Source: Bauldia sp. (GTDB taxonomy: Bacteria; Pseudomonadota; Alphaproteobacteria; Rhizobiales; Kaistiaceae). From it: 64,000 nucleotides of DNA. Below are positions 1-64,000 of the stretch, in pieces. Each line of letters opens with the position of its first letter. Within the stretch, counting starts at the first letter, position 1. The position numbers and the translations under genes are program-made. The notes under the pieces are model-generated. The model was not told where the DNA came from and searched no databases. It saw only the letters and a list, made by a program, of their open reading frames with translations. The stretch lies in assembly GCA_037200845.1 (NCBI GenBank), contig JBBCGQ010000001.1, forward strand, positions 806,001-870,000, in the 5' to 3' direction.

Positions 1-219
1 CCCTCGCGCGTATGGATCACCGGCCAGCCCGCCTTGCGGAACAGGCGGATGAGACGCCCGACGGTCGGCACGATCGCCTGCAGCCGCATCACGTCGTTGC
101 CGAGCGTCGCGCCGAAGCCGCCCGGCTCGACGAAATCGCGCTGCATGTCGATGACGATCAGCGCCACGCCATCCGGCGGAAAGGAATACGCGAACGGCTT
201 CGCCGCGACCGAAATCATG
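1..219 (-). CDS. Cysteine hydrolase (isochorismatase-like), cut by the left window edge
   Basis: Only the first 73 codons are visible; the gene continues past base 1. They encode the N-terminal strand of the isochorismatase-like cysteine hydrolase fold, with the V-I-D-M-Q-R-D-F motif carrying the catalytic Asp, then E-P-G-G-F-G and a second strand ending V-I-H-T-R-E. The catalytic Lys and Cys lie outside the window. The ATG is at 219. The gene is last in a minus-strand set with a BMP-type ABC importer and a biuret-hydrolase-like gene of the same fold. A role in hydrolysing a ureide, amide or related N compound is inferred from neighbours. Family membership is confident, substrate is not. Confidence 0.8.
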
Positions 220-260
220 ACGTCGCTCTCTCGGCCCTGCCGTGACCGTAGTTGCCGCGG

Positions 261-432
261 TCCTCCCCCGTGAAACGGGGGAGGGGGACCATGCGGAGCA
301 TGGTGGAGGGGGCGGCCCCCTCCGTCGGCGCTGCGCGCCGCCACCTCCCCCGTAAACGGGGGAGGACCGAACCAGCCGTGATCCTCCCCCGTTTACGGGG
401 GAGGGGGACCGCGCGAAGCGCGGTGGAGGGGG
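261..432. repeat. Family A palindromic repeat cluster
   Basis: Three GC-rich hairpin units (CCTCCCCCG/CGGGGGAGG stems) are joined by smaller palindromes ACCATGC-gga-GCATGGT and ACCGCGC-gaa-GCGCGGT. The cluster fills the gap between the ABC ATPase and the hydrolase at the left edge. Related copies are at 2007, 43411 and 44534. Confidence 0.8.
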
Positions 433-444
433 TCGCGCGCCGCA

Positions 445-1989
445 TCAATGCCCCGCCATCGCGCGGCCGATGGACGTGCGGTCGGCATCCGCCGCCGGCA
501 CGATATAGTCGATGCGCCCGCCCGACATCACCGCGATGCGGTCGGCAAGCTCCAGAATCTCGTCGAGGTCCTCGGAGACCAGCAGCACTGCGGCGCCACG
601 GTTGCGCTGCTCCATGATCTGCGACCGGATCTCGGCGACCGACGCGAAATCGAGTCCGAAGCAGGGGTTGGCGACCACCAGCACCTCCACCGGCGACGAC
701 AGCTCGCGCGCCAGCACCGCGCGCTGCACGTTGCCGCCCGAAAGATTCTCCATGAATTCTTCCGTCGACGGCGTCTTGACGCGATAGGCCGTGATCAGTT
801 CGCGCGCCCGCTGCCGCATCGGCCCGGGCGACAGCCACCAGCCGAGCGTCGTGATCGGCGGCTTGTCGAACGTGCGGAACGAGATGTTCTCCGCCACCGT
901 CATGCGAGGCACCGCAGCGTTCCGGAGCGGCTCCTCCTGCAGCGAGAACACCTTGAATTTGTCCATGTGATCGCGGATCGGCTCGAACGGCTGCCCGTCC
1001 ACAAAGATGCGGCCGCTGGTCGGTTCGCGCTGCCCGGACAGCACCTCGATCAGCTGGGATTGCCCATTGCCCGAGACGCCGGCGATGCCGACGATCTCGC
1101 CCTCGTGCACCTTGAGGTTCACTTCCTCGACCGCCGGCAGGCCCTGGTCGTCGTTGGCAAAGATCGCGGCGAGCTCCAGCGTCAGCGGCTGCGGCGTCGG
1201 CATGACTTTGCGCGCCGCGCGTTCGCGGATCTTGGTCTCGCCGATCATCATGCGGCTCATCTCATCGACGGTCGTGTCGGCGACCTTGCCGCCGCCGGTG
1301 TACTTGCCGTGGCGGAGCACGCTGAAATCGTCGGCGAATGCCTTCACCTCGCGGAACTTGTGGCTGATCATCAGGATCGTCAGGTCGCCCGCCTGCGTCA
1401 TGCCGCGCAGGAGTCCCAGCACCTCGTCCGCCTCGCCGGGCGTCAGCACCGACGTCGGCTCGTCGAGGATGAGGAAATGCTGGTCGAGATAAAGCTGCTT
1501 GAGAATTTCGAGCTTCTGCTTCTCGCCCGCCGCCAGCCCCGACACCGGAACGTCGAGCGGCACCTTGAACGGCATACGCTCGAGGAACTCGCCGAGGTCG
1601 CGCTTCTCCTTCCGCCAGTCGATGATCGCCGGCGGATCGGCGCGGCTGATCACGAGATTCTCCGCCGCGGTCAGCGACGGCACCAGCGTGAAGTGCTGGT
1701 AGACCATGCCGATGCCGTGCGCATGCGCGTCGCGCGGATTGCGGATCTCGGCTTCCTTGCCGTCGACCAGCACGGTGCCGCGCGTCGGCTGGTAGAAGCC
1801 CATGATGCACTTGACCAGCGTCGACTTGCCGGCGCCGTTCTCGCCGAGCAGCGCGTGCAGCGTGCCCGAATTGACCTTGATCGAGACGTCGTCGAGCGCC
1901 GTGAGCGAGGCGAAAACCTTGGTCATGCCGACGGTTTCGAGACCGATCGCGCGGCGCGTCACGTGGGCAGCGTCGTATGCAGCGCTCAT
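445..1989 (-). CDS. ABC transporter ATP-binding protein with two nucleotide-binding domains (BMP-linked)
   Basis: A 514-residue tandem ATPase that powers uptake through the two permeases encoded upstream. The N-terminal domain has Walker A G-E-N-G-A-G-K-S, signature-like S-G-L-A-A-G-E and Walker B L-I-L-D-E-P. The C-terminal domain has a degenerate P-loop (A-G-V-S-G-N-G-Q-S), a good L-S-G-G-N signature and an atypical Walker B (V-V-A-N-P). That asymmetry is normal for RbsA/NupA-type ATPases. The ATG at 1989 is chosen because GGAGA lies just upstream; an in-frame upstream ATG falls inside a repeat. The gene is separated from the rest of its operon by repeat A2. Substrate is unknown; biuret, a ureide or a nucleobase would suit the neighbours. 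Confidence 0.9.
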   Translation of the reverse strand: MSAAYDAAHVTRRAIGLETVGMTKVFASLTALDDVSIKVNSGTLHALLGENGAGKSTLVKCIMGFYQPTRGTVLVDGKEAEIRNPRDAHAHGIGMVYQHFTLVPSLTAAENLVISRADPPAIIDWRKEKRDLGEFLERMPFKVPLDVPVSGLAAGEKQKLEILKQLYLDQHFLILDEPTSVLTPGEADEVLGLLRGMTQAGDLTILMISHKFREVKAFADDFSVLRHGKYTGGGKVADTTVDEMSRMMIGETKIRERAARKVMPTPQPLTLELAAIFANDDQGLPAVEEVNLKVHEGEIVGIAGVSGNGQSQLIEVLSGQREPTSGRIFVDGQPFEPIRDHMDKFKVFSLQEEPLRNAAVPRMTVAENISFRTFDKPPITTLGWWLSPGPMRQRARELITAYRVKTPSTEEFMENLSGGNVQRAVLARELSSPVEVLVVANPCFGLDFASVAEIRSQIMEQRNRGAAVLLVSEDLDEILELADRIAVMSGGRIDYIVPAADADRTSIGRAMAGH

Positions 1990-2006
1990 GTTTCGATCTC
2001 CGGCGC

Positions 2007-2138
2007 ACCCCACCCACCGCCCTTCGGGCGGTCCCCCCTCCCCGTGCCGGGGAGGGATTCCGGAGGGGACGCCGCGTACTCCAATCCCTCCCCGGCACGG
2101 GGAGGGGGGACCATGCCGAAGGCATGGTGGGTGGGGAC
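2007..2138. repeat. Family A palindromic repeat
   Basis: Two inverted half-units face each other: ACCGCCC-ttc-GGGCGGT followed by CCCTCCCCG/CGGGGAGGG, and then the mirror order ending in ACCATGCC-gaa-GGCATGGT. It lies between biuH and the ABC ATPase within one transcription unit, so it could act as an mRNA processing or stability element. Confidence 0.8.
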
Positions 2139-2143
2139 CCCCG

Positions 2144-2887
2144 TCATGGCAACGCCTCGATCAATTGTTGTGACGCCGACACGGCGCCGAACACGCCGCC
2201 CTGCATCTTGATCATCTTGATCGCGGCAAGGTGGTTGCCGACGTCGGTCGCCGCGCAGCAATCCTCCAGCAGCAGGCACTCGTAGCCGAGATCGTTGGCG
2301 TCGCGCATCGTCGTGTGCACACAGACGTCGGTGGTCACGCCGGTCAGGATGATGTTGCGGATGCCGGCATTCTTCAGCACCAGCTCGAGGTCGGTGGCGA
2401 CGAACGAGCCCTTGCCCGGCTTGTCGATGATGTTTTCGCCGGGCAGCGGCTTGAGCTCCGGGATGATCTCCCAGCCCGGCTCGCCGCGCACGAGGATGCG
2501 GCCGCACGGCCCCTGATCGCCGATGCCCGCGCCGATGCGCTGCGAGCGCCAGCGCTTGTTGGCGGGCAGGTCGGAGAGGTCCGGCTTGTGGCCCTCGCGC
2601 GTGTGGATAATCTTGTAGCCCTTGGCGCGCATCGCGGAGAGCACGCGCTGGATCGGCTCGATCGGCCGGCGCGTCAGCGAGATGTCGTAGCCCATCGAGT
2701 CGACGTAGCCGCCGGGCGCGCAGAAATCGACCTGCATGTCGATCACGATCAGCGCCGTGTTGCCGACGCGGAGGTCGCCGTCGAACGGCCACGGGTAGGG
2801 GTCTGCCGCGATGGTGCGCCCGCCCGGCACCATCGCCGCGGCGACCCGTTCGTCCAGTGTCGGCAGGGTGGCGCTGCTGGCTGTCAC
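2144..2887 (-). CDS. biuH: Biuret hydrolase-like cysteine hydrolase
   Basis: A 247-residue isochorismatase-fold amidohydrolase. Biuret hydrolase converts biuret to allophanate and ammonia in cyanuric acid and ureide catabolism. Asp50 (V-I-D-M-Q), Lys156 (D-K-P-G-K-G-S-F) and Cys189 (T-T-D-V-C-V) form the expected triad, and Gln229 follows in K-M-Q-G-G-V. All four sit at a constant offset of +14 from Asp36, Lys142, Cys175 and Gln215 of Rhizobium leguminosarum BiuH as I remember them. The N-terminal A-D-P-Y-P-W-P segment and the [14 protein letters not shown] stretch are also BiuH-like. The start is GTG at 2887, with GAGG overlapping the permease stop; the gap to the permease is 7 bp. Fold is near certain; substrate is strongly suggested but untested. 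Confidence 0.82.
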
Positions 2888-2894
2888 GCGCGCC

Positions 2895-3815
2895 TCACTT
2901 GGTGATCGACAGTTCCGCCGGCGCGCCTTTCAGCGAGCGCTTGGGCGAGGACGACGCGATCATGATGAGCAGCGTCAGCACGTAAGGTGCCGCGTTGAAG
3001 AAGTAGTACCCCTGCGTGATGCCGACCGACTGCAGTGCCGGCCCGATGGCGCCGGCCGCGCCGAAAAGCAGCGCCGCGCCGCAGCAGGCAAGCGGGTTCC
3101 AGCGCGCGAAGATGACCAGCGCCACCGCCATCAGGCCCTGGCCCGACGACAGGCCCTCGTTCCAGGCGCCGGGATAATAGAGCGACAGGAACGCGCCGCC
3201 GACACCCGCCGAGAAGCCGCCGATGGTCGTCGCAACGAAGCGCACGAGGTTGACCGAGTAGCCCATCGCCAGCGCCGCCGGCGCGGAGTCGCCGGTCATG
3301 CGCACGATCAGGCCCCACTTCGTGTTGCGAAACGCCCACCACAGCAGGAACGCCAGCGCCACGCCGACGAAGAACAGCGGGTTGATCTGCAGCGCCGAGC
3401 GGACGGCGGGGTTGTCCGACCAGGCGCCGAGCGTCAGCGACGGCAACTGCGGCGCGTGCGGCTGGATGAACGACTTGCCGAGGAAGAATGCCAGGCCCGT
3501 GCCGAACAGCATCATCGCGATGCCGATGGCGATGTCGTTCACCTTCGGCAGCTTGCAGATATAGCCGTGGATCGCGCCGAACGCCGATCCGGCGACGCCG
3601 GCGGCGAGCACGCCCAGCCACGGCGACCCGCTCATGTAGGAGATGGCGTAGCCGGTCATCGCCCCGAAGACGAGCGTGCCTTCCAGCCCGAGGTTGATGC
3701 GCCCGGATTTCTCCGTCAGGCATTCGCCGAGGCTGACGAACAGGAACGGCGTCGACACGCGGATGGCGCCGGCGAACATCGCCAGCAGAACGATGGACAG
3801 GCTGTTGTCGCTCAT
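2895..3815 (-). CDS. ABC transporter permease (BMP-linked, second permease)
   Basis: A 306-residue inner-membrane permease of the BPD_transp_2 (branched-chain/ribose/nucleoside) family with about eight to ten hydrophobic segments. The conserved [10 protein letters not shown] motif near residue 40 is typical of the shorter partner in nucleoside-type BMP importers. It overlaps the upstream permease gene by 4 bp (ATGA) and is followed 7 bp later by biuH, so the enzyme and the importer are translated from one message. It should form a heterodimer with the 3812-4930 product. Confidence 0.92.
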
Positions 3816-4930
3816 CGTCCCCCTGCCTTGCCGGTGAGGCCAAGCCGGCCCTGCAGCGTGTCGGAAACCAGCAGCACCACGAACATCAGGCCCTGCAGCA
3901 CCGCGACGGTGGCGTCAGGCATGCCCATGCGGCGCTGGATCAGGCCGCCGGCAGCGGCGATGCCGCCGAGGAAGATCGAGACCGGAACGATCGCCAGCGG
4001 ATTCTGCTTGGCGAGGAAGGCGACCAGGATGCCGGTGAAGCCGTAGCCTGCCGCGATCGAGGCGTTGGCCTTGCCCTGGATGGCCGCGACCTCGAAATAG
4101 CCGGCGAGGCCGGCCGAGGCGCCGGCGATCGCGCACGACGTGACGATCAGCCGCCCGACCGGCAGGCCCTGTGCCCGCGCCGCGCGCACGTTGCCGCCGG
4201 TGATGCGCGCGGCAAATCCGAATTTGGTTCTGTTCATGAGCACCCACAGGGCAACGGCGAGCACGATGCCGAACGCGAGGCCCCAGTGCACGCCGAGGCC
4301 CGGGATGTCGCCGACCATGTTGGCCTCGCCGATCGCCTTGGTCGACGGCTTGTTCGGGTTCGCCGGGTCGCGCAGCGCGCCCTCGACGAAGAAATTCATG
4401 ATCGCCACGGCGATGTAGTAGAGCAACAGCGACGCGATGGTTTCGTTGACGCCGCGGTAGTAGCGCAGCACGCCGACGAAGCCGATCCAGATCGCGCCCG
4501 CGAGCGCCGCCGAAAGGAACATCGCCGGCATCACGATGAAAGATGACGTCCCCCATCCGATGAACGGGATCGCGACCGCCGCCGCGACGAAGCCGCCGAG
4601 CACCAGCGCGCCTTCCCCGCCGATGATGACCATGCCGAGCCGCGCCGGGACCGCGACGCAGAGCGCCGTGAAGATCAGCGGCGCCGCGCGTACCAGCGTG
4701 TTCTGCCACGAGAACGCCGTGCCGAATCCGCCCTGCCAGAGAAGCGCGAAAAACTGCAGCGGTGACTTGCCGAGGATGAACAGGAAGATGGAGAACAGCG
4801 CCGCTGCAATGAGGATCGCGATCACCGGGATGACCACCGCCTCAAGCGAGCGCCCGAGCCGCCGCGTCCAGTCGCCGCCGACATCGGCCGACGGCGCCAT
4901 TGCTACCTTGGTGTCGGTGGACACTGCCAC
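3812..4930 (-). CDS. ABC transporter permease (BMP-linked, first permease)
   Basis: A 372-residue BPD_transp_2-family permease with a long cytoplasmic N-terminus before the first membrane helix near residue 35. The conserved I-G-G-E-G-A-L-V-L-G-G motif corresponds to the G-L-E-G region of the partner permease. The start is GTG at 4930; an in-frame ATG at 4900 is a possible alternative. It lies 91 bp after the binding-protein gene and overlaps the next permease by 4 bp. With the ATPase at 445-1989 it makes a complete importer. Confidence 0.9.
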   Translation of the reverse strand: MAVSTDTKVAMAPSADVGGDWTRRLGRSLEAVVIPVIAILIAAALFSIFLFILGKSPLQFFALLWQGGFGTAFSWQNTLVRAAPLIFTALCVAVPARLGMVIIGGEGALVLGGFVAAAVAIPFIGWGTSSFIVMPAMFLSAALAGAIWIGFVGVLRYYRGVNETIASLLLYYIAVAIMNFFVEGALRDPANPNKPSTKAIGEANMVGDIPGLGVHWGLAFGIVLAVALWVLMNRTKFGFAARITGGNVRAARAQGLPVGRLIVTSCAIAGASAGLAGYFEVAAIQGKANASIAAGYGFTGILVAFLAKQNPLAIVPVSIFLGGIAAAGGLIQRRMGMPDATVAVLQGLMFVVLLVSDTLQGRLGLTGKAGGR

Positions 4931-5021
4931 GTTTGATCCGAGCCTCGGCTAGTGGAACACCGTAAATCCGCGAGAAACAGAAGCGGCGGCCGCGCTGTTG
5001 CCCGGCCGCCGCGAATTCGTC

Positions 5022-6143
5022 TCAGGTGATCGAGCCGACCACGCCTTCCGCCAGGAAGTTGATCTGGTCGATCCACGGATCGTACGGCGGGTGCTCGGTG
5101 CCGGCGGCGATGACTTCCTTGCCGGTGTTGTCCTTGAGCGGGCCGACGTAATAGGCCTTCTTCGCCTTGAGATCGGCCTTGGCAGCGTCCGCCGCGGCGA
5201 TCGCTTCCGGTGTCGCGCCGGCGCCGTACGGCGTGTTCTGCACGAAGTCGAGATCGTAGCCGCCGGTCACGAAGTTGGGCAGCGTGCCGCCGCCGGCCAG
5301 TGTCTTGGCGTACTGCTCGTAGATCGTGATCCACTTGTACTCGGCGCCGGTGATGAAGCCCTTCGGCGCGAGCGGCGCCTGCGAAGCGTTGTGGCCGAGC
5401 GTCTTCACGCCGCGGCTCTCGGCCGTCTGGATGACGACCTTCGGGCTGTCGACGTGGCAGGTGATGATGTCGCAACCGGCATCGACCAGGGCGTTGGTGG
5501 CTTCCGCCTCGCGCACCGGCAGCGACCAGTCGCCGGTGAAGATCACCTGCACGGTGACGTTCGGGTTGGTCTTCTTGGCGCCGAGCACCAGCGAGTTGAT
5601 ATTGGAGAGCACCGACGAGATCGGCTTGGCGGCGACGAAGCCGATCTTGTTCGACTTGGTCGACAGGCCGCCGGCGACGCCGTTGATGTAGTGGCCCTGG
5701 TCGAGGTAGCCGAAGTAGCTGCCGGCGTTGATCGGGTCCTTGTCCTTGTTCCACAGCGGCGCGGCATGACGGAACTGCACGTCCGGATATTTCTTGGCGA
5801 GGTCCACCATGAACGGCGAGTAGTAGCCGAACGACGTCGCGAAGATCAGGCCGGCGCCGTCGAGCTGGATCATCGACTCCATGGTCTTGGAGACGGCGTC
5901 GGTCTCCGGCACGTTTTCTTCCTCGACGACCTTGACGCCGGGGATCGACTTCAGCGCCTCGGCGGCGACGGCATGCGCCTGGTTCCAGCCGAAGTCGTCG
6001 CGCGGGCCGACGTAGACGATGCCGATGGTGAGGCCCTCGGCGGCGAGCGCCGAGCGGAACGGAAGCGACCCGGCGATGCCCATCGCGCCGAGCGCAGCGC
6101 CGCCTTGCAGAAGCTTGCGGCGGGAGACAATGAACTGAGACAT
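5022..6143 (-). CDS. BMP family ABC transporter substrate-binding protein with Tat signal
   Basis: A 373-residue periplasmic binding protein of the Bmp/Med (PnrA-like) family. The N-terminus has a twin-arginine motif S-R-R-K-L-L followed by a hydrophobic stretch and an A-L-A-A cleavage site near residue 35, suggesting export in folded form. The body shows the family pattern I-G-I-V-Y-V-G-P and D-F-G-W-N-Q. ATG at 6143 is preferred over an upstream in-frame ATG because AGGGGG lies at a good distance and the Tat signal begins there. It heads the importer and biuH operon. Known family ligands are nucleosides, autoinducer-2 and thiamine-like compounds; with biuH downstream a ureide or nucleobase is plausible. 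Confidence 0.9.
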   Translation of the reverse strand: MSQFIVSRRKLLQGGAALGAMGIAGSLPFRSALAAEGLTIGIVYVGPRDDFGWNQAHAVAAEALKSIPGVKVVEEENVPETDAVSKTMESMIQLDGAGLIFATSFGYYSPFMVDLAKKYPDVQFRHAAPLWNKDKDPINAGSYFGYLDQGHYINGVAGGLSTKSNKIGFVAAKPISSVLSNINSLVLGAKKTNPNVTVQVIFTGDWSLPVREAEATNALVDAGCDIITCHVDSPKVVIQTAESRGVKTLGHNASQAPLAPKGFITGAEYKWITIYEQYAKTLAGGGTLPNFVTGGYDLDFVQNTPYGAGATPEAIAAADAAKADLKAKKAYYVGPLKDNTGKEVIAAGTEHPPYDPWIDQINFLAEGVVGSIT

Positions 6144-6382
6144 CTTTGAAAACCCCCTGAGAGAAACGACGCGGGGAGGCGGATACCCGACTCCTTCTTC
6201 TCGTGTCTCTCGCAACCGCCGTGCCAATCGCGCTGCGCTGCAGCGAGCGATGTCGGAGGCTCGGTCGGTAAGGCGTTGATTCACAAAGCGGCAGGCGCGA
6301 TTTCAGCGCTGCGCAAACGGCCCACGGGACGGCGGACTCAAGCCAAAGCCATGGCCGGCAACGCTTTCGCCAACTGGCGGTA

Positions 6383-6392
6383 TTGTATGCAA
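6383..6392. promoter_or_regulatory. Candidate GntR operator upstream of the importer operon
   Basis: TTGTATGCAA is an imperfect palindrome (TTGNATNCAA) like the TTGTATACAA-type sites bound by FadR/VanR-class GntR proteins. It lies just after the gntR stop and 240 bp before the binding-protein start. On the minus strand it contains TACAAT, which could serve as a -10. Prediction only. Confidence 0.4.
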
Positions 6393-6411
6393 CGATGTAA
6401 AATGTGCCGAA

Positions 6412-7113
6412 CTATTGGGCGGTGCCGCCAGGCAGGACAGGCTCGGCGCCCGTCGGCTCGGTCCGGCGGATCACGCCGCCGGCCACCGCATCGACGGCAT
6501 CGCGCACCACGGCGATGTGCGCCCGCATCGCCCGGGCCGCGCCCTCGGCATCGCCGCGCTGGATCGCGGTGACCACCGCCCCATGCTCGGCGTGCGATTT
6601 CGCCAGCCGCCCCAGCGTCTCGAACTGTGCGCGGCGGAAGGGCGCGCAGCGCTTGCGCACCGTCACGGCAAGCTCGGCGAGGAAAGCGTTATGCGCCCCG
6701 CCGTAGATCGCCTCGTGGAAGCGATTGTTGAAGGCGACGTAGTCCTCGCGGCTGCCGGCCGAAACCAGCCGCTCGCTCTCAGCCTGCAGCAGCAGCAGAT
6801 TGCGCCGCTCGTTCGCCGTCATGGCGACTGCCGACCACCGCGCGCACAGCGCCTCGATCTCGGCCATCACGGCGAACATCTCGTCGAGCTGCCGCTCCGA
6901 CAGCGCCGCCACCACCGCGCCCTTCGGCGCCCGCGCCTCGACCAGGCCGATGGCTTCCAGTTGCCGGATCGCCTCGCGGATCGGCGTCCGCGACACGCCG
7001 AACGTCGCCGCGATCACCGTCTCGTCGAGCGCCGCGCCCGGCGCCAGGCGGCCGTGCACGATGTCGTCGGCGATCGCCTGGTGGATCAGCTTGGCCTTGG
7101 TGAGCTTTGCCAT
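6412..7113 (-). CDS. GntR family transcriptional regulator (FCD domain)
   Basis: A 233-residue regulator. Residues 12-65 form the GntR winged helix, with V-S-R-T-P-I-R-E-A-I-R-Q-L in the recognition region. The rest is an all-helical FCD ligand domain with the metal-ligand pattern N-N-R-F-H-E and later S-H-A-E-H. The start ATG at 7113 overlaps the stop of the oxygenase gene by one base, so the two are co-translated. It is followed by a 268-bp gap and then the importer operon, which it probably represses until an inducer binds. The ligand is unknown, perhaps the transported compound or a product. Confidence 0.9.
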   Translation of the reverse strand: MAKLTKAKLIHQAIADDIVHGRLAPGAALDETVIAATFGVSRTPIREAIRQLEAIGLVEARAPKGAVVAALSERQLDEMFAVMAEIEALCARWSAVAMTANERRNLLLLQAESERLVSAGSREDYVAFNNRFHEAIYGGAHNAFLAELAVTVRKRCAPFRRAQFETLGRLAKSHAEHGAVVTAIQRGDAEGAARAMRAHIAVVRDAVDAVAGGVIRRTEPTGAEPVLPGGTAQ

Positions 7114-8045
7114 CAGCCCATCTTACCATAGGTGGCGTCCAGCCGCCCGCGCAGGTAGTCCGCGCCGGTCACCGGCTGGTAGCGCGCCGGCCGCTCGGCC
7201 GAAACGCAGGTCGGCAGGCAGGCAACGACGGCATCCGGGTTGGGATCGAGGAAAAAGGCCACCGAATAGCGCTCGCGGCCGCCGCGATTGACCACGCGGT
7301 GCGGCGTCGAGACATAGACGTCGTTGGTCCACCGCATCAGGCAATCGCCGATGTTGCAGATGAACGCGCCGGGCATGTACGGCGCCGCAATCCATCCGCC
7401 GTCGCGCCGCTTCACCTCGAGCCCGCCGACTTCGTCGGTCAGCAGCAGCGTGATGTCGCCATAGTCAGTGTGCTCGCCGGCGCCGATCTGACCGGCAGCG
7501 GCACCTGCCGGCTGCGGTGGATAGTGCAGCAGCCGCAGCGTCGCCATCGGCTGGTCGAGCTTGTCCTCGAAATAATCCGGCTTGAGCTTCAGGTCGCGCG
7601 CGATGCCCTCGTGCAGGCGCCGCCCTACGCCCCACACCGCATCGAAATACGACAGCATCGTCCCGCGCCAGCCGGGCAGGGCGGGCCACAGGTTGACGCC
7701 GCGGAACGGCTCGCCGCGCACGACGCGCGGATCGTCCGCCGGCAGCTCCAGCCCTACGTTGTAGGCCTCCTTCAGGTCGGGCGCCTTGGTCGGATCGAGA
7801 CTCTCGCCCTTCATGCCGACATAGCCGCGATTGTGCGGCGAGGTGCGGATCGAGACCTCGTCCTTGGTCGCCGCCGGCAGCGCAAAAAACTGTCGCGACC
7901 CGGCAAACACCTCCGCGATCAGCCCCGCGCTGACGCCATGCCCGGTGACATAGAAGAACCCGACCCCTCTCGCCGCCGCGCCGATCGCGGCGGCAAGATC
8001 GGCGGGCTTGGCCGACAGGTCGATGACGGGCAGGGATTCGGTCAC
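7113..8045 (-). CDS. Fe(II)/2-oxoglutarate-dependent oxygenase, isopenicillin N synthase family
   Basis: A 310-residue cytoplasmic oxygenase. A DIOX_N-like N-terminal domain (P-V-I-D-L-S onward, with G-F-F-Y-V-T-G-H-G-V) is followed by the jelly-roll core. The iron ligands are in H-T-D-Y-G-D and T-P-H-R-V-V; the 2-oxoglutarate-binding R-x-S is R-Y-S-V-A-F-F. GTG at 8045 is preferred because GGAGA sits 8 bases upstream. The gene is coupled to the GntR regulator by a 1-bp overlap, so it probably acts on the imported compound, for example by hydroxylating a purine or pyrimidine base. No specific substrate can be read from sequence. Confidence 0.88.
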   Translation of the reverse strand: MTESLPVIDLSAKPADLAAAIGAAARGVGFFYVTGHGVSAGLIAEVFAGSRQFFALPAATKDEVSIRTSPHNRGYVGMKGESLDPTKAPDLKEAYNVGLELPADDPRVVRGEPFRGVNLWPALPGWRGTMLSYFDAVWGVGRRLHEGIARDLKLKPDYFEDKLDQPMATLRLLHYPPQPAGAAAGQIGAGEHTDYGDITLLLTDEVGGLEVKRRDGGWIAAPYMPGAFICNIGDCLMRWTNDVYVSTPHRVVNRGGRERYSVAFFLDPNPDAVVACLPTCVSAERPARYQPVTGADYLRGRLDATYGKMG

Positions 8046-8139
8046 GCGAGATTCTCCGTTCCGACAACCCCGAGCAAATTGCGCGCCATCTACCCGCACT
8101 CCCTCGTCACTTCGGCCATAGCCCGGTGACCGAGGGAAG

Positions 8140-8637
8140 CTAGCCGCGGGCGAACACAATCGCCGTATGCGTCACATGAAAGACGAGGAACACCGCCGAA
8201 AGCGCCAGATACATCCAGTACCGATAGGGAATCCTCGCAACGAACAGCCGCCCGCCGACCAGCCCGATCCCGCCAAGCCACAGCGCCGGCGTATAGGCCG
8301 GCGCAAGCTGCCCTGCCGCGCTCAGGCTCCAGCCGCTGTCCGGGCAAGCGATCAGCGCCACCCATGCCGCGAGATAGACCGCGATGCCGGCGAGGTAGAG
8401 CGCCAGCCCGGCGCGCTGCCGCGCCGAGACGACATCGAGCGGCATCAGCACGGGCAGCACCAGCACGACGGTGCGGAATATATTCTCCGGCACGCCGACG
8501 AACGCCGGAATGTCGCGCCAGAAATTCTCCATCTGGAACTGCGCCGGCAGCCGCCCGGTGAACAGCAGATCGAACGCCAGCACCGGCACGATCAGCCAGA
8601 AGCAGTTGCGGAGGTACATCGCGGCGCGACCGAGCAT
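8140..8637 (-). CDS. Conserved hypothetical membrane protein
   Basis: A 165-residue protein with about five hydrophobic segments: near residues 12-27, 52-70, 76-98, 115-132 and 138-160. I do not recognise a family. It contains one periplasmic-looking loop with a single Cys, and no enzyme motif. It lies between the oxygenase-regulator pair and glgX on the same strand, 58 bp after glgX, so it might be read through from the glycogen operon. The start is not certain; ATG at 8637 is used, with an in-frame ATG at 8619. It could be a small inner-membrane scaffold or transporter subunit. Confidence 0.7.
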   Translation of the reverse strand: MLGRAAMYLRNCFWLIVPVLAFDLLFTGRLPAQFQMENFWRDIPAFVGVPENIFRTVVLVLPVLMPLDVVSARQRAGLALYLAGIAVYLAAWVALIACPDSGWSLSAAGQLAPAYTPALWLGGIGLVGGRLFVARIPYRYWMYLALSAVFLVFHVTHTAIVFARG

Positions 8638-8695
8638 CGCCGCTGTCTACTGCCTCGCGGCCGCGCGTCGCTTGATCTGCCGCAACACCGCGGCC

Positions 8696-10678
8696 CTAAG
8701 TCTCGGCAAACACGAGCACCGACCGCTCCGGCAACGTGAACCGCATCTCCGCCGTCCGCGCGCTCGCCTTCGGCTCGGACGTATCGAGCGCGAGTTGCCA
8801 CTGCCGCCCCACCCGCGCGTCCGGCAACCAGCCCGGCGCCGCGTCGCCGCCGTTGATCCATATCGCGGTCCGGTCGCCGCCGGCAAACAGCGCCAGCCCG
8901 ACCGAGCGCCGTCCATCGTTCCACTTCTCCGGCGTCATCGCGCCGCCGTCGCCCGCGAGCCACATCGCGTCCGGCAGCGGCTCGCCCTGACCGCTGAGGA
9001 ACGCGTCGGCCGCCAGCGACGGATGCGCCTTGCGCAGTGCCACCAGCCGCGCCGCGAATGCTGCCAGATCCATGTCCGCGCCGGCCCAGTCGAGCCATGT
9101 CGTCGCGTTGTCCTGCGCGTAGGCGTTGTTGTTGCCGCCCTGCGTCCGCCCGAATTCGTCGCCGGCCGTCAGCATCGGCAGCCCGCGCGAGACGAACAGC
9201 GTCGCCAGCAGCGCGCGCACGTCGCGCCCCCGCGCCGCGATGATCGCGGTCTGCGCGGTCACGCCCTCGACACCGTTGTTCCACGAGAAATCCGCGTTGC
9301 CCCCGTCGCGGTTGTTCTCGCCGTTGGCGACGTTATGCTTCTCCGCGTAGGCGACAAGATCGGCCAGCGCGAAGCCGTCGTGTGCCGCGATGAAATTGAC
9401 GCTGGCCGAAGGCCGGCGTGCGCCGAATACGTCTGCCGATCCGGCAAGCCGCGTCGCCAGCGTCCCCAACGCGCCCGCATCGCCGCGCCAGAAGCGGCGC
9501 ACGTCGTCGCGGAAGCGATCGTTCCACTCGCTCCACCGCGCCGGAAAATTCCCGAGCTGGTAGCCGCCGAGCCCGACGTCCCACGGCTCGGCGATCATCG
9601 TGAGCTGCGACAGCACCGGGTCCGCTTCGACGGCGGAAAACAGCGGCGCATCGCGCGTGAAGCCGCCGTCGCGCCGGCCAAGCACCGAGGCGAGATCGAG
9701 CCGGAAGCCGGCGACGCCGGTGCCGGCCCAGTGACGCATGGCGTCCACCATCAGCCGCACGACCTCCGGCCGCTCGGCGGCGAGCGTGTTGCCCGTGCCC
9801 GCGTCGTTCGCCAGCGTGCCGTCGTCGTGGTGGCGATAGTAGAGCGCGTTGTCGAGGCCGCGCAGCGACAGCGTCGGCCCCTGCACGTCGCTCTCGCCGG
9901 TGTGGTTGAACACCACGTCGAGGATGACGCCGATGCCCGCCGCGCGCAGCGCCGTCGCCGCGCGGCGGATCTCGTCGGCGCCGCCCGGCATCAGGCGCGG
10001 ATCGCCGGCCATGAAGCCGACCGGGTTGTAGCCCCACGCGTTGGTCAGCCCGAGCGGCGGCAGATGGCGCTCGTCGATCCACGCCGCGATCGGCATCAGC
10101 TCGACGGTATCGACGCCGAGTTTCACGAGATGATCGATCACCTTCGGCTCGGCAAGAGCCGCGACGGTGCCGCGCAGCTTCTCCGGCACGCCGGGATGCA
10201 GCTTGGTGAACGCCCGGACGCCGATCTCGTAAATGAAGCCCGGCTTCCGTGGCGCGATCTCCGGCGCGGCGCTCGCGGCGACGATCGCCTTCGGCATCAG
10301 CTCCGCCGTGTCGATCTCGGTGGAGCGCGGCGCCGACAGCGCCTGGTGCAGGGCGAACGGCCGGTCGATCGCCACCGCATGAGGGTCGAGCAGCAGCTTC
10401 GCCGGATCGAACCGGTGCGCCGTCTCGGGTCCATAGGGGCCGTCGGCGCGCAGGCCATAGCGTGCGCCGGGCTTCACGCCCGCGACAAAGCCGCTCCATA
10501 CGTCGCCGGTGCGCGAGGGCAGGGGAAGCCGCGCGATTTCCCGGTCGCGGTCGTCGAACAGGCAGAACCAGATCGCGTCGGCGTTGCGCGAGACGACGGC
10601 GATGTTGATGCCGTCGTCCCACACCGTCACGCCGAGCGGCTCCGGCGAGCCGGACGCGATGGTGAGCCGCGCCGTCAT
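8696..10678 (-). CDS. glgX: Glycogen debranching enzyme GlgX
   Basis: A 660-residue GH13 isoamylase-type debranching enzyme that cleaves alpha-1,6 branches in glycogen already trimmed by GlgP. An N-terminal CBM48-like domain (residues 10-110) precedes the (beta/alpha)8 barrel. The nucleophile Asp is in G-F-R-L-D-L-A-S, the acid Glu in I-A-E-P-W-D, and the third carboxylate in A-A-H-D-G-F. The N-x-G-G-N-N-N-A-Y segment is typical of GlgX. It is the last gene of the glycogen operon, starting 4 bp after the pgm stop. Length matches the family. Confidence 0.95.
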   Translation of the reverse strand: MTARLTIASGSPEPLGVTVWDDGINIAVVSRNADAIWFCLFDDRDREIARLPLPSRTGDVWSGFVAGVKPGARYGLRADGPYGPETAHRFDPAKLLLDPHAVAIDRPFALHQALSAPRSTEIDTAELMPKAIVAASAAPEIAPRKPGFIYEIGVRAFTKLHPGVPEKLRGTVAALAEPKVIDHLVKLGVDTVELMPIAAWIDERHLPPLGLTNAWGYNPVGFMAGDPRLMPGGADEIRRAATALRAAGIGVILDVVFNHTGESDVQGPTLSLRGLDNALYYRHHDDGTLANDAGTGNTLAAERPEVVRLMVDAMRHWAGTGVAGFRLDLASVLGRRDGGFTRDAPLFSAVEADPVLSQLTMIAEPWDVGLGGYQLGNFPARWSEWNDRFRDDVRRFWRGDAGALGTLATRLAGSADVFGARRPSASVNFIAAHDGFALADLVAYAEKHNVANGENNRDGGNADFSWNNGVEGVTAQTAIIAARGRDVRALLATLFVSRGLPMLTAGDEFGRTQGGNNNAYAQDNATTWLDWAGADMDLAAFAARLVALRKAHPSLAADAFLSGQGEPLPDAMWLAGDGGAMTPEKWNDGRRSVGLALFAGGDRTAIWINGGDAAPGWLPDARVGRQWQLALDTSEPKASARTAEMRFTLPERSVLVFAET

Positions 10679-10682
10679 GCCG

Positions 10683-13746
<3,064 letters not shown>

Positions 13747-13750
<4 letters not shown>

Positions 13751-15024
13751 TCCGCCTCGGCGAGCCCGTTGATCATCTTCTGCGTAATCAGGCAGACGCC
13801 GGTTTCCGTGCGCCGGAAGCGCTTGGCGTCGGCAACCGGATCCTCGCCGACCACCATGCCTTCCGGAATCCGCACGCCGCGGTCGATCACGACCTTAGTC
13901 AGCCGCGCCGAGCGCCCGATCTGCACATACGGCAGCACCACCGCCTCATCGATCGTCGAATACGAATTGGCGCGCACGCCCGTCGACAGCAGCGAGCGGT
14001 GCACCGAGGCGCCCGACACGATGCAGTCGCCCGCGATCAGCGACGACACCGCCGAGCCGCGCCGCCCGTCGACGTCGTGCACGAATTTTGCCGGCGCGGT
14101 CAGCTCGGCATACGTCCAGATCGGCCAGTTGCGGTCGTAAAGGTCGAGGGCAGGGACCACGTCGGTGAGATCGATGTTCGCCTGCCAGTACGCATCGACC
14201 GTGCCGACGTCGCGCCAGTAGGCCTGCGTCTCGTTCCTGGAGCGCACGCACGACTGCGTGAAGCGATGCGCCACGGCTTTGCCGGTCGTCACGATCTTGG
14301 GGATGATGTCCTTGCCGAAGTCATGGCTGGAGTTCGGATCTTCCGCGTCCTGGCGCAGCAGCTCGAACAGCAGCTTGGTCTCGAAGACGTAGATGCCCAT
14401 CGAGGCGAGCGCGAGTTCCGGGTTGCCGGGAATGCCCGGCGGGTCCTTCGGCTTCTCCAGAAACGAGACGATCCCATCCTTGTCGTCGACGTGCATCACG
14501 CCGAAGCCCACCGCCTCCATGCGCGGCACCTCGAGGCAGCCGATGGTCACGTCGGCCCTGGCATCGACGTGCTGCTGCAGCATCAGTTCGTAGTCCATCT
14601 TGTAGATGTGGTCGCCGGCAAGCACCACGATGTACGACGGACGATAGCTGCCGATGATGTCGATGTTTTGATAGATCGCGTCGGCCGTGCCCGAGTACCA
14701 CGCCGACTCCGACAGGCGCTGCGAGGCGGGCAGCACGTCGAAACTCTCGTTGCGCTCCGGCCGCAGAAAATTCCAGCCGCGGCCGAGATGGCGGATCAGG
14801 CTGTGCGCCTTGTACTGCGTCGCGACGCCGATGCGGCGGATGCCGGAGTTCAGCGCGTTCGACAGCGCGAAGTCGATGATGCGCGTCTTGCCGCCGAAGA
14901 ACACCGCCGGCTTGGCGCGCTTGTCGGTCAGCTCCATCAGGCGCGAGCCGCGTCCGCCCGCCAGCACGTAGGCCATCGCATCGCGCGCCAGCGGCGCGTG
15001 CTTGCCCGGTTCCGAATCGACCAT
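13747..15024 (-). CDS. glgC: Glucose-1-phosphate adenylyltransferase
   Basis: A 425-residue ADP-glucose pyrophosphorylase, the committed step of glycogen synthesis. The nucleotidyltransferase domain opens with A-G-G-R-G-S-R-L near residue 22, followed by [14 protein letters not shown] and the W-Y-S-G-T-A-D-A motif mark the substrate site. A left-handed beta-helix follows from about residue 300. ATG at 15024 has a GGGAG/AGGA region upstream; the longer in-frame extension into glgB is a shadow. The gap after glgB is 14 bp. Allosteric control by glycolytic intermediates is usual for the family. Confidence 0.96.
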
Positions 15025-15038
15025 CTCCCAGTCCTCCC

Positions 15039-17237
15039 CTAGCCCTCCAGTACGAACATCAGCGTTGCCAGCGGCGGCAACGTGATTTCCGCGCTCGCCG
15101 GTTTTCCGTGCGACGGATTGTTGTTGGCCGTGATCGCGCCGAGGTTCCCCCTGCCGCTGCCGCCATAGACGGCGGCGTCGGTGTTGATCACCTCGCGCCA
15201 GCGCCCCGCCCGCGGCAAGGGCAGAACGTAGCGCTCGCGCACCACCGGCGTGAAGTTGGAAATAACCGCGACCGGCGGCTCGTTGCCGCCGGAAAGCCTG
15301 AGCCACGCGAAGACGGAGTTGGCCGAGTCATCGACCACCAGCCACTCGAAACCGTGCCCCTCGCAATCGCGCGCGTGGAGCGCCGGCAGGTCGCGATAGG
15401 CGCGGTTGACGTCGCGCAAGAGGTCGCGCACGCCCCGGTGCGGTGCGCTGTCGAGCAGGTGCCAATCCAGCCCCTTCGCCTCGTTCCATTCCTCCCACGG
15501 CGCGAATTCCTGCCCCATGAACAGGAGCTTCTTGCCGGGATACCCCCACATGAAGGCGTAGTAGGCCCTGAGCGTCGCGAATTTCTGCCAGTCGTCCCCG
15601 GCCATCTTCCTGAGCAGCGTGCCTTTGCCGTGCACGACTTCGTCGTGCGACAGCGGCAGCACGAAATTTTCCGAGAACGCGTAGAGCAGGCCGAACGTCA
15701 GATCGTTGTGATGAAACTTCCGGTGCACCGCCTCGCGCGACAGATAGCGCAGCGTGTCGTGCATGAATCCCATGTTCCACTTGAAGCCGAAGCCGAGCCC
15801 GCCGGCATACGTCGGCTGCGACACGCCCGGCCAGGCGGTGGATTCCTCCGCGATCGTCATCGTGCCGGGATGCTGGCCGTAGGTGGCGGCGTTGGTGCGG
15901 CGCAGGAACGCGACCGCCTCGAGATTCTCGTTGCCGCCCTCCTTGTTGGGCAGCCACTCGCCCTTCTTCCGCGAATAATCGAGGTAGAGCATCGAGGCGA
16001 CCGCATCGACGCGCAGCCCGTCGACGTGAAATCTTTCCAGCCAGAACAGCGCCGAGTTGACCAGGAACTCCGCCACTTCCTTCCGCCCGAAATTGTAGAT
16101 CGCGGTGTTCCAGTCCGGGTGAAACCCGCGCCGCGGATCCTCGTGCTCGTAAAGCGCGGTGCCGTCGAAACGCGACAGCCCGTGCGGGTCGGTCGGAAAA
16201 TGCGCCGGCACCCAGTCGAGGATCACGCCGATGCCCGCCCGATGCGCCCGATCGACCAGCCGCGCAAATCCGTCCGGCGATCCGAAGCGCGCCGTCGCCG
16301 CAAACAGCCCGGTCGGCTGGTAGCCCCACGACGCATCGAACGGATGCTCGGTGATCGGCAAAAATTCGATATGCGTGAAGCCGAGGTCGGCGACGTACGG
16401 GATCAACTGGTCGGCGATCTCGTCATACGACAGGAAGGCTTCCCCGTTCCGCCGCCACGAGCCGAGGTGCACCTCGTAGATCGACACCGGCGCGCGACGA
16501 TGATCGATCTGCCGCGCCCGCATGTGGATGGCGTCGTCCCACGGATAGGGGCGGGGGTCGGCGACCACCGACGCCGTCTTCGGCCGCATCTCCGAGGCAA
16601 AGGCGAATGGATCGGCCTTGAGCGCCAGCAGCTTCCCGTCGACGCCGACGATCTCGAATTTATAGACCGTGCCCGGGCCGATATCGGGCAGGAAAATCTC
16701 CCACACGCCGGAGGTCCGCCGGCGCATGATGTGCCGCCGCCCGTCCCACTGGTTGAAGTCGCCGACGACCGAGACGCGCCGCGCACTCGGCGCCCATACT
16801 GCGAAGTTAACGCCGGTCGCGCCTTCATGCTCCAGCACATGCGCGCCGAGCTTGTCGAACAGCCGGAGATGCGTCCCCTCGGCCGAGTAATAATCGTCCA
16901 TCGGCCCGAGGATCGGCCCGAACGAATACGGGTCGATCAGCGACCACGTCCCGCCGCCATTGGCAGCGTTGAGCCGCACCGGCTGCTGGCCGGCAAGTTT
17001 CGCCGTGCCCTCGAAGAATCCGGCCGGATCGCGCCGTTCCAGCGTGCCGAGCACCGCGCCGCCGAGATCGGCCACCGCGAGCGTATCGGCGCCGGGCACG
17101 AACGCCCGCACCACCCACTCGTCGCCGGTTTTATGGGGCCCGAGCACGGCAAAAGGATCGGCATGCGTCCCGGAAACGATCGCCGCTATCGCGGCTGCAT
17201 CGAGACGCCAAGCCTCCCTACGCTGAGCTCCCTTCAT
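15039..17237 (-). CDS. glgB: 1,4-alpha-glucan branching enzyme
   Basis: A 732-residue GH13_9 enzyme that introduces alpha-1,6 branches. N-terminal CBM48 modules (to about residue 220) precede the catalytic barrel. The nucleophile Asp is in G-L-R-V-D-A-V-A-S, the Glu in T-I-A-E-E-S, and the transition-state Asp in L-S-H-D-E-V-V. A C-terminal all-beta domain completes the usual length. ATG at 17237 has AGGGG just upstream, overlapping the end of glgP; the intergenic distance is 5 bp. Confidence 0.96.
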
Positions 17238-17242
17238 CGCCC

Positions 17243-19705
<2,463 letters not shown>

Positions 19706-20070
19706 GGCGGGGACCTGACGGATACTCGGTTGCAGCTTAGCACCATGCATAAGGAATGCCGCGTGTGGAGTTACCCCAGCATACGGTGATGTCATCCCCG
19801 CGAAGGCGCGTGGGGGAGAGACACCCCTCCCCAAAACGCCTTCGGCGTTTTGACCCTCCCACAAGGGGAGGGTTCATCCTTGTTGAAACATCACGCTCCA
19901 ACAAACTCCACTTGAGCCCCCCCTTGCGGGAAGGCCAAAACCGCAAAGCGGTTTTGGGGAGGGGTGTCTCTCCTCCCAATGCGTTGAGCCTGCCGCACCG
20001 CGCCTTGCCAGCACCGCAACCGCAAGGCTAGCCTCCGCGGCTTTTTCACGCCGCTGGGGAGGGGCGCCGC
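19706..20070. other. Intergenic region, divergent glgP and GH3 promoters
   Basis: This 365-bp gap between divergent genes has no credible ORF. About 140 bp is a facing pair of family B repeats, and a partial family D motif (ATCCCCGCGAAGGCGCG) sits at its left. The remaining bases must hold both promoters, but I see no clear -35/-10 pair or operator. Confidence 0.6.
19824..19964. repeat. Family B palindromic repeats, facing pair
   Basis: Two 49-bp units in opposite orientation (19824-19872 and 19916-19964) are separated by 43 bp. Each unit has a CCCTCCC/GGGAGGG hairpin and a second hairpin. The second stem reads AAAACGCC-ttc-GGCGTTTT in one copy and AAAACCGC-aaa-GCGGTTTT in the other, so pairing is kept although bases differ. 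Confidence 0.85.
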
Positions 20071-22437
20071 ATGGCCAGTCACGGAAAGAACGCCGATCAC
20101 CTCGGCCGCGCCCGCGAATTGCTGGCGCGCATGACGCAGACCGAAAAGGTCGCGCAGCTCCGCTCCGTCTGGCTGGCCTACGATCACAAGGCCGGCGACT
20201 TCATCCTCGATCCGTCATTCCCGCAAGGCAGTGACCTCAAGACCGCCCTGAAGGACGGCATCGGCCACTTCACGCGCCCCTACGGCACCAGCCAGGTCAC
20301 CTTCAAGGACGGCGTCCGCGCGCTGAACGCCACGCAAAAATTTCTGGTCGAGGAGACCCGCCTCGGCATCCCCGCCATCGCGCACGAGGAGTCGCTTGCC
20401 GGCCTGATGGCGCTGGAGGGCACGCAGTTTCCCGCCGCGCTCAATCTCGGCCAGACGTGGGACCCCGATCTCGCCTTCCGCATCGCCGACACCATCCGCC
20501 GCCTGATGCGCAGCGTCGGCACGCATCAGTCGCTCGGCCCCGTCTGCGACGTGGTGCGCGACGCGCGCTGGGGCCGCGTCGAGGAAACCATCGGCGAGGA
20601 CCCGTATCTGGTCGGCGCCATGGTCACCAGCACCGTGCGCGGCCTGCAGGGCGAGTCGCTCGCCGACGGCGTCGTCTCGACGCCAAAGCATTTCGCCGGC
20701 CACAGCTACGGCGAAGGCGGCCGCAACCACGCGCCGGTCCACGTCGGCGTCCGCGAGCTGACCGATATTTTCCTCACCCCCTTCGAGATGGCGGTGAAGA
20801 AGGCCAACGCCCAGTCGATCATGTCCTGCTACCACGACATCGACGGCGTGCCGGGCACCGCCTCGCGCTTCCTCCTGACCGAGGTGCTGCGCGACCGGTG
20901 GGGCTTCGAAGGCACCGTCGTCTCCGATTATTTCGCCGTCCGCTTCCTCGAGACGCGCCACCGCATCGTCGCCGACACGGCCGATGCCGCCGGCCGCGCC
21001 CTCCACGCCGGCATGGACGTCGAGCTGCCGTGGTCGGATTGCTACACCGAGGGCCTCCCGGAAGCCTTGAGGCGCGGCAAGATCACCCAAGCCGAGATCG
21101 ACCTGTCGTGCGAGCGCATCCTCGCCCAGAAATTTGCGCTGGGACTGTTCGAGCAGCCCTACGTCGAGGAGCGGACGCAATACGTCCTGCAGGGCGACCG
21201 CGACGTCAATCGCGAGGCCGCCGAACATTCCATCGTGCTGCTCAAGAATGACGCCATCCTGCCGCTTGCGGGGCGGAAGAAGATCGCGCTGATCGGCCCC
21301 GGCGCCGATGACCAGCTCGCCCTGTTCGGCAACTATCATTTCCCGGTCACGCAGCGTTGGGGCGGTGCCGGCCGCACCGTCCCCGTCGTCGCCAAGACGC
21401 TGAAGGCGGAGATGGAAGCCGAGTTCGGCGCCGCCAACATCGCCTACGCGCAAGGCTGCAACGTCCTGCCCGACACCAATCAGCGCACCGTCTATTTCGA
21501 GAACGGCGAGCCGATGGCCGATCCTTCGAAGCCGCTGCTCGATCTCTCCACGGCCGGCATCCCCGCCGCCGTCGCGCTGGCGAGAGAGAGCGACATCGCC
21601 ATCGTCGCGGTCGGCGACCGCGCCGGCCTGTGGGCGACCGGCACCGTCGGCGAGGGCTGCGACGTCGACGACCTGCGCCTCCCCGGCGTCCAGGCCGATC
21701 TCGTCGAGGCGATCCTCGCGACCGGAACGCCGACCGTCGTCGTGCTGCTCGCCGGCCGCCCGTACGACCTGACCGACATCGCCAACCGCGCCAACGCCGT
21801 GATCTTCGCCGGCTTCCCCGGCGAGGAAGGCGCAGGCGCCATCGCTCGCGTGCTGTCCGGCAAGGTCAACCCGAGCGGCAAGCTCACCGTCACCTTCCCG
21901 GCGACCGCCGGCTCGCAGCCGATGTTCTACAACCGCAAGATCCTCTCCGCCGGCCTGCCGCGCGCCGAGTACTACAACGCGGTCTATCCCTTCGGCTTCG
22001 GCGCCAGCTACACGACCTTCGCCTACGCCGACCTCAAGCTCGACAAGCGCGACTGGCCGGTCGGCTCCCGCCTGTCGGTCTCCTGCACCGTCACCAACAC
22101 CGGCAAGGTCGCCGGCGATGAGATCGTGCAGCTTTACGTCAGCGATCCGGTGGCGAGCATCGTGCGCCCGATCATCGAGCTGAAAGGCTTCCGCCGTGTG
22201 TCGCTGAAGCCCGGCGAATCCCGCCGCGTCACCTTCGATCTGCACGCCGACCTCATGTCCTTCACCGGCGAGGATCTCCGCCGCGTCGTCGAGCCGGGCG
22301 AGGTCCGGATCAAGCTCGGCGCCTCGTCCGCCGACATCCGCCTGGAGGCCACGGTGCAGATGACCGGTGTGATGGCCTTCACTCCGCCGGACCGCGAGAT
22401 GTTCGCCCATGTGTCCGACACACCGTTTCCCGCCTAG
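20071..22437 (+). CDS. GH3 beta-glucosidase-like glycoside hydrolase, cytoplasmic
   Basis: A 788-residue family 3 glycosidase with the usual three parts: TIM barrel (residues 10-310), alpha/beta sandwich (about 380-610) and C-terminal fibronectin III-like domain (about 660-760). The likely nucleophile Asp is in V-V-S-D-Y-F-A-V, and the K-H-F-A-G-H substrate motif is present. There is no signal peptide, so it probably acts on imported oligosaccharides; beta-glucosidase or beta-xylosidase activity is equally possible. It diverges from the glycogen operon, perhaps to feed glucose into the same pool. Confidence 0.88.
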   Translation: MASHGKNADHLGRARELLARMTQTEKVAQLRSVWLAYDHKAGDFILDPSFPQGSDLKTALKDGIGHFTRPYGTSQVTFKDGVRALNATQKFLVEETRLGIPAIAHEESLAGLMALEGTQFPAALNLGQTWDPDLAFRIADTIRRLMRSVGTHQSLGPVCDVVRDARWGRVEETIGEDPYLVGAMVTSTVRGLQGESLADGVVSTPKHFAGHSYGEGGRNHAPVHVGVRELTDIFLTPFEMAVKKANAQSIMSCYHDIDGVPGTASRFLLTEVLRDRWGFEGTVVSDYFAVRFLETRHRIVADTADAAGRALHAGMDVELPWSDCYTEGLPEALRRGKITQAEIDLSCERILAQKFALGLFEQPYVEERTQYVLQGDRDVNREAAEHSIVLLKNDAILPLAGRKKIALIGPGADDQLALFGNYHFPVTQRWGGAGRTVPVVAKTLKAEMEAEFGAANIAYAQGCNVLPDTNQRTVYFENGEPMADPSKPLLDLSTAGIPAAVALARESDIAIVAVGDRAGLWATGTVGEGCDVDDLRLPGVQADLVEAILATGTPTVVVLLAGRPYDLTDIANRANAVIFAGFPGEEGAGAIARVLSGKVNPSGKLTVTFPATAGSQPMFYNRKILSAGLPRAEYYNAVYPFGFGASYTTFAYADLKLDKRDWPVGSRLSVSCTVTNTGKVAGDEIVQLYVSDPVASIVRPIIELKGFRRVSLKPGESRRVTFDLHADLMSFTGEDLRRVVEPGEVRIKLGASSADIRLEATVQMTGVMAFTPPDREMFAHVSDTPFPA

Positions 22438-22464
22438 GAAACGGCCAAATCCCGCCGATTTGAG

Positions 22465-22481
22465 ACTGCCATTCCGGCAGT
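22465..22481 (+). terminator. Weak candidate stem-loop after the GH3 gene
   Basis: ACTGCC-attcc-GGCAGT forms a 6-bp perfect hairpin 28 bp after the stop and is followed by TGTTG rather than a T run. An intrinsic terminator or a processing site is possible. Confidence 0.3.
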
Positions 22482-22608
22482 GTTGCAGCCATGTCCCACC
22501 GGCCGAACAAAGACGCCGGCCAATGGCGTCCGCGCCCCGTACGCATTAAATTCGCCTGAATTGTCTTCCCAATATTCCCGGGGCGTGCGGACTGTTCAGC
22601 GGATCACC

Positions 22609-23100
22609 ATGACCATTCATCGTATAGTTTCGGGCGGCGTCAGCGCCGTCGTCGTTGCCATGTCCCTCGGCCTCGCGGCCGCGCCGGCGCGCGCCGACAA
22701 TCCCTTCTCCCAGCTCGTCGGTCAGTGGAACGGCAAGGGCACGGTCACCTACGCCAGCGGCACCAAGGAGCGCCTGACCTGCCGCGTGCGCTACGACCAG
22801 AACGCGTCGGACACCATCCTCCAGACGCTCCGCTGCGCCAGCGACAGCTACAAGTTCCAGATCAACGCCTTCTATCGCAACGCCGACGGCAAGCTGAACG
22901 GCCACTGGGAGGAACTCACCCTCCAGATCTCCGGCTCGATCTCAGGCGACGTAACGTCGGCCGGCAAGATCACCGGCAACCTGCACGGCCCCGGCTTCGA
23001 GGCCACGGTTCTCGTCGACACCAAGGGCGACGAGCAGACGGTAAGCATCGCCGCCGAGAACCAGGACATCCGCCAGGTTTCGGTGTCGGTGAAGCGGTAG
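22609..23100 (+). CDS. Secreted conserved protein of unknown function
   Basis: A 163-residue exported protein. A basic start (M-T-I-H-R), a hydrophobic stretch and the A-R-A-D cleavage site near residue 29 form a clear Sec signal. The mature part looks all-beta, starting L-V-G-Q-W-N-G-K-G-T-V, with two Cys (in T-C-R-V-R-Y and L-R-C-A-S) that could form a disulfide. The pattern resembles lipocalin-like or avidin-like small barrels, but no named family is recognised. ATG at 22609 is chosen because it opens the signal peptide. A longer in-frame start at 22480 would bury it. Confidence 0.75.
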   Translation: MTIHRIVSGGVSAVVVAMSLGLAAAPARADNPFSQLVGQWNGKGTVTYASGTKERLTCRVRYDQNASDTILQTLRCASDSYKFQINAFYRNADGKLNGHWEELTLQISGSISGDVTSAGKITGNLHGPGFEATVLVDTKGDEQTVSIAAENQDIRQVSVSVKR

Positions 23101-23113
23101 CCGATAGCGCCCC

Positions 23114-23274
23114 GTCACCCTCTTTCTCTAGTCTCGCTGCGCTCGCTAAGAGAAAGAGCCCTCTCCCACCAGGGGAGAGGGAACATGCTGCGCTGTCCAT
23201 GTGTCCCCTCTCGCCTTGTGGGAGAGGGCTCCGCCTCTTGAGAGCGAAGCGAACTAGAGGCGAAGGGTGAGGGG
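23114..23274. repeat. Family C repeat
   Basis: It carries CCCTCTCCC/GGGAGAGGG-type stems and the flanking segment CTCTTGAGAGCGAAGCGAACTAG. A second copy lies at 30626-30832. It fills most of the gap before the MMPL gene. Confidence 0.75.
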
Positions 23275-23390
23275 GCCGCTGCCTCCTTACCGGGCGGTCG
23301 CCACGCCGCAGCGCACCACGACGTTCATTTGAACGTCGCGCGCGAGTTCGCCAAAGTCAGCCGCGGCGATTCGCTTGGGGGGTTGGGGCA

Positions 23391-25745
23391 ATGGCATCCG
23401 GTTCGGATGATGAGCACTCGGGCGTCGGCATTGCGCTGGGTGTCGAGAAGATCGGCCTGCTGTCGCTGAAGAGCCCGATCGTCGCCGCCGTCGTTGCGAT
23501 CCTCATCTCCGTTGCCGCCGTCTTCGGCCTTGCGCGCATCAAGGTCGACGATTCGCTCAGCCAGTTGTTCCGCTCCGACTCCGCCGAGTTCAAGCAGTAC
23601 GAGGAGGTGACGCGCCGCTTCCCCTCCGCCGAGTTCGACGTGCTGGTCGTGGTCGAGGGCGACATCCTCGATCGCGACGCGCTCTCCGCGCTTCGCGAAA
23701 TGACCACCGATCTGCAGCTCATCGACGGCACCAAGAGCATCATCTCGCTCTTCTCGGCGCGCCAGCCGCCCGATGCCGGCGGCGTCCCCGAGCCGCTTTT
23801 CCCGGAAGACCTGCCCGCCGATCCCGCCGCCTACAAGGCGCTCACCGATCGCGCCCTCAACAACGACATCATCCGCGGCAAGCTGCTCTCCGAGGATGGC
23901 TCGCTGGCGCTGATCGTGCTGGCACTCGACCCAACCGTTGTCGATGGCAAGGCGCTCGGCGACGTCGTCGGCGAAATCCGCAAGACCGTCGACGACGACC
24001 TCGCCGGCACCGCCGTCCGCGGCCGCCTAGCCGGCGTCCCGGTCATGCAGCTCGAGATCCGCAACGCGGTCGAAAAGGATCGCGTCGTCTACAACCTGCT
24101 CGGCTTCATCGCCGGCTGCGTCATCGCGGTCATCTTCTTCCGCCGCGTCTCGTTCATGCTCATCGCCGCGGCGCCACCGCTGCTCGCCATGCTGTGGGCG
24201 CTGGGCGCGCTCGGCTGGCTCGATTTCCGCCTCAACATGTTCCTCAACATCATGACGCCGCTGATCATGGTGATGGGCTTCTCCGACTCGATGCAGTTGA
24301 CGTTCGCCTACCGCGACCGCCTGCTTGCCGGCCAGCCGAAATACGAGGCGATGCGCGGCGCGCTCCTCGTTGTCGGGCCGGCCGTGGTGCTGACCTCGCT
24401 CGCCGCCGCGCTCTCCTTCGTCGCGCTCATGCTTTTTTCGAATTCGAGCCTCATCCGCATCTTCGGCATGGCCGGCGCCATCTCCGCCGGCGTCGCCTTC
24501 CTGTGCGTCATCCTGCTGGTGCCGTTGCTCGGCGTCCTGCTCGTGCGCAACGAGGCGAGCTTCGCCAGCAAGGTCGCGGCCAGCGACGTCGGCGTCAACG
24601 CGCTGCGCTCGTTCTGCTACTGGATCGCCGGCAGGATGGCCCGCCATCCCGTGCCCTACAGCATCATCTCGATCGTCGCGGTGCTTGGCCTCGCCTTCCT
24701 CTATTCCAGCCTCGACCCGCGCTATCGCCTCGCCGATCAGGTGCCCGACAAGCAGCAGGCCGTCGCCGCCTCGCAGTCGCTGGATGAGAAGCTCGCCGGC
24801 GCCAACCCGATCGACGTGCTGATCCGCTTCCCCGCCGGCGCGCAGCTTTACGATGACGAGACGCTCGCCGTGATCGCCGAGGCCCACGCCGTCGTCGAGA
24901 AGCAGGCCGGCGTCGGCAACGTCTGGTCGCTCGAAAGCCTGCGCCGCTGGCTCGCCGAACAGGCCGGCAAGCATGACGTCGAGACCTTGAAGGAATACGT
25001 CAGCTACCTGCCGATCGATCTCGTCCGCCGCTTCGTCTCCGCCGAGGGCGATTCGGTCGTCGTCTCCGGCCGCATCCCCGACAAGGACGCCAGCGCGCTG
25101 CTCCCGGTGATCACCGAGCTCGACGCGGCGCTGCAGAAGATCCACGACGCCCATCCCGGCTATACGCTATCGGTCACCGGCCTCTCGGCGATCGCCGCGC
25201 GCAACAGCGCCACCATGATCGGCGAGTTGTCGAAGGGCCTCACCATCGAGATGGCCTTCGTCGCGGTGCTGCTCGGCCTCGCCTTCCGCTCGGTGTTCGT
25301 CGCCGCGGTCGCGGTCCTCCCCGGCATCTTCCCGATCGTCATCGCCGGCGGCGTGCTCTGGTATTTCGGCCAAGGCCTGCAGTTCGCCTCGATCGTCGCG
25401 CTGACGGTCGCCTTCGGCCTGGGCCTCAGCGCCACCATCCACTACCTGAACCGCCTGCGCCTCGAGTACCGCCCCGGCGAAGACCCGGAAACCGGCGTCC
25501 GCCGCGCCACCGCGCTTGTCGGCCCGGCACTCATCCTCACGTCGCTGGTGCTCGCCTTCGGCCTCGGCGTGACGATCTTCTCCGACCTGCCGTCGCTGCG
25601 TCTTTTCGGCTGGCTCGGATCGTTCACCCTTATCGCCGCACTCGCCGGCGATCTGCTGATCCTGCCGTCAACGGCGGTCTTCTTGCGCCGCCTGATCCGC
25701 AAGGCGAGGGGCACGGACCACGCGCCGGTCAGCCCGGCAGCTTGA
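23391..25745 (+). CDS. MMPL/RND family exporter (COG1033 type)
   Basis: A 784-residue inner-membrane protein with the RND/MMPL plan: a first helix (about 28-50), a large soluble loop (to about 225), a block of five or six helices, a second helix with a second loop (about 420-610), and a second helix block to residue 770. The helix blocks hold paired sterol-sensing-like domains, with G-F-S-D-S-M-Q-L-T-F in the first. No membrane-fusion protein or outer-membrane channel is adjacent, which suits lipid or hopanoid transporters of the MMPL/HpnN group. Substrate is unknown. The VOC gene begins one base after its stop. Confidence 0.88.
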   Translation: MASGSDDEHSGVGIALGVEKIGLLSLKSPIVAAVVAILISVAAVFGLARIKVDDSLSQLFRSDSAEFKQYEEVTRRFPSAEFDVLVVVEGDILDRDALSALREMTTDLQLIDGTKSIISLFSARQPPDAGGVPEPLFPEDLPADPAAYKALTDRALNNDIIRGKLLSEDGSLALIVLALDPTVVDGKALGDVVGEIRKTVDDDLAGTAVRGRLAGVPVMQLEIRNAVEKDRVVYNLLGFIAGCVIAVIFFRRVSFMLIAAAPPLLAMLWALGALGWLDFRLNMFLNIMTPLIMVMGFSDSMQLTFAYRDRLLAGQPKYEAMRGALLVVGPAVVLTSLAAALSFVALMLFSNSSLIRIFGMAGAISAGVAFLCVILLVPLLGVLLVRNEASFASKVAASDVGVNALRSFCYWIAGRMARHPVPYSIISIVAVLGLAFLYSSLDPRYRLADQVPDKQQAVAASQSLDEKLAGANPIDVLIRFPAGAQLYDDETLAVIAEAHAVVEKQAGVGNVWSLESLRRWLAEQAGKHDVETLKEYVSYLPIDLVRRFVSAEGDSVVVSGRIPDKDASALLPVITELDAALQKIHDAHPGYTLSVTGLSAIAARNSATMIGELSKGLTIEMAFVAVLLGLAFRSVFVAAVAVLPGIFPIVIAGGVLWYFGQGLQFASIVALTVAFGLGLSATIHYLNRLRLEYRPGEDPETGVRRATALVGPALILTSLVLAFGLGVTIFSDLPSLRLFGWLGSFTLIAALAGDLLILPSTAVFLRRLIRKARGTDHAPVSPAA

Positions 25746-25746
25746 A

Positions 25747-26091
25747 ATGGCGCGCGTCACCGGCATCGGCGGTATCTTCTTCCGAGCCCGCGCACCCGAA
25801 GCGCTGGCGGCCTGGTATCTGACCCACTTCGACATCACCTTTCCGTGGAATCAGGACGCCGGCCCCACGGTCTTTGCGCCCTTCAACGAGAAGACCGACT
25901 ATTTCCCCGCGGCCAAGCAATGGATGATCAACCTCCGCGTCGACGACATCGACGCGGTCGTTGCACGCCTCAAGGCAGCCGGTATCGCGGTAGAGACGCG
26001 TGCCGAATGGGACACGCCCGACACCGGCCGTTTCGCCCGCATTGCCGATCCCGATGGCAACCCGGTCGAACTCTGGCAACCGCCTGCCTAG
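25747..26091 (+). CDS. VOC (glyoxalase/dioxygenase superfamily) protein
   Basis: A 114-residue single VOC domain with two beta-alpha-beta-beta-beta modules. The second module ends in the common A-D-P-D-G-N-P-V-E-L-W-Q motif, whose Glu is a usual metal ligand. The first module lacks an obvious metal His, so metal binding may be incomplete or the protein may be a small-molecule binder. The ATG follows the exporter stop by one base, implying co-translation with it. Function is not predictable. Confidence 0.88.
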   Translation: MARVTGIGGIFFRARAPEALAAWYLTHFDITFPWNQDAGPTVFAPFNEKTDYFPAAKQWMINLRVDDIDAVVARLKAAGIAVETRAEWDTPDTGRFARIADPDGNPVELWQPPA

Positions 26092-26115
26092 GAAGACGGC
26101 CGAGGCCGCAGTGCC

Positions 26116-27762
26116 TCACATATTCGGATAGTTCGGTCCCCCGCCGCCCTCCGGCGGCACCCAGTCGATGTTCTGGTTGGGATCCTTGATGTCGCACGTC
26201 TTGCAGTGGACGCAGTTCGCCGCGTTGATCACGTACTTCGGCCCGTCCGCGCCCTCGACCCACTCGTAGACGGCGGCGGGGCAATAGAGCGCCGAGGGCC
26301 CGTCGTAGACGCGGAGCTCCGATTCCTTCTGCAACTCCATGTCGCGCACCTTGAGGTGCACCGGCTGGTCCTCCTCGTGCAGCGTGTTCGACAGGAACAC
26401 CGACGACAGCCGGTCGAAGCGCACTACGCCGTCGGCCTTGGTGTATGGGGCAGGGGGCGCGGCGACGCCGGCCTCGGTCGCCGCATGGTCCTCGCCGCCG
26501 TGCGGCAGCGTGCCGAACAGCGAGAAGCCGAAAGTATTGGTCCACATGTCGAGCCCACCGAGCGCGATGCCGCGGATCGTCCCGTGCTTCGACCACAGCG
26601 GCTTGACGTTGCGCACCGGCGCAAGGTCGCGGCCGATCGCGCTGGTGCGCCAGTTCTCGTCGTAGCCCGAGATTTCGTCATGCGAGCGGTCGTCGGCGAG
26701 AGCCACCGCGACGTGGTCGGCCGCCTGGATGCCCGAGAGGATCGCGTTGTGGCTGCCCTTGATGCGCGGCACGTTGACGAAGCCCGCCGCGCAGCCGATC
26801 AGCGCCCCGCCCGGGAACGTCAGCTTCGGCACCGACTGGAAGCCGCCCTCGCTGATCGCCCGCGCGCCGCACGCCAGCCGCTTGCCGCCGGCGAAGAGCG
26901 GCGCGATCGCCGGATGCGACTTGAACTTCTGGAACTCCTCGAACGGCGACAGGTGCGGGTTCTTGTAGTTGAGATGCACAACGAACCCGACCGCCACCTG
27001 GTTGTCGTCGAGGTGATAGAGAAACGAGCCGCCGCCGGTGCGGTTGTCGAGCGGCCAGCCGAAGGTGTGCTGCACCGTTCCCTGCCGGTGGCGCGACGGA
27101 TCGACCTGCCACAGCTCCTTGATCCCGATGCCGTACTTCTGCGGCTCGCGTCCGAGGTCGAGCCCGAAGCGCCGCGTCAGCCGCTTGGTCAGCGATCCGC
27201 GTGCGCCCTCCGCGATCAGCGTGTAGCGCGCATGCAGCGCAATGCCCCGCTGGTAGGTCGCCTTGTGCGATCCGTCGCGCGCCACGCCCATGTCGCCGGT
27301 GGCGATGCCGATCACCGCGCCGTGCTTGTCGTAGAGCACCTCGCTCGCCGCGAAGCCGGGGAAGATCTCGACGCCGAGTTCCTCCGCCTTCTTCGCCAGC
27401 CACCGGCAGACGTTGCCGAGCGAGGCGATGAAGTTGCCGTGGTTCGACATCAGCGGCGGCATGACGAAATTCGGAATGCGGATCGCGCCCGCTTCGCCAA
27501 GCCACAGGAACCGGTCGCGCTTCACCGGCACGGTCAGCGGATGGCCGCCCTCCCGCCGCCACCCGGGCAGCAGCGTGTCGAGCCCGATCGGATCGATCAC
27601 GGCGCCCGACAGGATGTGCGCTCCCACCTCCGATCCCTTTTCCACGATCGCGACGGTGCAGTCGGGCAGGCGCTGCTTCAGCCGTATCGCCGCGCCCAGC
27701 CCCGCCGGCCCCGCGCCGACGATGACGACGTCGAATTCCATCACCTCGCGTTCGGCGCTCAT
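26116..27762 (-). CDS. Electron transfer flavoprotein-ubiquinone oxidoreductase
   Basis: A 548-residue ETF-QO, which passes electrons from ETF (fatty-acid, amino-acid and sarcosine oxidation) to ubiquinone at the inner membrane. The FAD motif G-A-G-P-A-G-L-G lies near residue 16. The C-terminal 4Fe-4S domain has the ligand Cys in C-P-A-A-V and N-C-V-H-C-K-T-C. Length and architecture match the bacterial enzyme. ATG at 27762 overlaps the PfkB stop by 4 bp and is supported by the conserved start; the longer in-frame version is a shadow of the kinase gene. Confidence 0.95.
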   Translation of the reverse strand: MSAEREVMEFDVVIVGAGPAGLGAAIRLKQRLPDCTVAIVEKGSEVGAHILSGAVIDPIGLDTLLPGWRREGGHPLTVPVKRDRFLWLGEAGAIRIPNFVMPPLMSNHGNFIASLGNVCRWLAKKAEELGVEIFPGFAASEVLYDKHGAVIGIATGDMGVARDGSHKATYQRGIALHARYTLIAEGARGSLTKRLTRRFGLDLGREPQKYGIGIKELWQVDPSRHRQGTVQHTFGWPLDNRTGGGSFLYHLDDNQVAVGFVVHLNYKNPHLSPFEEFQKFKSHPAIAPLFAGGKRLACGARAISEGGFQSVPKLTFPGGALIGCAAGFVNVPRIKGSHNAILSGIQAADHVAVALADDRSHDEISGYDENWRTSAIGRDLAPVRNVKPLWSKHGTIRGIALGGLDMWTNTFGFSLFGTLPHGGEDHAATEAGVAAPPAPYTKADGVVRFDRLSSVFLSNTLHEEDQPVHLKVRDMELQKESELRVYDGPSALYCPAAVYEWVEGADGPKYVINAANCVHCKTCDIKDPNQNIDWVPPEGGGGPNYPNM

Positions 27763-28700
27763 GCGATGGCACTCACGCGCGTGCGCCGCATTTCTTCGTG
27801 CAGCCGCTGCACGTCGCCCAGCGCGCACACCTTCGACTGCGGCGTCAGCGCCGTCGCCGCGCCCGCCGCCGTGCCGAGGATCAATGCATCGTCCAGCGTC
27901 TCGCCGCGCGACAGCGCCAGCGTCATCGCGCCGACGAATGCGTCGCCGGCGCCGACCGCCGAGCGCGTCTCGACCTTCGGCGCCTCGACGCGCAGCACCT
28001 GATCCTCGGTCACGACCAGCGCCCCCGCCGCGCCCATGGTGACCGCGACGATCTCCGCCCGCCCGCGCCTGACCAGATCCTTCGCCGCTTCTTCGGCGGT
28101 GGCGTTGTCGAGCCGCCGCCCGACCAGCGCCTCGAGCTCCGTCATGCTCGGCTTCACGAGATACGCGTGGCTCCTCTCCAGCGTGACGCTCAGCCCCGCG
28201 CCGGAGGAATCGAGCACGAACCGCGCGCCCTTCTTTGCCACGATGTCGCCGACCTGCGCCAGGATGTCGGTCGGCGCCCCCATCGGCACGCTGCCCGACG
28301 CGACGAAATAGTCGAAGTCGGCGGCGCGGATGGCGTCGAGGCAGGCTGCGATCTCCGCCTCGGAAAGCTTTGGCCCGTTCGGGGTAAAGCGGAACTCGTT
28401 GCCGGTTTTCCGTTCGAACACGGTAAACGAAATGCGTGTATCGCCCGCGATCGGCACGATCCTGCGCGGGATCGGAATGGCGCCCAGAAGCTCGTCCAGC
28501 ATCCGGCCCGGAAAGCCGCCCGCCGGGCAGATCACGGTCGCCTGACCGCCCAGTTCGACCACCACCCGCGCGACATTAACCCCGCCGCCACCCGGCTCAT
28601 ATTCCTCGTTCGACGTGCGGATCTTGTGGGTCGGCAGCACGCGGTCCGTCTCGCTCGAAACGTCGATCGCCGGGTTCAGCGAGAGGGTGACGATGGCCAT
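27759..28700 (-). CDS. PfkB-family hexose-phosphate kinase (1-phosphofructokinase-like)
   Basis: A 313-residue ribokinase-fold sugar kinase. Features are the N-terminal L-S-L-N-P-A-I-D, the E-Y-E-P-G-G-G-G-V-N-V-A-R signature (PfkB site 1) and the C-terminal S-A-V-G-A-G-D-A-F-V-G with the catalytic Asp. The L-N-P-A-I-D start suggests 1-phosphofructokinase, 6-phosphofructokinase 2 or tagatose-6-phosphate kinase. No fructose PTS gene is beside it, so the minor phosphofructokinase role is a good guess. It is translationally coupled to ETF-QO, an unusual partner. Confidence 0.9.
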   Translation of the reverse strand: MAIVTLSLNPAIDVSSETDRVLPTHKIRTSNEEYEPGGGGVNVARVVVELGGQATVICPAGGFPGRMLDELLGAIPIPRRIVPIAGDTRISFTVFERKTGNEFRFTPNGPKLSEAEIAACLDAIRAADFDYFVASGSVPMGAPTDILAQVGDIVAKKGARFVLDSSGAGLSVTLERSHAYLVKPSMTELEALVGRRLDNATAEEAAKDLVRRGRAEIVAVTMGAAGALVVTEDQVLRVEAPKVETRSAVGAGDAFVGAMTLALSRGETLDDALILGTAAGAATALTPQSKVCALGDVQRLHEEMRRTRVSAIA

Positions 28701-28864
28701 GGCGTGCGGCGACTCCGGTACGGGCGATTCTACCGAGACTACCCGGGAAATTGCCTAGGAAACGAGGGCGTCATGATGACCGGCTGTTTACTGTTTGCAG
28801 TGCAGGATGACAGCCATGGGACGGGCCGAAAACGTGTGTGTGTAACCAAGGAAGTAAGCATCGC

Positions 28865-30616
28865 ATGGATGCCGTTTCTCCGAAGTCGTCCGCAGTAGCG
28901 GTCGCCGCGCCGCCCCCGCTTGGCCGCATCACCGGTATCAGCGGCTCGGGCGCCGTCGCCCGCCTGTTCAAGGCCAACACCGCCGATGCCGATTCCGCCG
29001 TCACCATCGGCCGCCTCATCGGCATTGCTGCCGATACGTCGCTGATCATCGGCGCGGTCGTCCGCATGTCGGTGTCGCCGCCGGCCGCCGACGACCACGA
29101 ATCGGGCAGCCTCGTCACCGACATCGACTTCATGGGCGAGATCAAGAATTACGGCACCGAGCAGGCTTCTTTCCAGCGCGGCGTGTCGACCTATCCGACC
29201 ATCGGCAACATGATCCAGCGCCTTGCCTCCGGCGACGTCGCCACCATCCATCACGTCAGCGGCGGCGAGACCATCGAGGTCGGCCGCCTGCGCCTCGACC
29301 CGACCGTTCCCGCCTACATCAATTTCGACGAGCTGCTGCGCAAGCACTTCGCCGTCGTCGGCACAACCGGCGTCGGCAAGTCGACCTCGGTCGCGCTCAT
29401 CCTGCAGGAGATTCTGGCGAAGAAGGCGAACCTCCGCATCTTCCTGATCGACCCGCACAACGAATACGGCCAGTGCTTCGGCGACCTCGCCCATGTGGTC
29501 AGCCCGAAGAACCTGATGCTGCCGTTCTGGCTGTTCAACTTCGAGGAGATCGTCGACGTCTTCTTCCGCGGCCGTCCGGGCGTCGAGGAGGAAATGGAAA
29601 TCCTCCAGGAGCTCATCCCGCTCGCCAAGGCGCAGTTCGCCGCCGGCTCCAAGGGCGACCGCCTGCTGCTTCGCCGCCAGGGCGCCGGCTACACCGCCGA
29701 CACGCCGGTGCCGTACCGCATCTCCGATCTGGTCAAGCTGATCGACGAGCGCATGGGCAAGCTCGAGAACCGCTCGATCTGGACCAAGTATCACCGCCTC
29801 ATCGCGCGCATCGAAACGCTCGGCCACGACTCGCGCTACAACTTCATGTTCAACAATCTTTTCATCGAGGACCTGATGGTGCAGGTCCTCGGCGACCTGT
29901 TCCGCCTGCCGCTCAATGGCAAGCCGATCACCGTCATCCAGTTGGCCGGCTTCCCGGCCGAGGTGCTGGATTCGGTCGTGTCGGTGATGTGCCGCATGGC
30001 CTTCGAGTTCGGCGTGTGGAGCGACGGCGCCGCGCCGCTGCTCGTTGCCTGCGAAGAGGCCCACCGTTACGCCCCGGCCGACAAGAAGCAGGGCTTCGGC
30101 CCGACCTTGAAGGCGCTGTCGCGCATCGCCAAGGAAGGCCGCAAGTACGGCGTCTTCCTCGGCTGCATCACGCAGCGCCCGGCCGATCTCGACGCGACCA
30201 TCCTGTCCCAATGCTCGACGGTCTTCGCGATGCGCCTTTCCAACGACCGCGACCAGGCGATCATACGTTCGGCCGTGCCCGACGCCGGCTCAAGCCTCGT
30301 CGCCTTCCTCCCGTCGCTGGGAAATCGCGAGGGCATCGCCTTCGGCGAAGGCGTGCCGCTGCCCACCCGCTTTCGCTTCAAGGACGTGCCCGCTGATCGC
30401 CGCCCGCGCAGCCAGTCCGGCAACCAGGTGCAACTCGACGCAAGCGGCGAGGTCGACGCCGATTTCATCCATGCGGTCGTCGACCGCTGGCGCGAGGCAA
30501 CCACCACCAACCAGCGCCCGCGCACCTCGCTGATGGGCATGGACGCCGACGGTATCCCCGAAAATTTCGACGACGGCCTGGGCGCGCCGCTGATCCCGCG
30601 CAAGGGCGCCGGATAG
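28865..30616 (+). CDS. HerA-like ATPase (DUF87 domain)
   Basis: A 583-residue HerA/FtsK-superfamily ATPase. An N-terminal HAS-barrel-like domain (to about residue 150) precedes the motor domain. Walker A is G-T-T-G-V-G-K-S-T at 166-174, Walker B is L-L-V-A-C-E-E-A-H, and I-T-Q-R-P-A-D-L-D marks the sensor region. HerA hexamers translocate DNA and in archaea work with the NurA nuclease. No nurA is beside it here. ATG at 28865 has AAGGAAG upstream; a GTG at 28838 is a weaker alternative. Role unknown: DNA repair, DNA transfer and defence are all possible. Confidence 0.88.
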   Translation: MDAVSPKSSAVAVAAPPPLGRITGISGSGAVARLFKANTADADSAVTIGRLIGIAADTSLIIGAVVRMSVSPPAADDHESGSLVTDIDFMGEIKNYGTEQASFQRGVSTYPTIGNMIQRLASGDVATIHHVSGGETIEVGRLRLDPTVPAYINFDELLRKHFAVVGTTGVGKSTSVALILQEILAKKANLRIFLIDPHNEYGQCFGDLAHVVSPKNLMLPFWLFNFEEIVDVFFRGRPGVEEEMEILQELIPLAKAQFAAGSKGDRLLLRRQGAGYTADTPVPYRISDLVKLIDERMGKLENRSIWTKYHRLIARIETLGHDSRYNFMFNNLFIEDLMVQVLGDLFRLPLNGKPITVIQLAGFPAEVLDSVVSVMCRMAFEFGVWSDGAAPLLVACEEAHRYAPADKKQGFGPTLKALSRIAKEGRKYGVFLGCITQRPADLDATILSQCSTVFAMRLSNDRDQAIIRSAVPDAGSSLVAFLPSLGNREGIAFGEGVPLPTRFRFKDVPADRRPRSQSGNQVQLDASGEVDADFIHAVVDRWREATTTNQRPRTSLMGMDADGIPENFDDGLGAPLIPRKGAG

Positions 30617-30625
30617 GGGCGAGAG

Positions 30626-30832
30626 ACCCTCACCCCTCGCCTCTAACTCGCTGCGCTCGCAAGAGCCGAAGACCTCTACCCGTTGCGGAGAGGGGACGAT
30701 GCTTCGCCGGCAGTTTGCATGCCGCTCCGCAGGTAGAGGAAATGTGCTCGCCGTCAGTTGTCCCCTCTCCCCAAGGGGGAGAGGGCTGCGCCTCTTGAGA
30801 GCGAAGCGAACTAGAGGCGCAGGGTGAGGGTG
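30626..30832. repeat. Family C repeat
   Basis: Second copy of the element at 23114-23274, sharing CTCTTGAGAGCGAAGCGAACTAGAGGCG and the CCCCTCTCC/GGAGAGGG stems. It separates the convergent herA-like and uxuA genes and may act as a bidirectional transcription stop. Confidence 0.75.
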
Positions 30833-30833
30833 G

Positions 30834-31991
30834 TCACGCCCTCAAAGCGCGCACCGCCCGCTCCACCCCGCGTATCTCCGCAATCCCCTTGAGCCGCCCG
30901 AGATACGAATACCCCGGATTGGCATTCTTCACCGGATCAGCCGCAAGCAGATGCCCGTGGTCCGGCCGGAAGGGAATCGCCGCCCCGCGCCGCGCCTCCT
31001 CATCCAGCACGGCCGCGACGATCGCAACCATGTCGGCGTCGCCCTCGAGATGCTCGTCCTCATAGAACGACCCCGCCGCCTGCCGCGTCACGTTGCGCAT
31101 GTGGAGAAAATGAATGCGCGGCGCGAACCGCGTCACCATGCGCACCAGATCGTTGTCGCCGCGCGATCCATACGACCCGACGCAGAACGTCAGCCCGTTG
31201 GCGATGCTGTCGACCGCACCGAGCAGCGCCGCCGCATCGTCCTCGGTCGACACCACCCGCGGCAACCCGAACAGCGGCATCGGTGGATCGTCGGGATGGA
31301 TGGCGAGGCGAATCCCCATCTCCTCCGCCACCGGCACCACCTCGCGGTGAAAATCCGCAAGGCTGGCGCGGAGATCCGCCGGCGTCATCCCGGCATAGTC
31401 CCGGAGCAGCGCAAGAAACGCCGCGCGGTCGTAGCCGAAGTCCGAGCCGGGCAGGCCGGCGAGGATGATCTTCTCCAGCTCCGCTTTCCGCGCCTCGCCC
31501 ATCGCCGCGAACCGCGCCTCCGCCTGCCGCACGACGTCGGCGTCATAGTCGCTGTCCGCACCCTGCCGCCCGAGCACGAATGCGTCGTAGGCAACGAAGT
31601 CGACGACATCGAATCGCAGCGCCAGTCCCGACTTCAGCGGGTAGGCCAGTTCGGTCCGCGTCCAGTCGACGATCGGCATGAAGTTGTAGCAGACGGTCCC
31701 GATCCCGGCCGCGCCGAGCGCCCGGAGCGACGCCTTCCACGCCTCGACGTCGCTCCGCCAGTTCGCCGTCCGCGCCTTGATCGCGTTGGTGACCGGAATG
31801 CTTTCCACCACCGACCACGTCAGTCCCGCCGCCGCGATCATCGCCTGCCGCTCGGCGACAGCGTCAACGGTCCACGCCGTCCCGCCGGGGATCTGATGCA
31901 ACGCCGTGACGATCCCCGTCGCCCCCGCCTCGGCAACATGCTTCAGCGCAATCGGATCCTTCGGCCCGAACCACCGCCACGTCTGTTCCAA
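30834..31991 (-). CDS. uxuA: Mannonate dehydratase
   Basis: A 385-residue UxuA-family enzyme that converts D-mannonate to 2-keto-3-deoxygluconate in glucuronate breakdown. The N-terminal W-R-W-F-G-P-K-D-P and G-A-T-G-I-V-T-A-L-H segments, a central cysteine in V-C-Y-N-F-M-P, and the metal-binding residues in A-I-H-P-D-D-P-P and R-P-D-H-G-H are all typical. No other glucuronate genes are in the window. It stands alone between two repeat elements. Confidence 0.95.
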   Translation of the reverse strand: MEQTWRWFGPKDPIALKHVAEAGATGIVTALHQIPGGTAWTVDAVAERQAMIAAAGLTWSVVESIPVTNAIKARTANWRSDVEAWKASLRALGAAGIGTVCYNFMPIVDWTRTELAYPLKSGLALRFDVVDFVAYDAFVLGRQGADSDYDADVVRQAEARFAAMGEARKAELEKIILAGLPGSDFGYDRAAFLALLRDYAGMTPADLRASLADFHREVVPVAEEMGIRLAIHPDDPPMPLFGLPRVVSTEDDAAALLGAVDSIANGLTFCVGSYGSRGDNDLVRMVTRFAPRIHFLHMRNVTRQAAGSFYEDEHLEGDADMVAIVAAVLDEEARRGAAIPFRPDHGHLLAADPVKNANPGYSYLGRLKGIAEIRGVERAVRALRA

Positions 31992-32065
31992 GTCGCCCTC
32001 CCTCGCTGCGGCGGCATCCTAAGCACGGCGCCGCGAGAGCGCGAAACTTCGGAGGAGGACAGACA

Positions 32066-32159
32066 CCCCTCCCCAAAACGCCTTCGGCGTTTTGACCTCC
32101 GCTTGTTGAGCCCTCCTCTTGCGGGAGGGCCAAAACCGCGAAGCGGTTTTGGGGAGGGG
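32066..32159. repeat. Family B palindromic repeats, close facing pair
   Basis: Two family B half-units face each other with little spacer: AAAACGCC-ttc-GGCGTTTT, then the CCCTCC/GGGAGGG stem, then AAAACCGC-gaa-GCGGTTTT. It lies in the 289-bp gap upstream of uxuA and of the small membrane protein gene. Confidence 0.85.
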
Positions 32160-32280
32160 TGTGCCTCAACAAACGCCGCCGACAGGCACTGGCCACAGCC
32201 ATGCCCACGGCCGCGCCAGTGCATCGCAACATGAATCAAAAACCAATCCGCCCTACTGTGCGCGGAGGAGACCGAATCAA

Positions 32281-32595
32281 ATGCTCCGCGCCATCCGCCT
32301 GATCCTCATCGGCGTCCCCCTTGTGCTCGGCGCAACGCTGGCCTCGGCGATGGGCCTGACGCTGGTCACCTCGGCCGGCGTCCCGGTCGCGGTCGTGGCC
32401 CGCGGCGGCCTTGCCCCGGCGCTGGCGGCAGTGGCCGGCGCCAACGGCGCCATCCTCCAGGTCCGCGGCGACACCGTCATCGCGATTGCCGACGACGCCG
32501 GCTTCGTCGCCCGCCTTTATCGTGCCGGCGCCATGCTGGTGGTCCGCGCCGATGGCGGTTGCGGCTTCGCTGCGCCCGTAAAGGCCGCGATCTAG
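32281..32595 (+). CDS. Small membrane-anchored hypothetical protein
   Basis: A 104-residue protein with one N-terminal hydrophobic segment (about residues 5-25) that could be a signal peptide or anchor, then a hydrophobic, glycine-rich body and one Cys near the C-terminus (G-G-C-G-F). ATG at 32281 follows a GGAGGAG Shine-Dalgarno region; an upstream in-frame ATG lies in repeat DNA. No family is recognised. It stands 59 bp before the esterase gene. Confidence 0.62.
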   Translation: MLRAIRLILIGVPLVLGATLASAMGLTLVTSAGVPVAVVARGGLAPALAAVAGANGAILQVRGDTVIAIADDAGFVARLYRAGAMLVVRADGGCGFAAPVKAAI

Positions 32596-32654
32596 GCTCG
32601 CCCCGTTCCGCCCGCTAGGATGCAGCGGCACACGATCGGGCGAGACCAGCTTCC

Positions 32655-33293
32655 ATGCCAAGCCTCCTCTGCTACGGCGACTCCAACACCTGGGGCTCCG
32701 CCACCGTTACCCGCCCCGACGGCCGCTACGGTCCGGCCGAGCGCTGGCCAGGCATTGTGCGCGCCGCGCTTGGTCCCGCCTGGCTGGTGACGGAGGAGGG
32801 GCTCGGCGGCCGCACCACCGTCAGCGACGATCCGGTCGAGGGCGCCGAGAAGAACGGCCTAGCCTACCTGCTGCCCTGCCTGCTGAGCCACAAGCCGCTC
32901 GACGTCATCGTCATCATGCTCGGCACCAACGACCTCAAAGCGCGCTTCAACAAGTCGCCGTGGGAGGTCGCCGCCGGCATGGCGAAGCTGGTCGAGCTGG
33001 CGAAGCAGCCGCAGTTCGGCCGCGCCGGCAAGCCGGCCGAGATTCTGGTCGTGTCGCCGCCGCCCTTCCTGCCGCTCACCGAGGCCCACGCCGAGATGTT
33101 CGCCGGCGCCGTCGAGAAGTCGCCGCATCTCGCCGCCGAGTTCCGCAAGGTCGCCGCCACCGCCGGCCTCCGCTTCTTCGACGCCGGCAGCGTCATCAGG
33201 TCGAGCAAGGTCGACGGCTTCCATCTCGACCCCGACGCCCACGCCGCGCTGGGCAAGGCGATCGCCGCCGAAGTTACAAGGATCGCGCTGTGA
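32655..33293 (+). CDS. SGNH/GDSL hydrolase, MsAcT-like arylesterase/acyltransferase
   Basis: A 212-residue SGNH hydrolase without a signal peptide. Block I has the nucleophile Ser10 in G-D-S-N-T-W-G, block III is L-G-T-N-D with Asn92, and the Asp187/His190 dyad is in D-G-F-H. The W-x-G-V/I and E-E-G-L-x-x-R-T-T segments and P-P-P-F match the Mycobacterium smegmatis acyltransferase/arylesterase group. The stop overlaps the next GTG start (GTGA), so it is co-translated with the D-amino acid dehydrogenase. It could deacylate a conjugated substrate before that pathway. Confidence 0.9.
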   Translation: MPSLLCYGDSNTWGSATVTRPDGRYGPAERWPGIVRAALGPAWLVTEEGLGGRTTVSDDPVEGAEKNGLAYLLPCLLSHKPLDVIVIMLGTNDLKARFNKSPWEVAAGMAKLVELAKQPQFGRAGKPAEILVVSPPPFLPLTEAHAEMFAGAVEKSPHLAAEFRKVAATAGLRFFDAGSVIRSSKVDGFHLDPDAHAALGKAIAAEVTRIAL

Positions 33294-34519
33294 GAGTCGG
33301 GATCGTCGGTGGCGGCATCGTCGGCTCGGCCGCGGCAGCCTGGCTGCTCGCCGACGGCGTCGATGTCACCGTCTTCGAGCGCGACCCCGAAGGCCGCCCG
33401 GCTTCCACCGGCAATGCCGGCCTGCTCAACCTGCCGGAAATCTCGCCGCTCGCCCGGCCCGCCATTCTGGCGTCCGTGCCCGGCTGGCTGCTCGATCCGC
33501 TGGGGCCGTTGACGCTGCGCGCCCGCGATCTCCCGTCGCTGACGCCGTTCCTGGCGCGTTTCGTCTGGTCCGCGCGCCCGGCTCAGGTCGAGCGCGCCAC
33601 CGAGGCGCTCGCCTTCATCATGAAGACCGCGCTGATCGACCATCAGGAGCTCGCCCGCCGCGCCAACCTGCCGATGTACATGCGCCGCAACGGCGCCATC
33701 TACCTCTACGACACCGAGGCCGCGTACCGCTCCGCGCAGGCCGAGTGGCAGGACCGCGGCCGCCACGGCGCCGAGTACGAGGAGATGTCGATCGAGGACG
33801 CGAAAGCGATGGTGCCCGCCCTCGGCGGCGGCTTCGAGCGCGTCGTCTTCACGCCCGACCAGTGGTCGGTGACCAGCCCGCTCGAGGTGCTGCTCGGCCT
33901 CCGCGATGCCGTCCGCGCCCGCGGCAAATTTCTGACCGGCACGGTCACCGACATCCGCCCGGAAGGCGACGGCGTCGCCGTCGTCACGAAAGACGGCGCG
34001 GCCAAATTCGATCGCGTCCTTCTCTCTGGCGGCGTCTGGTCGCGCGATCTCGTCCGCAAGCTGGGCTTGCGCGTCCTGCTCGAGGCCGAGCGCGGCTACA
34101 ACACGACCTACCCCGATCCCGGCTTCAGCATCACGGTGCCGGTGTTCCTGTCCAGCCACGGCTTCGTCGTCTCGCCGCTGAACGATGGCCTGCGCGTCGG
34201 CGGCGCCGTCGAGCTCGCCGCCGTCGATGCGCCGCCCAATTTCGCCCGCGCCGCCGCCATGCGGAAGAAGGCCCGGCGCTATTTCCCCGACCTGCCGGAG
34301 GAGGGCGGCCGCGAATGGATGGGCGCCCGCCCTGCCACGCCCGACTCGATGGCGGTCATCGGCCCCTATCCGAAGGATCCGCGCGTCGTCTTCGCCTTCG
34401 GCCACGGCCACCTCGGCCTGACCCTGTCGGCCGCCACGGCGCGTCACGTCGCCGGCTTGCTCACCACCGGCCGGCGTGAAAAGAATCTCGAACCCTTCGG
34501 CATCGAGCGCTTCCAATGA
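33290..34519 (+). CDS. FAD-dependent D-amino acid dehydrogenase (probable D-hydroxyproline dehydrogenase)
   Basis: A 409-residue DadA/DAO-family flavoenzyme. The FAD-binding motif G-I-V-G-G-G-I-V-G-S starts at residue 4. S-T-G-N-A-G-L-L-N and the C-terminal G-H-G-H-L-G-L-T motif are typical of DadA-like enzymes. GTG at 33290 overlaps the esterase stop, and its own stop overlaps the epimerase ATG by 4 bp. In known hydroxyproline operons this dehydrogenase oxidises cis-4-hydroxy-D-proline made by the epimerase, feeding electrons to the respiratory chain. That role is inferred from the pairing. Confidence 0.88.
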   Translation: MRVGIVGGGIVGSAAAAWLLADGVDVTVFERDPEGRPASTGNAGLLNLPEISPLARPAILASVPGWLLDPLGPLTLRARDLPSLTPFLARFVWSARPAQVERATEALAFIMKTALIDHQELARRANLPMYMRRNGAIYLYDTEAAYRSAQAEWQDRGRHGAEYEEMSIEDAKAMVPALGGGFERVVFTPDQWSVTSPLEVLLGLRDAVRARGKFLTGTVTDIRPEGDGVAVVTKDGAAKFDRVLLSGGVWSRDLVRKLGLRVLLEAERGYNTTYPDPGFSITVPVFLSSHGFVVSPLNDGLRVGGAVELAAVDAPPNFARAAAMRKKARRYFPDLPEEGGREWMGARPATPDSMAVIGPYPKDPRVVFAFGHGHLGLTLSAATARHVAGLLTTGRREKNLEPFGIERFQ

Positions 34520-35520
34520 GCCGCCAGACATTTTTCTGCATCGACGCCCACACGGCGGGCAATCCGGTCCGCGTCGTCGCCGGCGGCGGCCCGCCGCTCA
34601 GGGGCGCCGACATGAGCGAGAAGCGCCAGCATTTCGTCCGCGACTACGATTACATCCGCACCGGCCTGATGTTCGAGCCGCGCGGCCACGACGTCATGTC
34701 CGGCTCTATTCTCTACGAGCCGATCCGCGAGGACAGCGACGCCGCCCTCATCTTCATCGAGACCAGCGGCTGCCTGCCGATGTGCGGCCACGGCACTATC
34801 GGCACCGTCACGGTGATGCTGGAGGAGGGGCTGGTGAAGCCGAGGGTCGAGGGCAAGCTCCGCCTCGAGGTTCCCGCCGGCATCGTCGATGCCGAATACA
34901 CGCGCGACAACCACGGCAACGTCGTCGACGTGCGCATAAAGAACGTGCCGTCGTTCCTCTACATGACCGATCTCACCGTCGACGTGCCTGATTTCGGCAC
35001 GATCAAATTCGACGTCGCTTACGGCGGCAACTTCTACGCCATCATCGAGCCGCAGGAGTCGTATCGCGGCCTCGACGACTTCACCGCCTTCGACATCCAG
35101 AAGCTGTCGCCGGTTGTCCGCCGCCTGATCAACGAGAAATACAAATTCGTCCACCCGGAGAACCCGACCATCACCGGCCTCCGCCACGTGCTGTGGGCGG
35201 GCAAGGCGAGGGACCCGCGGGCGGACGCCCGCAACGCCGTCTTCTACGGCGAAAAGGCCATCGACCGTTCGCCCTGCGGCACCGGCACCTCCGCCCGCAT
35301 CGCGCAATTGGCGGCGCGCGGCGACCTCAAAGTCGGCGACGACTTCGTCCACGAATCGATCATCGGCAGTCTGTTCTACGGCCGCGTCGAGTCCGCTACC
35401 AAGGTCGGCGGCTACGACGCCGTCGTCCCGTCGATCGCCGGCCAGGCCTGGATCACCGGCCACAACACCATCTTCCTCGACGACCGCGATCCCTTCGTGA
35501 AAGGCTTCTCCGTCCTGTAA
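34516..35520 (+). CDS. 4-hydroxyproline epimerase (proline racemase family)
   Basis: A 334-residue PLP-independent epimerase that turns trans-4-hydroxy-L-proline into cis-4-hydroxy-D-proline. Both catalytic cysteines are present: Cys90 in M-C-G-H-G-T and Cys254 in P-C-G-T-G-T-S. A dehydratase of the same family would have Thr at the second site. The start overlaps the dehydrogenase stop (ATGA), and the regulator gene begins 23 bp downstream. Substrate choice between proline and hydroxyproline is settled by context rather than by a diagnostic residue I can be sure of. Confidence 0.92.
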   Translation: MSRQTFFCIDAHTAGNPVRVVAGGGPPLRGADMSEKRQHFVRDYDYIRTGLMFEPRGHDVMSGSILYEPIREDSDAALIFIETSGCLPMCGHGTIGTVTVMLEEGLVKPRVEGKLRLEVPAGIVDAEYTRDNHGNVVDVRIKNVPSFLYMTDLTVDVPDFGTIKFDVAYGGNFYAIIEPQESYRGLDDFTAFDIQKLSPVVRRLINEKYKFVHPENPTITGLRHVLWAGKARDPRADARNAVFYGEKAIDRSPCGTGTSARIAQLAARGDLKVGDDFVHESIIGSLFYGRVESATKVGGYDAVVPSIAGQAWITGHNTIFLDDRDPFVKGFSVL

Positions 35521-35543
35521 GAAAGACGGGGTATCACGCTTCC

Positions 35544-37040
35544 ATGCCTGCTCCGCGCTTCGCCTTCGGCTCGTTCGTGCTCGACGAACACGGCACCCTG
35601 TCGCGGAGCGGCTCGCCCGTTTCGCTGAGCAGCCGCGCCATCGCGCTGCTCCGTGCGCTGCTGGCCGCGAACGGCACGCCGGTGAGCAAGGCCGCGCTGA
35701 TGGACGCCGCCTGGCCGGGCGCCAACGTCGAGGAGAGCAACCTCACCGTCCAGATCGCTGCGCTGCGCAAGGCGCTCGGCGCCTCGTCCAGCAACGAGGA
35801 CTGGATCGCCACCGTGCCCCGCGTCGGCTACCGCCTGGTGCACGCCCCCGCGGCGGAAGCGGAGGCGGCGGAAGAGAAGCCCGCCATCGCCGTGCTGCCG
35901 TTCACCAACATGAGCAGCGACCCCGAGCAGGAATTCTTCGCCGACGGCCTCGCCGAGGATCTGATCAGCGACCTGTCGCGCGTGCCGGGCCTGCTGGTCA
36001 TCGCGCGCAATTCGTCGTTCACCTACAAGGGCAAGCCGGTGAACCTGCGCACCGCCGCCGAGGAACTCGGCGTCCGCTACATCGTCGAGGGCAGCGTCCG
36101 CCGCGCTGCCACCCGCGTCCGCATCAGCGCGCAGTTGATCGACACCGCCGACAACCGCCACATGTGGGTCGATCGCTTCGATCGCGACCTCGCCGATGTC
36201 TTCGCCCTGCAGGACGAGATCGTCGGCCGCATCGTCAATGCGCTCGCCGACGTGCTGCCCGGCGGCGGCGATCCCGTCGCCAGCCGCCGCGCGACGAATC
36301 TCGAGGCTTACGACCTCACCGTTCGCGGCCGCCAACTGGTCACACAGACGCCGGAGGGCAATCGCACCGGCCGCCTGCTGCTCCAGCGCGCTATCGAGCT
36401 CGATCCGGAATTCGCGGAGCCGTATGCCTGGCTGGCGCTCAGCCATGTCTGGGGTTGGGCCTTCTGGGGCGAGGACATGAAGGCGCAGGCCGTGCTCGCC
36501 CGCAAGGATGCCGAGCGCGCCATTGCGCTCGATCCCGACGGTACCGATGCCCGCTGGGTGCTCGGCTATGTCCTGGCCTACGGCGGCGATCTCGCCGGCG
36601 GCATTGCCGAGTTCGCGACGACGCTGCGCGACAATCCCAACAATGCCGACGCCTGGACGATGCTCGGCGAGCTGAAGGTCCATGAGGGCGATGCCCTCGA
36701 GGCCATCGCGTGCCTGGACCGCGCGCTCCGCCTCAATCCGTTTCCGGGCAGCGCCTACTACTGGTCGCGCGGCTGGGCCGAATACGGCGCGCGCCGCTAC
36801 GAGGATGCGGTGCAGACGCTGCGCAACGAACCGGTGCGCCGCACGGCCGCGCAACGCATTCTCGCCGCGAGCCTCGCGGAGCTCGGCCGGATGGATGAGG
36901 CGCGGGCCGAGGCGGCGGCGTTCATGGCCGCCAATCCGCACTTCACCATCAGCCAGTGGGCGAAGGCGCAGCCCTTCACCAGCGAGGCCGACCGCAAACA
37001 CTATGTCGACGGCTACCTGAAGGTCGGGCTGCCGCCATAG
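35544..37040 (+). CDS. Winged-helix regulator with TolB-like and TPR domains
   Basis: A 498-residue one-component regulator. Residues 3-92 form an OmpR/CadC-type winged helix (A-L-M-D-A-A-W-P-G and V-P-R-V-G-Y-R-L). Residues 110-230 resemble the TolB N-terminal domain seen in adenylate cyclase-like proteins (I-A-V-L-P-F-T-N-M-S). From about 250 onward are TPR repeats with A-I-A-L-D-P-type turns. No membrane helix is visible. It follows the epimerase by 23 bp, so it may be expressed with the hydroxyproline genes, and could regulate them. It ends in a strong stem-loop. Confidence 0.88.
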   Translation: MPAPRFAFGSFVLDEHGTLSRSGSPVSLSSRAIALLRALLAANGTPVSKAALMDAAWPGANVEESNLTVQIAALRKALGASSSNEDWIATVPRVGYRLVHAPAAEAEAAEEKPAIAVLPFTNMSSDPEQEFFADGLAEDLISDLSRVPGLLVIARNSSFTYKGKPVNLRTAAEELGVRYIVEGSVRRAATRVRISAQLIDTADNRHMWVDRFDRDLADVFALQDEIVGRIVNALADVLPGGGDPVASRRATNLEAYDLTVRGRQLVTQTPEGNRTGRLLLQRAIELDPEFAEPYAWLALSHVWGWAFWGEDMKAQAVLARKDAERAIALDPDGTDARWVLGYVLAYGGDLAGGIAEFATTLRDNPNNADAWTMLGELKVHEGDALEAIACLDRALRLNPFPGSAYYWSRGWAEYGARRYEDAVQTLRNEPVRRTAAQRILAASLAELGRMDEARAEAAAFMAANPHFTISQWAKAQPFTSEADRKHYVDGYLKVGLPP

Positions 37041-37045
37041 AGCGG

Positions 37046-37073
37046 CGGGAGCGGGCAGGGGAACCCGCTCCCG
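37046..37073. terminator. Bidirectional stem-loop terminator
   Basis: CGGGAGCGGG and CCCGCTCCCG form a perfect 10-bp stem with an 8-base loop between the convergent regulator (ending 37040) and the small secreted protein gene (ending 37084). No U tract follows. Confidence 0.6.
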
Positions 37074-37083
37074 TGCTTGCCGG

Positions 37084-37296
37084 TTAGCGCGGGCCGCCGA
37101 ACGAGACGCCGGGAGCCTTGGTGTCCGTCACGTCGAACCAGATCGTGCCAAGCCCATTGGCCGAGGACGGCGCCATCACGAAAATCTTGGCGGAAGCGAA
37201 CTGATCGGCCATCGCGGTCGCGAGGGCGGGAGCGGCGGCAACGCCGACGACGGCGACAGCGGCGGCGGCGAGCGAGAGCTTGGTGCGGGTAGTCAT
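37084..37296 (-). CDS. Small secreted peptide, hypothetical
   Basis: A 70-residue protein beginning with a Sec-type signal (M-T-T-R-T-K-L then a long Ala/Val stretch to A-L-A-T-A near residue 29), leaving a mature peptide of about 40 residues without Cys. ATG at 37296 has a GGAGG Shine-Dalgarno at good spacing, better than the upstream ATG at 37326. The mature part contains F-V-M-A-P-S-S and W-F-D-V-T-D. No family is recognised; the signal and ribosome site argue it is real. Confidence 0.6.
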   Translation of the reverse strand: MTTRTKLSLAAAAVAVVGVAAAPALATAMADQFASAKIFVMAPSSANGLGTIWFDVTDTKAPGVSFGGPR

Positions 37297-37420
37297 GGGG
37301 GTGATCCTCCGTTTGGCCCGGTCCATCAGCGGACCGTGATTTGGAGGATCGCGAAATGCGCCGTTCCGGTCCTGAAGCCGGCCCGGAAAGATTCCGAATT
37401 GTTAGGAACCGCGGCCGGCC

Positions 37421-37663
37421 CTAGTGGACCGTGACGTCCTGGTGCGGATGGTGGCTGTGCAGGAGACGCCGCGCGGCGCCGTTGGCGAGCGAGGGGACAT
37501 GGCCGAAAATCGCCGCCTTGGCGAGCAGCCGCTCGTATTCGCCATCGACCGCCTCAACGATCTCGCCGCGCTCGATGGCGACGAAATCCTTGGCGATGGC
37601 ATCGACGATCGACGCCTTTATCTGCTGCTTGTGCAGCGGGTCCTTGGGATCCAGCGTAAGCAT
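37421..37663 (-). CDS. Small helical protein, possibly DUF3562-like
   Basis: An 80-residue soluble protein with three predicted helices (K-Q-Q-I-K-A-S-I-V-D-A-I-A-K, then E-A-V-D-G-E-Y-E-R-L, then V-P-S-L-A-N-G-A-A-R-R-L-L). The pattern resembles DUF3562-type three-helix proteins but I hold that loosely. The C-terminus is His-rich (H-S-H-H-P-H-Q), which could bind metal. ATG at 37663 is preceded by AGGAG. Monocistronic between the secreted peptide and the DapA-family gene. Confidence 0.6.
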   Translation of the reverse strand: MLTLDPKDPLHKQQIKASIVDAIAKDFVAIERGEIVEAVDGEYERLLAKAAIFGHVPSLANGAARRLLHSHHPHQDVTVH

Positions 37664-37772
37664 GGGCGTAGGCTCCTGTGTTCGCCTCTCGCCCCTCATA
37701 TAGGTACGCTGACGGCCCGATCGCGTTGATTTGGATCGCGTCCGGCCGCGCAGAGGTCATGGCTGGCCTGTG

Positions 37773-38684
37773 TTAAAGGCCGTAGCGCCCGAGGTCCGGC
37801 CGTGTCTGCACCGCCGCCGTCACCAGCGCCTCGACCCGCGCCTTCTCCGCACCTTCCAGTTCCAGCCGCGGCGCCCGCACCGTGGTCGCCGTGCCGCGCA
37901 CCACGTGCTCGGCCAGTTTGATGTTCTGGACGAAGCGGTGCGACACGTCGAGGTGCAAGAGCGGCATGAACCAGCGATAGATCTCGCGCGCCTCGGCGAT
38001 GCGCCCGGCCTTGACCAGATCGTGGATCGCCACCGTCTCGCGCGGGAAGGCGCAGACCAGGCCCGCCACCCAGCCGACGGCGCCGAGCATGATGCTCTCC
38101 AGCGCCAGGTCGTCGACGCCGGTGAAGATCTGGTAGCGGTCGCCGATCAGGTTGTGGATGTCGGTGATGCGCCGCACGTCGCCGGACGATTCCTTCACCG
38201 CCACGAATTTCGGCTCGTCCGACATCTCGCCCAGCATCTCAGGCGTGATGTCGATGCCGTAGGCGATCGGGTTGTTGTAGATCATGATGTCGAGGTCGCT
38301 GGCGTCGGCGACGGCGCGGAAATGCGCGATGGTCTCGCGCGGCGCCGCCGGATAGCGCATCGCCGGCAGCACCATCAGGCCGTCGATGCCGAGCGCCGCG
38401 GCCCGCTCCACGATGTTCACCGCCGCGCGCGTCGAATCTTCCGCCACCGTGAGCACGACCGGCGCGCGCCCCGCCGATTCTTCCTTCACCGCCTTGGCGA
38501 TGGCGATCTTCTCGTCGGCATCGAGCGTCGATGCCTCGCCGAGCGAGCCGCACACCACGACGCCATCAACGCCGGCCTCGATCTGGAAGGAGGCGTCCGC
38601 CTTCACCGCGGCAAGATCGACCTCCTGCCGCGGATCGAGCTTGGTCGTGATCGCGGCGTAAACGCCGTGCCAGTCGTTGCGCAT
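37773..38684 (-). CDS. DapA-superfamily lyase, candidate 1-pyrroline-4-hydroxy-2-carboxylate deaminase
   Basis: A 303-residue class I aldolase-fold protein. The Schiff-base lysine is Lys164 in V-A-V-K-E-S-S, with Tyr136 in I-Y-N-N-P and a G-S-L-G-E phosphate-loop equivalent at 46-50. Its start (W-H-G-V-Y-A-A-I-T-T-K) and the N-N-P-I-A-Y-G-I-D-I-T-P segment resemble the deaminase used in hydroxyproline catabolism as I recall it, rather than housekeeping DapA. An epimerase and a D-hydroxyproline-type dehydrogenase lie 2-5 kb away, which supports that reading. Other keto-sugar aldolases remain possible. Confidence 0.8.
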   Translation of the reverse strand: MRNDWHGVYAAITTKLDPRQEVDLAAVKADASFQIEAGVDGVVVCGSLGEASTLDADEKIAIAKAVKEESAGRAPVVLTVAEDSTRAAVNIVERAAALGIDGLMVLPAMRYPAAPRETIAHFRAVADASDLDIMIYNNPIAYGIDITPEMLGEMSDEPKFVAVKESSGDVRRITDIHNLIGDRYQIFTGVDDLALESIMLGAVGWVAGLVCAFPRETVAIHDLVKAGRIAEAREIYRWFMPLLHLDVSHRFVQNIKLAEHVVRGTATTVRAPRLELEGAEKARVEALVTAAVQTRPDLGRYGL

Positions 38685-38891
38685 TGCCAGTTTCCCCCGT
38701 CTCGCCGGTGGCTGTTTCCCAATCCTTACCGGCCTCGGCGGGCGCGATCAATCTCGGGCGTCGCGGTCAGTTGCGGGTCAGCGCGAGGGCGCAGGCATCG
38801 GCCGCAGCCCGGTCGGACTCCCGGCCGGCGCCGGACACGCCCAGGTCAGCCTTCAACTCGGCCGCCGCCGGCGAGAGCCGGGTGAGCCGAG

Positions 38892-39968
<1,077 letters not shown>

Positions 39969-40040
39969 GGCAAGGGTCCCTCACGGTCGCAGGCCATCGG
40001 CCCAGGTTTTATCATTGCATATCGGCTGGCAACGGTCCGA

Positions 40041-41939
40041 TCAATCCTCGGCGACCCACACGCGCATGTCGCCAGGCTCGCGGTTCGTGTTGAGATAGTA
40101 AGGCACCGCCGTCCACGTCGTGGGCTTCCCCGCCGGGCGGTCGGAACGATAGAGCTCACCGCCCCACGCGCCGGCGTCGCTGACCGCGCCTTCGACGACG
40201 ATGGTGACGATGCCGCCGAAAAGATCGGGCCGCTCGCGCGTCGCCAGCGCCGCCTGCCGCGGCACGCGGAGCACCGAGAGCGGCGCCGGATTATCGACCG
40301 CCTCGAAGCAATAGACGAGCGGCCCGCGCCGCAGCGCGACGCGGCCGCTGTCGGCCGCCACCGCCGGGTGGGCGTAGATCCGCTCCGCCGCCATCGGCAG
40401 GTCGAGGTCGACCGTGTCGCCCGGGTTCCAGGTGCGGCGGATTTCGAGGTAGCCGCGCACCAGATTGCCGGAAAGGTCGATGCCGGCGCCGTTGATCCGC
40501 GCCCTGGCGTCGCGCGCATAGGCCGGGATGCGCAGGCGCAGCGTGAATTCGCCGGCCTCCACCGGGTCGATCGTGATGTTGATCTTGCCCGACCACGGAT
40601 AGTCGCTGATCTCCTTGATCGAAACCGCCCGTCCGCCGACTGAGACCGTCGCCGAAGCGCCGCCGTAGAGGTGGATCGCGATGCCGTCCTCGGCGACCGA
40701 GTAGAACAGCCCGCCGACCGAGGCGACGAGCCGCGCGATGTTGGTCGCCGCGCCGGGATCGCTGCTCCACGCCCAGCGCTGCCGCGTGGCGTCGGCGGCC
40801 AGCGGATTGGTGTCGAAATAATGCTCGCCGTCGCGCGACAATCCGGCGAGGGCCCCGTTGTAGAGCGCCAGCTCCAGCACGTCGGCGTACTTGCCGTCGA
40901 GCTCCAGCGTCAGCATCCGCTTCGCCCAGTGGACCAGCGCCACCGCGGCGGAAGTCTCCGCCCGCGCCGTCTCGTTGGGGAGCACGCGCGCCGGGCCGAA
41001 GGTGCCGTCGGCGTTCTGCCCGACGCCGCCGGTGACATACATCTGGTTGCCGGTGACGTCGGCCCACAGCGCCTCGACCGCGCGCTGCAGCGATCCGTCG
41101 CGCCGCTCGCCGGCAAGGCACGCCATCGCCGCGTACATGGTGAAGGCGCGCGTTACGTGGCCGACGGCGGTGTCTTCGTTGCGCACCGGCCGGTGCGACT
41201 GGTTGAAGCTGTAGCTGCCGCGCGCGAACGGCTTGTCTTCGTCGCCGCGCGCCAGCGCCTCGATCGCGAAATAATTCGGCAACTGCCCGCGCGCGTCGAT
41301 GAAATACGACGCGAAGTCGAGATGCTTCTCGTCCTTGGTGACGCCGTGCAGCCGGATCAGCGCCAGCTCGATCCCCTGATGCCCGTCATAGCCATGCTTC
41401 TGCTCCTCGCCCGGCCCGAAGGTCGCGCCGATGTGCGCCGCGAGCTTCAGGATCGGCTCGATCAGCGTCTGCTCGCCGGTCGCCTGGAAATGCGCCACCG
41501 CCGCCTCGATCAGATGGCCGGCGACGTGCAGCTCGTGGTCGTCGCGAAGGTTCGTCCAGCGCTTCTCCGGCGCGCGCGCGATGAACCACGTGTCGAGGTA
41601 GCCGTCCTCCAACTGCGCCTTGGCATAGAGCCCGGCGATGGTCTCGATCTGGCCTTCCATCGTCGGCTGGCGGCGGAAGGCCAGCGCATAGCTCGCCGCC
41701 TCCAGCCACTTGCCGATCTCGGCGTCCCACAGCACCTGCGGCGTGAAGCCGTGCTCGTCGGCCGGAAGGCGGATATCGGGCGGCGGCTTGGCGACGGCGA
41801 GCTGCTCGAACATCCCGGCCGCTTCCATCGCCGCGTGCTGGTACGGAATCGTACGCGTCAGCACCGTTTCCAGCCGCTCGCGCCAGAAATCGCCTTCGAT
41901 GCTGACGGTGACGAAACTGACCGGTGCGTGCTGCTGCAT
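40041..41939 (-). CDS. GH127 (DUF1680)-like protein lacking the zinc cysteines
   Basis: A 632-residue protein with the full beta-L-arabinofuranosidase plan: an (alpha/alpha)6 barrel (to about residue 420) and C-terminal beta domains. Family landmarks include Y-V-T-G-G-V-G and N-E-T-A-R-A-E-T. In the known enzyme HypBA1 the metal site is Glu338, Cys340, Cys417 and Cys418. Here Glu328 is kept but the next ligand is Ser330, and the C-C-P-P-N-I-A-R motif reads G-A-A-T-N-I-A-R (396-403). All three cysteines are thus absent. There is no signal peptide. It may be a glycosidase with a different mechanism, an inactive binder, or active on another sugar. Confidence 0.85.
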   Translation of the reverse strand: MQQHAPVSFVTVSIEGDFWRERLETVLTRTIPYQHAAMEAAGMFEQLAVAKPPPDIRLPADEHGFTPQVLWDAEIGKWLEAASYALAFRRQPTMEGQIETIAGLYAKAQLEDGYLDTWFIARAPEKRWTNLRDDHELHVAGHLIEAAVAHFQATGEQTLIEPILKLAAHIGATFGPGEEQKHGYDGHQGIELALIRLHGVTKDEKHLDFASYFIDARGQLPNYFAIEALARGDEDKPFARGSYSFNQSHRPVRNEDTAVGHVTRAFTMYAAMACLAGERRDGSLQRAVEALWADVTGNQMYVTGGVGQNADGTFGPARVLPNETARAETSAAVALVHWAKRMLTLELDGKYADVLELALYNGALAGLSRDGEHYFDTNPLAADATRQRWAWSSDPGAATNIARLVASVGGLFYSVAEDGIAIHLYGGASATVSVGGRAVSIKEISDYPWSGKINITIDPVEAGEFTLRLRIPAYARDARARINGAGIDLSGNLVRGYLEIRRTWNPGDTVDLDLPMAAERIYAHPAVAADSGRVALRRGPLVYCFEAVDNPAPLSVLRVPRQAALATRERPDLFGGIVTIVVEGAVSDAGAWGGELYRSDRPAGKPTTWTAVPYYLNTNREPGDMRVWVAED

Positions 41940-41991
41940 TCCCCCCGACTCTCTCAGCCCGGGGCGAGGCTAGCACGCCACAGCCGCGCCG

Positions 41992-42480
41992 CTACTCCCT
42001 TGCCGGGAAGAGAAAAGTGACAATGAGCAGCGCCGGCCCGAGCGTCAGCGCGACGTCGGCGACGTTGAAGACGAACAGCGTCCGCTCGCCGAAATGGAGC
42101 AGCAGGAAGTCGACCACCGAGCCGAGCCGCACGCGGTCGATAAGGTTGCCGAACGCCCCGCCGACAATCAGCGCGAAGCCCGCGGCAGCGAGTCTGCCGC
42201 CGTCGGTCGAGCGCACCCAGAAGCCGCCGACGACGACGATGATGACCAGCGTCATGACGATCAGCGGCATGCCCGAGCCCGACAGAAACGAAAACGCGAT
42301 GCCGGTGTTCTCGACGCGGTAGAGCGTCAGGATCGGCAGCAGGTCGATCGCCGAGCCCATCGGCAACTCGGCCACCGCGATCAGCTTGGCGATCTGGTCG
42401 AGCACCACCGTCACCACGATGATCGCGACGCCGAGGAAGGAGAGGGGACCCGCCGGCCGCCCGCGGCGCCAATCAGCCAT
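41992..42480 (-). CDS. lspA: Lipoprotein signal peptidase
   Basis: A 162-residue four-helix inner-membrane aspartic peptidase that removes lipoprotein signals. The two catalytic Asp are in G-N-L-I-D-R and F-N-V-A-D-V-A-L, and N-T-G-I-A-F-S is the family's third motif. Length is typical. Its start overlaps the upstream methyltransferase stop by 8 bp, so the two are coupled. An expected neighbour such as ileS is not visible. Confidence 0.95.
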   Translation of the reverse strand: MADWRRGRPAGPLSFLGVAIIVVTVVLDQIAKLIAVAELPMGSAIDLLPILTLYRVENTGIAFSFLSGSGMPLIVMTLVIIVVVGGFWVRSTDGGRLAAAGFALIVGGAFGNLIDRVRLGSVVDFLLLHFGERTLFVFNVADVALTLGPALLIVTFLFPARE

Positions 42481-43282
42481 CGAGCTTCAGCGCCCCGCGC
42501 CGTATCTCGAACAGCATCACCGCGGTCGCCACCGCGAGATTGAGCGAGTCCGCCTTGCCGGCCATCGGAATCTTGACCAGTGTCTTCAGCGCCGCCGAGG
42601 TCTCCGCCGTCAGCCCCGCCTGCTCGCCGCCCATCACGAGCAGCACCGGCGTCCGGTACTCGACGGCGCGATAGTCCGCCGTCGCCGCGAGATGCGTCCC
42701 GACCACGGTCCCCGACCACGCCGCCGCCAGCTTCGCGAACTCCGCCTTCGTCGCCCGCGCCAGCGGCACCGCGAACACCGAGCCCATGGTCGCCCGCACC
42801 GCCTCGACCGAAAACGGATCGACCGTATCGCCGACCAGGATGACGCCCGCCGCGCCGACGGCATCCGCCGTCCGGATGATCGTCCCGAGATTGCCGGGAT
42901 CGCGCACCGCTTCGAGCGCCACCCACACATCGCCCGCCTTCGGCCGGATTGCCGCCGCCGGCATCAGCTTCTGCTCGAACACGCCGATCACGGTCTGCGG
43001 ATTATCGCGGCGCGAAATCTTCGCCAGCACCGCCTCGCTCACCGACAGCACCGCACCGCCCTTGGCATGCGTCGACGATGCCAGCCGCGCCACCAGCGGC
43101 TGCGCGCCGGCGTTCGCCGCATACATCAAAGTCTTGACCGTCCACCCGGCTTCGACGGCGTCGGCGACAAGCTTCAATCCCTCGGCCACGAACAGCCCGC
43201 TCGCCTTGCGATTCTTGGGCAGCGCCAGCGCGCGGATGTCCTTGACGATCGGGTTGGCCAGCGACGTGATCGACTTGACCAT
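42473..43282 (-). CDS. TrmH/SpoU family RNA 2'-O-methyltransferase
   Basis: A 269-residue SPOUT methyltransferase. An N-terminal substrate-binding domain (S-L-A-N-P-I-V-K-D-I, to about residue 95) precedes the knotted catalytic domain with motif 1 N-L-G-T-I-I-R-T-A-D, motif 2 G-G-E-Q-A-G-L and motif 3 L-N-L-A-V-A-T-A. The Arg and Asn used for 2'-O methylation are present. The target RNA base cannot be told. ATG at 43282 fits the family start; longer in-frame starts run into repeat DNA. Confidence 0.92.
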   Translation of the reverse strand: MVKSITSLANPIVKDIRALALPKNRKASGLFVAEGLKLVADAVEAGWTVKTLMYAANAGAQPLVARLASSTHAKGGAVLSVSEAVLAKISRRDNPQTVIGVFEQKLMPAAAIRPKAGDVWVALEAVRDPGNLGTIIRTADAVGAAGVILVGDTVDPFSVEAVRATMGSVFAVPLARATKAEFAKLAAAWSGTVVGTHLAATADYRAVEYRTPVLLVMGGEQAGLTAETSAALKTLVKIPMAGKADSLNLAVATAVMLFEIRRGALKLDG

Positions 43283-43334
43283 GCCAGGCGAGGGCGGTCC
43301 GTCACGCATCATGGCAACCCACCCTCGGTCCCAA

Positions 43335-43383
43335 CCCTCCCCTTGCGGGAGGGTCAAAACCGCGAAGCGGTTTTGGGGAGGGG
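43335..43383. repeat. Family B palindromic repeat, single unit
   Basis: A 49-bp unit: CCCTCCC-cttgc-GGGAGGG then AAAACCGC-gaa-GCGGTTTT and GGGGAGGGG. It lies between the two RNA methyltransferase genes, next to family A copy 43411. Confidence 0.85.
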
Positions 43384-43410
43384 CCGCGCTCGATCCACGC
43401 ATGCCGCAGT

Positions 43411-43540
43411 ACCCCACCCACCGCGCTACGCGCGGTCCCCCCTCCCCGGAACGGGGAGGGATAAGCGGAGCTCGCCGTGGCAAACTCCAATCCCTCCCCG
43501 GAACGGGGAGGGGGGACCATGCGGAGCATGGTGGGTGGGG
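43411..43540. repeat. Family A palindromic repeat
   Basis: Facing half-units like those at 2007, with variable stems ACCGCGC-tac-GCGCGGT and ACCATGC-gga-GCATGGT. The conserved flanks CCCTCCCCG/CGGGGAGGG are the same. Confidence 0.85.
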
Positions 43541-43555
43541 AACCGCGTCGCGTGC

Positions 43556-44491
43556 TCACGCCGACCACCGCGAAAACAGCGACGTCGAAAGCTTCCGCCC
43601 GCCGCCTTCCTCCTGCAGCACCAGCTCGCCCGACTCGAGCAGCCCGCCGCGCCCGGCGAGCGACTCCGCCGCCAGCTCATCGATCGAATAGAACGAAGCC
43701 CGGATCGAGTACGCCGTGAGGATCAGGAACAGCGCCCGCTCCGACAACAGCCCGACGCACGCCGCCAGCAGCGGCCGCAGCGACGTGAAAATATCCCACA
43801 CCTCGCCGTTCGGCCCGCGCCCGAATTTCGGCGGGTCGAGAATGATGCCGTCGTAGCGCGAACCGCGCCGCGTCTCGCGCTCGACGAATTTCGTCGCGTC
43901 CTCGCAGATCCAGCGGATCTTCAAGGCCTCCAGATGCCCGAGCGCCTGGTTCTCCCGCGCCCAGCCGATCGCCTTCTTCGACGCATCGATGTGCGTAACC
44001 TCGGCGCCGGCCTTCGCCGCGATGAGCGAAGCGACGCCGGTATAGGCGAACAGGTTGAGCACCTTCACCGGCCGCGCCGCACCGGCGATCAGGTCGCGCA
44101 TCCAGTCCCAGTGCGTCGCCTGCTCCGGGAACACCCCGACATGGCGGAACGAGGTGAAACGCCCGAGAAAAGGCACGCCGTCGTATTGGATCGGCCACGT
44201 CTCGCCGAGCGGCTTCTTGTAGCGCCAGCGCCCGCCGGTATCGCCGCCTTCCTTCTCCTCGTCGCCGATGCCGACGAACTTGGCGTCCGCCGCCTCCCAC
44301 TCGGCGGCCGGCCGGCGCGGCGTCCACAGGGCCTGCGCCTCGGGCCGCACGATGCGAAACCGGCCGTATCGCTCCAGCTTCTCGCCGTTGCCCGAATCGA
44401 TCAGCGCGTAGTCGCTCCACCCGCGTGTCTCGAGGATCACGGGGGTTTTCCGCTGGAGCGTCCGGCGTGCGATGGATTCGGTGGCTGTCAC
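43556..44491 (-). CDS. Class I SAM-dependent methyltransferase (RlmI/RlmK-like)
   Basis: A 311-residue methyltransferase probably acting on 23S rRNA cytosine or guanine. The SAM-binding motif is V-L-N-L-F-A-Y-T-G-V-A-S, motif II has H-I-D-A-S-K-K-A, and the catalytic-region motif is I-I-L-D-P-P-K-F-G-R-G. This set is typical of the RlmI/YccW group, but the N-terminal PUA domain is absent, so it is a shorter relative. GTG at 44491 with AAGGAAGG close upstream is used; homologous start sites may differ by a few codons. It diverges from coxG. Confidence 0.88.
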   Translation of the reverse strand: MTATESIARRTLQRKTPVILETRGWSDYALIDSGNGEKLERYGRFRIVRPEAQALWTPRRPAAEWEAADAKFVGIGDEEKEGGDTGGRWRYKKPLGETWPIQYDGVPFLGRFTSFRHVGVFPEQATHWDWMRDLIAGAARPVKVLNLFAYTGVASLIAAKAGAEVTHIDASKKAIGWARENQALGHLEALKIRWICEDATKFVERETRRGSRYDGIILDPPKFGRGPNGEVWDIFTSLRPLLAACVGLLSERALFLILTAYSIRASFYSIDELAAESLAGRGGLLESGELVLQEEGGGRKLSTSLFSRWSA

Positions 44492-44533
44492 CCTTCCTTT
44501 TATCTCGCCGGTGCAATGGAGCGCCAGCCGTTG

Positions 44534-44639
44534 ATCCTCCCCCGCAAAGCGGGGGAGGGGGACCGCCGAAGGCGGTGGAGGGGGCGGCCCCCCCTCCGTC
44601 GGCTGCGCCGACAGCTCCCCCGTTGCACGGGGGAGGATC
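44534..44639. repeat. Family A palindromic repeat
   Basis: Units CCCCCGC-aaa-GCGGGGG, ACCGCC-gaa-GGCGGT and CCCCCGT-tgc-ACGGGGG. It fills the divergent gap between the methyltransferase and coxG, leaving about 70 bp for the coxG promoter. Confidence 0.8.
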
Positions 44640-44711
44640 GCACCAACCCTTGCCGCGCCCGCGCCCCCCATGCGACCATTGGCTGAGGCCATCCTTCTCG
44701 GAAACATCAAA

Positions 44712-45340
44712 ATGGAAATGTCGGGCGAGGTGAAGATCGACGCGCCGCGGACGCAGGTCTGGGCGGCGCTCAACGATCCCGCCGTCCTCAAGGACACCAT
44801 CCCCGGCTGCACGGCGCTGACCAAGGTCAGCGACACGGAGATGACCGCGACCGTCGACACCAAGGTCGGCATGGTACGCGCCACCTTCAACGGCAAGGTG
44901 ACGCTGTCCAACGTCAACGCGCCGCTGTCCTACACGATCACCGGCGAGGGCAAGGGCGGCGTCGCCGGCTTTGCCAACGGCGGCGCCGACGTCAAGCTTA
45001 TCGAGGACGGCGACCAGACCATCCTGCGCTACACCGCGCGCGGCCAGGTCGGCGGCAAGCTTGCCCAGATCGGTGCCCGCCTGATCGACGCCACGGCCAA
45101 GCAGATGGCCGACCAGTTCTTCGCCAATTTCGCTGAGCGCGTCACCGAAGGTCCGCTGCTGCGCGCCGAGCACGCCGTCGAGCATGCGGTCGAGGACGCC
45201 GCCCACGCCGTTGCCGAAGTCGCCAAGGAAGGCGAGGAGGAAGTCGAGAAGGCCGCCGTCCGCGGCTTCCTCGGCGGGCCGATGATGTGGGGAATGCTGA
45301 TCATCCTCGCCGGTGTCATCGTCGTATTGGTGGCGACCTG

Positions 45341-45344
<4 letters not shown>
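44712..45344 (+). CDS. coxG: CoxG family SRPBCC protein
   Basis: A 210-residue protein. Residues 1-150 are a SRPBCC/START-like domain (V-W-A-A-L-N-D-P-A-V-L-K, I-P-G-C-T-A-L). A charged Ala/Glu/His-rich linker (about 160-190) leads to a C-terminal membrane helix (about 190-209), as in CoxG, which anchors CO dehydrogenase to the inner membrane. ATG at 44712 is used; a second ATG lies two codons downstream. The stop overlaps the coxS GTG (GTGA). The absence of coxL nearby makes the enzyme it would anchor unclear. Confidence 0.88.
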
Positions 45345-45809
<465 letters not shown>

Positions 45810-45810
45810 C

Positions 45811-46605
45811 ATGTACGAGACGCGCTACCATCGCCCAGCGACGCTGGCGGAGGCCCGCGCCCTGTTCACGCCTGACGCCAGATACATCGCCGGCGGCCAG
45901 ACATTGCTGCCGGTGATGAAGCAGCGCGTCGCCGCCCCGACCGACCTCATCGACATCGCCCGCCTGCCGGAGCTGCGCGGCATCGCCGTCGCCGGCGACA
46001 CCCTCACCGTCGGCGCCGCCACGACCCATGCCGAGGTCGCGGCCTCCGACGTCGTGCGCCAAGCCATCCCGGCGCTTGCCGCGCTGGCGGCGCTCATCGG
46101 CGACCCGGCCGTCCGCCACCTCGGAACCATCGGCGGCTCGCTCGCCAACAACGACCCGGCCGCCGACTACGCCGCCGCGGTGCTGGCGCTGGACGCGACG
46201 ATCCACACCGACCGCCGCGCGATTTCCGCCGCCGATTTCCTGCGCGGCCTGTTCACCACCGCGCTGCAGGACGGCGAGATCATCGTCAAGGTCGCCTTCC
46301 GCCCTCCGGCCAAAGCCGCCTACGAAAAATTCCGCAACCCCGCCTCGCGCTACGCCATCGCCGCCGCTTTCGTCGCGATGGCGAAGGACCGCACGGTCCG
46401 AGTAGCCATCACTGGCGCCGGCAACAACGGCGCCTACCGCGCCACCGCAATCGAAAAGGCACTGACGGAAAACTGGTCGCCCGCCGCCATCGACGCCGTC
46501 ACGATCGACGAGACGACAATGCTGGGCGATATCCACGCCACCCCCGCCTACCGCGCCAACCTCGTGAAGGTCATGGCCAAGCGCGCCCTCTCGAGAGCGG
46601 GATAG
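45811..46605 (+). CDS. coxM: CoxM-like FAD-binding subunit of a molybdenum hydroxylase
   Basis: A 264-residue FAD_binding_5/CO_deh_flav_C protein. The two flavin motifs are visible: A-G-G-Q-T-L-L-P near residue 27 and T-I-G-G-S-L-A-N-N-D-P near 109. It passes electrons from the iron-sulfur subunit to quinone or oxygen. It starts one base after the coxS stop. It is slightly shorter than typical CoxM (about 285). No large molybdopterin subunit follows; instead there is a repeat and then bfd. Confidence 0.92.
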   Translation: MYETRYHRPATLAEARALFTPDARYIAGGQTLLPVMKQRVAAPTDLIDIARLPELRGIAVAGDTLTVGAATTHAEVAASDVVRQAIPALAALAALIGDPAVRHLGTIGGSLANNDPAADYAAAVLALDATIHTDRRAISAADFLRGLFTTALQDGEIIVKVAFRPPAKAAYEKFRNPASRYAIAAAFVAMAKDRTVRVAITGAGNNGAYRATAIEKALTENWSPAAIDAVTIDETTMLGDIHATPAYRANLVKVMAKRALSRAG

Positions 46606-46921
46606 ACACTCCTCCCCAAAACGCCTTCGGCGTTTTGACCCTCCCGCAAGGGGAGGGTTCACCCTTGTTGAAACATCGAGCCCCAAAAAACTCCGCTTGA
46701 GCCCTCCCCTTGCGGGAGGGCCGAAACCGCAAAGCGGTTTCGGGGAGGGGTGTCTCTCCTCCGTTCGACCTCGCAGTGGGACCTCTCACCCTCCATGACC
46801 CCACGATTGCACTCCGCTCATACTTCCCGTTCCGGGCACGGCGACCGCGCCTATAGCCAAAGGCGAAGCGCGCTGGGTGGGGTTGCCTCCAACGCGCCCG
46901 AGTGCCATCTCATCCCACGCA
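46606..46921. other. Intergenic region between coxM and bfd
   Basis: The 316-bp gap holds a facing family B repeat pair (46611-46750). The remaining 170 bp has no ORF I can support and no trace of coxL sequence. Confidence 0.6.
46611..46750. repeat. Family B palindromic repeats, facing pair
   Basis: Opposite-strand units separated by about 43 bp. The first stem is AAAACGCC-ttc-GGCGTTTT, the second GAAACCGC-aaa-GCGGTTTC. The A/G change at one arm is matched by T/C at the other. The spacer resembles that of the 19824 pair, including CTTGTTGAAACATC. Confidence 0.88.
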
Positions 46922-47194
46922 ATGATCGTCTGCTCCTGCAACGTCCTCACCCACTCGCGCATCCTCGCCGCCGCCCAGATGCTGGCCGCCGAGGATGCCT
47001 TCCGCCCGATCACCCCCGGCCGCCTGTTCAAGGCCCTGGGCGCCCGCCCCAATTGCGGCACCTGCTTCGCCACCATCCGCAAGGTCATCGCCGACGGCGG
47101 CCTGACCTTCACCTGCCCGGAGCTGCTGGCGAGCGTCGCGGAAGCCGCCGAGGATGAGCGCGAGCAGGAGATCCTCATCGTCATCGACGTTTGA
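46922..47194 (+). CDS. bfd: Bacterioferritin-associated ferredoxin
   Basis: A 90-residue BFD-like [2Fe-2S] protein. The four ligands are Cys4 and Cys6 (C-S-C-N) and Cys45 and Cys48 (C-G-T-C). Bfd donates electrons to bacterioferritin heme to release stored iron. It is longer than the classic 64 residues, with an acidic C-terminal tail. It lies 58 bp upstream of bfr in the same orientation, the usual pairing. The Shine-Dalgarno is weak; ATG at 46922 is set by the conserved M-I-V-C-S-C-N start. Confidence 0.92.
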   Translation: MIVCSCNVLTHSRILAAAQMLAAEDAFRPITPGRLFKALGARPNCGTCFATIRKVIADGGLTFTCPELLASVAEAAEDEREQEILIVIDV

Positions 47195-47216
47195 CCCCGC
47201 CAACAGCATCCACTAA

Positions 47217-47233
47217 CTTAGAATTATTCCAAG
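47217..47233 (+). promoter_or_regulatory. Candidate Irr box (ICE-like) upstream of bfr
   Basis: CTTAGAATTATTCCAAG is a 17-bp inverted repeat (7-bp arms, 3-bp centre, one mismatched pair) fitting the TTAGAAnnnTTCTAA pattern of rhizobial Irr sites. It is 19 bp before the bfr ATG. Irr, which accumulates under iron limitation, represses bfr in related bacteria. Prediction only. Confidence 0.6.
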
Positions 47234-47252
47234 AATAAGCGGAGAAGCGGCA

Positions 47253-47750
47253 ATGAAGGGCGATCCCAAGGTCATCGACTACCTGAACCAGGCGCTCCGC
47301 CACGAGCTGACGGCGGTCAACCAGTACTGGCTGCACTACCGGCTGCTCGAAGATTGGGGCCTTGCCAAGCTCGCCAAGAAGGAACGCGCCGAATCGATCG
47401 AGGAGATGCAGCACGCCGACAAGCTCGTCGACCGCATCATCTTCCTCGACGGCTTCCCCAACATGCAGCAGCTCAATCCGCTGAAGATCGGACAGAGCGT
47501 GAAGGAGATCCTGGAGTCGGACCTGGAAGGCGAATACGAAGCCCGCGCCCTCTATTCGGAAGCGCGCGAAGTCTGCGACGGCGCCGCCGATTTCGTCTCG
47601 ATGAAGCTGTTCGAGGTGCTGCTCGCCGACGAGGAGGGCCACATCAACTTCCTCGAGACCCAGCTCAAGCTCTACGCCGACATCGGCGCCGAGAACTACA
47701 GCCAGCTCAACGCCGAACCCGCCAACGAAGAAGCCGACCACGCGACGTGA
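47253..47750 (+). CDS. bfr: Bacterioferritin
   Basis: A 165-residue heme-containing ferritin forming 24-mers that store iron. Compared with the E. coli protein, the heme ligand Met52 (E-E-M-Q-H-A-D) and the ferroxidase residues Glu18, Glu51, His54, Glu94, Glu127 and His130 are all at the same positions. The Shine-Dalgarno is GGAGAAG. Regulation by Irr is likely through the box at 47217. Confidence 0.97.
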
Positions 47751-47779
47751 GCTGAACGCCGCCGCCGCAACAAGCCGAG

Positions 47780-47828
47780 CCCTCCCCTTGCGGGAGGGCC
47801 AAAACCGCAAAGCGGTTTTGGGGAGGGG
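47780..47828. repeat. Family B repeat, left flank of the DUF559 gene
   Basis: A 49-bp unit in the forward orientation, ending GGGGAGGGG. Its last bases lie five bases before the GTG of the DUF559 gene and provide its Shine-Dalgarno. It is an inverted copy of 48191-48239. Confidence 0.9.
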
Positions 47829-47833
47829 TAGCG

Positions 47834-48220
47834 GTGCCGCACCGATCCGTGCCCGCGCCGAATAAGCGCAACGCCCGCGCCATGCGCCGCGAAATGACGC
47901 CGGCCGAAGTGCGGCTCTGGCTACGGCTGAATCGCCGCCAGCTCGACGGCCTCCGCTTCCGCCGCCAAGCGACACTCGGCAACTACATTGTCGATTTCTT
48001 CTGCCCGGAGCGGCATCTGATCGTCGAGATCGACGGCGATCACCACGGCCACGACGCCGTTGTCGTTGCCGATGCGGCACGAACGACGTGGCTGGAAACA
48101 CAGGGCCATCGCGTACTGCGCTTCTCAAATTCTGATGTGATGTCGAATCTCGACGGCGTCTACATGGCGATCTGGGAGGCAGCCACTGCACCCCTCCCCA
48201 AATCGCCTACGGCGATTTGA
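47834..48220 (+). CDS. DUF559 (Vsr-like nuclease fold) protein bracketed by repeats
   Basis: A 128-residue protein of the DUF559 family, related to very-short-patch-repair endonucleases. The motifs are M-T-P-A-E-V-R-L-W, F-R-R-Q-A-T-L-G-N-Y-I-V-D-F-F-C-P and the PD-(D/E)xK-like V-E-I-D-G-D-H-H. The start is GTG; the GGGAGGGG end of the left repeat acts as its ribosome site. The last codons (P-L-P-K-S-P-T-A-I) and the TGA are inside the right repeat. The catalytic-type residues are intact, so it could be active. Biological role is unknown for the family. Confidence 0.85.
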   Translation: MPHRSVPAPNKRNARAMRREMTPAEVRLWLRLNRRQLDGLRFRRQATLGNYIVDFFCPERHLIVEIDGDHHGHDAVVVADAARTTWLETQGHRVLRFSNSDVMSNLDGVYMAIWEAATAPLPKSPTAI

Positions 48221-48239
48221 CCCTCCCGCAAGGGGAGGG
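48191..48239. repeat. Family B repeat, right flank of the DUF559 gene
   Basis: A 49-bp unit, inverted relative to 47780-47828. Outer arms are identical; the inner stem is AAATCGCC-tac-GGCGATTT against AAAACCGC-aaa-GCGGTTTT in the left copy, so paired positions changed together. It contains the DUF559 stop codon at 48218-48220. Confidence 0.9.
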
Positions 48240-48273
48240 TTCAAGCGGAGTCCAGGTCGCTCAACGAGTCGAG

Positions 48274-48322
48274 CCCTCCCCTTGCGGGAGGGCCAAAACC
48301 GCAACGCGGTTTTGGGGAGGGG
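48274..48322. repeat. Family B palindromic repeat, single unit
   Basis: A forward-oriented 49-bp unit 34 bp after the previous one, with stem AAAACCGC-aac-GCGGTTTT. It forms a facing pair with 48191-48239, like the pairs at 19824 and 46611. Confidence 0.88.
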
Positions 48323-48407
48323 TGTGCCTCAGCAAGCGCTGCCCGTGACAATCGCCGCAGAGCTACGGCGTCCATCCGACGTCGCCGCGTTTTCCCTACC
48401 GCCCCGA

Positions 48408-49421
48408 CTACCCCCGCCACCGCCTTCCACCAACCTCCACCCCAAACATCGTCGGCGTCCGCGCAAACGCCGCGATCCCCGCCAGCGCCGCGTCTTCCTT
48501 CGTGATGATCGCCGTGGACATCCCCTCCATCAGCTTCCCGTGCGGCCACTTGTCGACGAACGCGGCGCGAAATCCGCCCGCCTTCAGCACCGGCGCTATG
48601 CGCGCCGTGATACCGCCGGCGAGGTAGACGCCGCCGCGCGCCATGAACACCAGCGCCGTGTCGCCGGCGACGCGGCCGAGGTGCTCGGCGAAAATCGCCA
48701 GCGTCTCCTTCGCCTGCCCGTCGTCGCCGGAAAGTCCGTTGGCGGTGATCTCCGCCGGCGTGTCGTAGCGCGGCGCGACGCCGTCGCTGGCGCAGATCGC
48801 CTTGTAGAGCCGCACCATCCCCGCGCCGCAGAGCACCGTCTCCGCCGACACCCGCGGCCCATGCCGTTCGATGTGCGGCCACACATCGAGGTCGCGCGCC
48901 GTCACCGGCCCGAGGCCCACGTGCCCGCCTTCGCCGGGGATCGGAATCCACACGCCGCGGCTCAAGACCAGCGCCCCGGCGCCAAGCCCGGTGCCCGGTC
49001 CGATCACCACGCGCGCGCCTTCGCCGATCGTGCCGCCGCCGACCGGATCGATGTCGTCCGGCCCGAGCTCCGGCAGCCCCAGCGACTGCGCCTCGAAATC
49101 GTTGAGCAGTACGACCTCGGCCATCCCGAAACGCGAGATCAGAGTCTTCGGCGTCACCACCCAGTCGCAGTTGGTGAGCGGCACGCTATCGCCGGTGATC
49201 GGCCCGGCCAGCGCCAGCACCGCCGCCTTCGGCTCTGCGCCCGCCTTGCCGACGACGGCGTCGGCGATGGCATCGTCGATGGTGGGGAAGTCGGCGGTGT
49301 GCACGTTGGGCAGGCGCCGCACCGGCGCCTCGGCATCCTCGATCACCGCGAAGCGCGCGTTGGTCCCGCCGATGTCGCCGATCAGGATCGGGAAGGGGAG
49401 GTGGTCGAGGTATCCGTTCAC
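48408..49421 (-). CDS. glk: Glucokinase
   Basis: A 337-residue bacterial glucokinase (Glk/PF02685 group) that phosphorylates glucose at C6. The phosphate-binding loop is [11 protein letters not shown], the catalytic Asp is in L-L-N-D-F-E-A, and G-P-G-T-G-L-G is the second nucleotide motif. Glucose from glycogen or glucosides would enter here. GTG at 49421 overlaps the mgsA stop (GTGA), so it ends the transport operon. The C-terminus runs to a Gly/Arg tail. Confidence 0.94.
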
Positions 49422-49822
49422 CGCGTCGCTCCGGGAAACAAAAGCGCCTCAGGCCGCGCCAGCAGAATGTCCGCTGTCCGCCGGTTGAGCGCCATCGGAA
49501 TATCGTAGTGCACTGCAAGACGGGTCAGCGCCTTGACATCGACGTCATGCGGCATCGGCGACAGCGCGTCGATAAAGAAGATCAGCGCCGAGATCTTGCC
49601 GTCCGCGATCAGCGCGCCGATCTGCTGGTCGCCGCCGACCGGCCCGCTTTTCAGGCGCGTGACGTCGAGTTCGGGGCAGGCCTCCAGCACGCGCGTGCCC
49701 GTCGTGCCGGTGGCATAGAGCGCGAATTCGGCGAGCGTCGCCCGATGGTCGCGCGCGAACTCGACCATCACGGCCTTCATCTGGTCGTGCGCGACGAGCG
49801 CGATCGCTCCCTCGCGGCGCAT
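49418..49822 (-). CDS. mgsA: Methylglyoxal synthase
   Basis: A 134-residue MgsA converting dihydroxyacetone phosphate to methylglyoxal and phosphate. The V-A-H-D start, P-x-G-G-D-Q-Q-I-G (Asp65) and P-H-D-V-D-V-K-A-L (His92, Asp95) match the E. coli catalytic set. ATG at 49822 lies one base from the permease stop, and the gene overlaps glk by 4 bp. Placing this overflow enzyme between a nucleoside importer and glucokinase suggests control of triose-phosphate overflow. Confidence 0.94.
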
Positions 49823-49823
49823 C

Positions 49824-51089
49824 CTAATCCTTGATGTACGGCTTGCCGTCCGCCGCCGGCGCGCGCGCCCGGCCGACAATGCCGGCAACCAGCACGATCG
49901 TCGCGATATACGGCGCCATGGCGAGGAACTCCGACGGGATCGGCACCTGCAGGATGGCGAGCTTCTGCTGCAGCGAATCCGCGAAGCCGAACACCAGCGC
50001 CGCCAACAGCGCGCCGACCGGATGCCAGCGCCCGAAGATCATCGCGGCGAGCCCGATGAAGCCGCGCCCGCCGGTCATGTTGTCGTCGAAGCGCCCGACC
50101 GAGCCGAGCGTGAACCACGCCCCGCCAAAGCCCGCCACCATGCCGCCGATGGTGACGTTGATGTAGCGCAGCCGATAGACGTTGATGCCCAGCGTATCGG
50201 CCGCCTCCGGATGCTCGCCGACGGCGCGGGCGCGCAGCCCCATGCGCGTGTGGAACAGATAGTACGTCGCGATCGCGATCATGATCGCCGCGCCGTAGAC
50301 GAAGATGTTCTGCTGGAACAGCACGCGCCCGACCACCGGCAGGTCGGAGAGGAACGGAATCTCGATACCGCGGAACACCGGCGCATTGTTGAGCCAGCGA
50401 TATTGCGTCAGCACCTGGCTCGACACGTATGACGTAAGCCCCAGCACGAAAAGATTTATGGCGACGCCGGCGATGATCTGGTCGACCCGGTAGGTGATGA
50501 CCAGCGCGCTGAGCATCAGGCCCATCAGCCCGCCGACGATGATCGCGGCAACCAGCCCGCCCCAACCGCCGAGCAGCGAGCCCGCGACGGCGCCGGTGAA
50601 TGCCCCGGAAAGCAGCATCCCTTCGATGCCGATGTTAACCACCGCGACGCGCTCCGACAGCACGCCGACCAGCCCGCCGAGCGCTATCGGCACCGCCCGC
50701 ACGATCGTCGATTCCAGCATGCCGGTCAGCGAGAACGATTTCCCTGCCGTCGCCCAGACGAGGAATGCCGTGACGACGAGGAACAGACCGATGCCGAGGA
50801 AGATCGCCGACGTCCGCGCCGCGCCGCGCGCGAACTGCCGCGCGCCGAAGAACGCCAGCAACGCCGCCACCACGAACACGTATGGCGCCGCCGGCACGAC
50901 GAGGTCGGGCACCGCGAACATGTCGCCGGGCAGCGCCAGCCGGAAGTCGGCCTCGCCGGAAAGCCCGATGCCGAAGATGCCGGCGACGAATACCGCGAGC
51001 GCCAGCAGCAGCCACCCGGTGATCAGCGTCTGCCGCCGCTTCGCCTGGTCGAGACTCGACGGCGCGTTGCTGGTGTCGCGGAGCGTCAT
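49824..51089 (-). CDS. ABC transporter permease, nucleoside-type (second permease)
   Basis: A 421-residue BPD_transp_2 permease, longer than its partner through an extended N-terminus with two extra helices. [12 protein letters not shown] matches the conserved G-I-E-G-M motif of NupQ-type permeases. The stop is one base from mgsA and the start one base from the upstream permease stop. It works with 51091-52230, the ATPase and BmpA-like protein as a nucleoside importer. Confidence 0.93.
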
Positions 51090-51090
51090 C

Positions 51091-52230
51091 CTAGCCTTCC
51101 CCCGGCACGCGCTTGGCGAAGGCGAACGGGAAGATCGCGCGCACCAGCATCGGCGCCGCGACGAAGATGATGATCAGCGCCTGGATGATCGAGATGAGGT
51201 CGATGCGCACGCCGGCCGAGACCTGCATCTGTCGCCCTCCCGCCTCGAGCGCGCCGAACAGCAGCCCGGCGAGCAGCACGCCGACCGGATGCGATCGCCC
51301 GAGCAGCGCCACCGCGATCGCATCGAACCCGGCGCCGCCGGAGAAGCCGGGCGAGGCGCGGCCGAGCACGCCGAGCACCTGGTTGGCGCCGGCAAGCCCG
51401 GCGAGCGCGCCCGAGCACGCCATCACCAGCACGATGATCAGGCTGGAGCGCATGCCGGCGTAGCGCGACGCCTCCGGATTGGAGCCCGACGAACGGAACT
51501 CGAAGCCCGTCGTCGTCTTGAACAGCAGCCAGTAGACGAAGGCGACCGCGATCACCGTGATGATGATGCCGAGGTGAACGCGCAGCGTCGGGTCGAGCCA
51601 GGTGAGCAGCTTCGGCAGTTGCGCCGAAGGCAGCACCGACTGCGAGATCGGGTCGGAGCGACCCGGTTTCTGGATCGGCGGGTTGCGCAGCATGTAGTCG
51701 GCCAGCCGCATCGCGATGAAGTTCAGCATGATCGTGGTGATGACTTCGTGCGCCCCGGTCGCCGCCTTCAGCCAGCCGGCGATCGCCGCCCACAGCGCCC
51801 CGACGATCATCCCGGCGGCGAGCGCCAGCGGCAGGTGGATGAACATGGGCAGGTTGGTGAAGGCGAAGCCGACGGCCACCGCCGCCATGCCGCCGAGGAT
51901 CAGTTGCCCCTCGGCGCCGATGTTGAACAGCCCGGCGCGGAAGCCGAGCGCCAGGCCGAGGCCGGCAAGCGTCAGCGGCGCCGCCGCCGTCAGCGTCTCG
52001 CTGATCGCCGAGATCGACCCGACCGAGCCGGTGAACAGCGCCCCGAACGCCACGCCGATCGAGGAGAGGCTGACGCCGGTGGCGAGCATGATGATGCCGC
52101 CCAGCACCAGCGCGATGATGACCGCGAGGATCGGCACCAGCACGATCTGCTCGACGTCGAAACGCGTGACCACGACGCGCCGCAATACTTCGGTCGCGAT
52201 CGGCGAGGCCGGCTTGTCGCTGGTGCTCAT
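51091..52230 (-). CDS. ABC transporter permease, nucleoside-type (first permease)
   Basis: A 379-residue BPD_transp_2 permease of the NupP type. F-N-I-G-A-E-G-Q-L-I-L-G-G is the family motif near residue 105, followed by a run of membrane helices. It overlaps the ATPase gene by 4 bp (ATGA) and is one base ahead of the second permease. Confidence 0.93.
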   Translation of the reverse strand: MSTSDKPASPIATEVLRRVVVTRFDVEQIVLVPILAVIIALVLGGIIMLATGVSLSSIGVAFGALFTGSVGSISAISETLTAAAPLTLAGLGLALGFRAGLFNIGAEGQLILGGMAAVAVGFAFTNLPMFIHLPLALAAGMIVGALWAAIAGWLKAATGAHEVITTIMLNFIAMRLADYMLRNPPIQKPGRSDPISQSVLPSAQLPKLLTWLDPTLRVHLGIIITVIAVAFVYWLLFKTTTGFEFRSSGSNPEASRYAGMRSSLIIVLVMACSGALAGLAGANQVLGVLGRASPGFSGGAGFDAIAVALLGRSHPVGVLLAGLLFGALEAGGRQMQVSAGVRIDLISIIQALIIIFVAAPMLVRAIFPFAFAKRVPGEG

Positions 52231-53747
52231 GCCGTGACCCCGTCGGCGGTGGCGCCGGCCATGGCGAGGCCGATCTCCTTCACGTCCGCTTTGTCGTGCG
52301 TGAATTCGGCGACGATGCGCCCGCGGAACATCACCAGGATGCGGTCCGACAGCGACAGGATCTCGTCGAGCTCCGTCGAAACGATCAGCACGCCGACGCC
52401 CTGGTCGCGCGCCGCGATCAGCCGGTCGTGGATGTATTCGATCGATCCCACGTCGACGCCGCGCGTCGGCTGCGCCGCGATCATCAGCTTGATGTCGCGC
52501 GACAGCTCGCGCCCGACCACCAGCTTCTGCTGGTTGCCGCCGGACAGATGGTCGGCGAGCGCGAAGATGGAGGGCGTGCGCACGTCGAAATCGGCGACGA
52601 TGCGCGCGCTCTCCTTGTAGACCTCCGGCCAGCGCATCGTGATGCCGCGCGAGAAGCGCCGCTCGTAGTAGGAATCGAGCACCGCATTCTCCGCCACCGT
52701 GAAGTCGGCGATCATGCCCGAGCGCTGCCGGTCCTCCGGCACATGCGCGATGCCGCGCCTATGCCGCTCTCGCGTCGAGGCACGCGTGATGTCCTGCCCG
52801 AGAAACGAGACGCTGCCGGCGAGCATCGAGCGCAGCCCCGTGATTACCTCGACCAGCTCGGTCTGCCCGTTGCCCTGCACCCCCGCGACGCCGACCACCT
52901 CGCCGGCGCGCACGACAAAATCGACGCCGTCGACCGCCACTTCGTCGCGCTCGTTGAGCGCGCGGATGCCTTTCACCTCGAGCAGCGTCGCCCCGACGCT
53001 GGTGGCCCGCTGGTCGACCGAGAAGCGCACCGAGCGCCCGACCATCATCTCGGCGAGATCGGCATCGGTCGCCGTCTTGGGATCGCCTTCGCCGACCACC
53101 TTGCCGCCGCGCAGGACCGAGATGCGATCCGCGACGGCGAGCACCTCGCGCAGCTTGTGCGTGATGAAAACCAGCGCCTTGCCGGCGTCGCGCAGCGACC
53201 GGATGATGCCGAAAAATTCGATAACTTCCTGCGGTGTCAGCACCGCCGTCGGCTCGTCGAAGATGATGACGTCGGCCGAGCGGAACAGCACCTTGATGAT
53301 CTCGACGCGCTGCTGCAGGCCGACCGGGATCTCCTCGATGATCGCGTCGGGATCGACCTCCAGCCCATGCTCGGCGCTGATCGCCGACACCTGCTGCCGC
53401 GCCTTGGCAAGATCGAGATAGTCGAGTTTGCCGGTCGGCTCGACGCCCAGCACGACGTTCTCCGCCACCGTGAAGACAGGCACCAGCATGAAGTGCTGGT
53501 GCACCATGCCGATGCCGGCGTGGATGGCGTCCTTGGCGTCGCGGAAGCGCGTCGGCTTGCCGTCGATCAGGATCTCGCCTTCGTCCGGCCGGTAGAGGCC
53601 GGAGAGCACGTTCATCAGCGTGGATTTGCCGGCGCCGTTTTCGCCGAGCAGGCCGAGGATTTCGCCCGGCCGGATTTTCAGGTTCACGTCGGAGTTGGCG
53701 ACGACGCTGCCGAAGCGCTTGGTGATGCCCTTGAGCTCGATTTCCAA
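52227..53747 (-). CDS. ABC transporter ATP-binding protein, nucleoside-type (two NBDs)
   Basis: A tandem ATPase of about 506 residues. The N-terminal domain has G-E-N-G-A-G-K-S-T, a Q-loop region M-V-H-Q-H-F-M-L, an atypical signature V-G-L-Q-Q-R-V and Walker B I-I-F-D-E-P. The C-terminal domain has G-V-Q-G-N-G-Q-T-E and L-S-G-G-N-Q-Q-K. I place the start at TTG 53747, where the conserved L-E-I-E-L-K-G-I-T-K-R-F begins; another TTG at 53816 would add a charged tail without homology character. It follows the binding-protein gene after a strong stem-loop. Confidence 0.88.
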   Translation of the reverse strand: MEIELKGITKRFGSVVANSDVNLKIRPGEILGLLGENGAGKSTLMNVLSGLYRPDEGEILIDGKPTRFRDAKDAIHAGIGMVHQHFMLVPVFTVAENVVLGVEPTGKLDYLDLAKARQQVSAISAEHGLEVDPDAIIEEIPVGLQQRVEIIKVLFRSADVIIFDEPTAVLTPQEVIEFFGIIRSLRDAGKALVFITHKLREVLAVADRISVLRGGKVVGEGDPKTATDADLAEMMVGRSVRFSVDQRATSVGATLLEVKGIRALNERDEVAVDGVDFVVRAGEVVGVAGVQGNGQTELVEVITGLRSMLAGSVSFLGQDITRASTRERHRRGIAHVPEDRQRSGMIADFTVAENAVLDSYYERRFSRGITMRWPEVYKESARIVADFDVRTPSIFALADHLSGGNQQKLVVGRELSRDIKLMIAAQPTRGVDVGSIEYIHDRLIAARDQGVGVLIVSTELDEILSLSDRILVMFRGRIVAEFTHDKADVKEIGLAMAGATADGVTA

Positions 53748-53818
53748 GGTCGACCCGTCCCGCCGCCGATCTTCTTTTTCAGGCTCGCGCGCCCTCGAGC
53801 CTTTGTCTTTATGCAAGT

Positions 53819-53845
53819 CCGCCGCGTCCTTGTGGGACGCGGCGG
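53819..53845 (-). promoter_or_regulatory. Stem-loop between the binding-protein gene and the ATPase gene
   Basis: CCGCCGCGTCC and GGACGCGGCGG form a perfect 11-bp stem with a 5-base loop, 30 bp after the bmpA-like stop. No U run follows on the minus strand, so it fits a partial terminator or a 3' stabiliser that lets the binding protein be made in excess. Confidence 0.55.
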
Positions 53846-53874
53846 GCCATATTGCGGTAGTCCGTGCGGGCTGA

Positions 53875-54906
53875 CTAGCCCTTCACGGAGATCGAGCCGT
53901 CCTTGATGCCGGCGGCGATCTTGTCGAGCTCGGCCTTGAGGTCGGCGGGGACCGCCGAGTCGAGATCGTGGAACGGAGCCAGCCCGACGCCGCCGTTGGC
54001 GAGCGTGCCGACGATGACGCCGCCCTTGAACGAGCCATCGACCGCCTGCTTGATCGCCGCGACGGTGGTCGCGTCCATGTTCTTCAGGATCGAGGTCAGG
54101 AACACGCCCTTGTGCTCCGGATCGGTGTTGTACTGGTCGACGTCCACGCCGATGATCTTCAGCTTGTCGACGCCGAGTTCGGTGGCGAGCGCCGCCGACC
54201 CCTGCCCGACCGGGCCGGCGACCGGCACGACGATGTCCGCGCCTTCGTCGTTCAGGTTCTTGGCGAAGGTCTTGCCGTCGTCGAGCGAGTCGAAGTTGTT
54301 GGTGAACAGGCCTTCCTTCTTGACCGGATCCCAGCCAAGCACCTTCACCGTCTTGCCCTTCTGCTTGTTGTAGTAGTCGACGCCGCGCGCCACGCCATCC
54401 ATGAAGATGGTAACCGGCGGAATGTTGAGGCCGCCGAAGGTGCCGACGACGCCCGACTTCGAAACGCCCGCCGCGAGGTAGCCCGCGAGGAACGCCGCTT
54501 CGTCGGTGTTGTAGACTTGGCCGAGCACGTTCGGGATGGTCGGGTCGTAGGCGAAGTCGACGATCGAGAACTTGATGCCGGTGTTGGCTTCGGCCGCCGC
54601 CTTGGTGGCGTCGCCGAGCAGGAAGCCGACAGTGATGATCATGTCGCACTTCTCGCTGACGAACGAGTTGATGTTCGGGACGTAATCCGTCTCGGCCTTC
54701 GACTCGAGCAGCTTGCCTTCCACGCCGGGGACCGACGTCTGCGCGTCCTGCACGCCCTTCCAGGCCGTCTGGTTGAAGCCCTTGTCGTCGACGCCGCCGG
54801 TGTCGGTGACCTGGCAGACCTTGTAGGCAAATGCAGGCGCCGTCGCGCCGAGAACCGCTACGGCAAAGGCCGCGGCGATCGTGTTCGTCATTACGCGTGA
54901 TTTCAA
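53875..54906 (-). CDS. BMP family nucleoside-binding protein
   Basis: A 343-residue periplasmic protein of the Bmp/Med (PnrA-like) family. TTG at 54906 is favoured over ATG at 54891 because GGAGGG sits 4-5 bases before it, and the extra residues (M-K-S-R-V) supply the positive n-region of the signal peptide, cleaved near A-P-A-F-A-Y. The mature start (K-V-C-Q-V-T-D-T-G-G) and D-K-G-F-N-Q-T-A-W are family hallmarks. No lipobox Cys is at the cleavage site. It heads the second importer and diverges from the cdd-pnp genes, strongly implying nucleoside uptake. Confidence 0.9.
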   Translation of the reverse strand: MKSRVMTNTIAAAFAVAVLGATAPAFAYKVCQVTDTGGVDDKGFNQTAWKGVQDAQTSVPGVEGKLLESKAETDYVPNINSFVSEKCDMIITVGFLLGDATKAAAEANTGIKFSIVDFAYDPTIPNVLGQVYNTDEAAFLAGYLAAGVSKSGVVGTFGGLNIPPVTIFMDGVARGVDYYNKQKGKTVKVLGWDPVKKEGLFTNNFDSLDDGKTFAKNLNDEGADIVVPVAGPVGQGSAALATELGVDKLKIIGVDVDQYNTDPEHKGVFLTSILKNMDATTVAAIKQAVDGSFKGGVIVGTLANGGVGLAPFHDLDSAVPADLKAELDKIAAGIKDGSISVKG

Positions 54907-55055
54907 CTTACCCTCCGAATGTTCAGGATTTACGGACCCCCGGCGGCCTGGCTTGGCCGGCCCTGAGGCAATTCTTGGCAGGTCTCCGCATTGAAACAGG
55001 CGTCGCCACCCTCGTGGCCGCCCACTCCCGTTGGCAACCGAAACAATCGCTCCGG

Positions 55056-55072
55056 GGCCGCTTTCCGCGGCC
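55056..55072. promoter_or_regulatory. Short hairpin in the importer/cdd gap
   Basis: GGCCGC-tttcc-GCGGCC, a perfect 6-bp palindrome with a 5-base loop, lying next to the longer inverted repeat at 55081. It could be part of the importer leader RNA or a protein site. Confidence 0.35.
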
Positions 55073-55080
55073 TTCCGGGC

Positions 55081-55106
55081 GGCTTGCAAACGCCTGTCTG
55101 CAAGCC
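55081..55106. promoter_or_regulatory. Candidate operator, 8-bp inverted repeat
   Basis: GGCTTGCA and TGCAAGCC form perfect 8-bp arms around a 10-base centre. The site lies between the divergent importer and cdd operons, a natural place for a shared nucleoside-responsive repressor. No regulator gene is adjacent. Confidence 0.45.
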
Positions 55107-55273
55107 CCGATCGTTCCAGATTTGCATGAACCGCCGTCATTTTCATGTGGATTCTTTCACCAGTTGGAAAATATCGTGCACACGGACGAGGCCGGTTGCA
55201 CCCGTGGCCGGCGCGCCCGAAGATGCCCGCAAGGCCGTGCGCCAGAAAGCGCGGCCGGGGCAGGGGAGGCAGG

Positions 55274-55684
55274 ATGAATCGCGCGCTGTTCGACCAGGCG
55301 AAGGCGGTGCGCGACCGCGCCCACGCCCCGTACTCCAGGTTCCACGTCGGCGCCGCGATCCTCACCGCCGCCGGCACGACGCACGTCGGCGCCAACGTCG
55401 AGAACGCGTCCTATCCGGAAGGCTGGTGCGGCGAAACCTCCGCCATCGCCGCGATGGTCGCCGCCAACCCGCCCGGTCCCGGCCGCCGCATCGCCGAGAT
55501 CACCGTCGTCGCCGATCGTATCGAGGGCCGCCTGACGACGCCGTGCGGCGGCTGCCGGCAGCGCATCGCCGAGTTCGCGGCGATAGGCACGCCGGTGCAC
55601 GTCATCGATCCGGGCGGCGAGGGGCAGACCTTCCGCATCGAGCAACTGCTCCCGTCGGCCTTCGAGATGGAGGACACCAAGTGA
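55274..55684 (+). CDS. cdd: Cytidine deaminase
   Basis: A 136-residue tetrameric cytidine/deoxycytidine deaminase. Zinc ligands are Cys52 (W-C-G-E with the catalytic Glu54) and Cys91/Cys94 (P-C-G-G-C-R-Q). The Shine-Dalgarno is a strong GGGGAGG. Its stop overlaps the purine nucleoside phosphorylase GTG (GTGA). It makes uridine or deoxyuridine for the phosphorylases downstream. Confidence 0.95.
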   Translation: MNRALFDQAKAVRDRAHAPYSRFHVGAAILTAAGTTHVGANVENASYPEGWCGETSAIAAMVAANPPGPGRRIAEITVVADRIEGRLTTPCGGCRQRIAEFAAIGTPVHVIDPGGEGQTFRIEQLLPSAFEMEDTK

Positions 55685-56493
55685 AGGGCGAGGGCGAGAA
55701 GGCCGCCGCCGCGATCCGCGCCCGCGCCGATCTGCCGTACTCCGTCGGCATCGTGCTGGGCTCCGGCCTCGGCGGCCTCGGCGACGAGATCCAGGACTCG
55801 GTCCGTATTCCCTACCGCGAGCTGGAAGGTTTCCCCGTCTCCGGCGTCTCCGCGCACCGCAGCGAGGTCGTTGCCGGCTGGCTCGAGGGCGCCGCCGTCA
55901 TCGCCTTCTCCGGGCGCGAGCATTATTTCGAGCACGGCAACGCCGCGGCGATGCGCGGGCCCGTCGCCACGCTCGCCGCGCTCGGCACCGACACGCTGAT
56001 CTGCACCAACGCCGCCGGGTCGCTGCGCACCGAGGTCGGTCCCGGCGAGGTGATGCTGATCACCGACCATATCAATTTCGCCGGCGCCAATCCGTTGATC
56101 GGCCAGCCCGGCGACGAGCGTTTCGTCGGCCTCACCTCCGCCTACGATCCCGACCTCCGCGCCTCGATCCTCGCCGCCGCCGAGCGCGAGGGCATCTACA
56201 TGAACACCGGCGTCTACATGTGGTTCTCCGGTCCCTCGTTCGAAACGCCGGCCGAAATCCGCATGGCCCGCCTCGCCGGCGCCCATGCCGTCGGCATGTC
56301 GACGGTCCCCGAAATCATCCTCGGCCGCTTCTTCGGCCTCCAGTGCGCCGCCGCCTCCGCAATCGTAAACTTCGCCGCCGGCATGACCGGCGCCGAAATC
56401 ACCCACGAGGAAACGAAGGAACTGGCCCCGCTGGGTGCCGGAAAGCTGGCGCGCATCATCAAGCGGTATCTGCGCGACAGGGTGTGGAGCTGA
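55681..56493 (+). CDS. punA: Purine-nucleoside phosphorylase (trimeric type)
   Basis: A 270-residue PNP/MTAP-family phosphorylase that splits purine nucleosides to base and (deoxy)ribose 1-phosphate. G-S-G-L-G-G-L-G binds phosphate, A-G-S-L-R is the second motif, and the substrate Glu/Asn region is M-S-T-V-P-E and N-F-A-A-G. Length fits the trimeric class (not the hexameric DeoD). GTG at 55681 is coupled to cdd. Repeat D1 separates it from deoA. Confidence 0.94.
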   Translation: MKGEGEKAAAAIRARADLPYSVGIVLGSGLGGLGDEIQDSVRIPYRELEGFPVSGVSAHRSEVVAGWLEGAAVIAFSGREHYFEHGNAAAMRGPVATLAALGTDTLICTNAAGSLRTEVGPGEVMLITDHINFAGANPLIGQPGDERFVGLTSAYDPDLRASILAAAEREGIYMNTGVYMWFSGPSFETPAEIRMARLAGAHAVGMSTVPEIILGRFFGLQCAAASAIVNFAAGMTGAEITHEETKELAPLGAGKLARIIKRYLRDRVWS

Positions 56494-56505
56494 CCTCCCC
56501 AGACT

Positions 56506-56582
56506 GTCGTCCCCGCGAAGGCGGAGACCCAGTACAGATTGACGGCGCGGCGTTTACTGGATTCCCGCCTTCGCGGGTGACA
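56506..56582. repeat. Family D palindromic repeat
   Basis: TCGTCCCCGCGAAGGCGGAGACCC...TTCCCGCCTTCGCGGGTGAC: long imperfect inverted arms around a 30-base centre. This is a widespread proteobacterial repeat type; the second copy is at 58010. Confidence 0.8.
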
Positions 56583-56629
56583 ACCAACAAGCGGCGAGGA
56601 GCGCCGAAGGCGCGACAGGGAAAGCAAAA

Positions 56630-57940
<1,311 letters not shown>

Positions 57941-58009
57941 CCGATTCCACCGACTCGCATTTCCGCCGCGACCTCAACTTGATTCAGAACGTGAGGCCGA
58001 GTCTCTAAC

Positions 58010-58089
58010 TGTCGTCCCCGCGAAGGCGGGGACCCAGTACACGCCGATCTGTCTGTGGCTACTGGATGCCCGCCTGCGCGGGCATGACA
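58010..58089. repeat. Family D palindromic repeat
   Basis: GTCGTCCCCGCGAAGGCGGG with the inverse TGCCCGCCTGCGCGGGCATGACA about 40 bases on. It sits between the convergent deoA and L,D-transpeptidase genes. Confidence 0.8.
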
Positions 58090-58106
58090 ACAGAGTTTGT
58101 TGCGCG

Positions 58107-58571
58107 CTACGCCTTCACCGCAATCGTCGTATTCCGCGCGCCAAACGCCTCGACTAGCGAGAAGAACGTCTGCGCATTCTCCAGCGTCAGCCGCACGCAG
58201 CCATGCGACGCCGGCGACCCCAGCCGCCCGACCGCCTCGGTCGCATGCACCGCATACCCGCCGGTGAAGAACACGGCATAGGGCATCGGCGCGTCGTCGT
58301 AAGTCTTGGAATAATACTCGGCCGCCGTGCGCGTCGGCCGGAAGTCGCCGGTCGGCGTCTCGAACCCGTCCTTGCCGGTCGAAACCCGCCAGGCATACGT
58401 CTTCTTCAGCCCCATCTTGTCGATCACGACGACATACATGCGCTGGTCGGCGATGGAGACCATCGCGGTAACCCCGACATCGTTGACCGCGTCGACAATC
58501 TGCGGCGGCACCGTCTCCGGCCCGAAGATGAAGAGCTGCAGCGCGGCAAGCAGGGCGAAAAGCGTTGTCAT
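58107..58571 (-). CDS. L,D-transpeptidase (YkuD) with N-terminal signal or anchor
   Basis: A 154-residue protein: a short hydrophobic N-terminus (residues 3-17), then a YkuD domain. The catalytic motif is S-H-G-C-V-R-L with Cys125 and His123, preceded by His109 in A-V-H-A-T. It would cross-link peptidoglycan or attach proteins to it in the periplasm. The gene is alone between deoA and an SDR gene. Confidence 0.92.
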   Translation of the reverse strand: MTTLFALLAALQLFIFGPETVPPQIVDAVNDVGVTAMVSIADQRMYVVVIDKMGLKKTYAWRVSTGKDGFETPTGDFRPTRTAAEYYSKTYDDAPMPYAVFFTGGYAVHATEAVGRLGSPASHGCVRLTLENAQTFFSLVEAFGARNTTIAVKA

Positions 58572-58681
58572 GGGCGTGTCCCCCGGTTGATCGATGATCC
58601 CGGTTTACCGCCGCTGCCCTGAGCCGAAGCTGAAGCCGCCGTTGGCCGGCGTTCAGCTTCGGCGGCCCGTGCTTTGCCTCG

Positions 58682-59524
58682 CTATTTCCGCATTTCGCGC
58701 CATGCCGTCTGCCCGACCAGCCGGCTCATCTCGGCGCGGTATTCGTCTTCCGACGTCGACCACCGCAGCCGCGCGTATTCCGCGAGGTCCGGTCCGACCG
58801 GATAACGAAGGCGCTGCGAGGTGTCGATCGCCGCGCGATAGATCGTCTCGACCACCGATTGCTCCTCGGTCGCCGCAAACGGGTAGTTCATCATCGCTCC
58901 GAGCGCGTGGTCGAAATAGCTCCGGTAGCCCGGCGGGACCGCCGTCGTTTGCATCGCGGCGCCGGTGCTCGCAGAAAAGTTGGTGGTGCGCACCGCGCCA
59001 GGTTCAACGAGCTTGACCCGCACGTGCTGCGACTCGAGTTCGTAGGCCAGCGACTCGGAGAAACCTTCCAGCGCCCATTTCGAGGCCACGTAGAAGGACA
59101 GCAGCGGGACCGCAACAAAGCCCACGCCGGAACTGATGTTGACGATGGCGCCGTTGCGCGCCCGCAGGTGCGGCAGCGCCGCCCGGATGACGTTCATCGG
59201 GCCGAATACGTTGGTGGAAAAAACCCGCTGGATCGCCTCGGCCGCCGTCGCCTCGAAAATCGAGACGATGCTGACACCGGCGTTGTTGACGATGGCGTCG
59301 AGGTCCCCGAAACGCCGGACGCCAGCCTCGACCGCGGCTGCGGCGCTCGTCGGGTCGGTGACGTCGAGCGGCTCGACCAGCACGTGATCCGGATAATCGC
59401 GCGCCGCGTCGGACGCGGGATTGCGCATCGTCGCCACGACGTTCCAGCCCTCGCCGGCAAAGTGGCGGGCGGTCGATTGGCCGATGCCGGATGAGCACCC
59501 GGTAATGAGAACGGTCTTGGCCAT
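58682..59524 (-). CDS. SDR family oxidoreductase
   Basis: A 280-residue short-chain dehydrogenase. The cofactor motif is G-C-S-S-G-I-G near residue 9, N-N-A-G is present, and the active site is the Ser of N-I-S-S-G with Y-V-A-S-K. Residues suggest NADP use but I do not rely on it. ATG at 59524 has GGAGA upstream and fits the family start. It diverges from the AraC gene across a 93-bp gap with a palindrome, a common arrangement for an SDR controlled by its neighbour. Substrate unknown. Confidence 0.92.
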   Translation of the reverse strand: MAKTVLITGCSSGIGQSTARHFAGEGWNVVATMRNPASDAARDYPDHVLVEPLDVTDPTSAAAAVEAGVRRFGDLDAIVNNAGVSIVSIFEATAAEAIQRVFSTNVFGPMNVIRAALPHLRARNGAIVNISSGVGFVAVPLLSFYVASKWALEGFSESLAYELESQHVRVKLVEPGAVRTTNFSASTGAAMQTTAVPPGYRSYFDHALGAMMNYPFAATEEQSVVETIYRAAIDTSQRLRYPVGPDLAEYARLRWSTSEDEYRAEMSRLVGQTAWREMRK

Positions 59525-59581
59525 CTGCTTCGTCTCCATTTGCGATGAGGCGGAGATAGACGACGGCAGCGATCCGTTCCA

Positions 59582-59605
59582 TAACGTAAAGTCCCCCTTA
59601 CGTTA
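59582..59605. promoter_or_regulatory. Candidate AraC operator, perfect inverted repeat
   Basis: TAACGTAA and TTACGTTA are perfect 8-bp inverted arms around AGTCCCCC in the SDR/AraC divergent gap, 12 bp before the AraC ATG. The symmetric site suggests a dimeric regulator controlling both genes. It could also fold in the AraC leader. Confidence 0.5.
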
Positions 59606-59617
59606 CGGATCGTACCA

Positions 59618-60685
59618 ATGGATGCTTTGAGCGAGATCGTGCGGCTGCTTAGGCCGGAGACCGTGCTGCTCGGTGAGATGGCGGCGGCCGGACGCTGGGG
59701 CTTGCGCATGCCGCCGCAGCCGGGACCGGTGTTCTACCTCGTGACTGAAGGCCGCTGCTGGTATGTGCCCGACGAGGGCGCCCCGACCGAGCTGATCGAG
59801 GGCGATTACATGCTGTCGCTGCGGCCGGCGAGCGACACCTTCGTCAGTGAGCCCGGCGCCGAGATCGTGCTGACGACCGAGGCGTACAAGCGTGCCCACA
59901 AGGTTGACGGTGAACTGCGCTTGGGCGACCCGGAGCGGCTTCCGACGACGCGCAAGCTCGGCGGCCTCATCCTGTGCAATCCGGCGAACGCGGATCTCCT
60001 GCTGGAGCTGCTGCCTCGCGTCGTGATGGTGCGTGCCGAGCGCGACGCGAACGCCCGCCTCCGCGCGCTTCTCTCCCTGCTCAAGCAGGAAGCCGACGGC
60101 GCCAGTCCCGGCCGCGAAGCGATTCTTTCGCGCCTTATCGAAGTGCTGCTCATCGAGACGCTGCGCGGCGAAGCCACCGCGTGGTCACCCAATACCGGCG
60201 TGCTCGGCGGCCTCGCCGATCCGCAACTGGCCAAGGCGTTGGCCAGCATCCACGCCGACGTCGGCCGTGGATGGACGCTCGCCGAGCTGGCGCGCGACGC
60301 CGGCATGTCGCGCTCTGTCTTCGCGCGCCGTTTCTCCGAAGCTGTCGGCGCCGCGCCGGTGGAGTATCTGCTGCGCTGGCGCATGGCGCTCGCCAAGGAC
60401 GCGCTGCTGCACGGCCGCGGCACGTTGGACGAGATAGCCGCGACCGTCGGCTATAAATCGGCGAGCGCCTTCAGCACCGCGTTCAGCCACAGGGTAGGCT
60501 GCCCGCCAAGCGAATTCGCCGCAATGCTGCGTGGCCGCGAAGCCACGACCGCGGCGGCCAGAGCGACGCTAGAGGAAGCTGCGGCCGTGCCTGCCCGGCG
60601 CGATCCCAAGGTGCGCCGCGACGCTCTCGCCGATATCCGCAAGCGTCGCGCGCCCGCCGATCGCCTTGCCCGGCCGCCCGCGTAA
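59618..60685 (+). CDS. AraC family transcriptional regulator
   Basis: A 355-residue regulator. The N-terminal half is a cupin-like AraC_binding domain ([10 protein letters not shown], then P-G-P-V-F-Y-L-V). Residues about 210-305 hold the two helix-turn-helix motifs ([16 protein letters not shown] and [14 protein letters not shown]). The C-terminal 40 residues are Ala/Arg-rich and overlap the 3' end of deoB on the other strand by 117 bp. It probably controls the divergent SDR gene. Confidence 0.92.
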
Positions 60686-61789
60686 TGTCGCGCAGATCGC
60701 AACATGCTCCCGCGTGTGGTCGGTCCCGCGCCACGTCGGATCGTTGCCGTGATCCGCGGTAAAGATCACCAGATCGCCGTCGCGTAACGCGGAGAGCATC
60801 TCCGGCACGCGCCGGTCGAACATCTCGAGCGCCGCCGCATACCCGGGCACGTTCCGCGCATGCCCATACAGCGTGTCGAAATCGACAAAATTCGCGAAGA
60901 CGAAATCCCCGTCGCCCGCCTGGCCCAGTGCCTCAAGCGCCCGGTCGAACAGCGCCATGTCGTTCGGCGCCTTGAGGATCGTGCCGGTCCCGCGATGCGC
61001 GAAGATGTCGCCGATCTTGCCGACCGAGAAAACCTTCCGCCCCGCCGCCTCCAGCCGGTCGAGGATCGTCGGCTCCGGCGGCGGCACCGCATAGTCGCGC
61101 CGGTTCGCGGTCCGCTTGAACCTCTCGATCGTCTCGCCGACGAACGGCCGCGCGATCACCCGTCCGATATTGAGCGGGTCGCACAGCCGCCGCGCCACCT
61201 CGCAGACCTCGTACAGGCGCTCCAGCCCGAAATGCGTTTCGTGCGCCGCGATCTGGAAAACCGAATCCGCGCTCGTGTAGCAGATCGGCTTCCCCGTCCG
61301 GATCGACTCCGGGCCGAGTTCGTGGATGATCGGCATCCCCGACGCATGCCTGTTGCCGAGTATCCCCGGCAGCTTCGCCTCGCTGATCAATGCATCGGTC
61401 AGCGCCTTCGGAAATGCCGGCACCGTGTCCGGAAAATACGTCCAGGCAAACGACACCGGCACGCCCGCCATCTCCCAGTGGCCGGAGGGCGTATCCTTCC
61501 CGGTCGACGTTTCGCGCGCATAGCCCCAGATCGCGTCGGGCGAGGGCGGAGCCTCCAGCCCCGGCGGCAGCGTGCCCGTCGAGGCCTCCGCCGCGCGACC
61601 TAAGCCCAGCCCCGTCAGATTGGGCATGCTGAGTTTCCCGCTCCGCAGCCCCGCCTTGTCGCCGGCGCCGACAGCGCACGCCGCCGCGATATGGCCCAGC
61701 GTATCGGAGCCCGCGTCGCCGAAGGCGGCTGCATCCTCCGCCCCGCCGATGCCGAAGGAATCCATGACCATGATGATCGCGCGCGCCAT
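60569..61789 (-). CDS. deoB: Phosphopentomutase
   Basis: A 406-residue alkaline phosphatase-superfamily mutase that converts (deoxy)ribose 1-phosphate to the 5-phosphate. The metal and phospho-site motifs are [21 protein letters not shown] and T-A-D-H-G-N-D-P-T. It completes the cdd-pnp-deoA pathway but is transcribed from the opposite strand. No deoC (deoxyribose-phosphate aldolase) is seen. Its 3' end overlaps the AraC gene. Confidence 0.95.
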
Positions 61790-61894
61790 GGCCGCACCCT
61801 AGGCATGGCCTTCCCCGGGGACAACCGCCACGCCTGTGACGTGCGCCATTGGCGCCGCGCCGGCAGGGCGGCTAGGGTTTCTCGGACAGGCAGC

Positions 61895-61941
61895 CGGCAA
61901 TCGGCAGCAGGCAATCGGGCGTCTCCGACTGCCGATTGCCG
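61895..61941 (+). promoter_or_regulatory. 13-bp inverted repeat in the upp leader
   Basis: CGGCAATCGGCAG and CTGCCGATTGCCG form a perfect 13-bp stem around a 21-base centre, ending 6 bases before the upp AGGAG. A further direct GGCAATCGG lies in the loop. It may be a leader RNA control element, or part of a GGCAATCGG-type simple repeat. Confidence 0.5.
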
Positions 61942-61959
61942 CGAAGCAGGAGAGTGTCC

Positions 61960-62589
61960 ATGCAGGGCGTCACCGTCGTCAACCACCCCCTCGTTCAGCA
62001 CAAGCTCACGTTGATGCGCGACAAGGGCACGCCGACGGTGCAGTTCCGCCAGTTGCTGCGCGAGATCGCGCTCCTCCTCACCTACGAGGTGACGCGCGAC
62101 CTGCCGCTGACCACCAAGCGCATCGAGACGCCGGTCGCCGCGATGGACGCGCCGATCCTGCAGGGCAAGAAGCCGGTGTATGCCTCGATCCTGCGCGCCG
62201 GCAACGGCCTGCTGGAAGGCATGCTCGACCTCGTGCCTTCGGCCCGCGTCGCCCACATCGGCATCTACCGCAACCCGCAGACGCTCGAGCCGGTCGAGTA
62301 TTACTTCAAGGCGCCCGAGGATCTCGCCGATCGCCTGGTCATCGTCGTCGACCCGATGCTGGCCACCGCCAACTCCGCATCGGCCGCCATCGAGAAGCTC
62401 AAGCAGCGCGGCGCCAAGGACATCCGCTTCGTCTGCCTGCTCGCCGCGCCGGAGGGCATCGCCCGCCTGCAGAAGGCGCACCCAGACGTGCCGATCTACA
62501 CCGCCGCCATCGACCAGCGCCTCAACGACCACGGCTACATCGTCCCCGGCCTCGGCGACGCCGGCGACCGCCTCTACGGCACGAAGTAG
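61960..62589 (+). CDS. upp: Uracil phosphoribosyltransferase
   Basis: A 209-residue PRTase making UMP from uracil and PRPP. The PRPP loop is [13 protein letters not shown], and the C-terminal [12 protein letters not shown] motif binds uracil. ATG at 61960 has AGGAGAG upstream. It captures uracil released by the pyrimidine phosphorylase and diverges from deoB. Confidence 0.96.
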
Positions 62590-62615
62590 GAGCGCCGCCG
62601 CCGCAACGGGTCGAA

Positions 62616-62665
62616 CCCTCCCCTTGCGGGAGGGTCAAAACCGCGCCGGCGGTTTTGGGGAGGGG
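62616..62665. repeat. Family B palindromic repeat, single unit
   Basis: A forward unit with second stem AAAACCGC-gcc-GGCGGTTTT, one base longer than the norm. It lies between upp and the SDR gene. Confidence 0.85.
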
Positions 62666-62723
62666 TGCCTTCCCAACCTCGGCACCCCGCCGTAAGAACA
62701 AGAAAATAGACGGGGAACTACCG

Positions 62724-63494
62724 ATGAAACCGAAATTCGGCGCCATCTACCCAAGCCTGAAGGGCCGCACGGTGCTGGTCACCGGCGGCGGCTCCGGCAT
62801 CGGCGAATCCGTCGTGGAGCATTTCGCCGCGCAGGGGTCGAAGGTCGGCTTCCTCGACATTGCCGATAAGCCGTCGCAGGCCTTGGCCGCGCGCCTGAAG
62901 AAGAAGCACCGGACGGTCCACTTCGAGCACTGCGACCTCACTGACATCGCCGCGCTGAAAGTCGCGATCGCGAACGTGCGCAAGGCGCTCGGCCCCGTCA
63001 CCATCCTGGTCAACAACGCCGCCCACGACGAGCGTCACGCGCTCGCCGATGTCACGCCCGAATATTTCGACAACCGCATCGCCGTGAACCTCAAGCATCA
63101 GTTGTTTGCAATTCAGCAGGTGGTGCCCGACATGCAGAAGGCCGGCGGCGGCGCGATCGTCAACATGAGCTCCGGCTCGTGGATGGTCGGCAGCCAGAAC
63201 ATGCCGGTCTACGTCGCCTCCAAGATCGCCTCCTACGGCCTGGTCCGCGGCCTCGCGCGCGATCTCGGCCGCCAGAACATCCGCATCAACGCGATCTCGC
63301 CCGGCTGGATCATGACCAAGCGCCAGAAGGAATTGTGGGTGACGCCCGACGCGCTGGAACAACTGATGAAGGACCAGTCCCTCCAGCGCACGCTCGACCC
63401 GGCCGAGATCGCGCGCGCTGTCCTCTTCTTCGCCTCCGACGAATCCTCCGCCGCCACCAACCAGAACTTCGTCTTCGACGGCGGCTGGGTGTAG
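62724..63494 (+). CDS. SDR, probable sugar 1-dehydrogenase (xylose/arabinose dehydrogenase-like)
   Basis: A 256-residue short-chain dehydrogenase. The start A-I-Y-P-S-L-K-G, G-G-G-S-G-I-G cofactor loop, F-L-D-I-A-D strand, and V-N-N-A-A-H-D-E-R-H-A-L-A-D-V-T closely resemble Caulobacter D-xylose dehydrogenase and related L-arabinose/D-galactose dehydrogenases as I recall them. The catalytic Tyr/Lys are in Y-V-A-S-K. It would oxidise a pentose or hexose to its lactone as the first step of non-phosphorylative catabolism. No lactonase or dehydratase is visible next to it. Confidence 0.88.
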   Translation: MKPKFGAIYPSLKGRTVLVTGGGSGIGESVVEHFAAQGSKVGFLDIADKPSQALAARLKKKHRTVHFEHCDLTDIAALKVAIANVRKALGPVTILVNNAAHDERHALADVTPEYFDNRIAVNLKHQLFAIQQVVPDMQKAGGGAIVNMSSGSWMVGSQNMPVYVASKIASYGLVRGLARDLGRQNIRINAISPGWIMTKRQKELWVTPDALEQLMKDQSLQRTLDPAEIARAVLFFASDESSAATNQNFVFDGGWV

Positions 63495-63533
63495 CCGGAG
63501 TTTGCAGAAGCACGATGTTCCGGCAAGGATGAA

Positions 63534-63650
63534 CCCTCCCCTTGCGGGAGGGTCAAACCGCCAAAGGCGGTTTGGGGAGGGGTGTCTCTCCTCCGCATCA
63601 AACCGAGCAGCCACGCACTAACGCCGCGACCGCCAAAGGCGGGGAGGGGG
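63534..63650. repeat. Family B palindromic repeat plus fragment
   Basis: A complete 49-bp unit (63534-63582), stem AAACCGCC-aaa-GGCGGTTT, and a degenerate second piece (63629-63650, CCGCCAAAGGCGGGGAGGG). The rest of the 287-bp gap before the last gene shows nothing recognisable. Confidence 0.8.
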
Positions 63651-63781
63651 TGTCTCTCATCCCCTCCGGCGCACGCATCTCTCATCCGCACGCTGGCATC
63701 TCAACCTCCCGCTAACCAACCCGCCAGAACGCCGCCCTCCGGGAGCACGCCGTTAGGCACCCTTGCGGCAGAAAACACCCC

Positions 63782-64000
63782 ATGCAGCAGCGTTTCCTCG
63801 CCATCTCCGCCGCAATCGTGTTTGCGGCCGTCGCGCTCCCCTATGTCCTGCCGGGCGTCGTCTCGTCGCTGACCGCGGAAGCCGATCTCGTCGCCAACGG
63901 CCCGGAAGAGCCGCGCACCGTCACCATCGGCGCCGACGACAAGGGCCACTTCGCCACCGAGGCGGCCATCGACGGCCGCACGCTGGCGATGGTGGTCGAC
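63782..64000 (+). CDS. Clan AA aspartic protease family protein (TIGR02281-like), cut by the right edge
   Basis: The first 73 codons are visible. A basic start and hydrophobic segment (about residues 5-27) form a signal or anchor. Then V-T-I-G-A-D-D-K-G-H-F-A-T-E-A-A-I-D-G-R leads to V-V-D, where the catalytic D-T/S-G triad of a retropepsin-like fold would start. This pattern matches the TIGR02281 group of predicted periplasmic proteases. The catalytic motif is just outside the window. Confidence 0.75.
   Translation, partial: MQQRFLAISAAIVFAAVALPYVLPGVVSSLTAEADLVANGPEEPRTVTIGADDKGHFATEAAIDGRTLAMVVD

Follow-up and report, generated by a model that had tools for sequence, protein, structure and literature searches.

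A DUF559 nuclease gene and its flanking triplex-motif repeats as probable halves of a small mobile system

REP and REPIN sequences are inverted, palindromic, multicopy repeats that bracket the gene for a RAYT nuclease, occur in inverted pairs, and come in versions matched to the gene. RAYT transposases are thought to move or copy REPs. Among nucleases of a different kind, the known Vsr acts at T:G mismatches. Holder et al. (2015, PMC4666352) report intrastrand triplex motifs (the TM, BoxC, or PIT repeats) in more than 260 genomes of bacteria. The Escherichia coli motif forms a stable triplex in vitro, with no support for one in vivo; variation is raised and rearrangement more frequent near the E. 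coli motifs, and Holder et al. never found remnants of transposases or integrases around them (PMC4666352). The terms ycjD, DUF559, Vsr, and nuclease are all absent from the main text of that paper, and we saw no published link between DUF559 and repeats among the open-licence PMC papers listed. A DUF559 domain is contained in VsrA of Caulobacter, a proposed mismatch-repair endonuclease on which cells without the ScmA methylase depend for their DNA-damage response (PMC12907096). The role of DUF559, a common family of nucleases, is unsettled, and the triplex repeats are of unexplained origin; a link between the two gives each a testable function.

The window, by which we mean the whole 64-kb stretch of DNA analyzed, contains on its forward strand a gene (47834–48220, GTG start) for a protein of 128 amino acids. 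Its product matches the DUF559 profile PF04480 with an E-value of 3.4e-36 (123.9 bits against a cut-off of 20.6) and is predicted from the profile, alignment, AlphaFold2 modeling, and structure comparison to be a Vsr/EDxHD-like PD-(D/E)XK nuclease. The initial annotation had placed this Vsr-like gene between two inverted repeats, and that is where it lies: the left copy spans 47780–47828 (+; detected as a triplex motif at 47780–47827) and the right copy 48191–48239 (−), the G-rich tail of the left copy and the tail of the right copy both facing the gene. Read in order, the left repeat consists of a pyrimidine arm CCCTCCCC, a purine arm GGGAGGG, a second hairpin, and the G-rich tail GGGGAGGGG. 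The tail, which ends at 47828, doubles as a Shine-Dalgarno-like sequence and is followed by TAGCG and the GTG at 47834, as had been claimed when this repeat was said to supply the ribosome-binding signal five bases before the start. The start is supported by the recurrence of an M/V-P-H N-terminus in many homologues. The right copy, again as annotated, overlaps the end of the gene and encodes its last codons and the TGA (48218–48220).

The initial annotation named one inverted pair, but sequence comparison revealed within its interval a third copy beyond the gene (48274–48322, +), which belongs to a direct repeat, 62 nt long, of the left copy (95% identity) and is paired in inverted orientation with the right copy; the triplex-motif detector returns a single match spanning the right and third copies instead of the right copy separately. 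With its spacer, this pair (48189–48325) recurs at nine other places in the genome at 83–94% identity over nearly its full length, counted among the matches listed, further places matching less well. At other DUF559 loci (such as L040, L046, and L057), the C-terminal tail of the protein is translated from the downstream repeat, as in PHPNPLPSGERG, so that tails in annotations may be repeat-derived.

DUF559 genes usually carry triplex-motif repeats with the G-rich tail directed inward. The repeats at these loci combine a pyrimidine arm with two purine segments, the first complementary to that arm and the other running antiparallel to the first; the triplex-motif detector finds this make-up at 153 of 171 loci, at one after shuffling, and in 24 of 342 control windows. 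Among the nearest motifs, the tail points toward the gene in 112 against 14 upstream (n = 126) and in 98 against 22 downstream (n = 120). An alternative scoring of orientation gave 104:16 and 86:24, respectively, with 13 and 18 motifs unclear.

Judged by its sequence, the repeat of the window is built like the intrastrand-triplex class without being a strict member, because the second of its loops consists of a hairpin of about 20 nt, whereas the published ITxF search limited loops to 1–6 nt (PMC4666352). It shares with TM, BoxC, and PIT repeats the C-rich arm, the complementary G-rich arm, and the G-rich third segment, as well as numerous intergenic copies, some in inverted pairs, and a wide distribution in bacteria; unlike that class, for which no cognate gene is named in the published account, it adjoins a DUF559 gene with a matching version of the repeat. 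It is not a classical REP. The tag at a REP end is GTAG or CGTC (PMC3733652); the bases that follow the repeat end here are TAG at the left copy, which alone reads GTAG, and TGC and TGT at the other two, so that no such tag is shared. The likeness to REP/RAYT is nevertheless close in layout, a nuclease gene being bracketed by inverted multicopy repeats, matched to it in version and also found as inverted pairs, but the enzyme is PD-(D/E)XK/Vsr-like rather than HUH, and several DUF559 genes occur per genome. A profile search of this genome for Y1/RAYT transposases (PF01797) returned no matches, and we rejected a RAYT or other Y1 transposase as the driver. Since defining features of REP/RAYT are lacking, we keep the DUF559 system outside it, although the two would work alike.

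Matches to a 19-nt core of the repeat (up to three mismatches) number 11 in the window, against 0.03 expected from shuffles; at up to two mismatches there are at least 107 + 88 in the 3.15-Mb genome and none for a reversed-pattern control. Members of the family identified by both core match and triplex detector stand without an adjacent DUF559 gene at 19825–19872 (−), 43335–43382 (+), 62616–62664 (+), and 63534–63581 (+), in line with the earlier observation that the repeat occurs elsewhere without the gene, and two more form an inverted pair (46610–46657, −, and 46702–46749, +). Triplex-motif repeats of other types are present in the window at 262–406, 2036–2131, 23159–23228, 30722–30828, 43440–43512, and 44491–44635, some in inverted pairs and some resembling the repeats beside other DUF559 genes of the genome. 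Comparison with Rfam yielded sub-threshold matches only, of which the best placed was whalefall-1 (20.7 bits against a cut-off of 37), an RNA reported from environmental (whale-fall) sequence only (PMC2864571); this assignment was rejected. The site of the window gene lies between bacterioferritin and glucokinase, and in eight relatives none of the DUF559 matches listed falls between those genes; one of them (G003) holds a repeat pair of another family there, and the relatives are too divergent for exact junctions.

This genome contains eight DUF559 genes, each close to C/G-rich hairpin repeats that mostly differ in sequence from gene to gene. When this genome and its relatives were surveyed (62 matches, of which 50 loci were examined and 12, mostly short or split rows, excluded), a hairpin with a pyrimidine-rich arm lay within 400 bp of 44 of the 50; the same detector found one at 24 of 29 newly fetched loci drawn class-wide and at 69 of 80 named loci, these being the best 80 of 550 matches. 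The class-wide sample was supplemented by 20 matches hand-picked from seven genomes with several genes, and a slightly wider detector applied to the total placed a repeat within 400 bp at 161 of 179 loci, upstream at 128 and downstream at 133. Removal of eight loci with proteins at least 90% identical left a repeat at 154 of 171. Control windows contained one at a rate of 8–10% (89 of 1102 taken from far flanks, 198 of 2000 taken from this genome). In the class-wide draw, none of 30 loci of the ParE toxin family had one, compared with 25 of 29 for DUF559; nor was a repeat detected at any of 12 ParE loci in genomes with a strong DUF559 match. Low-G+C loci (below 40%) among those named had it in 12 of 14 cases, and a phylum-wide draw (26 newly fetched of 30 loci) in 25 of 26. 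We regard the association of DUF559 genes with these repeats as close to settled by these counts. The check proposed with the initial annotation, whether DUF559 genes are flanked more often than controls, thus came out in its favor; the link it drew between one nuclease and one repeat family is present but proved too narrow, being family-wide and usually involving a variant of the repeat particular to each gene.

The loci belong mostly to Proteobacteria, and the 80 named ones also include, by record title, Chloroflexota, Gastranaerophilales, Nitrospirae, and Bacteroidia; the recurrence of the pairing in bacteria of several phyla suggests that the repeat class has a partner enzyme. The 18 of 179 loci without a detected repeat include three at contig ends and two (L055 and L056) in which a DUF559-like match lies within an open frame of about 1890 amino acids with no flanking repeats; these two probably represent a different branch. 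A cyanobacterial locus (L293) was set aside as evidence, with 10 short-arm motifs near the gene against 12 far from it. Hits in 39 plasmid records were used as examples only (six were opened), and phage records gave two hits.

Protein and repeat also co-vary. Where a genome has several DUF559 genes, the hairpins flanking a given gene on either side are on average 2.3 edits apart, compared with 5.3 when permuted within genomes (36 genes, p = 2e-4). Distances between proteins correlate with distances between their repeats in Mantel tests on the eight genes of this genome (r = 0.77, p = 0.0015) and on seven genes of another (G039; r = 0.59, p = 0.005). Across genomes, where host relatedness is not fully removed, the values are r = 0.39 (p = 0.001) for 25 class-wide loci, r = 0.48 (p = 0.0005) for 61 named loci, and a weaker r = 0.25 (p = 0.002) for all 142 usable loci, the ones among the 171 that have a repeat and encode 85 or more residues free of stops. 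A random 400-kb sample of this genome contains 49 hairpins, of which 36 are within two edits of the type of one of its own DUF559 genes, as against 12 of 38 foreign hairpins that flank DUF559 genes of other genomes (p = 2e-4).

Copy number of the repeat follows the gene as well. Taking a strong DUF559 match as one with an E-value below 1e-10, at least two copies of one repeat pattern were found, among the matches listed, in 21 of 32 alphaproteobacterial genomes with a strong match and in 1 of 83 others (p = 5e-14). The phylum draw overlaps the alphaproteobacterial one in some genomes; its corresponding figures among the matches listed are 53 of 76 and 14 of 173 (p = 5e-23). Pattern-rich exceptions include G381, which has 141 copies and only a weak DUF559 match, and G211 and G310, which have 57 and 32 copies and no match; either the gene has been lost from such genomes or another driver is at work in them.

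Mesorhizobium genomes provide a view of the unit at different sites and of one site in different species. Several pairs of loci share a single match of about 530–590 bp (matches of at least 250 nt were counted) whose ends are the outer repeats and whose contexts are otherwise unmatched. At a conserved intergenic site, 6 of 11 genomes (G145, G147, G148, G152, G154, and G149, in which it runs to the contig end) contain the repeat-gene-repeat unit. In the other five, the site holds only a short repeat-like remnant (G150), a repeat pair from which the gene is absent (G155), a gene-free repeat pair in reversed arrangement (G151), a damaged repeat (G146), or a different small gene with repeat sequence (G153); sites without the gene, sought in an earlier proposal, are accordingly on record. 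The pair in G155 and the gene unit do not have the same second hairpin, so the site has a mixed history. Elsewhere there are at least nine copies of the unit with the same query ends (left 619–625, right 1145–1170) and at least 10 more diverged copies that cover it partly, with the right end at query 1039–1069 and the left end at the repeat in five and within the gene in five. The same unit is thus found at different sites with the same ends, and is missing from one site in some species. A second site holds a repeat pair in four genomes and lacks it in two. No target-site duplication was readable at the between-species Mesorhizobium junctions, the genomes being too divergent. The protein is under purifying selection: dN/dS is 0.04–0.13 in 12 of 15 pairs among six Mesorhizobium copies from several sites, the remaining three pairs not being computable and several dS values being saturated. 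In G146 (locus L287), a different palindromic element, which starts TTCAGGT and ends ACCTGAAT or ACTTGAAT, is found at two of the compared intergenic sites, in the place occupied in other Mesorhizobium genomes by a repeat pair or gene unit.

The AlphaFold2 model of the window protein (pLDDT 87.4) resembles NGO0050 (3hrl, Z 15.9), the homing endonuclease I-Bth0305I (3r3p, Z 12.6), and Vsr (1cw0, Z 10.9). Across an alignment of 41 sequences, E25, D54, E65, H71, and D80 do not vary, a set that we take to fit the EDxHD residue pattern. These residues are placed as in Vsr/EDxHD nucleases, and nuclease activity is predicted. A role in defense was considered and set aside; PADLOC gave partial matches only for this protein (DpdF, 2.6e-5; mREase_II, 1.5e-4) and no match for YcjD of E. 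coli.

In the best reading of these data, DUF559 is the cognate enzyme of the repeats in a mobile system resembling REP/RAYT but using an unrelated nuclease, and we think it fairly probable that the nuclease gene and the repeats around it together make up a small mobile system, each forming one half. This reading is weakened by genomes that retain the repeats with no strong DUF559 match and by junctions at which no target-site duplication could be read. The initial annotation had offered a repeat-linked element or a repeat-recognizing nuclease by analogy with REP/RAYT, a suggestion that the flanking counts and the Mesorhizobium site support, although the repeat itself is no classical REP. From the anatomy, the site variation, and the fold, we infer that the repeats are cut and that the enzyme drives movement. 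The enzyme would recognize its own version of the repeat, perhaps as a hairpin or triplex in single-stranded DNA, and would nick or cut it; cutting would move or copy the repeat-gene-repeat unit, and single repeats and repeat pairs could be moved or copied in trans. Such action would be comparable to that of RAYT on REPs, with a PD-(D/E)XK nuclease in place of the HUH enzyme, and, if the mechanism holds, would add a repeat-mobilizing enzyme unrelated to known transposases. A more sweeping proposal, toward which the balance tips only slightly, is that DUF559 proteins are the missing mobility enzymes of BoxC/PIT/TM repeats; these would then constitute a multi-phylum mobile class in which a lone PD-(D/E)XK nuclease of the Vsr type, acting without any DDE, HUH, or recombinase partner, recognizes the folded cognate repeat and spreads both its own unit and gene-free repeats.

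Alternatively, the enzyme might act in homing, making a double-strand break at a gene-free repeat that is repaired from a repeat-gene-repeat copy, so that the gene is inserted while the repeats spread by other means. The predicted fold is shared with a homing endonuclease, I-Bth0305I (Z 12.6), the repeats around the gene could act as homology arms, and one Mesorhizobium site is occupied by the gene unit in some genomes and by a gene-free pair or remnant in others. DUF559, unlike I-Bth0305I, is free-standing between dispersed repeats. Against homing, the contexts of the units are unrelated, with homology stopping at the repeats, and the tracking of repeat copy number with DUF559 presence is not predicted by homing alone; we regard this explanation as unlikely.

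A housekeeping role, in which DUF559 would be a Vsr-like repair or structure-processing nuclease and the adjacent repeats would serve autoregulation, draws on the Vsr fold (Z 10.9), on the Shine-Dalgarno-like tail of the repeat at the window gene, and on the part played by the DUF559-containing VsrA in the Caulobacter damage response (PMC12907096). The accessible account of VsrA describes no repeat association (PMC12907096). Against this role, downstream repeats are about as frequent as upstream ones (133 versus 128 of 179), and the presence in a genome of several divergent DUF559 genes that have separate repeats, together with variable occupancy and unit-wise homology, looks like a mobile element; this role appears quite improbable. 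That DUF559 is merely a passenger, unlinked to the repeat and collected with other small mobile genes at repeat-rich recombination hot spots, could draw on the greater rearrangement at E. coli motifs (Holder et al. 2015, PMC4666352) but is very improbable given the absence of repeats from loci of ParE, the sole control family (0 of 30, and 0 of 12 in strong-DUF559 genomes), the within-genome co-variation of protein and repeat, and the fixed polarity of the tail.

If DUF559 is the cognate enzyme of these repeats, then ycjD and BoxC of E. coli K-12 form a candidate laboratory model. The ycjD product is a DUF559 protein (E-value 1.4e-49), and a K-12-like chromosome has a BoxC-type motif about 175 bp downstream of the gene and a decayed motif at its stop codon; unlike at the window locus, the adjacent repeats are partly decayed. 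A strict detector finds nothing at ycjD and a looser one the single downstream motif. With 23 triplex motifs per E. coli genome (PMC4666352), very roughly 0.6% of such genes would have a motif that near by chance. The case weakly supports the link between DUF559 and repeats. At least 80% of a 2300-base query for the ycjD region is held by 3362 of 5426 E. coli genomes and a match to the BoxC-type stretch by 5097 of 5426, so that at least 1735 genomes keep the repeat without the region, and at other places in the genome the repeat has outlasted the gene.

In one E. coli locus (L297), ycjD, at 2986–3339, is situated between sapF and fabI, where other phylogroups have the eef efflux operon, and a BoxC-type motif adjoins it. 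The eef operon has been described (PMC12817139) in a paper whose text contains no match for boxC, triplex, palindrom, or repeat; the accessible text of PMC1189080 likewise makes no mention of repeats. In three opened strains without ycjD, efflux genes follow sapF, and no motif was found in the five stretches opened from them, with coverage from sapF to fabI in two of the strains. Among 40 listed E. coli records, the BoxC-type stretch occurs at one place in those labelled O25:H4 and in Nissle 1917, and mostly at three to six places in the others.
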